Shown in pieces: positions 1 to 64,000 of a DNA stretch of 64,000 bases (position 1 is its first letter; each line of letters begins with the position of its first letter). The notes under the pieces were generated by a model that had not been told where the DNA came from, did not search any database, and saw only the letters and a program-made list of their open reading frames with translations. This DNA is from Thermosynechococcaceae cyanobacterium MS004. Lineage in GTDB: Bacteria; Cyanobacteriota; Cyanobacteriia; Thermosynechococcales; Thermosynechococcaceae. Location of the stretch: contig JAKRSB010000144.1 of assembly GCA_022402525.1 (NCBI GenBank), positions 1 through 64,000 of the forward strand, written 5' to 3'. Position numbers and translations under genes: made by a program.

Positions 1-860
1 ATCAGCATCCCGATCGCCGCAAAAAAGAGCGTTGCAAAAATGTCGCGCAGCGGCTCCACGTAGGCCAGGGTTTGGTCAGCATACTCCACCTCCGAAATCA
101 TCAGCCCTGCCAAGAAGGCCCCCATTTCAATCGACAGGCCAATATGCTCGGTCAGCAGGGCAATCGTGAGGCACAACGCTACAACGCCCAGCAAAAAAAG
201 CTCCCGACTCTCCGTCCAGGCTAAAAATCGCAGCAGCGGCGGCAGCACCCATACCCCCACAATGGTCGCCCCCGCCCCAACCAGCGCAATTTTGAAAAGC
301 GCCCAGCCAATTGCCACCCCTATTTCGCTAGGAGAATGGTCGAGGGTCGGCAAAATGGCCAGCATTAGCCCCACCGCCAAGTCCTGCACCACCAGAATGC
401 CCAGCATCACCTGGGCATGGGGCGTCTCTGATTCCCCATTCTCGCTGAGGCACTTGAGCACCACCACCGTTGACGAGAGAGACAGCACGGCCCCTAGAAA
501 AATCCCCTGCGGTGCAGAAGTCACCCAGCCAACCCCCACGGAAATTAAGGCCGTAACGGCGATCGTCAGCAGGATTTGCAGCCCGCCGCCTCCCAGGCTA
601 ATGGCCTGTACCTTTTTCAGCTCACTCAGGGAAAATTTGACCCCCAAGGTAAAAAGTAAAAACGCGACGCCAAACTGCGCCAGGGTTTCAACCTGCACCA
701 GCTCTTTAATAAGCCCCAGCCCTGAAGGTCCTACAATAATCCCCCCCAGCAAGTAGCCCAGCAGCACAGGCTGACGAAACAGGGCGGCCAGTAGGCCACA
801 GGCGGCAGCGGCACCCAAAACGGTGACTAAATCTAGAATCAGTCGGGCATCTTCTTGCAC
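1..860 (-). CDS. CPA2-family cation:proton antiporter, C-terminal part beyond window
   Basis: The minus strand is open from a GTG at 860 to the window edge (about 286 codons) and reads as a polytopic membrane protein: an N-terminal hydrophobic segment, then FRQPVLLGYLLGGIIVGPSG, which is typical of KefB/NapA-like monovalent cation:proton antiporters, further helices, and a last visible segment LRDIFATLFFAAIGM. Such proteins exchange Na+ or K+ for H+ across the membrane. The frame opens at a stop (TAA) about 30 codons upstream of the GTG, so a CTG or other start slightly upstream cannot be excluded. The C-terminal half, where a TrkA-N regulatory domain would show, lies outside the window. Family call is firm; ion specificity is not visible. 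The plus-strand open frame at 166-756 is the shadow of this gene. Confidence 0.85.
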   Translation of the reverse strand, partial: MQEDARLILDLVTVLGAAAACGLLAALFRQPVLLGYLLGGIIVGPSGLGLIKELVQVETLAQFGVAFLLFTLGVKFSLSELKKVQAISLGGGGLQILLTIAVTALISVGVGWVTSAPQGIFLGAVLSLSSTVVVLKCLSENGESETPHAQVMLGILVVQDLAVGLMLAILPTLDHSPSEIGVAIGWALFKIALVGAGATIVGVWVLPPLLRFLAWTESRELFLLGVVALCLTIALLTEHIGLSIEMGAFLAGLMISEVEYADQTLAYVEPLRDIFATLFFAAIGML

Positions 861-1158
861 AGGGCCAATCCAAATTGGGGAAATAGGGTAGCGAAATAGT
901 CTAGAAACGGCGCTGAGAAAAGCGCTGGAGAGAAGTGCAGTCAGGCCTTAAACCCCCACTCTCACTTTACTGAGTTTTATGAGAAATCTCAGGAATGGCC
1001 CTAAAATATCCGCTCCCAAGAGCGCCGTGGACCAACGATCTAGAAGCGCACGATGGGAAATTCTACGATGGCAAATTCTTTGGATACACTTTTGGGTTTG
1101 GGAAGAAACCTGGGCAGACTAGACATAAGCAAGTCTGTAAGCACGAGGGGAAAGGCAG
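861..1158. other. Intergenic region between divergent antiporter and ComFB gene
   Basis: 298 bases without a convincing gene. It must hold the two divergent promoters. The stretch GAGGGGAAAGG just before 1159 is a good ribosome binding site for the ComFB gene. Near 1116-1137 there is an imperfect inverted repeat CAGACT...AAGTCTG. Nothing else stands out. Confidence 0.5.
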
Positions 1159-1710
1159 ATGACTATTCAAGAAATTGTTGAACTCGCACTCAAAAATGGC
1201 TACCTCACTCCAAGCATGGAAGCCGAAGTTGGACGGATCTGTGATAACGCAGCCGAGTTAGATATTAATGAGTACCAGGCTTTAGACAAGCTGATGGGTG
1301 CGCTACTGACGGGGCAGGTAGTGGCGGTACCTCGCAAGCAGTTCATCAACGTGATGGAAGAGTTGGTGCTTACTGAGGCCATTACCCGTGCAGCAGAGCT
1401 TGAGGCAAATGGACGCCCTTCCCTGGAGCTAGGAGATATTGCAGCCTATGCCCTCAACCGTCTTCCACCGCTCTACGCCACCACCGAAGAAGGTGCAAAC
1501 TATCAGCGTAAGCGCGCTCAGCAGGAGCTAAAGGATTTGATTGCGCAACAGGTGGATGCTGCCATTGGGCGGAACTTAGACCAGCCTGATTTTTACCCAG
1601 AGCGTCAGGCGATCGCACCGCCCACCAAAGAATCCGACTTCTTGGGCCAAGTGAGCACGCTGCTTCAGGCCTATGCCCCTAGCTTTGAAGAACCTGTGGC
1701 TGCCCGCTAG
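1159..1710 (+). CDS. ComFB-domain protein, probable c-di-GMP receptor (CdgR-like)
   Basis: 183 residues. The family signature is the run ALNRLPPLYATTEEG at residues 98-112, preceded by helices with many acidic residues; this matches the late competence protein ComFB family (Pfam ComFB). In cyanobacteria a ComFB protein (CdgR) binds cyclic-di-GMP and affects cell size; links to motility and competence have also been reported. That function is known for the family and inferred here. A strong GAGGGGAAAGG site precedes the ATG. The protein has an extra C-terminal extension after about residue 145 rich in Pro/Gln/Ala, longer than the minimal ComFB fold. It stands alone, divergent from the antiporter. 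No signal peptide or membrane segment. Confidence 0.85.
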   Translation: MTIQEIVELALKNGYLTPSMEAEVGRICDNAAELDINEYQALDKLMGALLTGQVVAVPRKQFINVMEELVLTEAITRAAELEANGRPSLELGDIAAYALNRLPPLYATTEEGANYQRKRAQQELKDLIAQQVDAAIGRNLDQPDFYPERQAIAPPTKESDFLGQVSTLLQAYAPSFEEPVAAR

Positions 1711-1942
1711 AGAGAAGCATTTAGCGGAAAACAAGCGTAAGTACACCAAGCGCAAATGAAACAAGCGCAAGTAGCGGACTGCAAGAAACGTTTGCAAGAA
1801 ACGTTAAATATGCAGCAACGTTAGACGAAGGATGGGTAGGGGCTGCTAGGCTATAGGGCGTGATGCTTTGACGCTGTCGCCAGATTTTGACGCCGTCACT
1901 GAATACAAAAGCTCTAAACCTCCCCTACCGACCGTTTAAGCC

Positions 1943-3722
1943 ATGAGTATGGATGCCTATTCATCCACCCTGCCGCAATCCACCCTGTCACAATCCTCCC
2001 TGCCACAGATTTGCTTTTACGACACGACCCTGAGAGACGGCGCGCAGCAGGCGGGCATCTCCCTATCCGTTGAAGATAAGCTCAAAATTGCTCGTCTTTT
2101 GGATAACCTGGGCATCCCCTTTATTGAGGGAGGGTGGCCTGGGGCAAACCCTAAGGATGCGCAGTTTTTTGAGCGACTTCAGACGTCACCCCTCCAGACT
2201 GCGGAGGCAGTGACGTTTTGTTCGACCCGTCGCCCTGGCGTTTTGGCGGCTGATGAGGCGCTATTTCGCCCTGTTTTGGCAGCTCAGACGCGCTGGGTCA
2301 CTATTTTTGGCAAGTCCTGGGATCTCCACGTCACAGATAGCCTCAAGACTTCTCTGGACGAAAATCTGGCGATGATTACAGACTCGATCGCCTTTTTGCG
2401 GGCCCAGGGTCGGCGCGTCATTTACGATGCGGAACACTGGTTTGATGGCTATAAGCACAATGCCCCCTATGCCCTAGAAACCCTCAAGGCGGCGATCGCG
2501 GGGGGCGCGAGCTGGGTTGTCCTGTGCGATACCAATGGCGGCACCCTGCCCCATGAGATTGAAGCGAGCGTTCAGGGGGTGCTGGCCTCCCTAGAGGCGA
2601 TCGCGCCCGAAGTTCAGCTTGGCATCCATACCCATAATGATGCGGGGATGGCGGTAGCCAATGCGCTGATTGCGGTGCAGCAGGGTGTCCGCATGGTGCA
2701 GGGCACCCTAAACGGCTACGGAGAACGGTGCGGCAATGCCAACCTCTGCACCCTGATTCCTAACCTACAGCTCAAACTCAAATATCCCGGCATCACCACT
2801 GGCCAGCTCAAAAACCTGACCGCCACCAGCCGCCTCGTCAGCGAAATTGTGAATCTGGCTCCTGATGATCAGGCACCCTTTATCGGGGCATCGGCGTTTG
2901 CCCATAAGGGCGGCATCCACGTCAGCGCCGTCCAGCGCAACGCCACCACCTACGAGCATATCGACCCCCAAGCGATCGGAAACGATCGCCGGATTGTGGT
3001 TTCAGAGCAGTCTGGAATCAGCAACGTGCTTCAGAAGGCCAATCAGTTTGGGTTTAACCTCGAAAAAACCAACCCAGCCAGCCGCCAGATTCTAACCCAG
3101 CTCAAGCACCTAGAGAGCCTGGGTTACCAGTTTGAAGCGGCTGAGGCTAGCTTTGAGCTGCTGATTCGGGACGCCTTGGGGCAACGTCCCGTCTTTTTTG
3201 AACTGAAGGGCTTTGACATTTTTTGTCGGGGTCAGCAACATTACTCAAAACTCAATACAGCGCCTCTCAAGATAGAGCCCCCATCAGAGCCTCGTGCCGA
3301 GCCTTTTGCAGAGACCTTCTTCTCAGATCACTTCAGTAGTGTTGCCACCGCCACGGTCAAAGTTTGGGTGAACGGACAAGAAATGCTCACGGCCGCTGAA
3401 GGGAACGGCCCCGTCTCGGCCCTAGACGCGGCGTTGCGCAAGGCCTTGGTGCAGTTTTACCCCATCATTGCTGAGTTTCAGTTGACGGACTACAAGGTTC
3501 GCATACTAGACGGCAGCGTGGGCACCGCCGCCAAAACCCGCGTCCTGGTGGAGTCCAGCAATGGACGTGAGCGCTGGACAACGGTGGGGGTTTCAACCAA
3601 TATTATCGATGCCTCCTACCAAGCCGTCGCCCAGGGGATTGAGTACGGCCTATTTTGGAATCAGACTCATCAGACCCAATCTGAGAGCGCCCTCAGGCAG
3701 TTCTGCGTATTAGGGGCAGGGG

Positions 3723-3736
<14 letters not shown>
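1943..3736 (+). CDS. cimA: Citramalate synthase
   Basis: 597 residues. Condenses pyruvate and acetyl-CoA to (R)-citramalate, the first step of the threonine-independent isoleucine route. Motifs: FYDTTLRDGAQQAGI at residues 25-39 (DTTLRDG catalytic signature of the HMGL-like TIM barrel), the metal-binding HTHND motif near 228-232, NGYGERCGNANL, then a C-terminal LeuA-type regulatory domain (about 460-590) that usually binds isoleucine. The GGWPGANPKD stretch is characteristic of CimA rather than LeuA. The N-terminus has a short in-frame repeat (STLPQSTLSQSSLPQ, residues 8-22), so the true protein may start a few residues later, but ATG 1943 is the first good candidate. The next gene overlaps its end by 14 bases, which suggests co-transcription. 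Confidence 0.93.
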
Positions 3737-8270
<4,534 letters not shown>

Positions 8271-8427
8271 AGGAGCGCCGCTATTGGGAAGACGGCTTGT
8301 ATCCTATCACCCGCAACCACTCACGATAATTAGTGTTTGCATTAGTTCAATGTTTTTTTTGCAATGTTGCTCTGGCAGTGTTTTTTTGGGCAGTGTTGTT
8401 CTGGTCGTGAGCGATCTCGTCATGCAG
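8271..8427. repeat. Intergenic micro-duplication
   Basis: 157 bases. Contains two degenerate copies of a GCA(A/G)TGTTG(C/T)TCTGG-like unit around 8360-8410 separated by T-runs. Otherwise nothing recognised. Confidence 0.45.
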
Positions 8428-9612
8428 CTACCATTCCTGAAGCGCGATCGCCAATCCATCAGCTAGACTTGGCGGCATATCAGGATCTGCCGCACGGTGG
8501 AGAAGTTCTGCGTGGGCGGAGTCTGGCGCAATCTGCTTCAGTGCTGCAATGACCTGAAGTCTGAGGCCATAGTCAGGTTCGGCCAATAACGCAATTAAAT
8601 GCGGTAGCGTTGCTTTTATCCCCAGTCTGCCTAAACAAAAGGCAGCCGTTGATTGCAGGGAGATCGATACTTTGAGCGAAGGCGATCGCAGCAGTGCCAC
8701 AGTCGCCTGGGCTGCTTCTGTCTGAGCGATAGTCGTCCGGGATAAGCTCACCAAAATTTCCTTTAGCAAAGGTTCGGGTGGCGCTGGATGCTGACTCAAG
8801 CCCTCCCAGATTTGGATGAGTCCCTCGATCGCTTCTGGTGTCCCCACCCAGCCCAAAGCCTGAATAATTGAATACCGCAGGGCTGAGGTCGTGGTGATAT
8901 TTTTCCCCTTCTGGATCAGTTCCGCAACGGCCGTTGCGGTGGCAAAGCGCCCTAACGCGCGCGCCGTCTGCTCTGCAACCGCTGGGACGGGGTCGCCTAA
9001 GCTGGGCAGCATAGCCTCAACCCAAGCGTTGTGGGCAGCGTCATCACCAGCCAGACTCTTGCAGGCCACCAGTCCAGCGATCGCCCCCTGCCTGACCTTT
9101 GCACTCTCGTCCGTGAGAGCCTGCAAAAACACTGGAATCGTGTTCAAAGCGGGAAAGGGATGCAGGGCTTCCACAATCAGTTGGCGCACCTCAGGGGCTG
9201 GCTGGGCTGCCCAGACTTTGAGCAAGCGGGGAACTGCTTCAGGATGATTGATCTGCGCGATCGCCCTCACCCCTAAGCGCTGACGGCTGGGATCTTCCAG
9301 TAGGGGAGCTAAGGGCTCCAGAATCTCAGCCCCCATCCCCGCTAAGACTTCAGAGGCGATCGCACTCAGGTCTTCTGGCTGGTCGGGGTCGAGTAAATCG
9401 AGGAGCGCTATAACCGCTTCCGGCTCACGGAACGTCCCCAAAATTTTGACAATAAACCAGGCCAGCTCTTCATCCGTATCTGCCTCTTTCAGCAGGGCAA
9501 CCAAGGAAGGCACAATTGCCTCACCCAAGGCTGCGCAATCCTTGACCATCTCCCAACGGGACTGAAAGTCTCCGGCTTTTAATGCGGCCAGGGCGGAATC
9601 GATAGAAGTCAC
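8428..9612 (-). CDS. HEAT-repeat protein
   Basis: 394 residues made almost entirely of HEAT/PBS-lyase-like helical repeats of about 30-35 residues (for example LLKEADTDEELAWFIVKILG, LTDESAKVRQGAIAGLVACK, LLAEPDYGLRLQVIAALKQI). Such proteins are adaptors; some cyanobacterial members (NblB, CpcE/F) bind phycobilisomes, but nothing here identifies that role and no phycobilisome gene is near. No signal peptide. The repeats run from N- to C-terminus with no other domain. The gene is upstream of the binding-protein gene on the same strand with a 157-base gap. Confidence 0.8.
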   Translation of the reverse strand: MTSIDSALAALKAGDFQSRWEMVKDCAALGEAIVPSLVALLKEADTDEELAWFIVKILGTFREPEAVIALLDLLDPDQPEDLSAIASEVLAGMGAEILEPLAPLLEDPSRQRLGVRAIAQINHPEAVPRLLKVWAAQPAPEVRQLIVEALHPFPALNTIPVFLQALTDESAKVRQGAIAGLVACKSLAGDDAAHNAWVEAMLPSLGDPVPAVAEQTARALGRFATATAVAELIQKGKNITTTSALRYSIIQALGWVGTPEAIEGLIQIWEGLSQHPAPPEPLLKEILVSLSRTTIAQTEAAQATVALLRSPSLKVSISLQSTAAFCLGRLGIKATLPHLIALLAEPDYGLRLQVIAALKQIAPDSAHAELLHRAADPDMPPSLADGLAIALQEW

Positions 9613-9851
9613 AGGGTTTTAAAAAACAATGCGCTTAAATTAATAAATTTCAATCAATACATTCAAAGTCTAAAAATAACATCATTTTAAGGCTCTAAAT
9701 CCTTAGGCAATATTGAGTCAACCATTCCAATTTCAGTCTTATCTATATTTTGACGGGGCAGTGCAGAAAGTTCGACTTTGACGCCCATACACAAGACTTA
9801 TGCAATTCACGAATGAATCCCATTCGCTTTCTTCATGTTTCTTTACAAGCT

Positions 9852-9893
9852 GTAGCAAAGGATACTAAAGCCAAAGTGTAGCCCCAGTAGGTT
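9852..9893 (+). promoter_or_regulatory. NtcA-activated promoter of nirA-nrt-cynS-narB
   Basis: GTA-GCAAAGGA-TAC at 9852-9865 is a perfect GTA-N8-TAC NtcA site. It is followed after 22 bases by TAGGTT at 9888-9893, matching the TAN3T -10 box. This spacing is that of class II NtcA-activated promoters, in which the site replaces the -35 box. NtcA responds to 2-oxoglutarate and switches on nitrate use when ammonium is absent. The site lies about 155 bases upstream of nirA. Confidence 0.9.
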
Positions 9894-9960
9894 AAAAAAC
9901 ATCAGCTTTGCACAGAGCCATGCTTAAAGGTTCCTGCTTGGAGGCTTCTCGCGGTGCTAA

Positions 9961-10010
9961 GAATTGATCACCAAAAATTGACCACGAATTGATCACAAAA
10001 AATTGACCAC
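9961..10010. repeat. 25-base tandem repeat in nirA leader
   Basis: Two adjacent 25-base units, 9961-9985 and 9986-10010, beginning GAATTGATCAC and ending AAATTGACCAC, differing at one base. They end ten bases before the TTG start of nirA, so the duplication lengthened the untranslated leader and sits where ribosomes load. Confidence 0.9.
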
Positions 10011-10019
10011 GAAAGTTTT

Positions 10020-11942
10020 TTGCCACAACTCTTTGAGGATACCGTCTTGACTAGCCCTGCTGTAGAGACTGCCGAAAAACTCAATAAGTTTGAGCGCATT
10101 AAGGCCGAAAAAGATGGGTTAGAGGTTCGTAAAGATCTCAACCATTTTGCGCAAATTGGCTGGGAAGCGATCGATGAATCGGATCGGGACTATCGGCTGA
10201 AGTGGCTTGGCGTCTTTTTTCGTCCGGTCACGCCCGGTAAGTTCATGATGCGGCTGCGGATTCCCCACGGCATTATGAGCAGCGCCCAAATGCGGATGCT
10301 GGCTGAGGTGATCCAGCGCTACGGCTCAGACGGCAGTGCGGATATTACAACCCGCCAAAATCTTCAGCTTCGAGGTATCCGAATTGAAGATCTGCCCCAC
10401 ATTTTTGAGCAGATCCAGTCCCACGGCCTGACCAGCATGCAGTCTGGTATGGACAATGTGCGCAACATTACCGGATCGCCCGTGGCCGGCATTGAAGAAG
10501 GCGAACTCTACGATACCCGTGAGCTCGTCCAGCAGGTACAGGACATGATCACCCATCAGGGGCAGGGAAACCCAGCATTTTCTAATCTGCCCCGCAAGTT
10601 CAATATTGCGATCGCTGGCTGTCGAGATAATTCAGTCCATGCGGAGATCAACGATATTGCCTTTGTTCCAGCCTTTAAGGATGAGCAGTTTGGGTTCAAT
10701 GTGCTGGTGGGGGGCTTCTTTTCCGCCAAGCGATGCGATGCGGCCATTCCGCTGAAGGCCTGGGTCACGCCGGATCAGGTCGTGGCGCTTTGTGCAGCCA
10801 TTTTGGTGGTATATCGAGACAATGGGCCTCGCGCCAATCGCCAAAAGTCGCGCCTCATGTGGCTCATTGACGACATGACGCTAGACGGATTTAGAGCCGC
10901 AGTTGAGCAGCAACTTGGCTTTAGCCTCGCGGAATCAGCCCCCAAGGACGAAATCATCTGGGACAAACGGGATCACATCGGCGTTCACAACCAAAAGCAG
11001 GCCGGACTGCGCTTCGTGGGGCTGCATGTCCCCGTGGGCCGACTGGATGCCGACCAAATGCTGGAGCTAGCCAGACTGGCTGAAGTTTACGGCAGCGGCG
11101 AAATTCGCCTCACCGTGGAGCAAAACGTTATTATTCCCAACGTGCCGGAGTCTCGACTCAGCGCCCTCCTCAGCGAGCCGCTGCTGCAAATTTTTTCCAT
11201 TGAGCCTTCTCCCTTGGCGCGATCGCTGGTGTCTTGTACAGGGGCGCAGTTCTGTAACTTTGCCCTGGTCGAAACCAAGCAGCGCGCCGTGGCGATCGTC
11301 AAAGAGCTAGAGCAGGAGCTAGATATTTCACACCCTGTGCGGATGCACTGGACGGGCTGTCCCAATTCCTGCGGCCAACCTCAAGTGGCTGACATCGGCT
11401 TTATGGGGACGAAGGTTCGCAAAAATGGCAAAACCCTGGAAGGGGTTGATATCTACATGGGCGGCACCGTCGGCAAGGATGCACACCTCGGCACCTGTGT
11501 CATGAAAGGCATTCCCTGCGAAGACCTCAAGCCCATTGTAAAAGATCTGCTGATTCAGCAGTTTGGGGCGCAGCCCAAGGCTATGCCTGAAGCCGCTACT
11601 GCGACCTTGACTGAGCCACGGACTGAGCCAGGGGTGGAGGCGGTTGAAGTCCCGCCCGCCACCCCTGCGATCGTCAGCCTTGCAATTGTTAGCCTTGCCC
11701 AGTCGGGCAAGCTCATTGACTGCACGGAAGGCGACTTCTTGCTGGACGTGGCGGAAGCTGCAGGGGTTGACCTCGACAGTAGCTGCCGTTCGGGTTCCTG
11801 CGGAACCTGTCGGCAAAAGCTACTCGAAGGGTCGATTACCTACGAGGGGGATCCACAGGCTTTAGATGCCAATGATCAGGCTCAAGGCTACGTCTTGACC
11901 TGCATTGGTCGTCCCGTCGGTCGAGTTGTCCTCGACTGTTAG
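10020..11942 (+). CDS. nirA: Ferredoxin-nitrite reductase with C-terminal [2Fe-2S] domain
   Basis: 640 residues. Reduces nitrite to ammonium with six electrons from ferredoxin. The siroheme/[4Fe-4S] ligands are CTGAQFC (C406, C412) and CPNSC (C447, C451). After a Pro/Ala/Thr-rich linker (about 523-560) comes a complete plant-type ferredoxin domain: CRSGSCGTC (C589, C594, C597) and C628 in YVLTC. Standard NirA is about 510 residues; the fused form is known from Plectonema/Leptolyngbya boryana. The start is TTG at 10020: an in-frame TGA lies at 9990-9992 and no ATG or GTG occurs before the conserved domain; GAAAG at 10011-10015 may serve as ribosome site. A TTG ten codons later is an alternative. 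First gene of the NtcA-controlled operon. Confidence 0.95.
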   Translation: MPQLFEDTVLTSPAVETAEKLNKFERIKAEKDGLEVRKDLNHFAQIGWEAIDESDRDYRLKWLGVFFRPVTPGKFMMRLRIPHGIMSSAQMRMLAEVIQRYGSDGSADITTRQNLQLRGIRIEDLPHIFEQIQSHGLTSMQSGMDNVRNITGSPVAGIEEGELYDTRELVQQVQDMITHQGQGNPAFSNLPRKFNIAIAGCRDNSVHAEINDIAFVPAFKDEQFGFNVLVGGFFSAKRCDAAIPLKAWVTPDQVVALCAAILVVYRDNGPRANRQKSRLMWLIDDMTLDGFRAAVEQQLGFSLAESAPKDEIIWDKRDHIGVHNQKQAGLRFVGLHVPVGRLDADQMLELARLAEVYGSGEIRLTVEQNVIIPNVPESRLSALLSEPLLQIFSIEPSPLARSLVSCTGAQFCNFALVETKQRAVAIVKELEQELDISHPVRMHWTGCPNSCGQPQVADIGFMGTKVRKNGKTLEGVDIYMGGTVGKDAHLGTCVMKGIPCEDLKPIVKDLLIQQFGAQPKAMPEAATATLTEPRTEPGVEAVEVPPATPAIVSLAIVSLAQSGKLIDCTEGDFLLDVAEAAGVDLDSSCRSGSCGTCRQKLLEGSITYEGDPQALDANDQAQGYVLTCIGRPVGRVVLDC

Positions 11943-12057
11943 AGACACTCTGAGCCTCAGACCTCAGGGATCTAGAGCAATATTTCTCAATGTCTCTCCA
12001 GACAGCATTAGCATTACCCATTCAGTATTTTCCGAGAGGAGTCTCGTTTATCTACCT

Positions 12058-13365
12058 ATGTCTAACTTGTCTAGACGCAAATTTCTGATTACCTCTGGCG
12101 TAACGGCCGCTGCTGCACTGGTTACGCATGGCTGTAGTTCTGGTTCTAATTCGTCAAATTCTAGCCCTACTCCTGCGGTGAATGTAGCGGCGGGTGATGC
12201 CCCCGAAGTGACCACTGCCAAGCTGGGCTTTATTGCTCTGACGGATGCTGCACCTCTCATTATTGCAAAGGAAAAAGGCTATTACGAAAAGTACGGCATG
12301 AAGGATGTCCAAGTCCTGAAGCAGTCTTCTTGGGGAACAACTCGTGACAACTTGGTGATTGGGTCCCAGGGGGGCGGCATTGATGGGGCGCACATTTTAA
12401 CCCCCATGCCTTACCTCATAACCACGGGAAAAGTCACAGACAATAAACCCGTGCCGATGTACATCTTGTCGCGGCTGAACGTGAATGGTCAAGGTATTCA
12501 GCTTGCAAATACTTACAAAGATCTTAAGGTCGGGACGGATAGCTCCCCTCTGAAAGAACCCTTTGCCAAAGCTAAAGCGGCTGGTAAGACTGCCAAATGC
12601 GCCATGACTTTTCCTGGCGGCACCCACGATCTTTGGATTCGCTATTGGCTGGCAGCAGGCGGAATCAATCCAGATACCGATGCTTCCATTATTGTGGTGC
12701 CACCACCACAAATGGTCGCAAACGTCAAAGTCAATAATATGGAATCTTTTTGTGTAGGCGAACCCTGGCCGCTGCAAACTGTCAACCAAAAAGTTGGCTA
12801 CAGTGCGCTAACCACAGGTGAACTATGGAAAGACCACCCAGAGAAAGCATTTGCGATGCGAGCTGACTGGGTTGACAAAAATCCTAAGGCAACGAAGGCG
12901 CTCTTGATGGCGGTACAAGAAGCAGCCATCTGGTGCGACACGCCTGAAAATAAAGAGGAAATGTGCAGAATCCTGTCTAAACGAGAGTGGTTTAAGGTGC
13001 CATTTGAAGACATCATTGATCGCTCCGTCGGCAAGTTCAACTTGGGCGTTCGTTCGTTTGAGAGTCAGGATTTAATGCAGAAGTACTGGACGGATAATGC
13101 ATCCTACCCCTATAAGAGCCATGATCTCTGGTTTTTGACTGAGGACATTCGCTGGGGGTATTTTCCAGCCGATACGGACACTAAAGCGCTTGTGGATAAG
13201 GTTAACCGCGAGGATCTGTGGAAAGAAGCCGCAAAAGCCATTGGCCAAGAGGCAGCCATTCCGGCGAGCACATCTCGTGGAGTTGAAACCTTCTTTGATG
13301 GCGTTAAGTTTGATCCTGAAAATCCAGCGGCCTATCTCAGTTCACTAAAAATCAAGAAGGTATAA
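12058..13365 (+). CDS. nrtA: Nitrate/nitrite-binding lipoprotein of the NrtABCD transporter
   Basis: 435 residues from ATG 12058, close to the usual NrtA length; the frame stays open upstream to 11905 but that part overlaps nirA. The N-terminus carries twin arginines (SRRKFLITSG), a hydrophobic stretch and a lipobox-like VTHGC, so the protein is probably exported and lipid-anchored outside the inner membrane. The mature domain shows the nitrate-binding family pattern: KLGFIALTDAAPLIIAKEKG, FPGGTHDLWIRYWLAAGGI and PPPQMVANVKVNNME. The spacer after the lipobox is Ser/Asn-rich. The purine-rich GAGAGGAG at 12034-12041 is the nearest ribosome site. Follows nirA by 115 bases. Confidence 0.95.
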   Translation: MSNLSRRKFLITSGVTAAAALVTHGCSSGSNSSNSSPTPAVNVAAGDAPEVTTAKLGFIALTDAAPLIIAKEKGYYEKYGMKDVQVLKQSSWGTTRDNLVIGSQGGGIDGAHILTPMPYLITTGKVTDNKPVPMYILSRLNVNGQGIQLANTYKDLKVGTDSSPLKEPFAKAKAAGKTAKCAMTFPGGTHDLWIRYWLAAGGINPDTDASIIVVPPPQMVANVKVNNMESFCVGEPWPLQTVNQKVGYSALTTGELWKDHPEKAFAMRADWVDKNPKATKALLMAVQEAAIWCDTPENKEEMCRILSKREWFKVPFEDIIDRSVGKFNLGVRSFESQDLMQKYWTDNASYPYKSHDLWFLTEDIRWGYFPADTDTKALVDKVNREDLWKEAAKAIGQEAAIPASTSRGVETFFDGVKFDPENPAAYLSSLKIKKV

Positions 13366-13469
13366 CACCGGATTATTCCTCGCTGTTGGTCGTCACAACG
13401 GCTACAGCGAGGTACTTCTCAATCTGTCTCAATGCAGTCATCTTGCCCTTGCCCCCTAAGACAACTACT

Positions 13470-14309
13470 ATGACCGCCACTTCCTCTTCCCGCATCAACA
13501 ACTCCCCCACCTGGATTTCAAATCTGGGGTCAATGGTCAAGGGGCAGTTTTTAAAAATCGTGCCGTCCATTATTGCGATTTCCGCTTTTTTACTAATCTG
13601 GCAAGTCTTATGTATGGGGGATAAGCCGGCTCTACCCCCACCAACGAAGGTCTTCAGCGATACCCTGGAGCTGATTATCAACCCGTTTTTTGATAATGGC
13701 GGAACGGATAAAGGTTTGTTTTGGCAAATCTGGGCGAGTCTACAGCGTGTTGGGCTTGGCTTTTCTCTATCGGCCATTGTGGGGGTAGGGCTGGGGATTT
13801 TGATTGGCAGTAATGCCAAAATTTATTCGGCCATTGACCCTATTTTTCAGGTTTTGCGCACTGTACCGCCCCTAGCGTGGCTTCCAATTTCCCTTGCGGC
13901 CTTGAAAGAGAATGAGCCTTCAGCAATTTTCGTGATTTTTATCACCGCAATCTGGCCCATTATTATCAATACAGCCGTCGGCGTTCAGCAAGTGCCCCAG
14001 GATTATCGCAACGTTTCCAGGGTGCTACAGCTTTCAAAACGCGAGTATTTTTTCAGCATTTTACTTCCTGCGGCTGCACCCTATATTTTTTCTGGGTTAC
14101 GCATTGGGATTGGATTGGCTTGGCTGGCGATCGTTGCGGCGGAAATGCTGCTGGGTGGGGTGGGGATTGGCTTCTTTATTTGGGATGCGTGGAACAGCTC
14201 TCTGATTAGCGAGATTATTCTGGCGCTGATCTATATCGGCTTGGTGGGGTTACTCCTAGATCGCTTTGTGGGTCTAGTGTCTCAGCTCGTGGTTGCTGAA
14301 GATAAATAG
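13470..14309 (+). CDS. nrtB: Nitrate ABC transporter permease
   Basis: 279 residues from ATG 13470, exactly the length I know for NrtB; the frame extends to 13386 but that part reads as leader. Binding-protein-dependent permease with about six membrane helices. It carries the loop motif for ATPase contact, AAAPYIFSGLRIGIGLAWLA (near residues 192-220). It forms the membrane channel with NrtC/NrtD. Located 104 bases after nrtA and 64 before nrtC. Confidence 0.93.
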   Translation: MTATSSSRINNSPTWISNLGSMVKGQFLKIVPSIIAISAFLLIWQVLCMGDKPALPPPTKVFSDTLELIINPFFDNGGTDKGLFWQIWASLQRVGLGFSLSAIVGVGLGILIGSNAKIYSAIDPIFQVLRTVPPLAWLPISLAALKENEPSAIFVIFITAIWPIIINTAVGVQQVPQDYRNVSRVLQLSKREYFFSILLPAAAPYIFSGLRIGIGLAWLAIVAAEMLLGGVGIGFFIWDAWNSSLISEIILALIYIGLVGLLLDRFVGLVSQLVVAEDK

Positions 14310-14373
14310 ATTGACTCAATCAAGATTTTTAATCGATGGATCGCAATCACTGCTTTATCTAGGGAGAATCTGA

Positions 14374-16380
14374 ATGTCTGTATTTGTTGGGATTGACCAC
14401 ATTGACAAGGTTTTTAATCTGTCGAATGGCGGGAAATATATTGCGCTCAAGAATATTGACCTCAAGATTGCTCAAGGTGAGTTTGTGACGCTCATTGGTC
14501 ACTCTGGCTGCGGAAAATCGACGTTGCTCAATATTTTGGCCGGACTGGATGCCCCAAGCCAGGGTGGAGTGTTGCTTGAAGGTCGGCAGGTGACAAAGCC
14601 GGGGCCTGACCGCATGGTGGTGTTTCAGAACTACTCTTTGCTGCCCTGGTTGACGGTTCGCGAAAATATCGCCCTTGGGGTGAATAAGGTCTATGCAGCG
14701 CTGCCTCAAGGGGAGCGGCGGGGGATTATTGAGCAGCATATTGATCTAGTGGGATTACGCCATGCTGCTGACAAGAAACCGAAGGAACTCTCAGGCGGGA
14801 TGAAACAGCGGGTGTCGATCGCCCGTGCCCTAGCGCTGAAGCCCAAGGTACTGCTGCTGGATGAACCCTTTGGTGCCCTGGATGCGCTCACGCGGGGCAA
14901 CCTACAGGAACGCCTGATGCAGATCTGCCAGGAGAATAACGTAACCTGCGTGATGGTGACTCATGATGTGGATGAGGCGTTATTGCTGTCTGACCGCGTG
15001 GTGATGCTGACCAATGGGCCAGAGTCTCATGTGGGACAGATTTTGGAAGTCAATATTCCACGGCCCCGCAAGCGATTAGAGGTGGTTAAACACCCGAACT
15101 ACTACAGTCTGCGCAATGAGATGATCTACTTCCTCAATCAGCAGAAGCGCGCAAAATATCGCCGCAAACAGCAGCTGATCGCCGTTGCAGGGCATGGGCT
15201 CGAAAAGGTCAATCTGGACATTGGGTTTATTCCGCTGACGGACTGTGCCCCCTTAGCGATCGCCAAGGAAAAGGGGCTGTTTGCCAAGTATGGCCTAGAG
15301 CAAGTCACGCTCTCCCGTGAGCCAAACTGGAAAACCGTGGTAGAAGGCATTCGCGACCAGCGACTAGATGCTGCGCAAATGGTGGCCGGAATGCCCCTCT
15401 CCCTCACCCTAGGGTTAGATAAAAAAGCGCCTCTGCCCGTCGTGACGTCCCTGGTGCTGAGCCGCAACGGGAACGCCATTACCCTCAGCAAAGCCCTCTA
15501 TGACAAAGGGGTTCATTCTCTGAGTGACTTCAAAGCCTATCTCGATAACAATCCGGGTCAAACCCATCGGTTTGGCATCGTGCATCCGTCCTCCATGCAC
15601 AACCTGCTGCTGCGGTACTGGCTGGCCTCAGCAGGCATTGACCCTGATCGCGACGTAGAGCTTAACGTGATTCCTCCGCCCCAGATGGTCGCCAACCTCA
15701 AAGAAGGCAACATCGACGGCTACTGCGTGGGCGAACCCTGGAATTCGCGGGCGATTCAGGAAGGAGTTGGCTATGCGATCGCCACTGACCTAGACATTTG
15801 GCCCAGCCACCCAGAAAAAGTGCTGGGTATTCGGGAAGATTGGATAAACCGCTACCCCAAAACCCACCTCGCCCTCGTCAAAGCCCTCATTGAAGCCTGT
15901 GAATACTGCGAAGATAGGCGCAATCGAGAAGAAGTACTCGAAGTGTTAGCCCGTCCAGAGTACGTCGGGGTAGACCCTGTCTACCTCCGCCCTGGACTGA
16001 TTGACCCCTACCAGAAGCTAAAGGACGCCGAGCCAGAAGTCATTCACCGATTCAATCAGTTTTATGCGAATCAGAGTACCTGCCCTGGCCGTGCTGAGGG
16101 GCTATGGATATTAACTCAGCTTGCCCGCTGGGGCATGACGCCCTTTCCGAAAAATTGGGTTGAAATTATTGAGCGCACGCGCCGTATTGACCTGTATGGC
16201 GAGGCGGCCCGTCAGCTTGGCCTGCCGGATGCTGAGCCAGACCGTGACCCCTTTGCCCTTTTTGATGGCGTGATGTTTAATCCAGACGAACCGGTGAGCT
16301 ACCTCCGCCGCCTCGACACTTCCCACGAACTTTTAATTCAAGAAATTGATCTTGATGCGCCCTTAACCCTAGCAGCCTAA
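14374..16380 (+). CDS. nrtC: Nitrate ABC transporter ATPase with regulatory NrtA-like domain
   Basis: 668 residues. The first about 260 are an ABC ATPase: Walker A GHSGCGKST (near 43-51), signature LSGGMKQR, Walker B VLLLDEPFGALD. Residues about 285-640 repeat the NrtA fold (LDIGFIPLTDCAPLAIAKEKG, PPPQMVANLKEGN, FALFDGVMFNPDEPVSYL) without export signal. In Synechococcus the C-terminal domain of NrtC senses cytoplasmic nitrate/ammonium status and inhibits transport; the same role is inferred here. The fused architecture separates NrtC from NrtD. Confidence 0.95.
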   Translation: MSVFVGIDHIDKVFNLSNGGKYIALKNIDLKIAQGEFVTLIGHSGCGKSTLLNILAGLDAPSQGGVLLEGRQVTKPGPDRMVVFQNYSLLPWLTVRENIALGVNKVYAALPQGERRGIIEQHIDLVGLRHAADKKPKELSGGMKQRVSIARALALKPKVLLLDEPFGALDALTRGNLQERLMQICQENNVTCVMVTHDVDEALLLSDRVVMLTNGPESHVGQILEVNIPRPRKRLEVVKHPNYYSLRNEMIYFLNQQKRAKYRRKQQLIAVAGHGLEKVNLDIGFIPLTDCAPLAIAKEKGLFAKYGLEQVTLSREPNWKTVVEGIRDQRLDAAQMVAGMPLSLTLGLDKKAPLPVVTSLVLSRNGNAITLSKALYDKGVHSLSDFKAYLDNNPGQTHRFGIVHPSSMHNLLLRYWLASAGIDPDRDVELNVIPPPQMVANLKEGNIDGYCVGEPWNSRAIQEGVGYAIATDLDIWPSHPEKVLGIREDWINRYPKTHLALVKALIEACEYCEDRRNREEVLEVLARPEYVGVDPVYLRPGLIDPYQKLKDAEPEVIHRFNQFYANQSTCPGRAEGLWILTQLARWGMTPFPKNWVEIIERTRRIDLYGEAARQLGLPDAEPDRDPFALFDGVMFNPDEPVSYLRRLDTSHELLIQEIDLDAPLTLAA

Positions 16381-16464
16381 CGGCTCACTGCCCTCTGCAC
16401 AAGCCCCTTCCGCTAACCCCTTGGCCTAGCTCCCGCGTCCGTTGTTCCTGTATGAGTCAGACCT

Positions 16465-17301
16465 ATGCAAGCCCTTGCCAGTCCTCAAACCCTGCATCCC
16501 CACCTGAAACCCGACCCCTTTTTAGTGGTTGAAAACGTCAGCAAGGTCTATCCCACGAAAACTGGCGACTACACCGTCTTGGATGGTGTCAACCTCACGG
16601 TTTATGAAGGTGAGTTTGTGTGTGTGATTGGGCACTCCGGCTGCGGCAAAACAACCCTACTTGACACCATCTCCGGATTTCGGAAACCGACCGAGGGCGA
16701 GGTGCGGCTTCAGGGTCGCCGCATTACAAAGCCAGGGCCCGATCGGATGGTGGTATTCCAAAACTATGCGCTGCTGCCCTGGAAAAGTGCCTTTGAGAAT
16801 GTTTATCTCGCAGTGAATGCAGCGTTTCCAGATAAGCCAAAGGCCGAAAAAAAGGAAATTGTCAGAGACCATCTGGCCATGGTTGGACTAGAGGAATCCG
16901 CTCACAAAAAGCCCGGTCAGCTCTCCGGCGGCATGAAGCAGCGGGTGGCGATCGCCCGTGCCCTGTCGATTCGACCTCAGGTGCTGATTTTAGATGAGCC
17001 GTTTGGGGCGCTGGATGCCATCACCAAGGAGGAGCTGCAAGAGGAGCTGCTAAAAATTTGGCAGGATCACCGCGTCACAATTTTAATGATTACCCACGAT
17101 ATTGACGAAGCGCTCTTCTTGGCCGATCGCATCGTAATGATGACCAACGGCCCTGCTGCCAAAGTTGGGGAAGAACTCAGTATTCCCTTTGCGCGCCCCC
17201 GCAATCGCGCCCATCTCTTAGAAGACCCTGAATATTACAACCTGCGCAATTATGCCCTTGACTACCTCTATAACCGTTACGCCCACGATGACGACGAGTA
17301 A
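16465..17301 (+). CDS. nrtD: Nitrate ABC transporter ATPase
   Basis: 278 residues, single ABC domain: Walker A GHSGCGKTT, Q-loop VVFQNYALLPW, signature LSGGMKQRVAIARALS, Walker B VLILDEPFGALD, H-loop THDIDEA. It lacks the C-terminal sensor of NrtC; the two ATPases form a heterodimer. 84 bases after nrtC. Its stop codon falls inside the first unit of a 15-base tandem repeat. Confidence 0.95.
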   Translation: MQALASPQTLHPHLKPDPFLVVENVSKVYPTKTGDYTVLDGVNLTVYEGEFVCVIGHSGCGKTTLLDTISGFRKPTEGEVRLQGRRITKPGPDRMVVFQNYALLPWKSAFENVYLAVNAAFPDKPKAEKKEIVRDHLAMVGLEESAHKKPGQLSGGMKQRVAIARALSIRPQVLILDEPFGALDAITKEELQEELLKIWQDHRVTILMITHDIDEALFLADRIVMMTNGPAAKVGEELSIPFARPRNRAHLLEDPEYYNLRNYALDYLYNRYAHDDDE

Positions 17302-17340
17302 TGCTGGGAGGAGTAACGCTGGAAAGAATAATGCTGGGAA
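17296..17340. repeat. 15-base tandem repeat over the nrtD stop
   Basis: Three imperfect 15-base units (17296-17310, 17311-17325, 17326-17340) of the form GA(G/A)TAA(T/C)GCTGG(G/A)A(G/A). The first includes the nrtD TAA stop. Confidence 0.85.
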
Positions 17341-17379
17341 GTCGTGTACCTAAGCGCTGCGTTTCTGCAAGCAATAGAT

Positions 17380-17443
17380 GTCTGAAAGTAATCGATGTCT
17401 GAGAGTAATCGATATCTGGAAGTAATTGGTGTCTGAGAGTAAT
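17380..17443. repeat. 17-base tandem repeat ending at the cynS start
   Basis: Units at 17380-17396, 17397-17413, 17414-17430 and a 13-base partial copy 17431-17443, consensus GTCTGAGAGTAATCGAT. The last copy ends directly at the ATG of cynS, and its GAGAG can act as ribosome site, so a ribosome-binding-like sequence exists in up to four copies. The unit is not a multiple of three. Confidence 0.88.
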
Positions 17444-17881
17444 ATGTCTGACTTAACCCAAATCCTACTCACCGCCAAGCAAGAGAAAGGACTCACCTTT
17501 GCCCAGCTTGGCCAGGAATTAGGACGAGATCCGCTGTGGGTTGCATCCTTGCTTCATCGTCAGGCGACGGCCTCTGCCCAAGAAGCGGAGCAGCTAGCCA
17601 CTGCCCTAGGGCTAGATCTGTCTGTGGTAAAGGGGTTAATGGCCTATCCGGTGAAAGGGTCTCTTAACCCCGTAATTCCAACCGATCCGCTGATCTATCG
17701 TTTTTACGAGATTATGCAGGTCTATGGCATGCCCCTCAAGGATCTCATTCAAGAAGAGTTTGGCGACGGCATCATGAGCGCCATTGATTTTGAGATGGCC
17801 GTCGAGCGAGTCGAAGACCCCAAGGGCGATCGCGTCAAAATTACGATGAACGGGAAATTCTTACCCTATAAAAAATGGTAG
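17444..17881 (+). CDS. cynS: Cyanate hydratase (cyanase)
   Basis: 145 residues from ATG 17444 (an in-frame GTG at 17426 lies inside the tandem repeat and is less likely). Converts cyanate and bicarbonate to ammonia and CO2. Helix-turn-helix-like N-terminal domain ([21 protein letters not shown]) and the catalytic domain. The three catalytic residues R86, E89 and S112 are all present with exactly the spacing of the E. coli enzyme (R96, E99, S122). It lies between nrtD and narB, ending three bases before narB, so it is surely part of the nitrate operon. Cyanobacterial cynS is more often with cynABD transporter genes, which are absent here. Confidence 0.95.
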
Positions 17882-17884
17882 ACC

Positions 17885-20098
17885 GTGGCTGACTCTGTCC
17901 AATCAACGCACCCCCCAGCGACGCCGACACAACCTGCCCCCATCAAAACCCAATGTCCTTACTGCGGGGTAGGCTGTGGATTAGAGGTGGTGCCCATTCA
18001 GAGTGATAATGCCTCTGCTCAAGCGACAGCACACTGGAAAGTGCGGGGCGATCGCGCTCATCCTTCGAGTCTAGGGATGGTCTGCGTAAAGGGTGCCACG
18101 ATCCTAGAGTCCATCGACAAAGATCGGCTCCTGTACCCCATGCTGCGCGATCGCCTTGATGAGCCGTTCCGACAGGTGAGTTGGGATGAAGCGCTAGAAG
18201 CCATTACCGTCCGTATTCAAGCTGCCCTAGAAACCGAGGGGCCTGATGCACTGTGCATGTACGGTTCGGGGCAGTTTTTGACCGAAGATTACTATACAGC
18301 CCAAAAGCTTTGGAAAGGCTGCCTGCAAAGCAACCATTTTGACGCCAATTCTCGGCTCTGTATGTCTTCAGCGGTGTCTGGCTACGTCCAGAGTTTAGGG
18401 GCAGATGGCCCTCCCTGCTGCTATGAAGACCTAGAGCAAACGGACTGTGCCTTCTTGATTGGCACCAACACCGCCGAGTGTCACCCCATCGTGTTTAACC
18501 GTCTGCGGAAGCACCACAAGCAAAATGCTGCCGTCAAAATGGTGGTGGTTGACCCGCGCCGCACCCCCACCGCAGAGGCGGCGGATCTGCACCTCCCCAT
18601 TCGCCCCGGCACCGACATCGACCTGATGAACGGGATTGCTTACCTGCTCTTAGAGTGGGGCTATGCGGATCAGCGATTTATTCAAGACCATACCGAGCAG
18701 TTTGAGGCGTTTCAAAGCGTAGTTGCACACTATCCGCCAGCGGCTGTTGCAGAACGGTGTGGCATTCTTCAGGCGGACTTAGAACAGGCGGCTCGCTATT
18801 GGGCAGAGGCTCAGCGGGTGCTGTCGATGTGGTCGATGGGGGTGAATCAGTCTTCCGAAGGGACGGCTAAGGTGCGCAGCATTATTAACCTGCATCTGCT
18901 CACCGGGCAAATTGGTCAGCCCGGTGCAGGGCCATTTTCCTTGACCGGACAGCCTAACGCGATGGGTGGCCGCGAAGCTGGGGGACTTTCCCACCTGCTG
19001 CCGGGGTATCGCTTTATCCACAACGCCCAGCATCGGGCCGAGGTGGAGTCTTTTTGGGGGTTTCCGGCGGGTCAGATTGCGCCTCAGCCCGGACGGACGG
19101 TGTGGGACATGATTCTGGGTCTAGAGCGCTGCGAAGTACAGCTCTTTTGGATTGCCGCGACGAACCCGCTGGTGAGCTTGCCCGATCTGGAGCGGGTGAA
19201 GGCGGCCTTGAAGCGATCGCCCTTTACCATCTACCAAGACGCTTACTATCCCACAGAAACCTCAGCCTATGCCCATTTACTCCTGCCGGCCGGTCAGTGG
19301 AGCGAAAAAACGGGCACCATGACCAACTCCGAGCGTCGCGTGACCCTGTGCGAAGCCTTTCAGTCACCTCCTGGAGAAGCCCGCGAAGACTGGGCAATTT
19401 TTGCAGAAGTGGGGCGCAGACTAGGGTTTGCCGAGAAATTCCCCTTCCAGTCCGCCACAGAAGTGCATCAAGAGTTTGTGCAGATCACCCGCGATCGCCC
19501 CTGTGACATGACGGGCATGAGCCATCAGCGGCTCCTCCAGGACGGCCCCCTCCAGTGGCCCTGCACGCTAGAGTCAGACTGCCCTCCGCCAAAGCGGCTC
19601 TACACCCAGCGCAAGTTTCAGACCCCTAGCGGTCGGGCACAATTTGCGGCCTATCACTCCCGTGGGCTGGCCGAGCCGCCCGATGATGCCTATCCCTATA
19701 TCTTCACCACGGGCAGGCTCTATGGCCACTGGCACACCCAAACCCGGACGGGGCGCATTCCCAAGATCCAGCAGATGCACCCGCACCCGTTTCTAGAAAT
19801 TCATCCCCGCGATGCCAAGCGTCTCAACATTGCCCAAGACGACTGGGTGGAAGTACGTTCTCGACGGGGCAGCGCCCAGTTTCCGGCGATCGTAACCGAG
19901 AGTATTGCACCTGGTACCGTCTTTGCTCCGATGCACTGGGGCTCGCTGTGGGCAAATCAAGCAGAAGTTAATGCAGTCATGCATCCTGAAGCTTGTCCAG
20001 ACTCAAAGCAGCCGGAACTCAAGGCCTGCGCGGTGCAGCTTATTCCACTAGCGTTGACTAATACCGTTCAGGCTGAGAGGGCGATCGCGTTGGGCTAG
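17885..20098 (+). CDS. narB: Ferredoxin-dependent assimilatory nitrate reductase
   Basis: 737 residues from GTG 17885, three bases after cynS. Reduces nitrate to nitrite in the cytoplasm. N-terminal [4Fe-4S] ligands in [12 protein letters not shown] and downstream MVCVKG; bis-MGD molybdopterin domains follow ([55 protein letters not shown]), and a C-terminal molydopterin-dinucleotide-binding domain ([18 protein letters not shown]). Length is standard for NarB. Last gene of the operon; the multi-hairpin repeat follows its stop. Confidence 0.96.
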
Positions 20099-20118
20099 CC
20101 GTGATACAGTTTTTGCGA

Positions 20119-20223
20119 GCGGTTGAAACCGCGCCTACAAAAACGAAGTCCGCCGTCGCGGACTAATACAGGAATTCAACCTGCGAAGGCAGGTTTTGTT
20201 CTTGTAGCCGCGATTTTAATCGC
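20119..20223. repeat. Multi-hairpin interspersed repeat downstream of narB
   Basis: Four short perfect palindromes in 105 bases: GCGGTT/AACCGC (20119-20132), AGTCCGC/GCGGACT (20147-20164), AACCTGC/GCAGGTT (20178-20195), GCGATT/AATCGC (20210-20223). In addition CTACAA (20135-20140) pairs with TTGTAG (20202-20207), enclosing the two middle hairpins. From memory, very similar elements are scattered through filamentous cyanobacterial genomes, usually between genes. It separates narB from the convergent helicase gene and could stop transcription from both sides; no T-tract terminator is needed for that. Function unknown. Confidence 0.85.
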
Positions 20224-20245
20224 AGGGTCTATTTGATTCTTGATC

Positions 20246-22942
20246 TTAGGAGAGTTCAGCTTCGGCGCTAAGGTTAGGCTGAACGGGCTCAAAAATATCC
20301 ATTTCGTGAATCGGAAACCGATCAATAAGCTGTCCAGCGCGGCGTGCATTTTGCCGCAGGGCTTGAGAAAGGTGAGAAATATTGGGAATCTGGGACAGAA
20401 AATCTACCGTGCGTCGCAGCAGCCGCACAATATCGCCTTCGTCCAGGCTGGTGTTGGCGCAGAGATCCGTCCAGGTCGCGCCCAGCGCCCACTGCTCCAC
20501 AATGCCGATGAGTTCAGTTTCGAGCCAGGCCGGCAGCATCACTTCTTCCCGATGCTGGCTTTGAATGAGCTGACGCCGGAGCGATCGCAAATTATCCAGG
20601 GCATCCTGCACCGCAGGAGAGACGGGGTAGCGCGTCCAGCTATCGGAACGGTTGTTTTCGGAAACGAGGGCAGCACAGGCAGCAGCGAGATGATGGGGGG
20701 CAAGATCTTCAAATTCCCCAGAGCGCAGGGCCAGGGCCAGCCATAGTTCGTTTTCGCCCCGCAGCATGGCGGCGGTTTTGCCGAGGGGGGTGGGCTGAAG
20801 GTCATTGAGGGCGTCAAATAGCCGCAAGATCTTGACGAGACAGAGAAAATCGCGCCAGCGTTGATTAGACTGACGCTCTAGTTTTTCCTGGCGATCCTGG
20901 TGCTGCGATCGCAATTTTTTGATGCGGTGCTCCAGACGCAGCAGGACGGCGTGCTGCTTGCGGGTGGCGTGGGCTGGATGGGCTTCAATCTGAGCCTGAA
21001 CCGCATGGAGGCGCTGCTGCTGCTCCACAACTTCAGGGGCAGGCTCCCAAATGCTAGGGGGTAGCGTTTGGGCAACGGGCGCAGTTTCAGGACTGCCGGG
21101 GCGGGTATATCCTGGCTTCATAGCCCAGTCCTTTGGGACAGGCGGCAGGCTTGCGATCGCCTTGGGCAGCGTCTCCTGAATCGTGAGAACATCGCGGGAG
21201 GTGGCAATTGCCCACACATTGTCTTGGCGCAAACAGAGGAAATGGGGCGCTTTGCCGCTCCCGGACAGCAGCTCAACCAGCAGCGCTGGAATAGCCCGTT
21301 CGCTCAGCTCAGGATGGGACTCAAAGGAGGGGCGTTTGAGGGAGAGTACAGCCCCCACGTCTAGCTGGGGAAGCTGCTGCATAATCTCTTGCTGACGCAC
21401 CTCATCGGCCTGATGCTCCAGCATTTTCAACAGCCGCTGTTCTTCTTTGTGGCGGCCTTTAAGCTTGCTGTACTGCTCCAGCAGATTGAGATCAATGCTG
21501 GCTAGCTTTTGCTCCAGAGTGGCAATTTCTTGAGCCAAGTCGGCGATCGCCTGCTGCTGGGGGGCAAGCTGCTGCATGGCAATATACTGCCCAAAGCTTT
21601 TTGCAATCAGCGCCCTGGCTTCTTCTAAGGTGTGGGTCTGCAAAAGATTCAGCACCATGCCATAGCTCGGCGTAAACTGGCTGACCAGAGCATCCGCGCC
21701 AATGGTGGCGAGGTAGGCGGCTTCCGTTGCGCCTTCAAAGGCCGTTTGAAGCGTGACCACATGGCCTATGGTGTCCATCCCGCGCCGTCCGGCACGTCCT
21801 GACATCTGCAAAAATTCGGAAGCCGTCAGCAGTCGATGCCCTAGATCTGTCCGTTTAGACAGGCTAGAAACAATGGTGGTGCGGGCCGGCATATTAATTC
21901 CGGCGGCCAGAGTCTCCGTGGCAAAAATAACTTTCAGCAGATTGGCCTGAAATAGCTCCTCGACCAAAGACTTCCAGGCGGGCAGCAGTCCGGCATGGTG
22001 GGCAGAAACCCCTCGGTAGATGCCGTCTAGAATTGGCGATCGCGCCAGGTCTGGGTAAGATTCCAAAAATCGAGCGACGCGCTGCTTCACCTGCTGGGAT
22101 TCCTCGGCGGTCAGGAGCTGAAGTCCCCGCGTAGCCAGCACGGACTGGTCACAGCCACGGCGGCTAAAAATAAAGTAAATGGCCGGCAGCATCTGCCGCT
22201 GCTGGAGCGCGCCAATCACCAGTAGCGGATCGGGGAGCGCACTCCGCCCCCCCCTGCGCGATCGCCCCTGCTTGGATGGGATAGCCTTGAGGCGCGGATT
22301 GAGCTTTGTTTGCTGCTGATTGAGCAGGGGAAAGAGCCCCTGATGGGTACCAAAATGAAAGCATAGCGGCACCGGACGCCAGGTTGAGCAAATGAGCTGG
22401 GTGGGGCCATGCACCCACTCAATCCAGTCCGTGAGCTGCTCCGCATTGGCAATGGTGGCGGACAGCGCAATGAGCTGAATTTGAGGCGGACAGTAAATAA
22501 TAGACTCTTCCCAGACCGTCCCGCGCTGACGGTCGTTCATGTAGTGACACTCGTCGAGCACTACGGCTTCCACATCCACTAGGGCTGTTTCTAAGTCATC
22601 AATGAGGGTTCCGTACAGAATATTGCGAAAAATTTCGGTGGTCATCACCAAAATGGGCGCATCTCGATTGATGCTCAGATCTCCCGTCACCAGCCCCACC
22701 CGATTTGCTCCAAACTGCTGCCGGAAATCTCGCAGCTTCTGGTTTGAGAGTGCCTTGAGCGGTGTGGTGTAAAGCACACGCTTGCCGTGGGCAAGGGCAC
22801 GGGCGATCGCATATTCTCCAATCAGGGTTTTGCCAGAACCAGTCGGAGCCACCACCACCACCGACTGCTCGGACTCCAAGGCCGCGATCGCGTCTTGCTG
22901 GAACTCGTCCAGGGGAAAGGGGAATAGCGTTGACAGATCCAC
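20246..22942 (-). CDS. Ski2/Mtr4-like DEAD/DEAH-box RNA helicase
   Basis: 898 residues. Walker A APTGSGKT (residues 32-39), motif Ia TTPLKALSNQKL, motif II DECHYMND (DExH type), motif III SATIAN, motif VI QMSGRAGRRGMD, then an extended C-terminal half with coiled-coil-forming stretches and a DSHCT-like end. This matches cyanobacterial and plastid Ski2-like helicases (chloroplast ISE2 type) thought to act in RNA maturation or decay. Start GTG 22942; the frame is open some 18 codons further but without a better start. Convergent with narB. Confidence 0.88.
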   Translation of the reverse strand: MDLSTLFPFPLDEFQQDAIAALESEQSVVVVAPTGSGKTLIGEYAIARALAHGKRVLYTTPLKALSNQKLRDFRQQFGANRVGLVTGDLSINRDAPILVMTTEIFRNILYGTLIDDLETALVDVEAVVLDECHYMNDRQRGTVWEESIIYCPPQIQLIALSATIANAEQLTDWIEWVHGPTQLICSTWRPVPLCFHFGTHQGLFPLLNQQQTKLNPRLKAIPSKQGRSRRGGRSALPDPLLVIGALQQRQMLPAIYFIFSRRGCDQSVLATRGLQLLTAEESQQVKQRVARFLESYPDLARSPILDGIYRGVSAHHAGLLPAWKSLVEELFQANLLKVIFATETLAAGINMPARTTIVSSLSKRTDLGHRLLTASEFLQMSGRAGRRGMDTIGHVVTLQTAFEGATEAAYLATIGADALVSQFTPSYGMVLNLLQTHTLEEARALIAKSFGQYIAMQQLAPQQQAIADLAQEIATLEQKLASIDLNLLEQYSKLKGRHKEEQRLLKMLEHQADEVRQQEIMQQLPQLDVGAVLSLKRPSFESHPELSERAIPALLVELLSGSGKAPHFLCLRQDNVWAIATSRDVLTIQETLPKAIASLPPVPKDWAMKPGYTRPGSPETAPVAQTLPPSIWEPAPEVVEQQQRLHAVQAQIEAHPAHATRKQHAVLLRLEHRIKKLRSQHQDRQEKLERQSNQRWRDFLCLVKILRLFDALNDLQPTPLGKTAAMLRGENELWLALALRSGEFEDLAPHHLAAACAALVSENNRSDSWTRYPVSPAVQDALDNLRSLRRQLIQSQHREEVMLPAWLETELIGIVEQWALGATWTDLCANTSLDEGDIVRLLRRTVDFLSQIPNISHLSQALRQNARRAGQLIDRFPIHEMDIFEPVQPNLSAEAELS

Positions 22943-23233
22943 AGTTGAGGCCAGTAAACAGCTTGGCGGAATTGCCTTAGAAAGATAAGAGGGAAGACGT
23001 TATGCGCTTAGATATGTCAAAACTAGACATTCGAGTAACCATGCCAATAATCACATCTATCGACATTTAAGCTAGTTCAGTCTAGGGCAGTCTAATCTAG
23101 GCTAATCTCACCCGCCATACTCGTTCTATTCTACGCTGTCCCTGGAATGAGGAAAAACTGTGAAAAAGTCTAGCAACTTCTCCCCTCAGGAATACCGGAA
23201 ATTCAAGCCTATCTCTGGCCACTCACCAAGCTG
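22943..23233. other. Intergenic region upstream of helicase
   Basis: 291 bases, no gene recognised. The stretch 23080-23108 contains a degenerate duplication of TCTAG(G/T)... and CTAATCT. Upstream of the helicase start on the minus strand and downstream of the DUF2996 gene. Confidence 0.4.
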
Positions 23234-23677
23234 CTAATTATTGCCAAACCATTTTTGAGCATTCAGCCGCTGAATGACCCCAAAAACAAGTAGATCTAGG
23301 GTAATCTTGCGCTCATCGCCCAGAAACGGCTCAATGGTGCTAGGGGCTCTTGCTCCCGTTGTGCAGGAAAACGCACGCTGGGCTGTAATACTGCCCTGAG
23401 GGAAATAGACCGTAAACTGCCTTTGTCCCTCCTGCCATCGCCCCGATACCTGGGATTCTTCAAAGGAAAGGTTTAGGTCAGAGATATTTTGGGCCACAAA
23501 AGCTTTTTCCAGGGCAGGTAGATAGTCCTGAGCAATGAAGTCCTTAAAGGGCTTATCTTCCAAGGCTTCTTTCTTAGGGGCCTTGGCCTTAGGCTCGTCA
23601 CCTGCTGCCTTAGGCGCTTTAGTGGCCTTAGCTGCTTTTGGCGCAACTTCCGGCGTGGGGCTAGTGTCTTCTGACAT
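23234..23677 (-). CDS. DUF2996-domain protein
   Basis: 147 residues. First 40 residues are an Ala/Lys/Pro-rich disordered tail (AAKATKAPKAAGDEPKAK); from residue 42 the sequence KPFKDFIAQDYLPALEKAF...SGRWQEGQRQFTVYFP...AQRAFSC matches the DUF2996 family of cyanobacteria and plastid-bearing organisms. Function unknown to me. No membrane segment. 41 bases upstream of it (in its direction of reading) ends the MoaD-like gene, so the two could be one transcript with thrC. Confidence 0.8.
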   Translation of the reverse strand: MSEDTSPTPEVAPKAAKATKAPKAAGDEPKAKAPKKEALEDKPFKDFIAQDYLPALEKAFVAQNISDLNLSFEESQVSGRWQEGQRQFTVYFPQGSITAQRAFSCTTGARAPSTIEPFLGDERKITLDLLVFGVIQRLNAQKWFGNN

Positions 23678-23718
23678 AGGAATTGGGATGCTAATTGTCC
23701 TAACTAATTGTCCTAAGG

Positions 23719-23994
23719 TTAACCCCCTGCGATCGCAGGGATAATGCTGACTTCATCTCCATCCTGGAGGGCGGTGCTTTTGCCCTCTAGAAACCGAATG
23801 TCTTCATTATTGACATAGAAATTGACGAAGCGGCGCAGCTCTCCCTGATCGTCGCACAAACGCGCCTTGATGCCAGGAGAGTTCGCCTCCAAAGACTCTA
23901 GCAAATCGGCGATCGTGCTGGCCTGACATTCAACAGTAGCCTGATCGTTGGTGAGCTTTTGAAGCGGGGTGGGAATCAAAACTTTGACGGACAT
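23719..23994 (-). CDS. MoaD/ThiS-like ubiquitin-fold sulfur carrier
   Basis: 91 residues with beta-grasp pattern: [20 protein letters not shown] at the N-terminus, [19 protein letters not shown] in the middle, and the obligatory C-terminal diglycine in [11 protein letters not shown]. Such proteins carry sulfur as a C-terminal thiocarboxylate. It lies 96 bases downstream of thrC on the same strand. A carrier next to threonine synthase rather than to molybdopterin or thiamine genes suggests a role in sulfur delivery to aspartate-family amino acids (as proposed for bacterial homocysteine-forming carriers), but this is inference. Confidence 0.85.
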
Positions 23995-24090
23995 AACCGC
24001 AGGCTTTCCTTAATTTCTACCATCATGAAAAATCTTGTAGGGGGTTTATGTTTCCAAACCCCTACAGTACACCCTTAAAACTGGCGTGAA

Positions 24091-25392
24091 CTAAACCAAA
24101 GAAGGCTGCCATTCAAGACGGTCTAGGGTCTGAGCGCGCTCTAGGGCACGCTCAAAGCTCTCAAGCTTAGGCTCAATGGTGAAGGGCTCTGCGATCGCAC
24201 CCTGTACCGCTTCAACGGTCTTGAGGCCGTTGCCCGTGATGTAGACCACAGTTTTTTCATCGGGGTTGATTTTACCCGCTTCCACCAGCTTCTTGAGAAC
24301 AGCGATGGTGGTGCCACCGGCGGTTTCGGTAAAGATGCCTTCCGTCTCGGCCAGCAGCTTCATGCCTGCCACAATTTCTGCATCGGTGACGGACTCAATG
24401 TTGCCGTTGGTCTTGCGAGCAATATCCAGGGCGTAGGCACCGTCGGCGGGGTTGCCGATCGCGATCGACTTAGCAATGGTGCTGGGCTTCACAGGAGTTA
24501 CAAAGTCGCGGTTTTCTCGGTAGGCTTGGGCGATAGGAGAGCAGCCTTCTGCCTGCGCGCCGCTAAAGCGGACATCTTTGTCTGCCACCAGACCCACCTC
24601 CACAAACTCACGGAAGCCCTTGTAGATTTTGGTAAACAGAGAGCCGGAGGCGAGGGGCGCAACGATATGGTCGGGCAGCTCCCAACCGAGCTGTTCGGCC
24701 ACTTCATAGCCTAGGGTTTTGGAGCCTTCGGAGTAGTAAGGACGCAGATTAATATTGACGAATCCCCAGCCGTGGGTGTTTGCCACTTCAGAGCACAGGC
24801 GATTCACCTGATCGTAGTTGCCGTGGACGGACATAACCGTAGGGCCATAGATCAGCGTACCCAAGACCTTTCCGGCTTCGAGATCGGAAGGAATAAAGAC
24901 GCAGCAGTCTAGTCCAGCCCGCGCAGCGATCGCGGCGGTGGAGTTAGCCAGATTTCCGGTACTGGCGCAGGATACCGTGGTAAAGCCCAGCTCACGGGCG
25001 CGAGTTAGCGCCACAGACACCACCCGATCCTTGAAGCTCAAGGTGGGCATATTGACGGCATCATTTTTGATGTAGAGATTTTTGAGGCCGAGCTGACGGG
25101 CAAGACGATGAGACTTCAGCAAGGGCGTCATGCCTGTCCCCATATCGATGGGGTCGTTGGTTTCAACGGGCAAAAACTGACGGTAGCGCCAAATAGAGTT
25201 TGGCCCTGCTTCAATATCTTGACGGGTAATTCTGCCCCGCAGAGAGCTGAAATCATAGTTCACCTCTAAGGGGCCAAAACAGTACTCACAGACATGAATG
25301 GCCTTGGCCTCATATTCTGCACCGCACTCTTTACACTTAAGACCTTTGAAATAGTGGGTCTTGTCAAGAAGTTGAGAAATGGCTTGTGTCAT
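24091..25392 (-). CDS. thrC: Threonine synthase
   Basis: 433 residues, PLP enzyme converting O-phosphohomoserine to threonine. The N-terminus bears a zinc-ribbon-like module CKECGAEYEAKAIHVCEYC (residues 20-38). The PLP lysine is in TLSFKDR; the phosphate-binding glycines are in SCASTGNLANSTAA. Full length. Upstream is the argH terminator; downstream are the MoaD-like and DUF2996 genes in the same direction. Works downstream of lysC in the aspartate pathway, which is also in this window. Confidence 0.95.
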   Translation of the reverse strand: MTQAISQLLDKTHYFKGLKCKECGAEYEAKAIHVCEYCFGPLEVNYDFSSLRGRITRQDIEAGPNSIWRYRQFLPVETNDPIDMGTGMTPLLKSHRLARQLGLKNLYIKNDAVNMPTLSFKDRVVSVALTRARELGFTTVSCASTGNLANSTAAIAARAGLDCCVFIPSDLEAGKVLGTLIYGPTVMSVHGNYDQVNRLCSEVANTHGWGFVNINLRPYYSEGSKTLGYEVAEQLGWELPDHIVAPLASGSLFTKIYKGFREFVEVGLVADKDVRFSGAQAEGCSPIAQAYRENRDFVTPVKPSTIAKSIAIGNPADGAYALDIARKTNGNIESVTDAEIVAGMKLLAETEGIFTETAGGTTIAVLKKLVEAGKINPDEKTVVYITGNGLKTVEAVQGAIAEPFTIEPKLESFERALERAQTLDRLEWQPSLV

Positions 25393-25475
25393 GAAGTTTG
25401 CGTCCTTGCCTCGAAGCTAAATACGCCAGTGTGCTTTTGAAGTGGTTCAACAGTAACACACTCAAAAATACTCGT

Positions 25476-25510
25476 CAAACATACCCGACTAAATAAGTCG
25501 GGTATGTTTG
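25476..25510 (-). terminator. Hairpin terminator after argH
   Basis: Perfect 15-bp stem (CAAACATACCCGACT / AGTCGGGTATGTTTG) with five-base loop. Read on the minus strand it follows the argH stop and is trailed by a loose T-rich stretch (GTATTTTTG), so it probably ends the argH transcript before thrC. Confidence 0.88.
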
Positions 25511-25571
25511 AGATAGGCAAACTTAGCGAGGCTGAATGACCTCACGCGCTGGCTTAAGGTATCCGAGGAGG

Positions 25572-26993
25572 TTATGAATCCGAGGAGCTTAGAGATTCCC
25601 GTGCCCGCCCAATGGCCTGCCGCACCTGTTCAAACCCCGTCCCGCCGTAGCTATTCCGCGCAGCCACCACTTGAGTTGGAGCGATCGCGTCATAAATATC
25701 GGCTTCAAACTTCGGATGCAGTGCCTGCCACTCTTCAAGGCTCAGATCTTTAAGCAGCTTCCCCTGAGCCAAACAGCGCTTCACCACCTTGCCGACCATA
25801 TTGTAGGCTTCACGGAAGGGCACGTCTTTTGCAGCCAAGTAGTCCGCCACATCCGTTGCATTAGAGAAATCTTCCGCCACCGCCGAGTTGAGCCGCGCCG
25901 TGCGGAATTCAATGCCTTCCGCCAGCAGAATGGTTGTGGCCTCTAAGCAGGCTTTGACCGTATTGACCCCATCAAACAGGGCCTCCTTGTCTTCCTGGAG
26001 ATCCTTGTTGTAGGCCAAGGGTAGCCCCTTCATCATCACCAGGAGCCCCTGAAGGTGCCCAAAGACCCGACCCGCTTTTCCGCGCACCAGCTCTGGGACA
26101 TCGGGGTTTTTCTTTTGGGGCATAATGCTAGACCCCGTGGCGCAGCTATCTTTGAGGGTGACAAACCCAAACTCTTCAGAAGCCCACAAAATCACTTCTT
26201 CCGATAGGCGGCTGAGGTGCACCAAAATCAGGCTGGCGGCTCCCATGAATTCGATGGCAAAATCGCGATCGCTCACGCCATCTAAGCTATTACCGTACAG
26301 CCCTTCAAACCCCAGCAATTCGGCGCTGTAGTGGCGATCAATCGGAAACGTCGTACCGGCAAGCGCCCCGCTGCCCAGGGGCGAGACATTAACCCGATGG
26401 CGAATTTCGCCGAGACGCTCCCAGTCGCGCTGGGTCATGTCAAAGTAGGCCAGCAGATGATGGGCCAAGCTCAGAGGCTGAGCGCGCTGGAGATGGGTAT
26501 AGCCTGGGATAAGCGTTTCGAGATGGGTTTCGGCCAGCGTCACCAAGACGGCTTGAAACTGCCGAATCTGCCCTCGAATTTGGTCGATCTGCTCTCGAAG
26601 ATAAAGACGCAGATCAGTCCCCACCTGGTCATTGCGCGATCGCGCGGTATGGAGCTTTTTCCCCGCTTCTCCAATCAGCTCAGTCAAGCGCCGCTCTACC
26701 GCAAAGTGGACATCTTCGTCATCCACCCCTGGCACAAACGCCCCTTGGCGGAAATCTTGACGAATCTGCTCCAGCCCCTGCACAATCAGATCCGCTTCTG
26801 GGGCGCTAATAATGCCAGTCTTTGCCAGCATCTTGGCATGGGCCTGAGAACCCGTCAGATCGTACTCAATGAGGGCAATATCAAACCCGATACTGGCATT
26901 AAAACGCGCGATCGCGGGATGGAGTGAAGTCTCAAACCGCTGACTCCAGGGCTGAGACGGCGGGGGAGAAGCTTGAGGCAAAGGAGGCTCCAC
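25572..26993 (-). CDS. argH: Argininosuccinate lyase
   Basis: 473 residues. Last step of arginine synthesis, splitting argininosuccinate to arginine and fumarate. Superfamily signature [12 protein letters not shown] (near residues 289-300); also [15 protein letters not shown] and [14 protein letters not shown] with the catalytic histidine. Preceded by a Pro/Gln/Ser-rich N-terminal tail of about 17 residues. Full length. Confidence 0.97.
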
Positions 26994-27056
26994 AATGATA
27001 AATATTCCGTTAGCGTTAAGGGTTAGTCTATAGCTGATATCTGTAAAAGATAGCGA

Positions 27057-27308
27057 TTAGTAAGATGTAATACTGCGAAAAATATAGCCAAACACAAATC
27101 CAATAATGAGTGCCCAGACCTGGCCTGTGCGAATGAAATTGTCCCAGGACTTACCAATATTGCCGAGGATATCTTCGTTAAAGGTCTGAGCAAAGACAAT
27201 TCCACTAGAGCCCAACTCATTGAGCAGGTCTAAATTGAGTAGGTCTAAATTTTGCAAGCTAAGCGGCAGGCCATGCCCCAAACCCTGAACCCACAGCGTG
27301 ATGTCCAT
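27057..27308 (-). CDS. Small single-span membrane protein, unknown
   Basis: 83 residues from ATG 27308; ATG at 27314 and 27344 are also in frame. GAGGAG at 27324-27319 lies 10 or 4 bases before the first two and excludes the third. The C-terminus is one clear membrane helix (VWALIIGFVFGYIF) ending in charged and polar residues; the middle has NLDLLNLDLLN encoded by a 15-base tandem duplication. I do not recognise the family. It sits between argH and ccsA on the same strand; ccsA upstream is separated by a strong hairpin. Confidence 0.65.
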   Translation of the reverse strand: MDITLWVQGLGHGLPLSLQNLDLLNLDLLNELGSSGIVFAQTFNEDILGNIGKSWDNFIRTGQVWALIIGFVFGYIFRSITSY

Positions 27309-27415
27309 AAACATAAACTCCTCACCTAATAAGTCAGTATTCAATCACCCAAGATGTAAGCACCCAAGATACAATCACCCAGTCTCTCAATCTCTTCAGT
27401 CAGCCTGCTTCACCC

Positions 27416-27450
27416 AAGACGGCCTTAGCCCTAGAGACCAAGGCCGTCTT
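27416..27450 (-). terminator. Hairpin terminator after ccsA
   Basis: 11-bp perfect stem AAGACGGCCTT / AAGGCCGTCTT with a 13-base loop, directly downstream of the ccsA stop (minus strand). No long T-run follows, so strength is uncertain. Confidence 0.7.
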
Positions 27451-27477
27451 AGGAATAAGCCGCTAGACGCAGGCCAC

Positions 27478-28464
27478 CTAGAAAAACCAGCCGTAGGAAT
27501 GCAGTCCTTTGCCGAGTAAATTAACGCCAAGGTAGCAGATCCAGACCACAAAGAATCCAGCCGTGGCTAAAAATGCCGGACGGCGACCCTGCCAGCCCCG
27601 CGTGATGCGCGCATGAAGGTAGGCAGCAAACACAAGCCACACAATGAGTGCCCAGGTTTCTTTGGGATCCCAGCTCCAGGGTGCCCCCCAGGCTTCGTTG
27701 GCCCAGACTGCGCCCGAAATAATGCCAATGGTCAAGAGCGGAAAGCCTAAGCCCAAAACGCGGTAGCTCAGGTTATCTAAACTTTCCGCTAGGGTTAGGC
27801 GCTGAAGGCTGAGGGTGCGGGTTGCGCTTTGCGGCGGACTCAAGACAGCAGTGCCGCCCTCCGAAGCGGAAAACTGGCTGGGGGCACTTTCCTGTAGGGT
27901 GGTTCGCTTGAGCTGCGCACGAAAGCCGCCTGTCCCAACGGAGCTACCCTTTAGCTCAATATCTTGCCCCCAGGTCACAACCAAGAAGGCGATCGCCAGC
28001 AGCGACCCGACCATCAAAGCCGAGTAGCTGAGCATCATGACGCTGACGTGCATCATTAGCCAGTTGGACTTCAGTGCAGGGACAAGGGGCGCTGAATTTT
28101 GCATCTCTGGGGGCAGCGTCAGGGTTGCAAAGGCCGTAATGCCCATCGCAACTGGAGCCGTTACCACGCCCACCAAGCGGCTTTGTCCAACGCGCTCGGC
28201 AAAGAAATGAAAGGTCGTCAAGCCCCAGGTCAAAAAGAACAGTGACTCGTACATATTGCTGAGGGGAAAATATCCCGCCTCCAGCCAGCGAGCGCCCAAG
28301 AGCCCCGCAATGCAAAGGTTGGCGATCGCCATCCCTGCTGTACTCAAGCTATTGAGGTAGGGCAGTCTGGGAAAAGCTGCACCTCCCCAATACAGCAGCA
28401 TTGTGACAAACAACACTGCAAAGGACGTATTATCCAAAATGCTCTGGAGCGCGACCAGATCCAT
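27478..28464 (-). CDS. ccsA: Cytochrome c maturation protein CcsA (System II haem handling)
   Basis: 328 residues (called ccsB in some cyanobacterial annotations). Integral membrane protein with about eight helices and the tryptophan-rich haem-binding WWD motif [13 protein letters not shown] (near residues 253-265), followed by the periplasmic-facing histidines and the typical end [11 protein letters not shown]. With Ccs1 it delivers haem for c-type cytochromes such as cytochrome f and c6. A hydrophilic loop at about 185-220 is Ser/Thr/Gln-rich. Full length. Confidence 0.93.
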
Positions 28465-28496
28465 GCGGTTAGTTCTCCAAGGTCTGATTTACTAAG

Positions 28497-28532
28497 GTTC
28501 GGATTGAAGTTCGGATCGAAGTTCGGATTGAA
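28497..28532. repeat. 12-base tandem repeat between ccsA and rnc
   Basis: Three units of GTTCGGAT(T/C)GAA at 28497-28508, 28509-28520 and 28521-28532; only the middle copy has a change. Lies in the 80-base gap upstream of the ccsA start and just after the rnc stop. Confidence 0.85.
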
Positions 28533-28544
28533 GGGATTTTGTCC

Positions 28545-29279
28545 TTATGATAACGCTGTTAGGGTATGGCCTATTTCTAGAGAAAGCATTTCAAAGGCTG
28601 CTTTTGCCGCTGCTTTTTCAGCCGCCTTCCGAGAGGTGCCTGTACCCGACCCTAGCGATCGCCCCGCGAGCCAAACCTCTGCCCTAAATCGGGCGGCTGT
28701 AGGCTGATCCGTCTGTTCTTCAACGCGATAGAGCGGAAGCTGATGGTGGTGGGCTTGGGTCCACTGCTGAAGGGCGGCTTTGTAGTTTTGGTAGGTTGGG
28801 TCTTGGCGGATGGTCTCGGCGTAGCGCTCTAGCTCTGGCCTAAGCCACGGGTCAAGGAGCGTAAAGTTCTGGGTACTTAAGTACAACGCCCCAATCACGG
28901 CCTCTAGAGCATTGGCTAATCGGGCAGGTTTGCCTTTGATATCGCGTTCAGCACCGGGAGACACCAGTAAAAATCGCTCTAGCCCAAAGGTACTGGCAAT
29001 CTCTGAGAGGATGCGATCGCTCACTAAAATAGAGCGTACTGCTGTCCACTGCCCCACAGTGCCTTCGGGATCTTGATGCCAAAGCATCTGCGCGACAAAA
29101 AGCCTGAGAACCGCATCCCCCACCAGCTCTAGCCGCTCATAGTTGTGGGTGGCAGACAAACTAATATGCGTCAGAGCAAGGTCTAGAAGTTCCCACCGAA
29201 CGGCGGATTGAGTTAACCCCAACCGGACTAAAAACTTTTCTAGCTGCTGTTGTCGCCCAGGCGGTACGGTCATGCTCAA
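28545..29279 (-). CDS. rnc: Ribonuclease III
   Basis: 244 residues. Cleaves double-stranded RNA, including rRNA precursors. N-terminal RNase III domain with signature YERLELVGDAVLR (E48, E51, D55 correspond to E. coli E38, E41, D45), C-terminal double-stranded RNA binding domain from about 165 (NYKAALQQWTQAHH...GSGTGTSRKAAEKAAAKAAF). Position 123, equivalent to the E. coli metal-ligand D114, is asparagine (ANALEAVIG), while E126 (E117) is kept. Same strand as the rnpB RNA 61 bases upstream. Confidence 0.9.
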   Translation of the reverse strand: MSMTVPPGRQQQLEKFLVRLGLTQSAVRWELLDLALTHISLSATHNYERLELVGDAVLRLFVAQMLWHQDPEGTVGQWTAVRSILVSDRILSEIASTFGLERFLLVSPGAERDIKGKPARLANALEAVIGALYLSTQNFTLLDPWLRPELERYAETIRQDPTYQNYKAALQQWTQAHHHQLPLYRVEEQTDQPTAARFRAEVWLAGRSLGSGTGTSRKAAEKAAAKAAFEMLSLEIGHTLTALS

Positions 29280-29340
29280 ACTAAAATAATCAAAGGCTAA
29301 ATCAAGGCCGAATCACAAGCGAAAAAAGAGAGCTAAAAAA

Positions 29341-29740
29341 GAGAAAGAGCCGGACATAAGCCGGGTTCTGTTCTCCAGCTACAGTGCAGCCGGAGGGAAG
29401 TTATCTATCTGGGATGCCTGTTACCAGACACCTCAAGCGGCTTCAAAATCGGAACAGGAAAAAGACCAACCCTCGCTCCATTGCCTTGCTCCCAACCGGG
29501 GTTTACCGAGCCAGCACCTCTCAATGCTGCTGGTGCGCTCTTACCGCACCCTTGCACCCTTACCTGTGGGTTCTGACTCAAGAGCCAAAACCCCATCGGC
29601 GGTATGTTTCTGTGGCACTCTCCTCACGGTCACCCGCACTGGGCGTTACCCAGCAAGTCTGGCCTTTCGGGAGCCCGGACTTTCCTCAGCAGAATGGACG
29701 AACCAGTTTGCTGCAACCTCCTCGCCTGCTCTTTCCCACT
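29341..29740 (-). ncRNA. rnpB: RNase P RNA, bacterial type A (rnpB)
   Basis: On the minus strand the universally conserved GAGGAAAGTCCGGGCTCC occurs about 40 bases into the molecule, and the 3' end has the conserved ACAGAACCCGGCTTATG. The terminal P1 helix forms between GAAAGAGC (complement of 29728-29735) and GCTCTTTC near 29343-29350. Length about 400 nucleotides, as in other cyanobacteria. Ends are estimated to within about 10 bases. It is the catalytic subunit that trims tRNA 5' ends. Plus-strand open frames here are chance. Confidence 0.93.
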
Positions 29741-30001
29741 CCTAGCTTAAGGGAAGATCGCTTAAGGAGCGATAGATCCCGCCAAACAGCCTCAATCCGC
29801 CAGATCAAAGCGCCACAACCCTTATTTCTTGGTTATATCTTGGTCATATTGACTCAGATTAGGTGTACTAGAGCTGATTTATCTTTTCCGCGAACGCTTC
29901 CGTGAGAGAAGCTGGGAATGCTGCTTTCAATAAGGGGGAGCCGTTACTTTTAGTGTTTATAATATTTGTTTGGATTGATCTGGGTTGATGTCTGAGCCGT
30001 C

Positions 30002-30523
30002 ATGAAACATACGTTGTCTGTCTTAGTTGAAGATGAAGCTGGGGTTCTCACCCGCATTGCCGGACTGTTTGCGCGGCGCGGGTTTAACATTGAGAGCCTC
30101 GCGGTTGGGCCAGCCGAGCAGATGGGCGTTTCGCGAATTACGATGGTGGTTCCTGGAGACGATCAGATCATTGAGCAGCTGACAAAGCAGCTTTATAAGC
30201 TGATCAATGTTCTTAAGGTGCAGGATATTACTGAAATTCCCTGTGTTGAGCGTGAGTTGATGCTGGTGAAGGTGAATGCCTTGGCATCCATGCGCTCCGA
30301 GATTATTGAAATTGTGCAGATTTTTCGGGCAAAAGTTGTTGATGTGTCTGAAGACTCGCTGACGGTTGAGGTGGCCGGTGATCCTGGCAAAATGGTGGCG
30401 ATCGTCAGAATGCTGAATAAGTTCGGCATCCGCGAAATTGCTCGCACTGGAAAGGTCGCCCTTACCCGTGAGTCAGGGGTCAATACGGAATATCTCAAGT
30501 CCCTCGAAGCGAAGCTTCAGTAA
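30002..30523 (+). CDS. ilvN: Acetolactate synthase regulatory (small) subunit
   Basis: 173 residues (ilvH in some schemes). N-terminal ACT domain begins [25 protein letters not shown]..., followed by [10 protein letters not shown], then the second half typical of IlvN. Binds valine and stimulates the catalytic subunit in branched-chain amino acid synthesis. The large subunit is not in the window. Full length; divergent from rnpB. Confidence 0.95.
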
Positions 30524-30563
30524 GGCACTTACTTTTCGCAAGCGGGGGACAACGGGCTGAACG

Positions 30564-31025
30564 CTACTGGCCTTTGAGGGCATAGAGCGCTTTGAGGGCT
30601 TCTTCAATGTGACCTTCAAAGTTAAGCTGGGAGTCAAAAATTTGGGTAATGATGCCCTGCTGATTCAGGATATAGGTCACGCGCCCCGGCAAGACCCATA
30701 GGGTTGAGGGCACGCCAAACGCAGTGCGCACCCGATCACCTTCATCACTCACCAGCGTAAAGGGCAGGCGATGAGCATTAGCAAACTGCTGGTGGGAATC
30801 CACTGAGTCCCCACTGATGCCGACAACCTCAGCACCGATCTCTTGGAACACACTGTAGCGATCGCGGAACGCACAGGCTTCTTTGGTGCAGCCAGGAGTA
30901 TTGTCTTTGGGATAAAAAAACAGCACCACAGGCTTTTTTGCCAGCAGGTCATACAGACGGACAGAAGCGCCATCCTGGGACTTGAGGGTAAAGTCAGGGG
31001 CGCGATCGCCAATTTTAAGGCCCAT
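30564..31025 (-). CDS. Thiol peroxidase of the BCP/PrxQ type
   Basis: 153 residues. Reduces hydrogen peroxide and organic peroxides using thioredoxin. Peroxidatic C46 and resolving C51 in PGCTKEACAF, five residues apart as in atypical two-cysteine PrxQ. Thioredoxin fold complete. No signal peptide. A 16-base tandem repeat lies immediately upstream of the start. Confidence 0.93.
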   Translation of the reverse strand: MGLKIGDRAPDFTLKSQDGASVRLYDLLAKKPVVLFFYPKDNTPGCTKEACAFRDRYSVFQEIGAEVVGISGDSVDSHQQFANAHRLPFTLVSDEGDRVRTAFGVPSTLWVLPGRVTYILNQQGIITQIFDSQLNFEGHIEEALKALYALKGQ

Positions 31026-31601
31026 AGTTAACGCTCGTTGTTAAGACTCATCATGGTTAAAACACGTCATGGGTAAGACTCATCATGTCAAACCCGCTGG
31101 AGAATTTTTTTATTGGATCTTTGTACTGGATCTTGGTGCTGGATAGTCGCACTAGATCTCCTAGCCAGATTCTCTCAAAGAGATGCTCATGGATGAATGA
31201 TACCGATTTTCAAGGATTGTTGACTTCCCCCTGAACCCGTTGTGAAGCTCAGGGTTGAAATTTAGTTCTAAGACTAGTTCTAAATTGAGTTCTAAAAGCG
31301 TCAAACAGCGCAGCGGCGAGATTTTTGCTCAAGCCGCCCACCCCAGAGACTTCTCTTCCGGAGATTTACGCTCAAACGTGAGGGAGAATTGGGGCACTAT
31401 GGACTTTCCCCAAGGACTTGTCCCAGTGCCGGGGGTTTGTAAGTTAGATGACATAAAAGTGCCCACCCGTATCGGCTTGGGGGACTCTCAAATAATCCAA
31501 AAGTTGTAAAAAAGGGACTTCATTGAGCGGCACCATCTAGGATATGATCATGGGGGTCATAAATGGCTTGCTGAATTTTATATAAACGAGGATAAGACGC
31601 A
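31026..31601. other. Long leader/promoter region upstream of gap2
   Basis: 576 bases between divergent prxQ and gap2. An 84-codon plus frame at 31255-31509 is made of AGTTCTAA-like micro-repeats and looks non-coding. GGCACT at 31395-31400 and AGTGCC at 31426-31431 could form a leader hairpin. A TATATAA stretch at 31580-31586 is near the start and GAGG at 31588-31591 serves as ribosome site for the GTG of gap2. Confidence 0.45.
31040..31087. repeat. 16-base tandem repeat upstream of prxQ
   Basis: Units 31040-31055, 31056-31071 and 31072-31087, consensus GTTAAGACTCATCATG. Starts 15 bases upstream of the prxQ ATG (minus strand). Confidence 0.85.
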
Positions 31602-32606
31602 GTGATTAGAGTAGCGATCAACGGGTTTGGGCGCATTGGGCGTAACTTCATGCGCTGCTGGCTTCTGCGACCAAGCAGCAATATTGAGATCGTTGCTATT
31701 AATGACACCTCTGACCCCAAAACCAATGCACATCTCCTGCGCTACGACTCCATGCTAGGGGTGCTGGATGCAGATATCAGCGCAGATGATAACTCGATTA
31801 CGGCGAATGGCCACGTCGTTAAATGCGTCTCTGACCGCAACCCCGAAAACTTGCCCTGGAAAGACTGGAATATTGACCTCGTCATTGAGTCGACTGGGGT
31901 CTTCATTTCCAAAGAAGGTGCAGGCAAACACATTAATGCAGGTGCTAAAAAGGTTTTGATCACGGCTCCCGGCAAAGGTGCCGTACCAATGTATGTCGTT
32001 GGCGTGAATCACGAAGACTATGACCCCAGCGAAGACATCGTGAGCAACGCCAGCTGTACCACCAACTGTCTTGCGCCCTTGGTCAAGGTTCTCCATGAAG
32101 AATTTGGCATCATTCAGGGCATGATGACCACCACCCACAGCTATACGGGTGACCAGCGAATTCTAGACGCCAGCCACCGCGATCTGCGTCGGGCACGGGC
32201 GGCGGCAGTCAATATTGTGCCAACTTCAACGGGTGCAGCGAAAGCAGTAGGCCTTGTGATTCCATCGCTTCAGGGCAAGCTCAACGGAATTGCATTGCGG
32301 GTGCCGACGCCTAACGTTTCGGTGGTTGACTTTGTGGCCCAAGTTGAAAAGCCCACGATCGCAGAACAGGTTAACCAATCCCTCAAGAATGCAGCCGACG
32401 GTTCCCTGAAGGGCATCATTCACTACAGCGACATTGAGCTCGTTTCCAGCGACTATCGCGGTCATTCTGCCTCTTCCATCGTAGATGCGGCATTGACGAT
32501 GGTGATGGGCGGCAACTTGGTGAAGGTTGTGGCTTGGTATGACAATGAATGGGGCTATAGTCAACGGGTTCTAGACCTTGCTGAGTACATGGTTGCTCAT
32601 TGGTAA
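31602..32606 (+). CDS. gap2: Glyceraldehyde-3-phosphate dehydrogenase, photosynthetic (Gap2)
   Basis: 334 residues from GTG 31602. NAD(P)-binding motif [13 protein letters not shown], and [20 protein letters not shown], which is characteristic of the cyanobacterial/plastid Gap2 form that works in the Calvin cycle with NADPH. Catalytic C152 in SNASCTTNC. Cytoplasmic. In many cyanobacteria it is bound and inhibited by CP12/PRK. A 576-base intergenic region lies upstream. Its stop codon falls inside a 15-base tandem repeat. Confidence 0.95.
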
Positions 32607-32624
32607 GCTGCTCATTGGCAAGCT
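32595..32624. repeat. 15-base tandem repeat at the gap2 stop
   Basis: GCTCATTGG(T/C)AAGCT at 32595-32609 and 32610-32624, with a degenerate third copy and a further GCTCATTG at 32642-32649. The gap2 TAA is in the first unit. Confidence 0.85.
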
Positions 32625-32748
32625 GCTCACCAGGAACAGTTGCTCATTGCAAATGGTGAGAGACTGGCAAACTGAAGAGCCAATAGGGTTAGAGCTGCTT
32701 TAGAATAAGTGCCTGCTTTTGACTCTTATCCCGTAATAGACCTCGCCA

Positions 32749-33918
32749 GTGAAAGACAAACTTATGCTGATGATTCCGGGCCCTACTCCGGTACCGGAAT
32801 CAGTTCTATCTGCATTGAGTCGCCATCCGATCGGACATCGGAGTGCCGACTTTAGCCAAATTCTGGCTCAGGTGTTTACTGACCTCAGGTGGCTGCATCA
32901 AACCAGTCACGATCTGCTGGTGCTTTGCGCCAGCGGGACAGGCACAATGGAGGCCGGCATTATTAACTGCCTAAGCCCTGGCGATCGCGTGGTGGTTTGC
33001 ACCAACGGCAAGTTTGGCGAGCGCTGGGCGGAGATGTGCGACGCCTTTGGCCTCAAGGCCGAGCGCATTTCGGCACCCTGGGGGGAAGCGCTGAATCCAG
33101 AACTTTTGCGAGCACACTTGGAAGCCGATTCTCAAACGCCCGCCAATCAAAAAATTAAGGCCGTCATTCTGACCCACAGCGAAACTTCAACGGGCGTCAT
33201 TAATGACCTAGAAACCTTAAGCCGCCATATCAAAGCCCACGGTGCCCTAAGTATTGTAGATGCCGTTACAAGCTTGGGCGCAACCCAGGTTCCGGTGGAT
33301 GCCTGGGGCTTAGACATTGTGGCCTCCGCCTCGCAGAAGGGCTATATGATGCCCCCTGGACTGGGGTTTATCACGATGAGTCCCAAGGCTTGGGATGCAT
33401 ACAAAACGGCCAAACTCCCAAAATTTTATTTGGATCTGGGCAAGTATCGAGCAGATGCCGCCCAAAATACAACGCCCTTTACCCCAGCCATTAACCTAAT
33501 TTTTGGCCTCCAAGCGGCTCTGACGATGATGCGTGAAGAAGGGCTAGACCAGATCTTTGCTCGCCATGCGCGCCTTAAGGCAGCGACTCGTGCTGCAATG
33601 CGGGCCTTAGACCTGCCGCTCTATGTTGAAGACGACGCGATCGCAAGTCCTGCCATCACGGCAGTCATGCCCCAAGGAGTCGGTGCTGAGCAGTTGAGAG
33701 CGCACCTTAAGCAGTGGTTTGATATTGCCCTTGCTGGCGGACAGGATGACCTTGAGGGCAAAATTTTTAGGCTGGGACACCTGGGGTTTGTGTCAGAACG
33801 CGATATCTTAACGGCGATCGCGGCGTTGGAGGCATCTCTCTCAAAGCTGGGACATTCCGTTAAGCCCGGAGCGGGTATAACAGCAGCGGCACAAATCTTC
33901 TTACACAGTCTTTCCTAA
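32749..33918 (+). CDS. Class V aminotransferase (alanine/serine-glyoxylate type)
   Basis: 389 residues. PLP enzyme with the family start MIPGPTPVPESVLSALSR and PLP-binding K197 in SASQKGYMMPPG. Close in appearance to the cyanobacterial protein historically named the 42-kDa subunit of soluble hydrogenase, which is really an aminotransferase; alanine-glyoxylate or serine-glyoxylate transamination in photorespiration is likely. Start GTG 32749 or ATG 32764. Same strand after gap2. Confidence 0.88.
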   Translation: MKDKLMLMIPGPTPVPESVLSALSRHPIGHRSADFSQILAQVFTDLRWLHQTSHDLLVLCASGTGTMEAGIINCLSPGDRVVVCTNGKFGERWAEMCDAFGLKAERISAPWGEALNPELLRAHLEADSQTPANQKIKAVILTHSETSTGVINDLETLSRHIKAHGALSIVDAVTSLGATQVPVDAWGLDIVASASQKGYMMPPGLGFITMSPKAWDAYKTAKLPKFYLDLGKYRADAAQNTTPFTPAINLIFGLQAALTMMREEGLDQIFARHARLKAATRAAMRALDLPLYVEDDAIASPAITAVMPQGVGAEQLRAHLKQWFDIALAGGQDDLEGKIFRLGHLGFVSERDILTAIAALEASLSKLGHSVKPGAGITAAAQIFLHSLS

Positions 33919-33928
33919 CGTCGTTGCT

Positions 33929-33993
33929 GGGTTTAGGTTGAGGCCGTCAGAAAATTGACGGTAATTGTTTTGACGGTCTCAAACCTAAACCCC
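33929..33993. terminator. Long inverted repeat between convergent genes
   Basis: GGGTTTAGGTT-GAGGCCGTCA pairs with TGACGGTCTCAAACCTAAACCC (about 20 pairs with one bulge and one G-T). Inside it a second TGACGG copy at 33956-33961 can instead pair with the CCGTCA at 33944-33949, so two alternative hairpins exist. It lies just after the aminotransferase stop and before the end of the DUF2949 gene, and probably terminates from both sides. Confidence 0.8.
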
Positions 33994-34022
33994 AAAGACT
34001 TGATGGCACTAAAGACCTAGCC

Positions 34023-34214
34023 TTAGGCTGTCTCTTGCCAGTCATAGATTTTGCTGAGCTGGTCTAGAGAAATGAGGCCATACTGCCAAAGAATAATAGG
34101 CAGCGGGCCTGAGTCTTGTGCTTCGTGGCGCAGCGCTAGGTCAATCGAATCTTTTGGAAGAAGCAACTCGTCTTTGAGAAATTTCAGTAGCTTGTTCTGT
34201 GCTGTGGCAATCAT
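34023..34214 (-). CDS. DUF2949-family small protein
   Basis: 63 residues. The run DSGPLPIILWQYGLISLDQL and the start KLLKFLKDELLLPKDSIDLALR match the cyanobacterial DUF2949 family (small acidic, helical, no export signal). Function unknown. Ends in ETA. Isolated, with a long AT-rich region on its 5' side. Confidence 0.82.
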   Translation of the reverse strand: MIATAQNKLLKFLKDELLLPKDSIDLALRHEAQDSGPLPIILWQYGLISLDQLSKIYDWQETA

Positions 34215-34835
34215 CTTATTTCACCCCCGTTGAAACATGTTTTTGTTAAATTCTGTATTTATGATTTTGCGTTAGCCAAGGATCTTGGGCAGCGCTTCTC
34301 AACTTATCTTGAATTGAGTATGCCGTGGCATACTTTATCAAACCACTATCCAATGGAATAACCCACTGGGTCTAAAATTCCAGGCAAAGAGCCTTGAGCA
34401 TTCTTAAGCTCTAATTCTTAGGATCTAGCGCTTAAGCTCTAGCACTTGAGTTCTAGCGTTTAGACTCTAACGCTAGAGCCCCATTGAAGCTGAGAGCGTA
34501 ACTTTCAGCAGACTGAATCTTAAACTTTGATTTAAGCGCGTTCTGGGGCAGTAGTCATCCATGAAAATACGGAACTTTACCCTTGCACCCTAAAAACTTA
34601 ATGCAGTCATTGCTTAAGGCGCACTACGTTCCGTGCAGCACCAAAGCCCTTCTTGCGCTTAAGGCCCTCACACTAGTCAAAAAAATATAGCATGCTTCAT
34701 AAAAATATGATTTTTCTTAAGAAAGGCTTCATAAGTTCAATTTTTCAATTCCAAACTGCCCGTTGCACGGGTTGAATAGCTTAATCGAAGAGATTCTCTC
34801 TTCGATGCCGTAAGCGTTTCAAAAACCGACTCTGT
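34215..34835. other. 621-base gene-free region
   Basis: AT-rich, no convincing open frame on either strand. It holds an 18-base palindrome at 34317-34334, a block of degenerate repeats of CTTAAGCTCTAG(C/A) between about 34408 and 34480, and duplicated TTCATAA motifs at 34695-34735. A small RNA is possible but no known family could be recognised. Confidence 0.5.
34317..34334. promoter_or_regulatory. 18-base palindrome, operator-like
   Basis: AGTATGCC-GT-GGCATACT, a perfect 8-bp dyad around two bases, about 100 bases upstream of the DUF2949 start. The shape fits a dimeric repressor site or a very tight hairpin; no T-run follows on plus beyond TTT. Confidence 0.45.
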
Positions 34836-36737
34836 TTAGCCTGGAATTTCTACCCTTTGCGTGAGGTCTTCCAGCCCAAAAGCTGCGTGGGCAGCCTTCA
34901 AGGCATCTGCTCCTTGATCTTTAGAGACGACGCAGCTCACCCGAATTTCGGAGGTGGCAATCATTTGAATATTGATACTTTGGGCGGCTAGTGCTTCAAA
35001 GAGCCGGGCTGCAACGCCTGGTCTTCCCAGCATTCCTGTCCCAACGATGCTGACTTTAGCAACATCGGAGTCGGCGGTGACTTCTGCGTTGTCTAAGGTT
35101 TGAGCGATCGCCTCTAGGGTTTGCTGGGCGATCGCTAAATCGATTTGGGGCACCGTAAACGCAATATCGCGAGTCATCTCACCACGGATTGGCCGCGATC
35201 GCTGGGATTGAATAATCATGTCCACGCTGATATTGGCAGCCGCCAATTCCTGAAAAATTTGAGCTGCCATCCCTGGGCGATCGGGCACTCGCAGAATGGC
35301 CAGCCGCGCCTGCTTTAGATCTAAAGCCACGCCGCGCACGGGCGGACTTTCTGGATCTGGCGTGCTGACTTGATTCGGAGAGCTATCTACGGCAAAGGTT
35401 TTGCAAAGAATAGCTAGAGCGCGATCGCAATGCTCGGCAGCGATCGTGCAGCTCACATTGACCTCCGAGGTTGAAATCATCTGGAGATTAATGCCAGCCT
35501 CTGCCAATACCTGAAACATTTGCGCCGCAATGCCGGGACGGCCAATCATTCCCGCCCCCACAATGCTGACCTTTACAATATCTCGATCTAAAATTACCTC
35601 AACTTCATCTTCTGGCCTGGTATCTTCCGGTCTGGCACTTTCCGGTCTGGCACCTTCTCTTCTAGAGTCTTCTTTTCCGGCAGCCCCTTTTGCCGCGTCA
35701 CCCTTCAAAGGCTGGTGCAGCATTACGCTGAACGCAGTAGCAACCGCTTCGGCCTGATTGAGGGAGGGGCGATCAACGGTAAAGGCAATGTCATTAGTAT
35801 TGCCGTCATGGATGGACTGGATGATTAAATCCACCGTCACACCCTGCCTTGCCATAGCGCTGAATAACCCTGCTGCAATACCGGGGCGGTCTGCAACCCG
35901 CAGCATGGCGACCTTGGCCTGATCTAGATCAAACCGCACCCCATCGACTGGACGTCCTAGCTCTAGATTATGGAGCGGACGGGGAGACCCCCCTGGAGCA
36001 ATGACCTTGGTGCCCGGTGCATCCGACCAGCTAGAGCGCACCACCATCTGTACCCCGTAGTTGCGGGCAATTTCTACCGCCCGTGGATGCAGCACTTTTG
36101 CCCCTAAGCTGGCCAGCTCTAGCATTTCATCACAGGTAATTTCGGTGAGCAGGCTGGCATTTTCAACCAGGCGTGGATCGGTGGTAAAAACGCCAGGGAC
36201 GTCCGTATAAATTTCACAGAGATCCGCCTTGAGCGCTGCGGCTAGGGCAACGGCTGACGTGTCAGATCCGCCCCGCCCCAGGGTTGTTACTTCTAGATCT
36301 GCACCCTGTAGTCCCTGGGTAATACCCTGAAATCCAGCCACAACGACAACCTTTCCTTCCTTGAGGTGTCGCTCCAGCCGCTCAGTTTGGATATTAATAA
36401 TGCGGGCGCGGGTGTGGGCGGGTTCGGTTTCAATGCCTACTTGGGCACCGGTCAGCGAAATGGCCGACTGCCCTAACGCTTGGAGCGCCATACTTAGGAG
36501 CGCGATGGTTTGCTGTTCGCCAGTGGAGAGTAGCACGTCCATTTCTCGACGGCAGGGGTTGCTAGAGATATCGTGGGCAAGCTTCACAAGCTTATCGGTT
36601 TCTTTGGCCATGGCAGAAACCACCACCACCAGGGTATGACCTGCATCAACGGTCGCCTTGACCCGAGCCGCTACGGCCTTGATGCGCTCCACTGACCCGA
36701 CCGAGGTGCCACCGTATTTTTGGACGATGAGTGCCAT
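34836..36737 (-). CDS. lysC: Aspartate kinase with four ACT domains
   Basis: 633 residues from ATG 36737 (the frame extends to 36800 without a family match). Phosphorylates aspartate, the first step towards lysine, threonine and methionine. Kinase core starts ALIVQKYGGTSVGSVERI; TTLGRGGSDTSAVALA is the active site region. Two tandem ACT pairs follow, recognised by the repeated VSIVG(A/T)GM(I/L)GRPG(I/V)AA and RVADRPGIAA / RVPDRPGMAA motifs; cyanobacterial enzymes are known to have this doubled regulatory part. Between the pairs an Arg/Glu/Pro/Asp-rich linker (about 370-393) is coded by an imperfect 15-base tandem repeat. Confidence 0.95.
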   Translation of the reverse strand: MALIVQKYGGTSVGSVERIKAVAARVKATVDAGHTLVVVVSAMAKETDKLVKLAHDISSNPCRREMDVLLSTGEQQTIALLSMALQALGQSAISLTGAQVGIETEPAHTRARIINIQTERLERHLKEGKVVVVAGFQGITQGLQGADLEVTTLGRGGSDTSAVALAAALKADLCEIYTDVPGVFTTDPRLVENASLLTEITCDEMLELASLGAKVLHPRAVEIARNYGVQMVVRSSWSDAPGTKVIAPGGSPRPLHNLELGRPVDGVRFDLDQAKVAMLRVADRPGIAAGLFSAMARQGVTVDLIIQSIHDGNTNDIAFTVDRPSLNQAEAVATAFSVMLHQPLKGDAAKGAAGKEDSRREGARPESARPEDTRPEDEVEVILDRDIVKVSIVGAGMIGRPGIAAQMFQVLAEAGINLQMISTSEVNVSCTIAAEHCDRALAILCKTFAVDSSPNQVSTPDPESPPVRGVALDLKQARLAILRVPDRPGMAAQIFQELAAANISVDMIIQSQRSRPIRGEMTRDIAFTVPQIDLAIAQQTLEAIAQTLDNAEVTADSDVAKVSIVGTGMLGRPGVAARLFEALAAQSINIQMIATSEIRVSCVVSKDQGADALKAAHAAFGLEDLTQRVEIPG

Positions 36738-36888
36738 GAACCTTTTCCTAAAATATCCCGACTGCACTGATCCGTAGCTTAACGCCCGTGAAGAAGACAA
36801 GATCTACCCGTTTCCAGATAGTGCCTTATCTAGACCCATCAGCGTCATGATCTAGCAGCACCTCTACCTGGCAAAAAATCTATAAAGA

Positions 36889-38196
36889 CTATCCCGAAGA
36901 GTAGATGCGCTGGGCTAAGGTGAGCGCTTCTTGAGCGGTTGAAATTTTGCCTTCGGCTTGGGCAAGCTCTAGGGCTAAGAGCAACTTACCCACCATGGGG
37001 CCAGAGGGAAGGGCGAGAGCCCCCATGAGAGCTTGCCCAGTCACCAGGGGTTTGGGATGGGCAATGGGGCTTTGGGGGTTGAGATATTCGTCAATGAGGG
37101 GCGCGACGGAGACAAGGGACAGTCCCGATGCGATCGCCACCACCACGACAGCCGGAAAAGCCTCGCGCATTTGGCGAAACAGGCTGTATTGCTGCCGCTT
37201 ACTGAGGAAGCTGTTGAAGCTTCCGCTATTTGGGCGCAACTCCTGCTGAAGCTGGGCCAGTCCTGTGAGTACCATCAGCACAAAGTTAATTTCGGCACGG
37301 CTATACTTCATGGATTGGAGCGTGAGCTTTGCGATCGCTACATCTGCGGGCAATAGCCCCACCAGTTTCGCCGTAGCAAAAACGGTTCGTCGGACGCCTT
37401 CGCCACTTTTAGGGCGATCGCTCAGGGTACGATGCAGCAGCACCTCCATCTGCGGCCAGCGGGTTATGATTTCGGCTTCAGCATCATCCATTTTCTCAAT
37501 CAGCACCATGCCCGATGCTGTGGCTTGGGGGAAAGAATGCTCTAGCAGCCCATCCTGGCAGAGTGCTTTGAGCCAGGGTGTGCCAGCCGTATGGCTCAGT
37601 AAATAACTCATTTCTACGCGAATTCGCTCCGCTGCAACCCTGGACAGCAGTGGTGCTAAGTCATGAAGCTGGGCGCGCGTCTTGGCTTCCACGGAAAAGC
37701 TGAGCTGAGCCGCCTGACGAAAGGCGCGCATCAGCCGGAGCGGATCATCCTGTAGGTTTTCGGCAGAAATCATCCGCAGTAGACGGTGCTTGAGGTCGGC
37801 TTGGCCGTTGAGCGGGTCTACAAAGGTTTGGGTATGCGGTGAATAGGCGATCGCATTCACCGTGAAGTCTCGGCGCTGGAGGTCTTCAGTTAGCGTAGAG
37901 CCGACCTGGAGCGCGAAATCTGCCGTTGCTCCGTCAAAGACCACCCGCGCAATCTGTCGCGCTTCATCTAGCACCACAAACCCCGCCCGATAGTGACGGG
38001 CGATCGCCTGGGCGGTCTGCACCGGATTTTCGGGAAGGACAAAATCTAAGTCCAGGTAGGGGGACGCATAGCCCAAAAGCGCATCCCGGACACATCCCCC
38101 CACAAGATAGGCTGACTTTGGCAGCCACTCCAGGCTAAACGGCCAATGCTGGGGAGACAGAACCGAAGCGTGCAATAGCGGCGATTTCAACAACAA
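36889..38196 (-). CDS. tRNA nucleotidyltransferase / poly(A) polymerase family
   Basis: 435 residues. Class II CCA-adding or poly(A)-polymerase enzyme: YLVGGCVRDALLG (nucleotide binding), LDLDFVLPE with the catalytic aspartate pair, RRDFTVNAIAYSP, and DDPLRLMRAFRQAAQL. In cyanobacteria the CCA- and A-adding roles can be split between paralogues, so the exact activity is not certain. A tRNA-Leu gene without encoded CCA end lies 146 bases upstream on the same strand. Full length. Confidence 0.9.
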   Translation of the reverse strand: MLLKSPLLHASVLSPQHWPFSLEWLPKSAYLVGGCVRDALLGYASPYLDLDFVLPENPVQTAQAIARHYRAGFVVLDEARQIARVVFDGATADFALQVGSTLTEDLQRRDFTVNAIAYSPHTQTFVDPLNGQADLKHRLLRMISAENLQDDPLRLMRAFRQAAQLSFSVEAKTRAQLHDLAPLLSRVAAERIRVEMSYLLSHTAGTPWLKALCQDGLLEHSFPQATASGMVLIEKMDDAEAEIITRWPQMEVLLHRTLSDRPKSGEGVRRTVFATAKLVGLLPADVAIAKLTLQSMKYSRAEINFVLMVLTGLAQLQQELRPNSGSFNSFLSKRQQYSLFRQMREAFPAVVVVAIASGLSLVSVAPLIDEYLNPQSPIAHPKPLVTGQALMGALALPSGPMVGKLLLALELAQAEGKISTAQEALTLAQRIYSSG

Positions 38197-38341
38197 TAGC
38201 TTGCAACTGGATAAAAAGACTCGGCAACAAAAAGACTAAGCAGCCCCATTTGTGAGGAATTAGATCCGAGAAACCCAACCCTAGCAATCAAACACTGGGC
38301 GGTAACAGGGGCATCAACTCACAAACTGACTTGCTGTGGAA

Positions 38342-38422
38342 TGGGCGAGGAGAGACTCGAACTCTCACGACCGAAGCCGCCACATTTTGAGTGTGGTGCG
38401 TCTACCATTCCGCCACTCGCCC
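38342..38422 (-). tRNA. trnL: tRNA-Leu (anticodon CAA)
   Basis: On the minus strand an 81-base cloverleaf: acceptor GGGCGAG / CTCGCCC, D arm, anticodon stem CCACA / TGTGG with loop CTCAAAA (anticodon CAA), a long variable arm (GGCGGCTTCGGTCGT) typical of class II tRNA, and GTTCGAGTC T arm. Discriminator A. The CCA end is not encoded (TTCC follows). Confidence 0.95.
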
Positions 38423-38504
38423 TTGGATGAAGCTTTCCCAATATACAGCAGCATTGAGAGGTTACGCTAGCCTCTGGATAGAAATCATTCCCTATTCAGC
38501 TTTC

Positions 38505-38573
38505 CTGAAAGGGGTAAGTTTTGCTGAAAGGGTAAGTTTTGCTAAAAGGTTAAGTTTTGCTGAAAGGTTAAGT
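38505..38573. repeat. 18-base tandem repeat
   Basis: Four copies, the last partial, of CTGAAAGGGTAAGTTTTG: 38505-38523 (one extra G), 38524-38541, 38542-38559 and 38560-38573. Located between the tRNA and the 37-codon membrane ORF. Confidence 0.88.
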
Positions 38574-38598
38574 CGTGAATGATTGTGAGGCTTTATCC

Positions 38599-38712
38599 CT
38601 AGCCATCTGGGAAATGACGCCTTTTTCGGCGTCGATGGCGGACTAAAAGTCCGAGAAAAAGCCCTAGTGGAAAGAAAATGAGACTCAGGGTTATGATCCA
38701 GTCACTTGCCAC
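38599..38712 (-). CDS. Candidate 37-residue single-span membrane microprotein
   Basis: Found by reading the gap. GTG at 38712 to TAG at 38599. Residues 5-24 are one hydrophobic helix (WIITLSLIFFPLGLFLGLLV) followed at once by a strongly basic tail (RHRRRKRRHFPDG), which predicts N-out, C-in topology. An in-frame TAA lies two codons upstream of the GTG, so this is the only start. No strong ribosome site is visible. It is divergent from the phosphoesterase gene. The composition is unlike a chance frame; no family recognised. Confidence 0.5.
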   Translation of the reverse strand: MASDWIITLSLIFFPLGLFLGLLVRHRRRKRRHFPDG

Positions 38713-38759
38713 GGATTTTTAGCTCCAAGCGTTTTTCAGCTCAACTGCTTGTTCTCTGT

Positions 38760-39596
38760 ATGATATATCGCCAATTTTCGCGCAAGTTCCAGAGCGTCCT
38801 TCTGGGTTTTCTGGCGGTTTTTCTCGGAATATTCTATGCCCATAGCGTTGAGCCAAACTGGATTGAGGTCAAGGCGATCGCGATGCCCCTCCCTCACCTA
38901 TCCCCTGAATTTTCGGGGTATCGGGTGGTGCAGATCTCGGATATCCATGCAGATCGCTGGATGACGGCTCAGCGTCTTGCCAGGGTTGTGCAGCGGGTCA
39001 ATCAGCTCAAGCCAGACTTAGTGGTGCTTACGGGTGACTTTGTGACCCGCTCTGCGGAGAAGTACGCGCCTCAGCTTTCTGTGCTGAGCAAGCTGCATCC
39101 CGTGGATAAGACCTTAGCGGTGATGGGGAATCACGATGCTGCAACGAATTCAACTCTGATTCAAGCTGTACTGGAGACAGCGGGGGTGCAGGTCTTAAAT
39201 AACCAGGTGGCAACTCTGGCGCGCCAGTCCTCTCACCTATTTGTTGCGGGAGTGGATGATGTCTGGGCAAATCGCGATCGCCTGGATCAGGTGCTGGCCG
39301 TCTTGCCGTCCACAGGTGCCGCGATTCTGCTGGCCCATGAGCCGGACTTTGCCGAGCAGAGCGCCGCAACGGGGCGGTTTGACTTAGAGCTATCTGGACA
39401 TTCTCATGGGGGTCAGGTCAAGCTCCCGTTTGTGAAGCGGTTTTTGCCGCCATTGGCTCATAACTACCCCATAGGACAGTACCAAGTAGGCACCATGATT
39501 CAGTACACCAATCGGGGCCTCGGAATGTCAGTCCTCCCTGTTCGGTTTAACTGTCGTCCTGAAATTACGGTTTTGACCCTTACAACGGTGGGTTAG
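38760..39596 (+). CDS. Membrane-anchored metallophosphoesterase
   Basis: 278 residues from ATG 38760 (a TTG frame to 38706 exists). N-terminal membrane helix (VLLGFLAVFLGIFYA), then calcineurin-like phosphoesterase motifs VQISDIHADR, VLTGDFVT, VMGNHDA, LLAHEPD and SGHSHGGQ, all metal ligands present. Resembles the YkuE/YaeI group; substrates may be lipid-linked (UDP-diacylglucosamine-like) but this is not shown. Catalytic domain expected outside or at the membrane. Confidence 0.88.
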   Translation: MIYRQFSRKFQSVLLGFLAVFLGIFYAHSVEPNWIEVKAIAMPLPHLSPEFSGYRVVQISDIHADRWMTAQRLARVVQRVNQLKPDLVVLTGDFVTRSAEKYAPQLSVLSKLHPVDKTLAVMGNHDAATNSTLIQAVLETAGVQVLNNQVATLARQSSHLFVAGVDDVWANRDRLDQVLAVLPSTGAAILLAHEPDFAEQSAATGRFDLELSGHSHGGQVKLPFVKRFLPPLAHNYPIGQYQVGTMIQYTNRGLGMSVLPVRFNCRPEITVLTLTTVG

Positions 39597-39627
39597 CCTC
39601 TGGGCCAGAGTAAGCGGGTTCAATCAA

Positions 39628-39669
39628 CGGGCTTTAAGAAGCGGGCTTTAAGAAGCGGGCTTCAATTCC
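39628..39669. repeat. 14-base tandem repeat upstream of the SDR gene
   Basis: CGGGCTTTAAGAAG at 39628-39641 and 39642-39655 (identical), followed by a degenerate copy to 39669. An AAGCGGGTTCAA relative precedes it at 39612. Confidence 0.85.
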
Positions 39670-39707
39670 AAAAAACACTAAAAACGCTAGAACCCTTGAG
39701 GTCAATT

Positions 39708-40472
39708 GTGCAAACTGAATTTCAACAATCCTATGGCCTTGTGGTCGGTGCAACCCAAGGCATCGGCCTTGGCTTTGTGAAGCGGATGCTACAGGAAGCG
39801 GCGATCGCCACGATCTTTGCCACTTACCGCACCCGCGAAGCCGCAGGTGAGCTGCTAACGTTGGCCGAGCAATACCCAGAACGGCTGATCTGCACCGCAT
39901 TGGACATCACCCAAGAAGACCAAATCGCTCAGCTACCTGAGATGATTCAAACTCAGACCCAACAGCTTCACTGGGTCATCAACTGCGTGGGGGTGCTTCA
40001 TGATGGGCATCTTCAGCCTGAAAAAAGCCTCCAGCAGCTCAAGACAGACCAGCTTCTGCACTACTTTCAGGTCAACAGCATCAGCGCCGCTCTCCTGGCA
40101 AGGTTCCTGTTTCCACTGCTGAAACATAAAGACCGCAGCATTTTTGCCCATATTTCAGCCAAGGTAGGCAGCATTGGCGACAACCAGCTTGGCGGCTGGT
40201 ATGGATATCGTGCTTCTAAGGCTGCCCTCAATATGTTTATCAAAACCGCCGCCCTAGAGTACAGTCGCAAAAGCCCCAACACCATTCTGGCGTTGCTCCA
40301 TCCCGGCACAACAGATACCCGCCTGTCCGCACCCTTTCAGCGCAACGTGCCCCCAGAAAAATTATTTTCCATTGAGCGCACCGTGGAGCAGCTTTGGACA
40401 GTGTTAGGCGATCTAGAGCCTCAGGACAGCGGACAGTTTTTCTCCTGGGACGGGACTTCGCTGCCCTGGTAA
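39708..40472 (+). CDS. Short-chain dehydrogenase/reductase (CsgA/C-factor-like)
   Basis: 254 residues from GTG 39708, chosen because GAGG at 39698-39701 lies six bases ahead; a TTG at 39696 is the alternative. Rossmann motif VVGATQGIGLGF, NCVGVLHDG in place of NNAG, catalytic Y167 and K171 in GYRASK. Similar in outline to C-factor-like SDRs. Substrate unknown. Cytoplasmic. Confidence 0.88.
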   Translation: MQTEFQQSYGLVVGATQGIGLGFVKRMLQEAAIATIFATYRTREAAGELLTLAEQYPERLICTALDITQEDQIAQLPEMIQTQTQQLHWVINCVGVLHDGHLQPEKSLQQLKTDQLLHYFQVNSISAALLARFLFPLLKHKDRSIFAHISAKVGSIGDNQLGGWYGYRASKAALNMFIKTAALEYSRKSPNTILALLHPGTTDTRLSAPFQRNVPPEKLFSIERTVEQLWTVLGDLEPQDSGQFFSWDGTSLPW

Positions 40473-40480
40473 GCTACGGA

Positions 40481-40512
40481 TAAATCCAGACATAATTAAA
40501 TCCAGACAGAAT
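40481..40512. repeat. 16-base tandem repeat before DUF2237 gene
   Basis: TAAATCCAGACA(T/G)AA(T/-) at 40481-40496 and 40497-40512, with a third partial start TAAATTC after it. Confidence 0.8.
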
Positions 40513-40557
40513 AAATTCACCGATCTATTAAGTCCGCTATGCAGAGGAGACAGGGCA

Positions 40558-40929
40558 ATGAGTGAAGCTGAAAACGTATTGGGGACTAAGCTCCAAGTCT
40601 GTTGTACCGACCCGATGACGGGCTTCTATCGAGATGGCTTCTGCAATACGGGCGCTGGGGATGTGGGTGCCCATACGGTCTGCGCGCGAATGACGCCTGC
40701 TTTTTTGGTATTTTCTAAATCTCGCGGCAACGATCTGAGTACGCCTGTTCCGGCCTATCGGTTTCCTGGGCTAAAGGCTGGAGACTGCTGGTGTCTTTGT
40801 GCAGCGCGTTGGAAAGAGGCGTTCGATGCGGGGGTGGCACCGCCTGTGGTGCTGGAGGCAACCCACGCCTCAACCTTGGAGTATGTGACTTTGGAAGAGC
40901 TAAAGCAGCACGAGCTTAAAAAAGCCTAG
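40558..40929 (+). CDS. DUF2237-family protein
   Basis: 123 residues. The pattern NVLGTKLQVCCTDPMTGFYRDGFC, GDVGAHTVCARMT, FSKSRGNDLSTPVP and GLKAGDCWCLCAARW is that of DUF2237, a small cysteine-rich family common in cyanobacteria and plants. Function unknown. Conserved Cys and Asp residues suggest metal binding, which is inference. Ribosome site GGAGACAGGG upstream. Complete. Confidence 0.88.
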   Translation: MSEAENVLGTKLQVCCTDPMTGFYRDGFCNTGAGDVGAHTVCARMTPAFLVFSKSRGNDLSTPVPAYRFPGLKAGDCWCLCAARWKEAFDAGVAPPVVLEATHASTLEYVTLEELKQHELKKA

Positions 40930-41015
40930 ATCAAGAAAATCTAGCTTAAGAAAGAAAGCCTAAGCAATCATGGGAAACATCCACCAGCCTGGAAAAGAGC
41001 CGGAATTAAGGCGCA

Positions 41016-41501
41016 TTAAAGCAGCCTGCTGTTCTGAGGGGACACGACAAACTTAAATAAAAGGAGTGCAGCCAAAGAGGCACCAAAGCTATCAATCAAA
41101 ACATCGGTAAGTAGGGAGGTTCGCCCTGGCTCAAAGGATTGATGCCATTCGTCTGAGATGGCAAACAAAATGGAAGTCAGGAGCGCATACCTTAGGGCAG
41201 CCAAAGGGGCCTGCTTAAAGGTGCTTGACCAAGCCCAATAGCCCAAGGCTGTAAGAATGGCGTACTCCGTGAAGTGGGCAAGCTTGCGCACCATAAAGTT
41301 AAGCGTATCCAGGTCAGTATGGGAAAGCTGCGCCCTAATAGGTGGAAGGTAATCGGTCAATAGCTCATCCAAAAAAGATTGGGTTTCATGGCCACCCCAC
41401 CCTCTAGTAGATAGGTAAAACACAAGCCCCATCCATCCTAGCCAAGCGACTAATGCCCCAATTCGCTGCAGGGACAGTTGAAATACTGTAAGTTCGCCCA
41501 A
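41016..41501 (-). CDS. VanZ-like membrane protein
   Basis: 161 residues if it starts at TTG 41501, chosen because AAGGG lies nine bases ahead; the frame is open to ATG 41690 but that part is made of 15-base repeats and overlaps the divergent gene region. Four hydrophobic segments; VanZ signature KLAHFTEYAILTALGYWAW and DEWHQSFEPGRTSLLTDVLIDS. The family includes VanZ of glycopeptide resistance, but most members are of unknown role; resistance should not be assumed. Confidence 0.82.
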   Translation of the reverse strand: MGELTVFQLSLQRIGALVAWLGWMGLVFYLSTRGWGGHETQSFLDELLTDYLPPIRAQLSHTDLDTLNFMVRKLAHFTEYAILTALGYWAWSSTFKQAPLAALRYALLTSILFAISDEWHQSFEPGRTSLLTDVLIDSFGASLAALLLFKFVVSPQNSRLL

Positions 41502-41520
41502 GATTCGATTCCCTTGCCTT

Positions 41521-41595
41521 GCTAAAGTTTTGTGGCCTAAGGTTTTGTGGCCTAAGGTTTTGAAGCCTAAAATTCGGGGGCTTAAAATTCTGCGA
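41521..41595. repeat. 15-base tandem repeat between divergent genes
   Basis: Five units of CCTAA(G/A)(G/A)TTTTGTGG type at 41521-41535, 41536-41550, 41551-41565, 41566-41580 and 41581-41595, decaying from left to right. Because the unit is 15 bases, long open frames run through it on both strands and falsely extend both neighbours. Confidence 0.88.
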
Positions 41596-41763
41596 TTAAT
41601 CCTAGCAAATTTCTCTGGGCACACTCTCTGGGCACACTCTCTGGGCGGCAAGAGTCGCCGAAAGTGGGGCAGATCTACAGAATATGCCACATTAAAAGAA
41701 GCGCTGTTTGCGATCGCACAAATGCCAATTTTTTTGACGAGTTTGTTGTCTCAATGTGTATCA

Positions 41764-42723
41764 ATGCCAGCCAGACCTTTAAGAATCAGGCTTTTCAAGA
41801 ACTTGCCCAAGGACTTATTCAAGGACTTATTCAAGAACTTGCCCAAAAATTTGCCCAAAAACTTACTCAAGAACTTTGGCTGGCTCAACCTTAGCTGGCT
41901 CAAGCTTAAGATTCTAGGCTTCAGCCTCCTTTGGGGGCTGAGTGCTGCTCCTGCGATCGCCGTTTCTCTACAGCCCGCGCCGAACCCCGAAATCACCCCT
42001 CAAGAGGTTGGTCAAGCGGTCAATACGCTCTTTGACAAAGCCTTTGAGGCCACCAGCCACGGTGACTTTGCTACTGCCGAGGGACTCTGGACTGAAATTC
42101 TAGCGCGATACCCTAAAAATGCTGCCGTATGGAGCAATCGTGGGAATGCCAAGGTAAGCCAACGCAAGCTTCAGGAAGCCATTGAAGACTATAACCAATC
42201 CATTGCCCTTGCCCCAGACCAGCCTGACCCTTATCTCAATCGCGGGACGGCCTTAGAAGGACTACAGGACTGGGATGCGGCGATCGCAGACTATAATCGC
42301 GTTCTCGCCCTCGACCCCATAGACCCCGCTGCTTTTAATAATCGCGGCAATGCCAAGGCGGGGGCAGGGGACTGGGATGCGGCATTGCAGGACTACCAAA
42401 CCGCCGTAGAGCTTAAGCCTGGTTTTGCGATGGCTCAGGCGAACTGTGCCTTAGCCCTCTATCAGCTGGGTGAAACCGACGCTTCAATGCAGCGGTTCCG
42501 TAACCTCGTGCGCAAGTACCCCCAGTTTGCAGACGTGAGAGCGGCCTTCACCGCAGCACTCTGGGCGCAGGGACAGCGAGGAGAAGCCGAAAGTCAGTGG
42601 GTATCGGTCGTGGGGCTTGACTCTCGCTATCGAGATTTAGACTGGGTTCGCACCATTCGCCGCTGGCCTCCTCGCTTAGTTGAAGCGCTGGGTCAGTTTC
42701 TGTCGCTGCAAAGCAATGGCTAA
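41764..42723 (+). CDS. Exported TPR-repeat protein
   Basis: 319 residues from ATG 41764; ATG 41722 and the frame back to 41530 are possible but fall in repeats. Unusual N-terminus: residues 11-50 repeat K(N/D)L(P/F), coded by 15-base tandem units, then a signal-like hydrophobic run ILGFSLLWGLSAAPAIA. Next come tetratricopeptide repeats, clearest at AVWSNRGNAKVSQRKLQEAI, DPYLNRGTALEGLQDWDAAI and AAFNNRGNAKAGAGDWDAAL. TPR proteins of this kind act in assembly of membrane complexes; specific role unknown. Confidence 0.8.
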   Translation: MPARPLRIRLFKNLPKDLFKDLFKNLPKNLPKNLLKNFGWLNLSWLKLKILGFSLLWGLSAAPAIAVSLQPAPNPEITPQEVGQAVNTLFDKAFEATSHGDFATAEGLWTEILARYPKNAAVWSNRGNAKVSQRKLQEAIEDYNQSIALAPDQPDPYLNRGTALEGLQDWDAAIADYNRVLALDPIDPAAFNNRGNAKAGAGDWDAALQDYQTAVELKPGFAMAQANCALALYQLGETDASMQRFRNLVRKYPQFADVRAAFTAALWAQGQRGEAESQWVSVVGLDSRYRDLDWVRTIRRWPPRLVEALGQFLSLQSNG

Positions 42724-42864
42724 GCGGAAACTTCTACCTCTAGATAAGCTTTTCCCTCGGCACTGGGTCTGTCCACTGCGGAAAGTCGTGCGAAATCCAT
42801 CGGCGCGATCGCTTCATTTCTAGCATGATGATGACAGATGATTTAGCGTAAACCTGGCCCGCCC

Positions 42865-44505
42865 CTAGGGTTGTCTAGCGCCCACAAATCGCTGTAGCGA
42901 AGCCAAGGAGCGATTGTAGTCCACGATCGCCTGGAGGTAGTTGTTTTCAGCCTGGGCGAGATCTGTGGTGGCATTGCTTACTTCTAAGCTCGTCCCCACA
43001 CCGTTGTCCCGACGCAGTTCAGCTAAGCGTAGCCCCTGCCTTGCCTGCTCAATTGCGCAGCGGGTGGTCAGAATGCGTTCCCTGCTCGACTGAAGCAGCG
43101 CATAGTTTTGCTCAATCTGGAATCGAATCACATTCTTAAAGCTGGCAAACTGGGTTTCAGCGATCGCCGTATTGGTTTGCTGCTGAGCAGCGATCGCCTT
43201 TGCTGAACCGCCATCAAAGATGGTTTTGTTGACCTGTGCACCCAAGCCATAGCCATAAGCGCCAAGCGGGTCATCGTCCAAGGCATCTGCCAAGGTGATG
43301 TTGGCGTTAAACCCAACTTGTGGCCCTAAACTTCCCAGGGCAACTCGGCGGTTTTGCTGAGAAATTTGCCGCTGCTCCAGCACCTGAGCCAGTTCTGAAC
43401 GGTTTTGGAGGGCGCTCACAATGCTGTTTTCAAGGGCTGGAGACCATTCGCCCGCCATCGCAACAGGGTCAGCCGCCGTGACGGTTGTTGTATCCGGCAG
43501 GCTGAGGCGCTGGGCAATTTGGCGCTGGGCAATTTTCTGCTGACTGGCCGCCTGGGTCTGCTGCTGTCTGAGGTCGGCTAAGGATACCTCCGCCTGCAGC
43601 ACTTCAAAGCGTGTGCCAATCCCTGCGGCCTCTCTTGCCCTCGTGACGCGCAGGTTCTCCTCAGCACTGGCAACGGACTGTCGCGCAATGCGGATCAGCT
43701 CTCCCGCTTGCTGAAGATCGTAGTAGTCGTTGGCAACGTCCAGCCGGAGCTGCTGAAACTGGGTTTGGTACGCCTGCTCTGTGCTGCGCAGGGCAGCCTC
43801 GGCCGCGCGAATACTGGCCGGACGCTGGCCGGAGGTAAACACATCGTAGTTGAGGTTCAGGCTGCTGTTGAAGTTGTTGCTGGCGTTGGGTCGGTTGGGT
43901 AGGCCAGCCTGTTTTGCCGCGATCGCTGCCTGGGCTGAGTCGGTACGGGTGATGCCGCCCTGAACGTCTAGCGCCGGATAAATGGAGGCTCTCACTTCCC
44001 GAAGGGCTTCCCGCTGCTGGTCAATCTGGAGCGCTGCAATTTGTAAGTCACGGTTCCGACGACGGGCCAGCTCAATCGACTGCTCTAGAGTGAGGGGTGT
44101 ACTGGTGGTGATGGCAACCTCGGCTGGCACTTTAGGCAGCGCGAGGGCAGCAGCAGGTGCAGGAATTTGGTCTAAGGCGGCGGTGGCAGCAGGGTCTGGC
44201 GATCGCGTTGGAGCTAAGGGCAGAGCGGTCGCATCACAAGTCACGGGAGAAAAGTTGCCGGGTGGCGCGGTGAATGTGGGTATTGGCGCTGTCCTGGGCG
44301 TGGATGGCGGCGCTGCTGGAACATTGAGTGGTGGCAAGGTGCGCTGACCCCAAGCGGGAAAGCCGCTGCTCATCACCCAGCTCGTGAGGGTCAGCAACCC
44401 ACAGAGGGCCAGCCAGCGGGGACGAGTGGGCGAAACCTGTACAGGAGACGGCAAGTTAAGGGCTTGCACAGGGTTACGATGGGGTGAGCCTAGTCGATTC
44501 ATCAT
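42865..44505 (-). CDS. TolC-family outer membrane efflux/secretion protein
   Basis: 546 residues. Export signal near residues 30-53 (WLALCGLLTLTSWVMSSGFP) and a long Pro/Thr/Ala-rich spacer to about 130, then two outer-membrane efflux (OEP) repeats with long coiled coils (TLEQSIELARRRNRDLQIAA, LRLDVANDYYDLQQAGELI, EQNYALLQSSRERILTT, RDNGVGTSLEVSNATTDLAQ). Forms the trimeric outer membrane channel for type I secretion or drug efflux. No inner-membrane partner next to it, as usual for the single TolC of cyanobacteria. Confidence 0.92.
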   Translation of the reverse strand: MMNRLGSPHRNPVQALNLPSPVQVSPTRPRWLALCGLLTLTSWVMSSGFPAWGQRTLPPLNVPAAPPSTPRTAPIPTFTAPPGNFSPVTCDATALPLAPTRSPDPAATAALDQIPAPAAALALPKVPAEVAITTSTPLTLEQSIELARRRNRDLQIAALQIDQQREALREVRASIYPALDVQGGITRTDSAQAAIAAKQAGLPNRPNASNNFNSSLNLNYDVFTSGQRPASIRAAEAALRSTEQAYQTQFQQLRLDVANDYYDLQQAGELIRIARQSVASAEENLRVTRAREAAGIGTRFEVLQAEVSLADLRQQQTQAASQQKIAQRQIAQRLSLPDTTTVTAADPVAMAGEWSPALENSIVSALQNRSELAQVLEQRQISQQNRRVALGSLGPQVGFNANITLADALDDDPLGAYGYGLGAQVNKTIFDGGSAKAIAAQQQTNTAIAETQFASFKNVIRFQIEQNYALLQSSRERILTTRCAIEQARQGLRLAELRRDNGVGTSLEVSNATTDLAQAENNYLQAIVDYNRSLASLQRFVGARQP

Positions 44506-44640
44506 GTCTCAGCGTAAAAATTGAACTGGGGTCAGGAACGGGTCTAAACCGAAGGTAAAAAGAAATCTACATCGAAAGCCGCTCGGTTGGCCTCAGTCTA
44601 CCTGCCGCCCTGCCTGCCGCCCTTAGTGTAGAACGCCTCT

Positions 44641-44709
44641 ATCCTAGCGGACAAACTCTAGGGAAACATCCTAGTGGGCAAATCCTAGCGGGCGAATCCT
44701 AATGGGCAA
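44641..44709. repeat. 14-base tandem repeat over a microgene stop
   Basis: Five units related to ATCCTAG(T/C)GGGCAA: 44641-44654, 44655-44667 (13 bases), 44668-44681, 44682-44695 and 44696-44709. The stop of the 39-codon ORF lies in the last unit. Confidence 0.85.
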
Positions 44710-44818
44710 ATATACCGAGAAGAATCAGCGGAATAAAAAGCGCTGCTAAACAGATCGCAAACACGGTGGCCGGATCCATTGAAATCACTTTAGGGTCTGG
44801 AGGCTCAGGTTGTTTCAT
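44699..44818 (-). CDS. 39-residue single-span membrane microprotein
   Basis: Found by reading the gap between tolC and kaiC. ATG 44818 to TAG 44699. Sequence: a polar Pro/Asp-rich N-terminus (MKQPEPPDPKVISMDP) and one membrane helix (ATVFAICLAALFIPLILLGI) ending FAH. The shape is that of small photosystem or cytochrome complex subunits, but it is not one of the classic ones I know (not PsbM, PsbX, PetM, PetN, PsaM or PsaX). Its 3' end is bordered by a 14-base repeat and its 5' leader by a perfect 16-base duplication. Same strand as kaiC upstream. Confidence 0.65.
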   Translation of the reverse strand: MKQPEPPDPKVISMDPATVFAICLAALFIPLILLGIFAH

Positions 44819-44819
44819 G

Positions 44820-44851
44820 GTTGTTCTGTTTTTAAGTTGTTCTGTTTTTAA
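44820..44851. repeat. Perfect 16-base duplication before the 39-codon gene
   Basis: GTTGTTCTGTTTTTAA at 44820-44835 and again at 44836-44851, no mismatch. On the minus strand it forms the leader ending one base before the ATG. Confidence 0.92.
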
Positions 44852-44980
44852 GACACCCTAGAGCAGAACGGAAGCCAGTTTAGAACAGCGCTATGCAGTA
44901 GAGCCACGAATGCAACAGCCACAGAATGCAACAGCCGTAAAATGGAACGACTCTTAAAAGCGCTCTATCCATGACGATAT

Positions 44981-45019
44981 TGCAAGATTTTGACTGCAAG
45001 ATTTTGACTGCAAGATTTA
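44981..45019. repeat. 14-base tandem repeat after kaiC
   Basis: TGCAAGATTTTGAC at 44981-44994 and 44995-45008, then TGCAAGATTTA. Begins about 20 bases past the kaiC stop. Confidence 0.88.
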
Positions 45020-45040
45020 CAGTCATCACTCGTACATCAG

Positions 45041-46615
45041 CTATAGCAAATCATCATCCCCCAGCCCCTGTACATCTTTGACAATCCGGGCCAGCTCCAT
45101 TTTTTCATCTACCGAGACACGAGTAGGGGTGCCGCTAATGATGCCTTCAAAGTTCCGAAATGAATCTCGAATGTCTGGCCCTTGGTCGCTGATGGAATAT
45201 TCGCGAATGCCCTTGTCATGCCAAGACCCGCGCATCTTAAAGACGTTGATGGCGCGCGACATTTCACCCCGAATTTCAACATACTGCAGCATCAAAATAG
45301 TATCGGTGATGGTAGAGATATGAGACTCCGTAATGGAGTGCGAACCGAGGAAGTGATCCGTGGTGTTGGTAAAAAATCCGGTAATTTCTTCCTGCTTGGC
45401 AAACCCCGTCACCCCAATCACAAACTGCCGAAAGGCGTTGTTGCTCACCCCTCGCGCTAAGGCCGATAGGGAATCAATGGAGATTCGGGACGGCTTGAAC
45501 TCGGCAATTTCGGTTTTGATCATCTGCAGATGATCTTCTAGCCCCGCCGACTCCGGGTAGGCACACAGGATTTTGAGCAGCCCCTTGCGCTCCATTTCCT
45601 CGAAGTCAATGCCCCAGGATGATGCATTCCGCGAGAGCTGGGCGCGGGATTCTTCATAGGCAAACAGAATAGCGCGATCGCCTTTGCTACAGGCATTTTC
45701 AATAAATTTGCTCACCAGCAGCGTCTTGCCGGTTCCGGTAGCACCCGTAACCAGAATAATCGAGTCCTTAAAGAAGCCACCCCCACACATCTCGTCTAGA
45801 GTTTTAACGCCCGAAGAAACCCGCACATTAGAAGAGCGCTGAGTCAAGCGCATGGCACCCAGCGGAAAGATATTAATCCCCTGCCCCGTAATCGTGAAGG
45901 GATACTCACCCTTCATGTGGCTCGTGCCGCGTAGCTTAAGAATTTCTAGCGTGCGCCGCCGTCGTTCACCATCTAGCACATTGCGAACAATCACCACGTT
46001 ATCCGAGACAAATTCTTCCACCCCAAAGCGGGCCACTGCACCGTATTCATCGATGCGCTCCGTGGTCATGACCGTGGTGACGCCAATTTGCTTCAGCCGT
46101 GCCGTAAGCCGAAAAATTTCGCGACGCACCACGCCTGCTGCGTCGTACTGCTGAAAAATAGCCGTCACCGAATCGATCGCCACGCGGGACGCCTTATATT
46201 TACGAATCGCGTACTGAATCCGCTCAATCAGGGCCGACAGGTCAAAATCTCCCGTAATATCTTGTCCCTCAGGATCAGGAGAGGCGTCTAGAATAAAAAG
46301 CTTTCCGTCATCAATGAGGTGCTGCAAATTCCAGCCAAAACTCAGCGCATTCTGAATAATGTCTGTGGGAGACTCCTCAAAGGTCACAAACACTGCATGC
46401 TCATCAAAATTGATGATGCCGTTATACAGAAACTGAATGGCAAACAGCGTCTTACCGGTTCCCGATGTACCGCTGACCAACGTTGTCCGGCCTTGGGGGA
46501 GCCCGCCGTGGCTAATATCATCAAACCCCTCGATTGTGGTGCGAATTTTACGCACCTCTACCCGCAGCGGCGAACTTTCACTCTCTGGGGTAGGTACACT
46601 ATCCGTTTTTTTCAT
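45041..46615 (-). CDS. kaiC: Circadian clock ATPase/kinase KaiC
   Basis: 524 residues from ATG 46615 (an ATG at 46639 would add eight). Two RecA-like domains: CI with Walker A GTSGTGKTLF and the catalytic pair in TFEESPTD; CII with GATGTGKTLL and AYEESRAQ. The phosphorylation residues, adjacent Ser and Thr, are in SHISTITDT. Forms a hexamer whose phosphorylation cycles over 24 hours with KaiA and KaiB. The C-terminal tail that binds KaiA is present. Last gene of kaiABC, all on minus. Confidence 0.97.
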   Translation of the reverse strand: MKKTDSVPTPESESSPLRVEVRKIRTTIEGFDDISHGGLPQGRTTLVSGTSGTGKTLFAIQFLYNGIINFDEHAVFVTFEESPTDIIQNALSFGWNLQHLIDDGKLFILDASPDPEGQDITGDFDLSALIERIQYAIRKYKASRVAIDSVTAIFQQYDAAGVVRREIFRLTARLKQIGVTTVMTTERIDEYGAVARFGVEEFVSDNVVIVRNVLDGERRRRTLEILKLRGTSHMKGEYPFTITGQGINIFPLGAMRLTQRSSNVRVSSGVKTLDEMCGGGFFKDSIILVTGATGTGKTLLVSKFIENACSKGDRAILFAYEESRAQLSRNASSWGIDFEEMERKGLLKILCAYPESAGLEDHLQMIKTEIAEFKPSRISIDSLSALARGVSNNAFRQFVIGVTGFAKQEEITGFFTNTTDHFLGSHSITESHISTITDTILMLQYVEIRGEMSRAINVFKMRGSWHDKGIREYSISDQGPDIRDSFRNFEGIISGTPTRVSVDEKMELARIVKDVQGLGDDDLL

Positions 46616-46826
46616 ATCCTGGCTGAAGGCTGGCTCCAAAAAAATTAATTAAAAAAGAAAAATCAACCTTTAAGTCTACCGCAGACTAAAGCTGGCAGGG
46701 CAATTTAACGGCATTGACGATTGGCTTATGGGAGTTTGTGGATTCGCACAATTACGAAAAGTTACCTGCCTAAAAGCCATAGAGTCCAAATACTCCTGGG
46801 GCACTTCAGTCCACTCATTGGTTTTC

Positions 46827-47153
46827 TTATTCCTCATCTCCAAACGTCTCATCCCCTTCTAGGAGTTCTTCATAGAGCAAGTCGAGTCCAATCAACACTT
46901 TCTCTCGGTCGGAAAGATCTCCAATAATTTTGCGCACAGGTGGCGGCAAGACCCTTGCAAGGGTTGGCGTTGCCAAAATTTTATCTTCTTCGGCAAGCTG
47001 CGGATTTTTCAGCACATCAATCACTTTCAGGGCATACACCCCCTGAAAATCCTTTTCTAAAATGGTGTTGAGGGTCTTTAAGGCGCGCACTGAATTGGGT
47101 GTATTGCCAGCGACATACAGCTTGAGGACGTAGGTTTTGCGGCGGGCACTCAT
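46827..47153 (-). CDS. kaiB: Circadian clock protein KaiB
   Basis: 108 residues. Fold-switching thioredoxin-like protein that binds KaiC CI at night and sequesters KaiA. Core [20 protein letters not shown] and [20 protein letters not shown] is near identical to the Synechococcus protein; the family residues [20 protein letters not shown] follow. Acidic C-terminal tail ([10 protein letters not shown]). 211 bases before kaiC. Confidence 0.97.
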
Positions 47154-47202
47154 AGTATTTTCTCTTAAGGCTGCGATCTAAACGCAATGGTTAATCAAAG
47201 AA

Positions 47203-47250
47203 ACGAGTCAAGAAAGTAACGAGCCAAGAAAGTAACAGGTCAAGATTCTG
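47203..47250. repeat. 16-base tandem repeat between kaiA and kaiB
   Basis: ACGAG(T/C)CAAGAAAGTA at 47203-47218 and 47219-47234, third degenerate copy to 47250. It occupies about half of the 106-base kaiA-kaiB gap. Confidence 0.85.
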
Positions 47251-47259
47251 GGTCAAGGT

Positions 47260-48297
47260 TTATCGTAAGGGGAAAGCGCGATTCTGCGAATCGTTCTGCG
47301 GCTTGCGGGGAATAGAGCGCCGATACATTTCGCACAGATGGGCGATCGTATCAATTAAGGTCAAGCGATAGTCGAGCAAAATATCCTCATTGCGGCCCTC
47401 TAGCTTTAGCTTTTTTGCAAGGAGATCCATAAATTCCATATGAATTTCTAAGACTTGGGAAACAGAAAGGTCTGCAAAAAAAACTTTATTAACAAAGGCA
47501 TCTATTTGTTGATTAACATCACTTCCTTCTTGAAAATAGTCCAATATAATATCTCGATAGTCAGCCTGAAGTTCCTTTAGAAAATCTTCTCGTTCTGATC
47601 TGGGTAGATTTCTAAAAAAGAGTTGGGGATCACGCTTATAAAAAATACCGAGGTAGCCCAATCGCTCCTTGAGTTTTTCGGAGAGTCTTTGCTGCTGGGC
47701 GTAAAGCTTCGCTGGGAAAGACTCAGGCAAAACCTCTAGGGAAACTTCTGCACTGTCGGTACTGGGGATTCGGCACTGAGGAGAGAGCTTCAGAAATTGG
47801 GTGATCGCAGCATCAATAGCTTGGGGCAGATTGGGTAGCGTTTCAATCCCCACGCGTTCTTCAGCAGTGTGATAGTAAATGTTCGCACGCGACTCATGAT
47901 CCAGGGTCAGGAGTCCCTCCTCCTCTGGTTCTCCTAAACCCCCATCTCGTAATCCGTCGAAGCTTTTGGGTGCAGGTTTCAGATGAGCGTTTTTGGGAGT
48001 CAAAAAAATAGCCGGCAGCAGGATTGCGGATTGATGCAGACGACTGATAACCTGAACCAGCTTAGAATCCGTCTCTGCGGGAGGATTTATCGGGGAAACT
48101 TGCTCAAAAACCAAACAATCGATCGTTGAAGACTCAGCTTCAACCGCAATCAGAAAAGCTTCTAAATCTTGAAAAAAAAGTGTTGTGTAGAGATCGGCAG
48201 ATAGGGCCTGAGCCAACGCATCCCTAACCACCTCAGACTGTACGAGAGCGCAAACTGAGATCTTAGGGCGCGCGACCGTATCTAAAGGAGAGACCAT
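47260..48297 (-). CDS. kaiA: Circadian clock protein KaiA
   Basis: 345 residues, the long form: N-terminal pseudo-receiver (about 10-170) and C-terminal four-helix KaiC-binding domain (KLKERLGYLGIFYKRDPQLF onward). Stimulates KaiC autophosphorylation. Residues about 110-130 are a Gly/Glu-rich insertion (DGLRDGGLGEPEEEGLL) in the receiver-like domain. First gene of the cluster; ends 106 bases before kaiB. Confidence 0.95.
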   Translation of the reverse strand: MVSPLDTVARPKISVCALVQSEVVRDALAQALSADLYTTLFFQDLEAFLIAVEAESSTIDCLVFEQVSPINPPAETDSKLVQVISRLHQSAILLPAIFLTPKNAHLKPAPKSFDGLRDGGLGEPEEEGLLTLDHESRANIYYHTAEERVGIETLPNLPQAIDAAITQFLKLSPQCRIPSTDSAEVSLEVLPESFPAKLYAQQQRLSEKLKERLGYLGIFYKRDPQLFFRNLPRSEREDFLKELQADYRDIILDYFQEGSDVNQQIDAFVNKVFFADLSVSQVLEIHMEFMDLLAKKLKLEGRNEDILLDYRLTLIDTIAHLCEMYRRSIPRKPQNDSQNRAFPLR

Positions 48298-48668
48298 AGC
48301 GCCTTTCTGCGGATGTTACGGCTATCCTAGCATTGAAGCCCGTCACCACTAAACCAGCGATAAATTAGGTCTTTAAAACTAAGCAATGAAGGACGTTTCT
48401 ATGAAATCATAGTAGAAACAGAATCATAAAGGAAATCTTAAGATAAGAGACATAAGCCAAGCCTCGGCTCGAACACTCTCGTGCTCAATCCCCTGAAGCT
48501 TTCCCCCTTATACTGGCCCCTTCTGCTGCTGACTGAATTTAGACAGCAACAGCCAGCCAGCATCTCCCAGTTAACCTATCCATTTATGAATCTCTCAATT
48601 TAGTCTTTCAGTTCAGCTGAAGAGTTCAATTCAGCCCCAATCCCCCTTCTATCATAACGTTCGGATGT
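48298..48668. other. Divergent promoter region kaiA / amidotransferase
   Basis: 371 bases, no gene. Contains a bulged hairpin GTTTCT-ATG...CAT-AGT-AGAAAC at 48395-48419, about 100 bases upstream of kaiA. No recognised clock-output element could be assigned by eye. Confidence 0.45.
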
Positions 48669-49412
48669 ATGAGTCTTAGACGGTCACAGATCCGGCTGCT
48701 TTACTTGCAAATCCGCCAGGATAGCCTAACCCGTGCAGAAGAGTTTCAAGAATTTGTGGTCTATAGCGGACTCGACCCGTCGCAGTTCACTGTCCTGAAC
48801 GTTTTTGATACGCCAACGTTTCAGCCAGCGTGCGTAGATAACTATGATGCGCTTTTTGTGGGAGGGTCCAGTGATGCTTCTGTGCTGAATCCTCAGCGCT
48901 ATCCGTTTGTGCAGTCCGCAAAAGAGCTGATGGTCTACTGTGAACGCCAGGGCATTCCGGTCTTTGCCTCTTGTTTTGGCTTTCAACTGGCGGTGGAGGC
49001 CTTGGACGGAAAGGTCATTGCAGACCCTGACCAGATGGAAATGGGCGTGTACCCAATGCAGCTTACTGCGATCGCCCAAAATGACCTGCTGCTGCATGAT
49101 CTACCCAATCCCTTCCTGGCTATTTCGGGCCATAAGGAACGGGCGCTTACCCTACCGCCTCTGGCCAGTTGCCTTGCCTCAACGGAGCGGTGCCCTTACC
49201 ATGCCTTTAGAATGGGGGACAAACCATTCTATGGATTCCAGTTCCATCCAGAGCTAAACCCTCAGGATCTCACAGTCCGAATTCAGCGCTATAAAGCCCA
49301 CTATCTCGAAGATGACGCTCATCTTGAGCAGGTGCTGGCAACCTTGCGTGAAACACCGGAGTCCAATCAGCTCATTGCTAAATTTGTGGATCGCATTTTG
49401 CTTGCGTCCTAA
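48669..49412 (+). CDS. Class I glutamine amidotransferase (GMP-synthase-like)
   Basis: 247 residues. Type 1 amidotransferase fold: nucleophile elbow FASCFGFQLA with the catalytic cysteine near residue 101, and the His-Glu of the triad in FQFHPE near 193. Stand-alone, without a synthase domain; similar proteins hydrolyse gamma-glutamyl compounds. Substrate unknown. Divergent from kaiA. Confidence 0.87.
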   Translation: MSLRRSQIRLLYLQIRQDSLTRAEEFQEFVVYSGLDPSQFTVLNVFDTPTFQPACVDNYDALFVGGSSDASVLNPQRYPFVQSAKELMVYCERQGIPVFASCFGFQLAVEALDGKVIADPDQMEMGVYPMQLTAIAQNDLLLHDLPNPFLAISGHKERALTLPPLASCLASTERCPYHAFRMGDKPFYGFQFHPELNPQDLTVRIQRYKAHYLEDDAHLEQVLATLRETPESNQLIAKFVDRILLAS

Positions 49413-49504
49413 CTCCTCGCCGTTTTAATCAACTGACCTTCATCAACTGACTTTCAATTGACTTGAGTTTTAATTTTTTGTCTCTTTAGCATTACTGTAT
49501 TAAG

Positions 49505-49544
49505 CCTTGGATATTAAATCTTGGATATTAAACCTTGGATCAAG
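49505..49544. repeat. 14-base tandem repeat upstream of glgB
   Basis: (C/T)CTTGGATATTAAA at 49505-49518 and 49519-49532, then CCTTGGATCAAG. A separate duplicated TCAACTGAC(T/C)TT lies at 49425-49460. Together they fill much of the 252-base gap before glgB. Confidence 0.85.
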
Positions 49545-49664
49545 TCTTTTCTATATTTTTAGAGACTTTCAGACTCATGCTCCCCTTCCCTTGAAGGTGT
49601 CAGTCAGGGTTCTATCCAATTTTTAAGCAGCGATTTATTTTTTTAACATTAGGTACTTGAATAC

Positions 49665-51968
49665 ATGGCCTCTTCCATCACCGCTGACCAAGTGCAAAGC
49701 ATTGTTGCCAACCAGCACCAAGACCCCTTTGACATTTTAGGTCCCCATCCCATCCAGCAAGAGGGGAAAGCTGCTTGGGCAATTCGAGCCTACCTCCCGA
49801 ATGCAGAATCTGCCACCGTGATCTGTCCAGGGCTGCGGTCTGAGTACCCAATGGAAGCCGCTCACCATCCTCATTTTTTTGAGTGCGTCATTGAGGGGGC
49901 AGAACCCCCAACCTATCAGCTGCGTATCCAGGAATCGGGCCATGAGCGGGTGATGTATGACCCCTATGCCTTTAAGTCCCCGCTGTTGACGGAATTTGAC
50001 GAGTATCTGTTTGCCGAGGGCACCCATCACCGTATCTACGAAAAGCTAGGGGCGCATCTAACCACCATTGAAGGGGTGCAGGGCGTCTACTTTGCAGTGT
50101 GGGCTCCCAATGCTCGAAATGTATCGGTGATTGGTGACTTTAACTACTGGGATGGCCGCAAACACCAGATGAGCAAAGGCTCAACCGGAATCTGGGTGTT
50201 GTTCATTCCAGAGCTAGGCGCGGGCGTCAGCTACAAGTACGAAATTAAAAACTCTGAAGGGCACATTTACGAAAAATCTGACCCCTACGGCTTTTATCAA
50301 GAAGTGAGGCCCAAAACAGCCTCCATTGTGGCCGATCTTGATGCCTATGACTGGCATGACTCCAACTGGCTGGAGGCCCGCCGAAAGACAGATCCGCTCA
50401 CCCAACCCATTTCGGTTTATGAGATGCATCTCGGCTCTTGGATGCATGGCGCAACGGACAACCCACCACGCCTTGAAAATGGGGAGACGGGCACCCCCGT
50501 CACGGTGTCTGAACTTAAGCCGTTTGCGCGATTTTTGACCTATCGGGAATTGGCCGATCGCCTCATTCCCTACGTCAAAGAGCTAGGCTTTACCCACATT
50601 GAAATGCTGCCCGTTGCCGAGCATCCCTTTGATGGGTCTTGGGGGTACCAGGTGACGGGCTACTACGCCTCCACCTCTCGCTACGGCACGCCTCAAGACT
50701 TCATGTACTTTGTGGATCAGTGCCACCAAAACGGGATTGGGGTAATTGTGGACTGGGTTCCGGCTCACTTCCCCAAGGATGGTCATGGCCTGCCCTTTTT
50801 TGACGGGACGCATCTTTACGAGCACGCAGACCCGCGCAAGGGGGAACACAAAGAGTGGGGGACGCTGATCTTCAACTACAGCCGCAATGAAGTTAAGAAC
50901 TTCATGATCGCAAACGCGCTGTTTTGGTTTGACAAGTACCACATTGACGGAATTCGCGTGGATGCAGTGGCGTCGATGCTGTATCTCGACTACAACCGCG
51001 ACCCTGGCACCTGGATAGCCAATGAGTATGGCGGTCGGGAAAATATTGAAGCGGCAGACTTTTTGCGGCAGCTCAATAACGCCATTTTTAACTACTTTCC
51101 TGGAGTGTTGGCGATCGCAGAGGAATCTACCACCTGGCCAATGGTGTCCTGGCCCACCTACGTGGGGGGACTCGGCTTCAACCTCAAGTGGAACATGGGC
51201 TGGATGCACGACATGCTGGATTACTTCCATATGGATCCGTGGTTTCGCCAGTTCCATCAAAACAACGTCACCTTCAGCATCATGTATGCCTTCACCGAAA
51301 ACTTCATGCTGGCGCTCTCCCATGATGAAGTGGTGCATGGCAAGAGCAACATCATTGGCAAAATACCGGGAGACACCTGGCAAAAGATGGCGAATATGCG
51401 CTGTCTCTACACCTTCATGTTTACCCATCCCGGCAAAAAGACTCTCTTTATGGGCATGGAATTTGGACAGTGGAGCGAGTGGAATGTGTGGGGCGACTTA
51501 GAGTGGCACCTCCTAGAATACGAACCCCATCGGCAGCTCAAGCGCTTTATGGCCGATCTCAACAAGGTCTATCGGAGCCAGCCTGCGCTGTACACCCAAG
51601 ACTTTTCTAACGCTGGGTTTGAGTGGGTGGACTGTAGCGACAACCGCCACAGCGTCATTTCGTTTTTACGCTGGGCAAAAGAAAGCGGTGAACTCATTTT
51701 GACGGTCTGCAACTTTACGCCCCAGCCCCACAGCCACTACCGCGTCGGCGTGCCAAAGCCTGGATTTTATACAGAGGTGCTTAACAGCGACGCCCGTGAG
51801 TATGGGGGCAGCAATATGGGCAATCTGGGCGGCAAATGGACAGAAGAATGGTCTTTCCACAACCGACCCTATTCCCTAGATCTATGCCTGCCTCCTTTAG
51901 CTGCGGTGGTGTTTAAGCTAGATGTCCAAAAAAGTCAGGCGGCTTTAGATCAGGCGGCTGAAGCTTAG
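49665..51968 (+). CDS. glgB: 1,4-alpha-glucan branching enzyme
   Basis: 767 residues, GH13 family 9. Makes alpha-1,6 branches in glycogen. N-terminal CBM48 modules (DPFDILGPHP; GVYFAVWAPNARNVSVIGDF), then the TIM barrel with HIEMLPVAEHPFDGSWGYQ, GIRVDAVASMLYLDY (nucleophile Asp), AEESTTWP (acid Glu) and ALSHDEVVHGK. C-terminal beta domain ends near VVFKLD. Full length. Its stop overlaps the convergent exonuclease stop in CTTAG. Confidence 0.97.
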   Translation: MASSITADQVQSIVANQHQDPFDILGPHPIQQEGKAAWAIRAYLPNAESATVICPGLRSEYPMEAAHHPHFFECVIEGAEPPTYQLRIQESGHERVMYDPYAFKSPLLTEFDEYLFAEGTHHRIYEKLGAHLTTIEGVQGVYFAVWAPNARNVSVIGDFNYWDGRKHQMSKGSTGIWVLFIPELGAGVSYKYEIKNSEGHIYEKSDPYGFYQEVRPKTASIVADLDAYDWHDSNWLEARRKTDPLTQPISVYEMHLGSWMHGATDNPPRLENGETGTPVTVSELKPFARFLTYRELADRLIPYVKELGFTHIEMLPVAEHPFDGSWGYQVTGYYASTSRYGTPQDFMYFVDQCHQNGIGVIVDWVPAHFPKDGHGLPFFDGTHLYEHADPRKGEHKEWGTLIFNYSRNEVKNFMIANALFWFDKYHIDGIRVDAVASMLYLDYNRDPGTWIANEYGGRENIEAADFLRQLNNAIFNYFPGVLAIAEESTTWPMVSWPTYVGGLGFNLKWNMGWMHDMLDYFHMDPWFRQFHQNNVTFSIMYAFTENFMLALSHDEVVHGKSNIIGKIPGDTWQKMANMRCLYTFMFTHPGKKTLFMGMEFGQWSEWNVWGDLEWHLLEYEPHRQLKRFMADLNKVYRSQPALYTQDFSNAGFEWVDCSDNRHSVISFLRWAKESGELILTVCNFTPQPHSHYRVGVPKPGFYTEVLNSDAREYGGSNMGNLGGKWTEEWSFHNRPYSLDLCLPPLAAVVFKLDVQKSQAALDQAAEA

Positions 51969-52792
51969 GCTTTTGGGGTTGGACTCTTTGGGGTTGAACC
52001 TGCCGAGGTGGCGGTTTGAGGATTGGCCTCACAGATCCGCTCTACATCGATCCGACGATAGGATGGATTGCTGCGATACCTCGAAGACCGGGGCCTCGCG
52101 CCCTGGGCTTCAAGAAGTTTTCGGGCTTCGGCTGCGCTACGGTTCATGAGGGTGGCGGCCTCTGAGAGCTGAAGCCACTGGTTTCCCAACCGATTCACCA
52201 GGGTTTCATCATCCTCACTATTGAGTTCGCTCAGGAGCCGCTGCGCCAGAAGCCAGCAGGCTAGGGTGTCCGCCTCTGCTCGGTGCGATCGCCCCACCTC
52301 AAACCCAAAGTGCTGCACCAGATCGCTCAGCTTTCGGGAGGGTAGGTCTGCCAGCATCAGCCGCGCCAGCTTGACCGTACAGAGCTGTTGGCTGGCCGGG
52401 CGCTCAAAGACCTGCCCCAGTCGTCCATACTCTGCCTTCAAAAATCCGTAGTCAAACGTGAGGTTATGGGCAGTCAGCACATGGCTGGACAGGGGTTCCC
52501 AGTAATGGGGTAGCACCTCAGCGGTAGAGGGGGCAGGCTGCACCATCGTTGAAGTGATGCCTGTAAAGCGTGTGATCTCAGGGGGAATGGGCACCCCAGG
52601 ATTAATTAGATCCGTTTTCTGAAAAAGGATACCGTCCTTGAGGCTAGCGTGCAGGACAGCAATTTCAATAATGCGGCTAGTTTGAGCCGACCCGCCCGTG
52701 GTTTCGACATCCACAATTGTGAGGGGAAGCTGGCTGATCTGGCGGTAGTGGGCAATCAGCTTGGCAGAGGAGGGTGAGGCGGAAGAGGACAA
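51965..52792 (-). CDS. DnaQ-like 3'-5' exonuclease
   Basis: 275 residues. Exo I motif TIVDVETTGG (near 25-34) with the metal-binding Asp-x-Glu; Exo II in LTAHNLTFDYGFL; Exo III HRAEADTLACWLL (H-x4-D). This is the DEDDh subgroup, as in DNA polymerase III epsilon and PolC proofreading domains. A C-terminal segment (LNRSAAEARKLLEAQGARPR) and a basic/Ser tail are extra to the fold. Start TTG 52792, immediately after an in-frame TAA, is the earliest possible. Confidence 0.9.
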   Translation of the reverse strand: MSSSASPSSAKLIAHYRQISQLPLTIVDVETTGGSAQTSRIIEIAVLHASLKDGILFQKTDLINPGVPIPPEITRFTGITSTMVQPAPSTAEVLPHYWEPLSSHVLTAHNLTFDYGFLKAEYGRLGQVFERPASQQLCTVKLARLMLADLPSRKLSDLVQHFGFEVGRSHRAEADTLACWLLAQRLLSELNSEDDETLVNRLGNQWLQLSEAATLMNRSAAEARKLLEAQGARPRSSRYRSNPSYRRIDVERICEANPQTATSAGSTPKSPTPKA

Positions 52793-53094
52793 CGTCTTTT
52801 AGGCTCAAATAGTAGGGTCGAGTCGTCGACGAGAATGCTTAGGAAGGAAAAGGCTCAGAAAGCAAAGGGTTCAGAAAGCAAAAAACTCAGGAAGAAGGAG
52901 ACTTAAAGAAAGGCTACGCATCTATCTAGCAGAGCTTGCCGTGCTGGTGCAGTAGCGATCGCATTCTGCTAGGTGTTTGTTCTGATAGGAGTGCCACAGG
53001 GGGAGATGCTACCCTGCTGAAAGCATTATATCTCCGCCGATCGCCTCTGCCTGCTCGGCACCGTTTACCCTTTTACCCTCTGCCTTACTAAACC
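52793..53094. other. Intergenic region with 16-base repeat
   Basis: 302 bases, no gene. (G/A)(C/T)TCAGAAAGCAAA(G/A)(G/A) is repeated at 52853-52868 and 52869-52884, with a partial third copy to 52894. Between the exonuclease start and the hydrolase start, so it should hold both divergent promoters. Confidence 0.7.
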
Positions 53095-54039
53095 ATGGCG
53101 TTTTATCAGCACGATAGTCAGCTTGCCGCTCAAGCCCAGACCGTTCTGGATCAGACTTGGGCAAAGTTTCCCTGGCTGGCGCGCAACCAGCTTGCCCTAA
53201 CTTGGCTGGTTTACGATCCACCCTTTCTGACCAATACAGGGGGCGCACTGACGGCGGCGGAATTTTGGAAACATCCGGTGCGAGGCTTTGACTATCGAGG
53301 AGTAGAGCCTATCTATCCGGCGAGCGTGGTGAAACTGTTTTACTTAGTCGCTAGCCATGAGTGGCTAGAGAAAGGCATGATTCAGCCGTCACGAGAGCTG
53401 AATCGCGCCCTACAGGACATGATTGTGGATTCCAGTAATGACGCGACAGCCTACGTGGTGGATGTCCTCACGGGCACAACGGGTGGCCCGGAACTCCCGT
53501 CTGCCCCCTTTGAAACCTGGAAAGTGCAGCGCAATATTGTCAATCGCTACTTTCAGGGGCTGAATTGGGTGGAGCTAGAAAGTATCAACGTGAATCAGAA
53601 GACCTGGGGCGATGGCCCCTACGGCCGAGAAGATGAGTTTGTAGGCAAAAATCGCGAGAATCGTAATATCCTGACGACGGATGCGACAGCCCGTCTTCTG
53701 CACAGCATTGTGGGAGGCGTTGCGGTCACACCAGGGCGATCGCAGGCCATGATGGAGCTGACATACCGCAGTCTAGACCCAGAACTGCTAGAGTCTGACC
53801 CCGAAAATCAAGTGGTGGGGTTTATTGGGGGCGGTTTACCCGTAAACGCTCAGGTCTGGTCAAAGGCAGGCTGGACCAGCACAGTACGTCATGATGCAGC
53901 CTATGTAGAGCTTCCTGGCAAGCATCCCTATCTGTTGGTCGTCTTTACGGAGGGGAAACAGGCCAGCATCAGCGAAGAGGTGATTCCTTTTGTCTCCGCC
54001 AAGATTGCGGAAGCAGCACCCTTGAATTTAGCGGGCTAA
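53095..54039 (+). CDS. Serine hydrolase of the class A beta-lactamase fold
   Basis: 314 residues. Active-site motifs: S77-V-V-K80 (SxxK), S114-N-D (SxN position), and K257-A-G (K[ST]G position, with Ala instead of Thr/Ser). No N-terminal signal peptide is seen. The KAG variant and lack of export signal suggest it is not an ordinary antibiotic-degrading lactamase but a related amidase/esterase; this is inference. Confidence 0.82.
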   Translation: MAFYQHDSQLAAQAQTVLDQTWAKFPWLARNQLALTWLVYDPPFLTNTGGALTAAEFWKHPVRGFDYRGVEPIYPASVVKLFYLVASHEWLEKGMIQPSRELNRALQDMIVDSSNDATAYVVDVLTGTTGGPELPSAPFETWKVQRNIVNRYFQGLNWVELESINVNQKTWGDGPYGREDEFVGKNRENRNILTTDATARLLHSIVGGVAVTPGRSQAMMELTYRSLDPELLESDPENQVVGFIGGGLPVNAQVWSKAGWTSTVRHDAAYVELPGKHPYLLVVFTEGKQASISEEVIPFVSAKIAEAAPLNLAG

Positions 54040-54148
54040 CGCATCAAACTAACCCATCGGGAATACTCGATAAGACTGAATTTATTTCACTGTGTTAAGG
54101 GAGCGAGCGCAGCCGTCCATGATTATCGTGAGTTCGATGATCTGCTTG

Positions 54149-54239
54149 AAGCCCCTCACCCCAAACCCCTCTCCCGAAGGCGAGGGGCTTAAAATTCTTG
54201 ATTCTTCATTACTCCTCCTTCTTTCAGAGGAGAAGGAGG
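54149..54239. repeat. Intergenic repeat with two hairpins
   Basis: AAGCCCCTC (54149-54157) pairs with GAGGGGCTT (54182-54190), enclosing CACCCCAAACCCCTCTCCC; CCTCCTTCT (54214-54222) pairs with AGAAGGAGG (54231-54239). The C-rich CCCCTCACCCCAAACCCCTCTC core resembles a repeat common in cyanobacterial intergenic DNA. Lies between the convergent hydrolase and psaK genes and may end both transcripts. Confidence 0.7.
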
Positions 54240-54312
54240 CCGGAAAGACGAGGGGCAGTTGATTTTTGTCGAATTCACTTGTGATGAGATCCGACCGCTC
54301 CCAAAATCGAGG

Positions 54313-54576
54313 CTATAGACCCCCTGATGCCCGCAAGCCTAGAATCATCCCTGCGCCCAAAATATGACCAAAGCTTGTAGTGGCCAAGAGTTCCGGCACG
54401 CCAAACCCTTGTAAAATTCCGGGCAGATCAGCGGGAAGGTTTGGCCCTTGCCCTTTATGCTGAATTGCATAGCGACCAATAAAAAAAGCAAAGGTATTGC
54501 ATAAAATCATGATAATACCCACCTGAATCGTCCAGTTTTGTAAGGATGGAGCGACGGTCATCAAGGTAGTGTGCAT
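54313..54576 (-). CDS. psaK: Photosystem I subunit PsaK
   Basis: 87 residues from ATG 54576. The start is decided by AGGAG at 54590-54586: it overlaps the upstream ATG at 54585 but stands nine bases before 54576. Two membrane helices, VGIIMILCNTFAFFIG and SFGHILGAGMILGL, the second matching PsaK closely. Peripheral light-harvesting subunit of photosystem I that binds chlorophyll. Single psaK in this window; cyanobacteria often have a second, stress-related copy. Confidence 0.93.
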   Translation of the reverse strand: MHTTLMTVAPSLQNWTIQVGIIMILCNTFAFFIGRYAIQHKGQGPNLPADLPGILQGFGVPELLATTSFGHILGAGMILGLRASGGL

Positions 54577-54773
54577 AAACAGCATCTCCTAAAATTTTAT
54601 AAAACAAAGAACTTAAGGACGATCAGCACCATGAGTATGAGCACTACGAGGTTCCCATACCGTGACCTAATCCATGATCCGGTTCAGAACAATGTCAGGA
54701 TTATAAAAATCCATTGTCCCTAAATGACGTTTGTTTGAAAGAGTTAACATTACCGCTGACCTGAAGAACGCCT

Positions 54774-55490
54774 GTGTTAAACGCTCCTGCTACGCCTCCT
54801 CAAGCGATTTCCCATCCCCTGCGCATCAAGATTTGTGGACTGATGCAGAAGGAGCAGGCCAAGGCGATCGCCCTATCCGGTGCGGATGCGCTGGGCTTTA
54901 TCTGTGTGCCTGACTCGCCTCGATACCTTGAGGCTTCAGCCATCCGTACAATTGTGCAGGAGTTGCCTGCCCAAACCCTTCAGGGTAAACCCCTTGCAAC
55001 TCTGGGAGTCTTTGCCAATGCAGCCCTAGAGGACATTGTGAAATCGGTCAAAGTGGCTGGCCTGACTGGGGTTCAGCTTCATGGACAGGAATCCCCAGCG
55101 TTTTGTCAGGCGCTCCGTCAGGCGCTCCGTCACGCATTGCCAACCGTTGAGCTGATTAAAGCCTTTCGGGTGAGAAGTGCAGAAACGCTCCAAGAAACCG
55201 CTGCCTATGGGGATACGGTGGACGGCCTTTTACTAGATGCCTATGCTCACAGCGCATTAGGCGGCACTGGAGAAGCCTGGGACTGGTCTTTAGTCAAAAA
55301 TTTTCAGCCTGAACTGCCCTGGTTTTTGGCGGGTGGACTGACGCCGTTTAACGTTCGGATCGCCTTGCAGCAAGCGAACCCTTCTGGCATTGACCTGTCG
55401 AGCGGGGTGGAGCGATCGCCAGGAGATAAGGATTTAACCTTGGTGCAGGCGCTATTTCAAGCGTGCCGTCTGGAGCCGCGCCCTTCCTAG
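54774..55490 (+). CDS. trpF: Phosphoribosylanthranilate isomerase
   Basis: 238 residues from GTG 54774. Third step of tryptophan synthesis. IKICGLMQKEQA with the catalytic Cys, GADALGFICVPDSPRYL, GVQLHG and FLAGGLTPFNV and GIDLSSGVE are the family motifs. A duplicated QALRQALRHAL (12-base units at 55107-55118 and 55119-55130) sits in a surface helix, so the repeat was tolerated in frame. Divergent from psaK. Confidence 0.93.
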   Translation: MLNAPATPPQAISHPLRIKICGLMQKEQAKAIALSGADALGFICVPDSPRYLEASAIRTIVQELPAQTLQGKPLATLGVFANAALEDIVKSVKVAGLTGVQLHGQESPAFCQALRQALRHALPTVELIKAFRVRSAETLQETAAYGDTVDGLLLDAYAHSALGGTGEAWDWSLVKNFQPELPWFLAGGLTPFNVRIALQQANPSGIDLSSGVERSPGDKDLTLVQALFQACRLEPRPS

Positions 55491-55510
55491 CTGCACTATT
55501 CCCGCACAAA

Positions 55511-55540
55511 AAATCCCCTGTGCTAAAAGTCAGGGGATTT
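55511..55540. terminator. Bidirectional terminator
   Basis: Perfect 10-bp stem AAATCCCCTG / CAGGGGATTT with a 10-base loop, A-run on the left and T-run on the right, just after trpF and before the end of the convergent gene. Confidence 0.9.
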
Positions 55541-55572
55541 GAAAGTATGAATGAACCCAGCGAAGGAAAATC

Positions 55573-56328
55573 TTAGCGATAGCTCACTTCAAAGTCTCGA
55601 CTGAGGCGAAGGTCTAGATCTCGGTTGGGATAAATGACGACCAAATCTCGTCGTGCCCTCGTATCTCGATCAAAGAGCCCACCGAGGATGCCTGAATCGG
55701 TTCGCCCCGATCGACCCAGCAACGTACCCAAGATAACCAAGGCCGCAGGGGAAAGATTGGGATTTCCGAAGATTTGATCATCGCGATCATAGCGATCGCG
55801 GGTATCCACCAAATCAGAAACCGCATCGATATTTTGGCGACCACCGTTCCGCAGCGTCACGTACTGAGACTCAAATCGATACCCTCGTCTGTAGGGCACC
55901 AGTTCCCCATAGATGGTGCTGCCCCGTGGTATGACGATGCGATCGCCCCGATCAGAGCGCAAATTTTGTGACGTAATTAGCTGGTAAGCATACTGTTCTC
56001 CTCGGCGCAGAACCAGGCGACCTCGGCGCTCAGCACGGGTCGGGATTGCAGTTCCCGAAGAGAGGCGCAGTCTGCCGCGTCGTCCGTCTCGGTCATTTCT
56101 CCAGCCTCGGTCATCTCTCCAGTCTCGGTCATTCTTCCAGTCTCGGTCATTTCTCCAGTCTCGATCATCAACTCTAATCGGCCAACTTTGAGCAATGGTC
56201 TCGCGACCTTTGTATTGACTGGCTTGATTGGCGGTGGCCATTGATGCGCTCATCGTCAGCGTGGACAATACGCTGCTGATTGCCAACCCTGCCGCCATCG
56301 TAGATTGAAAAATGTTTCGGCGACTCAT
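55573..56328 (-). CDS. Exported basic protein with Arg/Asp/Trp repeats, unknown
   Basis: 251 residues from ATG 56328 (AGGAAG eight bases ahead; the frame is open to 56442). Signal peptide AAGLAISSVLSTLTMSASMA. After it a stretch of RDWRND-type hexapeptide repeats (about residues 50-80) coded by an 18-base tandem repeat, then a globular region with GTAIPT, VIPRGSTIYGEL and RYDRDDQIFG. Rich in Arg. I do not recognise the family. Secreted or periplasmic. Confidence 0.7.
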   Translation of the reverse strand: MSRRNIFQSTMAAGLAISSVLSTLTMSASMATANQASQYKGRETIAQSWPIRVDDRDWRNDRDWKNDRDWRDDRGWRNDRDGRRGRLRLSSGTAIPTRAERRGRLVLRRGEQYAYQLITSQNLRSDRGDRIVIPRGSTIYGELVPYRRGYRFESQYVTLRNGGRQNIDAVSDLVDTRDRYDRDDQIFGNPNLSPAALVILGTLLGRSGRTDSGILGGLFDRDTRARRDLVVIYPNRDLDLRLSRDFEVSYR

Positions 56329-56867
56329 GGTTTTCTTCCTATTCTGATTCCGATTCAATAGATGTCTAAATGATGTCAACTCGTGCATAAAAAATTTGAA
56401 GCACCAGCACCTTAAATCCAGGAATATATCTGGATAAGTCAATGCAGATGTTCCGAGAAGCTGAAGCCCTTCCTTTCTTTCACCTGACGCAAGATTGAGT
56501 CATGATGTTTCCAGCCTCATGTCCAGGGCATTCGGGGTTTATGTAACGCTTTATTGCAAGTCTATCGATGGAGTGCGCGCTCTAGGCAGGCGCATGAACA
56601 GGACTTCTATGGATTGCTCTATCTATGCTCTATATATAGATCAAGACCCAGTAAAAGTATCGCTCTTAAAACTTTTGTGCGGCCCTTTACTTGTTCCCAA
56701 AGATGCAGTCAGCAACTCAGACCAAGCCTAAACTCTGAACTGTAAAGCGAGGTTGACTTCTTGATGTCTAGCTCTCGAATCAAAACCAATGCTTTCGGTT
56801 GATATTGTCTTGTAATCAGATTTTCTTGTAATCAGATTTTAAATTGCTAAGTAAGTGTTTTTATACA
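56329..56867. other. 539-base divergent intergenic region
   Basis: Frames of 60-80 codons at 56495-56745 on plus do not look coding (no ribosome site, no family pattern). A TA-rich imperfect palindrome TCTATATATAGATC lies around 56630-56643. A perfect 16-base duplication closes the region (separate entry). It must contain the promoters of both exported-protein genes. Confidence 0.45.
56809..56840. repeat. Perfect 16-base duplication upstream of an exported-protein gene
   Basis: CTTGTAATCAGATTTT at 56809-56824 and again at 56825-56840, no mismatch. It lies 27 bases before the ATG at 56868. Confidence 0.92.
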
Positions 56868-58070
56868 ATGATTCTTTTAAAGCATTTCTTGCCTACAGTA
56901 TTACTTTCTATTCTTTTGCCCACCGTGGGCGTCAATGCCCAGACTCAGCCAACCATTGCTCCTCAGGCGATCGCTGAAGTTCAGGAAAAAGAAGAACCCC
57001 ATCCCATCCCATCCCTTGGCCCGCAGGAGAAGAAAGCGCCAGAGACAACAGCACTAGAGACGACCACACTAGAAACAACAACACCAGAGACGACAGAAGC
57101 GGTGGCGGCTGACTTACTCCCCAATGGACAGCAGGCCGTGACAGATCCGACTCAAGCACTTTCCAGCCTGCCGTTAGGGTTGGATGGCGCGAGCTTTAAT
57201 GTGCAGAGCTTTAATGAGCCTCGTGCTGATGCAACAGACTCTGCAACGCTAGGCCCCCTAGAGCCTTTTGGCCAAAGTCCTGCAATTATTGCACAAGGCG
57301 CAGATACCCCTTCCGAGCCAGCGGGACTAGCGCCTAGCTTACAAACAGAGCCTTCCACACCCGACCAAAAGCCGTTTATTCCCGCCATTCAGCTCACTCG
57401 GCGCTCCGTTCGCTACAGTCCCAGCATCACCTTACTCACGCCGTCTGGCTACGGAAAGTCCTGGGGACAGGTTTCAATTGGCGGCAGTTTTCAGAGTCGG
57501 GCACGGTTTGTGACCGAACCTGATGGTGCCTTTGGGGTAGGGTTTGGCCTTGGAGATAGCCGCAAGTGGGTTGGCCTGGACGTGGGCATTTTTGTGGCCG
57601 ATGTCACGAACTTCAGTCGAGGGGGCGTTGGGTTTAAGCTCCATCGCCAATTTCCCAATCAGCTCGCGATCGCTGTGGGGGTGAACAATGCTTTAACCTG
57701 GGGCAACATTGATGGCGGCATTAGCCCCTATGGCGTGGTCAGCAAAGGATTTCAGCTCCGAGAAAACACTCGACTGCCCCTGAGTCAGCTCTATATTTCT
57801 GCTGGAGCCGGAACCGGACGCTATCGCTCAGAAGATGATGTGGCCAATCAGCGAAATGCCGTGGGTGCCTTTGGCAGCGTGGCGCTTCGGCTGGTGCAGC
57901 CCGTTAATTTAATTGCGGAGTGGTCTGGACAGGATCTCAGCCTTGGCTTCTCAATTTTGCCGTTCCCTAGACTTCCCATCGTCATTTCCCCCTTTGTGAC
58001 GGATATTACCGGTAGCGCTGGAGACGGCCCCCGATTTGCCTTTAGCGTAGGGATGGGGTTTACCTTCTAA
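56868..58070 (+). CDS. Predicted outer-membrane/secreted beta-rich protein, unknown
   Basis: 400 residues from ATG 56868. Signal peptide MILLKHFLPTVLLSILLPTV cut near NAQ. Residues about 50-85 are a Thr/Glu repeat (TTLETTTPETTE) from a tandem duplication; the next 100 residues are Ala/Pro/Gln-rich and disordered. From about residue 185 alternating polar/hydrophobic strands with many Gly (GKSWGQVSIGGSFQSRARF; FGVGFGLGDSRKWVGLDVGI) and a final Phe (GMGFTF), the pattern of an outer-membrane beta-barrel. Followed after 103 bases by the CHAT gene on the same strand. Confidence 0.7.
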   Translation: MILLKHFLPTVLLSILLPTVGVNAQTQPTIAPQAIAEVQEKEEPHPIPSLGPQEKKAPETTALETTTLETTTPETTEAVAADLLPNGQQAVTDPTQALSSLPLGLDGASFNVQSFNEPRADATDSATLGPLEPFGQSPAIIAQGADTPSEPAGLAPSLQTEPSTPDQKPFIPAIQLTRRSVRYSPSITLLTPSGYGKSWGQVSIGGSFQSRARFVTEPDGAFGVGFGLGDSRKWVGLDVGIFVADVTNFSRGGVGFKLHRQFPNQLAIAVGVNNALTWGNIDGGISPYGVVSKGFQLRENTRLPLSQLYISAGAGTGRYRSEDDVANQRNAVGAFGSVALRLVQPVNLIAEWSGQDLSLGFSILPFPRLPIVISPFVTDITGSAGDGPRFAFSVGMGFTF

Positions 58071-58173
58071 GCCTTTTTTCCGTCTATCTCTGGGCGATAC
58101 CCATTACGCCCATTTGAACGTTTTCCTACTTAAATAAACTGCCCATTTAAACGCTTTAGCACTAAAAACTTCT

Positions 58174-59898
58174 ATGAAATGCTCAAAATACTCAAGCAGT
58201 AAAGCATCAAAATCTTGCCTTGGTCTGCTGGCCGCCCTAAGCCTGGGTTTATTTTCAACGGTGGCGATCGCCCAAACTGAAGGCGGCGAAGGCTCTCCCC
58301 CCCCTGTCCCACCCTCCCTACAGCACGATATCTCTACCCCATCGGACTATGGCCCTCAGCACGACAACTCCAACCCTTCGGATCTGGGGCCATCCAGCCC
58401 CGATAGAGGGAGTGGAGACAGAAATTTACAGTCAACCATTGACTCTGGCAACCCAGCAGAAATCATTACCCAGGTAGAAGTCAGCCAGTCCACGGAATAT
58501 GCAAACCACTTTGGCTTCAACCTTTATGGCGAAAACGCCAGCGCCGAAACCATCGCCAATACGCTACAACAGCTCGCCAGTAAAACGGGTGTTAAAGCGG
58601 CACTGATATACGTGGTGGAAACCCCCAAGGGCCTTGGCCTGACCCTAGTTTTGCCCAGCGGCTCTGTCCAAACCTCAAGCTCACAGGTGATTCCTCAGAA
58701 CCTGAAGCTGGCTGCGAACCCATTTGCTGCGAACCAATTTGCTGCGAGCCCATTTGCCGCGAACCCTTCCGCCACTAACCTATTGAGGACTAATCCCTTC
58801 AACCTCGTGGCGCTTATTGCGTCCCTTCGGCCAAACCTCCAGCTTGCGCAGCAAACATCTCCCCCCACGGGTAACAGCAACCTCGCTTACCGCCTGATTC
58901 CAGACGCAACACCCAGCGCAGTAAAGCGCGTGGTGAGGAACTTCCGGCGCGAGCTTTCTGACCCAACAAAAGTTGCGAGAAACAACTATCAAGCTCCGGC
59001 CAAGACCCTTTACGACTGGATTATTGCACCCCTCAAGCCTGCGCTAGAGGCCAACAATATTGAAACCATTGTCTTTAGCCTAGACAGGGGCTTTCGCTCG
59101 GTACCTGTCGCCGCACTGTTTGACGGACAGAAATTTCTGGTGGAGCAGTATAACCTCGCGCTCATTCCCAGCTTTAGCCTGACGGATACCCGCTACCAGA
59201 GGCTGCAAGAGAGCAAAATGCTGGGCATGGGTATTTCCCAAGCAACTGGAGGGCAGACCCCATTACCGTCCGTGGCCGTTGAGGTGCCCACCCTCACGTC
59301 TAAAATTTGGGGCGGCACGGGCTATCTGGATCAGCAGTCAACCATTGCCCAATTTCAGGCCCTTACTCAGCAAGAGCGGTTTGGCATCATCCATCTTGCA
59401 ACCCACGCACTTTTTAATCCAGGAAAGGTGGAGCAGTCTTACATTCAGTTTTGGAATGAGCGGCTCACATTGCCGCAGCTTCGGGAAATTTCTCTGAATC
59501 AAAAGTGGACCTCTGCACCCAATATTGAACTGCTGGTGCTCAGCGCTTGCCAGAGCGCCTTGGGCAATGACCAGGCTGAGCTTGGCTTTACGGGGCTGGC
59601 GGTGCAGTCTGGGGTTAAAACAGCGGTGGGTAGCCTCTGGTCGGTCAGCGATGAGGGCACCTTGGGGCTGATGAGTGAATTTTACCGAGGGCTGAAGACG
59701 GCTCCAGTACGGGCAGCAGCACTGCGGCAGGCTCAGTTGGGGCTACTTCAGGGGCAGGTGAAGGTGGTGGATGGCCAACTTCAGCTCAAGGATGGAACTT
59801 TGGTGCCCTTGCCCGCTGCGGCTGCACAGCAGAAAAATGTGAGTTTCACCCATCCTTACTACTGGTCAGCCTTTACGATGATTGGCAACTGGAATTAG
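58174..59898 (+). CDS. Exported CHAT-domain (caspase-like) protein
   Basis: 574 residues. Signal peptide (LGLLAALSLGLFSTVAIA) followed by a Pro/Ser/Asp-rich spacer and, at 180-199, five-residue repeats (A-A-N-x-F type) from four 15-base units at 58711-58770. The CHAT domain fills about 265-570: catalytic His H411 in HLATHALF and Cys C459 in LSACQSALG, both present, plus GSLWSVSDEGT and a final HPYYWSAFTMIGNW. CHAT proteins are cysteine peptidases related to caspases; an exported one next to a beta-barrel-like protein is notable. Confidence 0.85.
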   Translation: MKCSKYSSSKASKSCLGLLAALSLGLFSTVAIAQTEGGEGSPPPVPPSLQHDISTPSDYGPQHDNSNPSDLGPSSPDRGSGDRNLQSTIDSGNPAEIITQVEVSQSTEYANHFGFNLYGENASAETIANTLQQLASKTGVKAALIYVVETPKGLGLTLVLPSGSVQTSSSQVIPQNLKLAANPFAANQFAASPFAANPSATNLLRTNPFNLVALIASLRPNLQLAQQTSPPTGNSNLAYRLIPDATPSAVKRVVRNFRRELSDPTKVARNNYQAPAKTLYDWIIAPLKPALEANNIETIVFSLDRGFRSVPVAALFDGQKFLVEQYNLALIPSFSLTDTRYQRLQESKMLGMGISQATGGQTPLPSVAVEVPTLTSKIWGGTGYLDQQSTIAQFQALTQQERFGIIHLATHALFNPGKVEQSYIQFWNERLTLPQLREISLNQKWTSAPNIELLVLSACQSALGNDQAELGFTGLAVQSGVKTAVGSLWSVSDEGTLGLMSEFYRGLKTAPVRAAALRQAQLGLLQGQVKVVDGQLQLKDGTLVPLPAAAAQQKNVSFTHPYYWSAFTMIGNWN

Positions 59899-60010
59899 TG
59901 GAGTTGAGCCGGAACTAAGGTGCGGTGGATAGCTGGTGGCGCTTGGTGCCTAAGCTGTTGGCTTCCAAGATAGGGCAAAATGACTAACGGACGTTTCATA
60001 AATAGGCCGG

Positions 60011-61870
60011 ATGCCAACTCTGCCCCATTGGAAATTTATACCCCCCAAGAACCTTCGTAAGCGCCTTTCCCAGCCGCGCTTTTTGTGGACACTCTCTCTG
60101 GGCTGGATTTTAGCGATCGCAGGTCTGACCCTATTCTGGGGCATCGGTGACATTGGCCTCATCGACGAAACCGAACCGCTGTTTGTGGAAGCCTCTCGCC
60201 AGATGCTGCTCACGGGAGACTGGGTGACGCCCTACTTTGACGGGGAAACCCGCTTTGATAAGCCCCCGCTCATTTATTGGCTGATGGTGCTGTGCTTTAA
60301 GCTATTTGGCGTCAGCGAGTGGGCGGCGCGTCTCCCTTCAGCGATCGCGGCGGTGGGTATTGTGGTGTTCTGCTATTGGGTACTGAAGAATCACCATCCG
60401 TTGCTGAGTCCCATCATAGGGGCCACAAATGGGGCAAAAAATACATACACCTTTAAGCGTCCTTGGCTGGCAGCTTGGCTGGGGGCATCGGCGCTGCTGC
60501 TTAACCTCAACACTTACTTTTGGGGGCGGACGGGCTATGCCGACATGCTGCTGCTGGCCTGTCTGGGGGGAGCTTTACTGGCGTTTTTTATGGGCTACGC
60601 CCAGCCAAACCCCACGCTTCAGGGACGATGGTATACCGCGTTCTATGGACTGACGGGCCTTGCAATTCTGACCAAAGGGCCAATCGCGCTGCTGCTGCCG
60701 GTCGCCATTATTTTCTGCTTTACGCTTTATTTGGGCAATATGCGTCAGGTTTGTCAGGAACTGCGGCTGCTGCGCGGGGGACTGATTGTCGGAGCCTTAG
60801 CCGTGCCCTGGTATGTGCTGGTGACGATCGCCCACGGGGATGACTTTTTGGGGTCATTTTTTGGCTATCACAACCTAGTGCGCTTTTCGAGCGTGGTCAA
60901 TCAGCATTCTGGGCCTTGGTATTTTCACTTCCTCGTTATTTTGGCGGGATTTTTTCCTTGGTCTGCCTATCTTCCCGCAGCGCTGTATCGGGTCAAGCCT
61001 TGGCAAAGGCAGCGGTGGCAGGCGCGATCGCGTTCTGAACAGCTAGGACTGTATGCATTGATTTGGTTTGTGGTCATCCTCGGCTTTTTTACCGTTGCCG
61101 TGACCAAGTACTTTAGCTACACCCTGCCCCTAATGCCAGCGGCAGCCATTCTGGTCAGCTTGCTGTGGACAGAAGATATCTGCGATTTGCCTGTTCCGCA
61201 GAGCCGATGGAGTCTAAACGGCTGGAATCTAAACCTCTGGGACTTGAGTCGCTGGTTCAATGTAGCCTTGCTGGGAGTAATGGCCTGGGCACTGTTTTCC
61301 TGTGCCCCTTGGCTGTCTAGCGACCCTTGGATGCCAACTCTGGGCAGTCGGATGGCAGCGGCGGGTCTGCCGCTGATGGGGGGGCTGGTTTGGGCCCTAG
61401 CCGCCTTTGCAGCAGTCCTCTGTATTCTGCTGCGGCGCAATAGTCTATGGCTGGTGAATGCGATCGCATTTTTGCTGTTTCTTGTTGTCTTCTTGCATCC
61501 GACGGTTAGCCTCGTTGATGAAGTGCGACAGCTCCCCCTACGGGATATGGCTAAAGCAGCGATCGCAAATCAATCCCCTCCAGCAGCAGATCAATCCGAA
61601 CCTCAACCAGAAATCCTGATGATTGGGTTTCGCAAGCCTAGTCTCGTGTTTTATACCCAACAGCATGTGGAGTATCTAGAACAGCCTCAGCAGCTCCAGC
61701 CCTATCTCAATGGCTCAGCCGCCAAGAGTCAACTCATCATCACCACACCGCAGCTTCTGGCTGAAACGGGCCTCCAGCCAGCCCAGTACGAAACCATTCA
61801 AAACGCTGGCGTCTATACCCTCATCCGGACACCCATCCGGACACCCATTCATACACCCACCCGCCTCTAG
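60011..61870 (+). CDS. GT39/ArnT-like membrane glycosyltransferase
   Basis: 619 residues. Starts with the PMT/ArnT pattern: FWGIGDIGLIDETEPLFVEASRQML and GETRFDKPPLIYWLMVLCFK, with the conserved DE and DKPP, then about ten membrane helices. Transfers a sugar from a polyprenyl-phosphate carrier to lipid or protein outside the membrane. The C-terminus ends in IRTPIRTPIHTPT from three 12-base units (61823-61858), probably dispensable. Confidence 0.88.
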   Translation: MPTLPHWKFIPPKNLRKRLSQPRFLWTLSLGWILAIAGLTLFWGIGDIGLIDETEPLFVEASRQMLLTGDWVTPYFDGETRFDKPPLIYWLMVLCFKLFGVSEWAARLPSAIAAVGIVVFCYWVLKNHHPLLSPIIGATNGAKNTYTFKRPWLAAWLGASALLLNLNTYFWGRTGYADMLLLACLGGALLAFFMGYAQPNPTLQGRWYTAFYGLTGLAILTKGPIALLLPVAIIFCFTLYLGNMRQVCQELRLLRGGLIVGALAVPWYVLVTIAHGDDFLGSFFGYHNLVRFSSVVNQHSGPWYFHFLVILAGFFPWSAYLPAALYRVKPWQRQRWQARSRSEQLGLYALIWFVVILGFFTVAVTKYFSYTLPLMPAAAILVSLLWTEDICDLPVPQSRWSLNGWNLNLWDLSRWFNVALLGVMAWALFSCAPWLSSDPWMPTLGSRMAAAGLPLMGGLVWALAAFAAVLCILLRRNSLWLVNAIAFLLFLVVFLHPTVSLVDEVRQLPLRDMAKAAIANQSPPAADQSEPQPEILMIGFRKPSLVFYTQQHVEYLEQPQQLQPYLNGSAAKSQLIITTPQLLAETGLQPAQYETIQNAGVYTLIRTPIRTPIHTPTRL

Positions 61871-62250
61871 CCCTAGCCCTAGCCCTTGGCATAGGCATAA
61901 GCAAAATTCACGGCAGAGTAAGGCAGCACAACTCCGCTGCCGTAGATTTTATCGTCATAAATTCCGCTGCAATCAGCCCCTAGTGCCGCAACCACGCACC
62001 ATCGTTTCAATGTGAGTTGTCTGGGAAAAGCGCAATTTAGTATTTTCTGATACGGAAAGAAAACCTCTGCCCTGTGCAATCTGTTCATCATAGAAATGTT
62101 TCTGCAGCCTTCTGCATATGAGGTCTTACGGTGTCTTCTGCGCAAGGAGGGGGGGCCTTGCAGAAGATAGCTCTGGCGCTCGAATCTCAGCGTTTAGAGG
62201 ATTTGACCTCTTGAGGTAGTCTTTATAGGGCAGTTGTCCAAGGAACGAAT
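61871..62250. other. Promoter and long leader of amt
   Basis: 380 bases. A hexamer run CTAGCC x3 lies at 61867-61886. The NtcA site is described separately. From the predicted transcription start to the amt start is about 165 bases of leader. No gene seen. Confidence 0.6.
62040..62080 (+). promoter_or_regulatory. NtcA site and -10 box of the ammonium transporter
   Basis: GTA-TTTTCTGA-TAC at 62040-62053 is a perfect NtcA site. TGCAAT at 62075-62080 (21 bases further) is a weaker match to TAN3T. This fits NtcA activation of amt genes under nitrogen limitation. Confidence 0.82.
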
Positions 62251-63711
62251 GTGGTGTCTACTCGACAAACAATGAAACAAATAACTTTTTTTAAGCAGCG
62301 ATCATCATTCCTGACCTGGGTGGCCTGCATTCCGGTTGTGGCCCTATTGGTCGTGGGCTGGGGAATTGCGGCTAAGGCTCAGGCTACTGGCCCCTCTACA
62401 GCCGATCTGAAAGTTGCTCTGGATACCGTGTGGGTATTGTTTTCAGCTTTTCTGGTGTTCTTCATGAATGCTGGCTTTTGTATGCTGGAGACGGGTTTTT
62501 GCCGTCAGAAGAATGCAGTCAACATTCTTGCCAAAAACCTGATCGTGTTTTCTCTGGCGACCATTGGCTACTGGATCATTGGGTTCGGCCTCATGTTTTC
62601 TGATGGGACGCCTTTTTTTGGGACAGGAGGCTGGTTCCTGACTGGGGCGGACAATAGTCCTGCTGTTGGGGATGCCTACAAGGGTATTTTTGGCTCCCTC
62701 AACTGGACAGGCATTCCCCTACAGGCCAAGTTTTTGTTCCAGCTTGTGTTTGCCGGAACCGCTGCAACTATCGTTTCTGGCGCGGTCGCTGAGCGAATTA
62801 AGTTCACTTCATTCTTAATTTTTAGCGTAATTTTGACGGCGATTCTTTACCCCATCACCGGACACTGGATCTGGGGCGGTGGATGGCTTTACTCCTTCAA
62901 TTTTTGGGACTTTGCTGGCTCTACGGTAGTACACTCCATGGGCGGCTGGGCGGCACTGATGGGTGCTGCGATTCTTGGCCCCCGGATTAATCGCTATTCT
63001 GGGCAATCTGCAACAGCAATGCCGGGGCACAACATGAGCATTGCAACCCTCGGCTGCTTGATTTTGTGGCTGGGCTGGTTTGGGTTTAACCCTGGCTCTA
63101 CGATGGCGGCTGACCCTGTAGCGATTTCTCACATTGCGGTCACAACTAACACTGCGGCAGCTTTTGGCGGTGCGGCAGCAACCTTTACGGCCTGGGTCTA
63201 TCTAGGCAAGCCAGATCTCTCAATGATTATTAATGGCGTCCTGGCCGGGTTGGTCGGTGTGACAGCCTCTTGTGCATGGGTGACGGTTCCGATGTCTGCG
63301 GTCATTGGTGTACTGTCGGGCATTATTGTGGTCTTCTCTGTAACGCTGGTGGACAAGCTCAAAATTGATGACCCTGTGGGTGCTGTGTCTGTGCACTTGG
63401 TTTGCGGTGTCTTTGGGACGCTCTGCGTTGGCCTATTTTCAGCGGGCGCGAGTGATGCTGAAGGTGCGCTTTATGCCGCAGGGCCTGCGGCTGGTCTATT
63501 GATGGGTGGTGGCTTTACGCAGCTCTGGCCTCAAATTGTGGGCATTGTGAGCGTGGGTGGCTTTACCGTTTTGGGCTCAACCATTTCTTGGTATATCGTG
63601 AAGGCGATCGCTGGGCTGCGGGTTCACAACGAAGAGGAAGTCATTGGCCTCGACATCAGCGAACACGGCATGGAAGCTTACTCTGGCTTTATGAAAGAGG
63701 AAATGCGCTAG
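62251..63711 (+). CDS. amt1: Ammonium transporter (Amt1 type)
   Basis: 486 residues from GTG 62251; ATG 62272 (MKQITFF) is an alternative. A signal-like N-terminal helix (WVACIPVVALLVVGWGIAA) is followed by the Amt core: LDTVWVLFSAFLVFFMNAGF, MLETGFCRQKN, the conserved aspartate region and twin-histidine pore positions, DFAGSTVVHSMGGWAALMGA, and GTLCVGLFSAG. Eleven helices expected; transports ammonium/ammonia. Cytoplasmic tail EVIGLDISEHGMEAY is characteristic. Behind an NtcA site, so it belongs with the nitrate operon in one regulon. Confidence 0.95.
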   Translation: MVSTRQTMKQITFFKQRSSFLTWVACIPVVALLVVGWGIAAKAQATGPSTADLKVALDTVWVLFSAFLVFFMNAGFCMLETGFCRQKNAVNILAKNLIVFSLATIGYWIIGFGLMFSDGTPFFGTGGWFLTGADNSPAVGDAYKGIFGSLNWTGIPLQAKFLFQLVFAGTAATIVSGAVAERIKFTSFLIFSVILTAILYPITGHWIWGGGWLYSFNFWDFAGSTVVHSMGGWAALMGAAILGPRINRYSGQSATAMPGHNMSIATLGCLILWLGWFGFNPGSTMAADPVAISHIAVTTNTAAAFGGAAATFTAWVYLGKPDLSMIINGVLAGLVGVTASCAWVTVPMSAVIGVLSGIIVVFSVTLVDKLKIDDPVGAVSVHLVCGVFGTLCVGLFSAGASDAEGALYAAGPAAGLLMGGGFTQLWPQIVGIVSVGGFTVLGSTISWYIVKAIAGLRVHNEEEVIGLDISEHGMEAYSGFMKEEMR

Positions 63712-63839
63712 AAGCAAAAGGCCGAATCAATCATGGATGAATGGATATGACACACCACAATCCTTGGATGGCCAGCGCAATATAGCAACTCATTAGAAAC
63801 TGCCCGCGAGTAACGAGTCGCAGGCTTTGCTTCTTACAG

Positions 63840-63874
63840 ATAACCCCTCTCCTGAATAGCAGGAGAGGGGTTAT
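63840..63874. terminator. Strong hairpin terminator after amt
   Basis: 15-bp stem ATAACCCCTCTCCTG / CAGGAGAGGGGTTAT, 5-base loop, then TTTC. Lies between amt and the convergent partial gene, so it may act for both. Confidence 0.88.
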
Positions 63875-63884
63875 TTTCTGGGTA

Positions 63885-63906
63885 GAGACTTGTTCGAGAC
63901 TTGTTC
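63885..63906. repeat. Perfect 11-base duplication
   Basis: GAGACTTGTTC at 63885-63895 and 63896-63906, identical; five bases from the end of the partial gene. Confidence 0.85.
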
Positions 63907-63910
63907 GCTA

Positions 63911-64000
63911 TTATTCGAGGGAAGCGTCTGCCGACGGCTCAGATTCAGCCTCAATGGATTCAGCTCCGTCTGCGGCTTCAGAATCGGAGGCTTCCGCAGT
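63911..64000 (-). CDS. C-terminal tail of an acidic protein (start beyond window)
   Basis: The minus strand is open from the window edge to TAA at 63913-63911. The 29 visible residues are almost all Ala, Glu, Ser and Asp (ASDSEAADGAESIEAESEPS... ending DASLE). Such acidic tails occur on several ribosomal and other proteins; identity cannot be told from this piece. Confidence 0.6.
   Translation of the reverse strand, partial: TAEASDSEAADGAESIEAESEPSADASLE

Follow-up and report, generated by a model that had tools for sequence, protein, structure and literature searches.

In the 64,000-nucleotide stretch of DNA analysed here (the window; Thermosynechococcaceae cyanobacterium MS004, contig JAKRSB010000144.1), a gene for an exported, predicted 12-stranded outer-membrane beta-barrel lies directly upstream of one that encodes an exported protein with a CHAT peptidase domain. 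Neighbouring copies of the two were counted at 15 distinct loci, which represent four or more families. The reading that we favour, with a probability of about one half, is that the barrel exports or anchors a tagged protein encoded by its downstream neighbour, the CHAT protein being one such cargo. Computation gave a barrel fold, an intact CHAT dyad, conserved adjacency of the two genes, a single clade of CHAT-linked barrels, and barrel-linked tags that are specific to clades. If the favoured reading is true, protein traffic across or onto the outer membrane of cyanobacteria, which is poorly known, gains a candidate cargo and a candidate address tag, a CHAT protease is assigned a non-cytoplasmic location and a definite partner, and the protein COP23 gains a genomic context. 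The barrel family, which has no name, is present in about a third of the sampled cyanobacterial genomes.

Organisation of the locus

An earlier note on this DNA had described three neighbouring genes for exported proteins, two of them unrecognised. All three ORFs are present (Table 1), and each product, as judged by eye from the sequence, starts with a hydrophobic segment followed by an AxA-type site, in agreement with the export claimed. The ATG form of the barrel ORF opens with a typical signal peptide; residues of this protein are counted here from the in-frame TTG. The end of the barrel gene and the start of the CHAT gene are 103 bases apart. Neither the barrel protein nor the basic protein matched a Pfam or NCBIfam family over cut-off. 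Between 51965 and 61870, the barrel gene is flanked by genes for an exonuclease, for a beta-lactamase-like protein, for PRAI and PMT_2, and for the basic and CHAT proteins.

Table 1. Positions of genes and features at the barrel-CHAT locus of the window.
Feature	Position	Strand	Basis and remarks
Basic exported protein gene	55573-56442	-	ORF call
Exported outer-membrane barrel protein	56868..58070	+	ORF; ATG start, in-frame TTG at 56844
Low-complexity linker after signal peptide	56928..57398	+	About residues 29-185, predicted disordered
Predicted 12-stranded beta-barrel domain	57456..58067	+	About residues 205-408, AlphaFold2; C-terminal Phe
Exported CHAT protein, predicted protease	58174..59898	+	ORF; PF12770 2.3e-64; adjoins barrel in 15 distinct loci
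CHAT signal peptide	58174..58272	+	Residues 1-33, AIA/Q site; read from sequence, homologues alike
Putative degenerate tag counterpart, HDISTPSDYGPQHDNSNPSDLGPSSPD	58324..58404	+	CHAT residues 51-77; alignment position and resemblance
CHAT catalytic domain	58990..59889	+	Residues 273-572; Csx29 fold match Z 26
Catalytic His411 codon	59404..59406	+	Invariant; aligns with TPR-CHAT His motif
Catalytic Cys459 codon	59548..59550	+	Invariant; aligns with TPR-CHAT Cys motif

Conservation of the barrel-CHAT pair

The pair 56868-59898 is conserved across genomes. In each of the eight genomes of the same family that have a close homologue of the barrel, the best match to the CHAT protein lies directly downstream of it (8/8). 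Pairs were found in Acaryochloridaceae and the rest of the window's family, in Xenococcaceae, and in three further sampled families (f32, f39 and f41), one of which may itself be Xenococcaceae. A tree built from 77 barrels places all 15 that have a CHAT gene downstream in one group (support 92/81, present in 94% of bootstrap trees). The CHAT tree, which needs two changes, does not show the barrel-linked CHATs as a single clade, and this is a point against export of the CHAT by the barrel. Divergence of barrel and CHAT is correlated among the pairs (r 0.92), a value of limited weight because any two co-inherited genes are expected to show the same. An exported CHAT with an outer-membrane partner, as the earlier note had imagined it, is thus supported by 15 loci, by a single barrel clade, and by a COP23 gene upstream in 11 of the 15. 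The pair also passed both checks proposed in the earlier note, joint conservation of the neighbours and alignment of the catalytic residues.

One pair lies on a contig labelled Candidatus Gracilibacteria (L091:8686-10802), with the CHAT split into two ORFs; the contig is probably a mislabelled cyanobacterial one. A decayed pair, consisting of a 96-residue barrel end and, after it, a CHAT fragment of 197 residues, is present in an Aphanocapsa MAG (L076/L106) and looks like a joint loss of the two genes in progress; Hormoscilla perhaps has one more decayed copy. In seven Acaryochloris loci (L079, L081, L082, L084, L085, L086, L088) the gene order is beta-lactamase-like protein, Ser/Thr kinase, COP23, barrel, CHAT, of which the window retains the first and the last two. 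Since the beta-lactamase-like gene (53095-54039 in the window) is also near the pair in Acaryochloris, the region appears inherited.

Fold of the barrel protein

The protein of some 400 residues, called beta-barrel-like in the earlier note, was predicted by AlphaFold2, with 24 homologues, to form a 12-stranded barrel (408 residues in all). The strands lie within residues 209-407, where pLDDT is mostly above 85. Its last residue is Phe, a frequent ending of outer-membrane proteins. The best structural matches were FapF (Z 18.1 over 194 residues), KdgM (17.2), a COG4313 channel (16.6) and NalP (15.8), FapF and KdgM being tied by the own rule of the comparison tool. That the nearest fold of the predicted model is, in this tie, a polypeptide exporter would argue for export; because the other member of the tie is a sugar porin, the fold does not demonstrate it. 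Identity to FapF in the structural alignment is 14%, and a profile of the barrel searched against PDB sequences did not retrieve FapF up to E 10, nor did it link any solved structure by sequence.

The part preceding the barrel is predicted to be disordered over residues 28-159 (pLDDT below 50), and it gave no family match; as the confidence of the prediction is low, this part may yet include a folded passenger domain of the classical autotransporter kind (type Va). In some homologues (for example L072), SLH domains precede the barrel in the linker part, and this suggests that the pre-barrel part may face the periplasm.

The CHAT protein

Residues 273-572 are covered by the entire PF12770 profile (positions 1-289 of 289), and CHAT is the sole Pfam match of the protein, with neither a TPR nor a TPS domain. 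H411 and C459, which the earlier note had named as catalytic, are invariant in alignments of 10 barrel-linked CHATs and 8 diverse cyanobacterial CHATs, and in comparison with Craspase TPR-CHAT, whose structure is solved, they coincide with its His and Cys motifs. The structural model has a mean pLDDT of 60, with a poor N-terminus; its residues 77-574 match Csx29 and TPR-CHAT, with Z up to 26. We infer from these resemblances that the window protein is a protease. Nine CHAT genes are present in the window's genome, several of the others beginning with a signal-peptide-like segment, and exported CHATs are not unusual in cyanobacteria.

Surface processing or cell death had been proposed as the role of such a protein. 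The former is possible. A surface or envelope cell-death module with the exported CHAT as executioner would make use of the caspase-type fold and its intact dyad, but it is highly improbable: the analysis found nothing to support it, no toxin, inhibitor or regulator pattern was detected, export takes the CHAT away from cytoplasmic targets, and at related loci its place is taken by proteins other than proteases.

Many partner proteins of the wider barrel family share N-terminal tags

Barrels of this family occur in 138 of 388 cyanobacterial genomes. Where CHAT does not follow, the next gene usually encodes a small protein that is exported and has no clear Pfam family. The mature chains of many of these small partners, and of six barrel-linked CHATs, open with a tag, N-x-S-D-[IV]-[TS]-G-[PT]-N. 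Examples are PPNQSDITGTN and AQTGNQSDVTGP for small partners; the six CHATs have AQSGNQSDVTGPNP (L150), SQTGNMSDVTGPNP (L090), FSDITGPNP (L092), GNQSDNTGPD (L091), GNQSDITNSD (L142) and GNMSDITLPS (L143). CHATs of Acaryochloris have QSDIN or QSDVN, repeated in some. Several proteins carry octapeptide tags in tandem, such as NQSDVTGP-NLSDVTGP-NLSDVTGP, and the copies vary mostly at synonymous sites, otherwise mainly at the free second position. In a barrel clade of nine, the partners of all nine contain repeats of another kind, S-K-G-x-A-G-S-x-S-G, found in none of 65 other partners (the regular expression was made after the sequences had been seen). Three of these observations favour export: exported small proteins sharing the tag of the CHATs occupy the downstream slot of other barrels, the variation of the tag repeats is biased to synonymous sites, and the type of tag differs between barrel clades.

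The 388 genomes were searched with a DNA pattern that encodes N-x-[ST]-D-[IV]-[ST]-G-[TP]-N. It gave 29 matches in 16 genomes, 25 of them directly downstream of a barrel, where a rough estimate of chance expectation is about 0.001; the pattern had been drawn up after some loci were read, and 13 of the 25 come from seven unread genomes, a part of which are closely related to genomes already read. The other four matches fall in ORFs that are 11 to 80 residues long and not gene-like, and the reversed pattern, used as a control, gave eight scattered matches. With a profile trained on the non-CHAT partners and scored at the 99% background level, the tag was found in 8 of 15 barrel-linked CHATs versus 0 of 12 others (rank test, p 3e-5). 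Both results speak for the favoured reading, as do the conserved adjacency of the pair, the single barrel clade and the COP23 gene upstream.

About half of the barrel-linked CHATs thus have no scoring tag, and the window CHAT is among them. By way of EDTTSPNPSEIVPSNPSGD in a relative, the segment HDNSNPSDLGPSSPD of the window protein suggests a diverged counterpart of the tag. In other barrel clades, many partners have no definable tag. One tagged CHAT (GGQSDVTAPNPLEIL; L047, G045:C52) has no barrel upstream, and the fragmented genome that it comes from yielded none either. Untagged CHATs, undefined tags and this solitary CHAT all speak against export, as does size: a 12-stranded pore would pass an unfolded chain only, and CHAT is large.

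The barrel could also be an ordinary porin or structural outer-membrane protein, with neighbours that are merely co-expressed and a tag that acts as a general anchor or matrix motif without binding to the barrel. The fold fits the porins KdgM and NanC almost as well as it fits FapF, the tag is only a short motif, and some barrel loci stand beside polysaccharide genes. We nevertheless regard this as distinctly unlikely, in view of a tag that is nearly confined to the gene after the barrel and whose type tracks the barrel clade.

Two minor observations concern these loci. In L065, L067, L068, L072, L096, L100 and L102, the barrel and its small tagged protein are often found by ABC transporter, glycosyltransferase or polysaccharide-type genes, as judged from sequence starts only. 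The last loop of the barrel (57999-58040 in the window, about residues 386-399) is DITGxAGDG in clades whose partners have SD[IV]TG tags and DLTDNSxGG in the clade with SKGxAG-tagged partners; the loop may resemble or co-vary with the partner tag, and this could be chance.

A possible export or display route

In the favoured reading of export or anchoring, the Sec-exported 12-stranded barrel would be produced jointly with a partner, likewise Sec-exported, whose gene comes next downstream. The barrel would recognise this partner through its disordered N-terminal segment, and would either move it through the outer membrane or fix it there. The partner slot would be occupied in most cyanobacteria by a small protein, its function unknown and its start often marked by short repeated tags. 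One old barrel lineage would have a CHAT protease there instead, whose site of action would then be the cell surface or the inner side of the outer membrane. As the window tag is largely decayed, recognition in the window would rest on the diverged segment. Tag recognition and transport or anchoring are inferred. More broadly, and more tentatively, with some doubt on our side, these loci may represent an undescribed cyanobacterial route of export or display, in which a POTRA-less 12-stranded barrel recognises cargo encoded next to it by N-terminal tags that differ between lineages and are often tandem, N-x-S-D-[IV]-T-G-P being one of them, and a CHAT protease is among the cargoes. The open-licence literature yielded no paper that joins CHAT with an outer-membrane barrel and none that describes the tag.

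The pair would work like dedicated exporter-cargo systems, and we assign it to none of them. FapF, the amyloid exporter of Pseudomonas, is a plugged 12-stranded barrel; besides this exporter, the Fap set comprises the cargo FapB/FapC and FapD, a Sec-exported cysteine protease that the system needs (PMC5557850). The window locus is similar in its 12-stranded barrel, with FapF as best structural match (tied with KdgM), in its disordered pre-barrel linker, in its dedicated exported neighbours, and in that its genes include a Sec-exported cysteine protease. It differs in that no sequence similarity was detected, the cargo tag is another one, the protease is a CHAT rather than a C39 enzyme and sits in the cargo slot, and neither amyloid subunits nor a coiled coil, such as the trimeric FapF has in the periplasm beside its helical plug, were seen; Pfam found no C39 protease of the FapD kind and no amyloid subunits among the flanking genes 51965-61870.

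The Fap parallel can be turned the other way, with the CHAT as a processing protease of the periplasm whose N-terminus docks it to the barrel. There it would cleave the barrel linker, COP23 or another exported protein in the manner of FapD, a cysteine protease with a different fold. Fap does require a periplasmic cysteine protease beside its 12-stranded barrel (PMC5557850), the barrel here carries a long disordered linker, and COP23 is also found beside trypsin-like proteases (5/34 loci). We hold docking to be somewhat unlikely, however, as the CHAT occupies a slot and bears a tag that in sister barrels belong to non-proteases.

Export or anchoring of a tagged neighbour may also be set against other systems. 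Csx29 and Craspase TPR-CHAT (PDB 8eex, 7y84) share with the window protein the caspase-fold CHAT, the His/Cys dyad and a preceding domain (Z up to 26), whereas the window CHAT is exported and has no TPR match, and its partner is an outer-membrane barrel, not a CRISPR effector. In curli, the cargo CsgA is thought to be addressed by the N-terminus of its mature chain to the lipoprotein CsgG, which assembles into a large multimeric channel; the N-terminal cargo address is alike, but the barrel here is a single-chain one of 12 strands. Two-partner secretion (type Vb) likewise has a neighbouring barrel and an exported cargo with an N-terminal address, and our pair resembles it in both. Here, however, the barrel lacks POTRA (no Pfam match) and has 12 strands, not 16, and the cargo is without the haemagglutinin-type TPS domain, CHAT being its sole Pfam match.

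Other neighbours of the pair

Of the three-gene neighbourhood originally described, barrel and CHAT stand as a conserved pair, and the basic protein drops out. Relatives of the latter occur in 52 of 58 genomes, and, among the matches listed in pair-bearing relatives, they lie on other contigs or, in G019, at least about 200 kb away. A three-gene unit including the basic protein was ruled out, the family being widespread and not linked to the pair. The basic protein gave a weak VirB10-like match.

The basic gene occupies, in the window, the position that COP23 (PF14218) holds in relatives. COP23 is a circadian oscillating membrane protein, known chiefly for its day-night rhythm, and we know of no role for it in export. 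Its gene lies immediately upstream of the barrel in 11 of the 15 barrel-CHAT loci, versus 1 of 62 other barrels having it within three genes (p 2e-9). This conserved neighbour of the pair is missing from the window locus; five COP23 genes are present elsewhere in the window's genome, among which the L184 copy is closest to the COP23 of a relative (54%). COP23 may be a companion of exported proteases generally: the trypsin-like proteases that it adjoins (L112, L224-L227) are exported ones, and a further case is L148:6959-9095.
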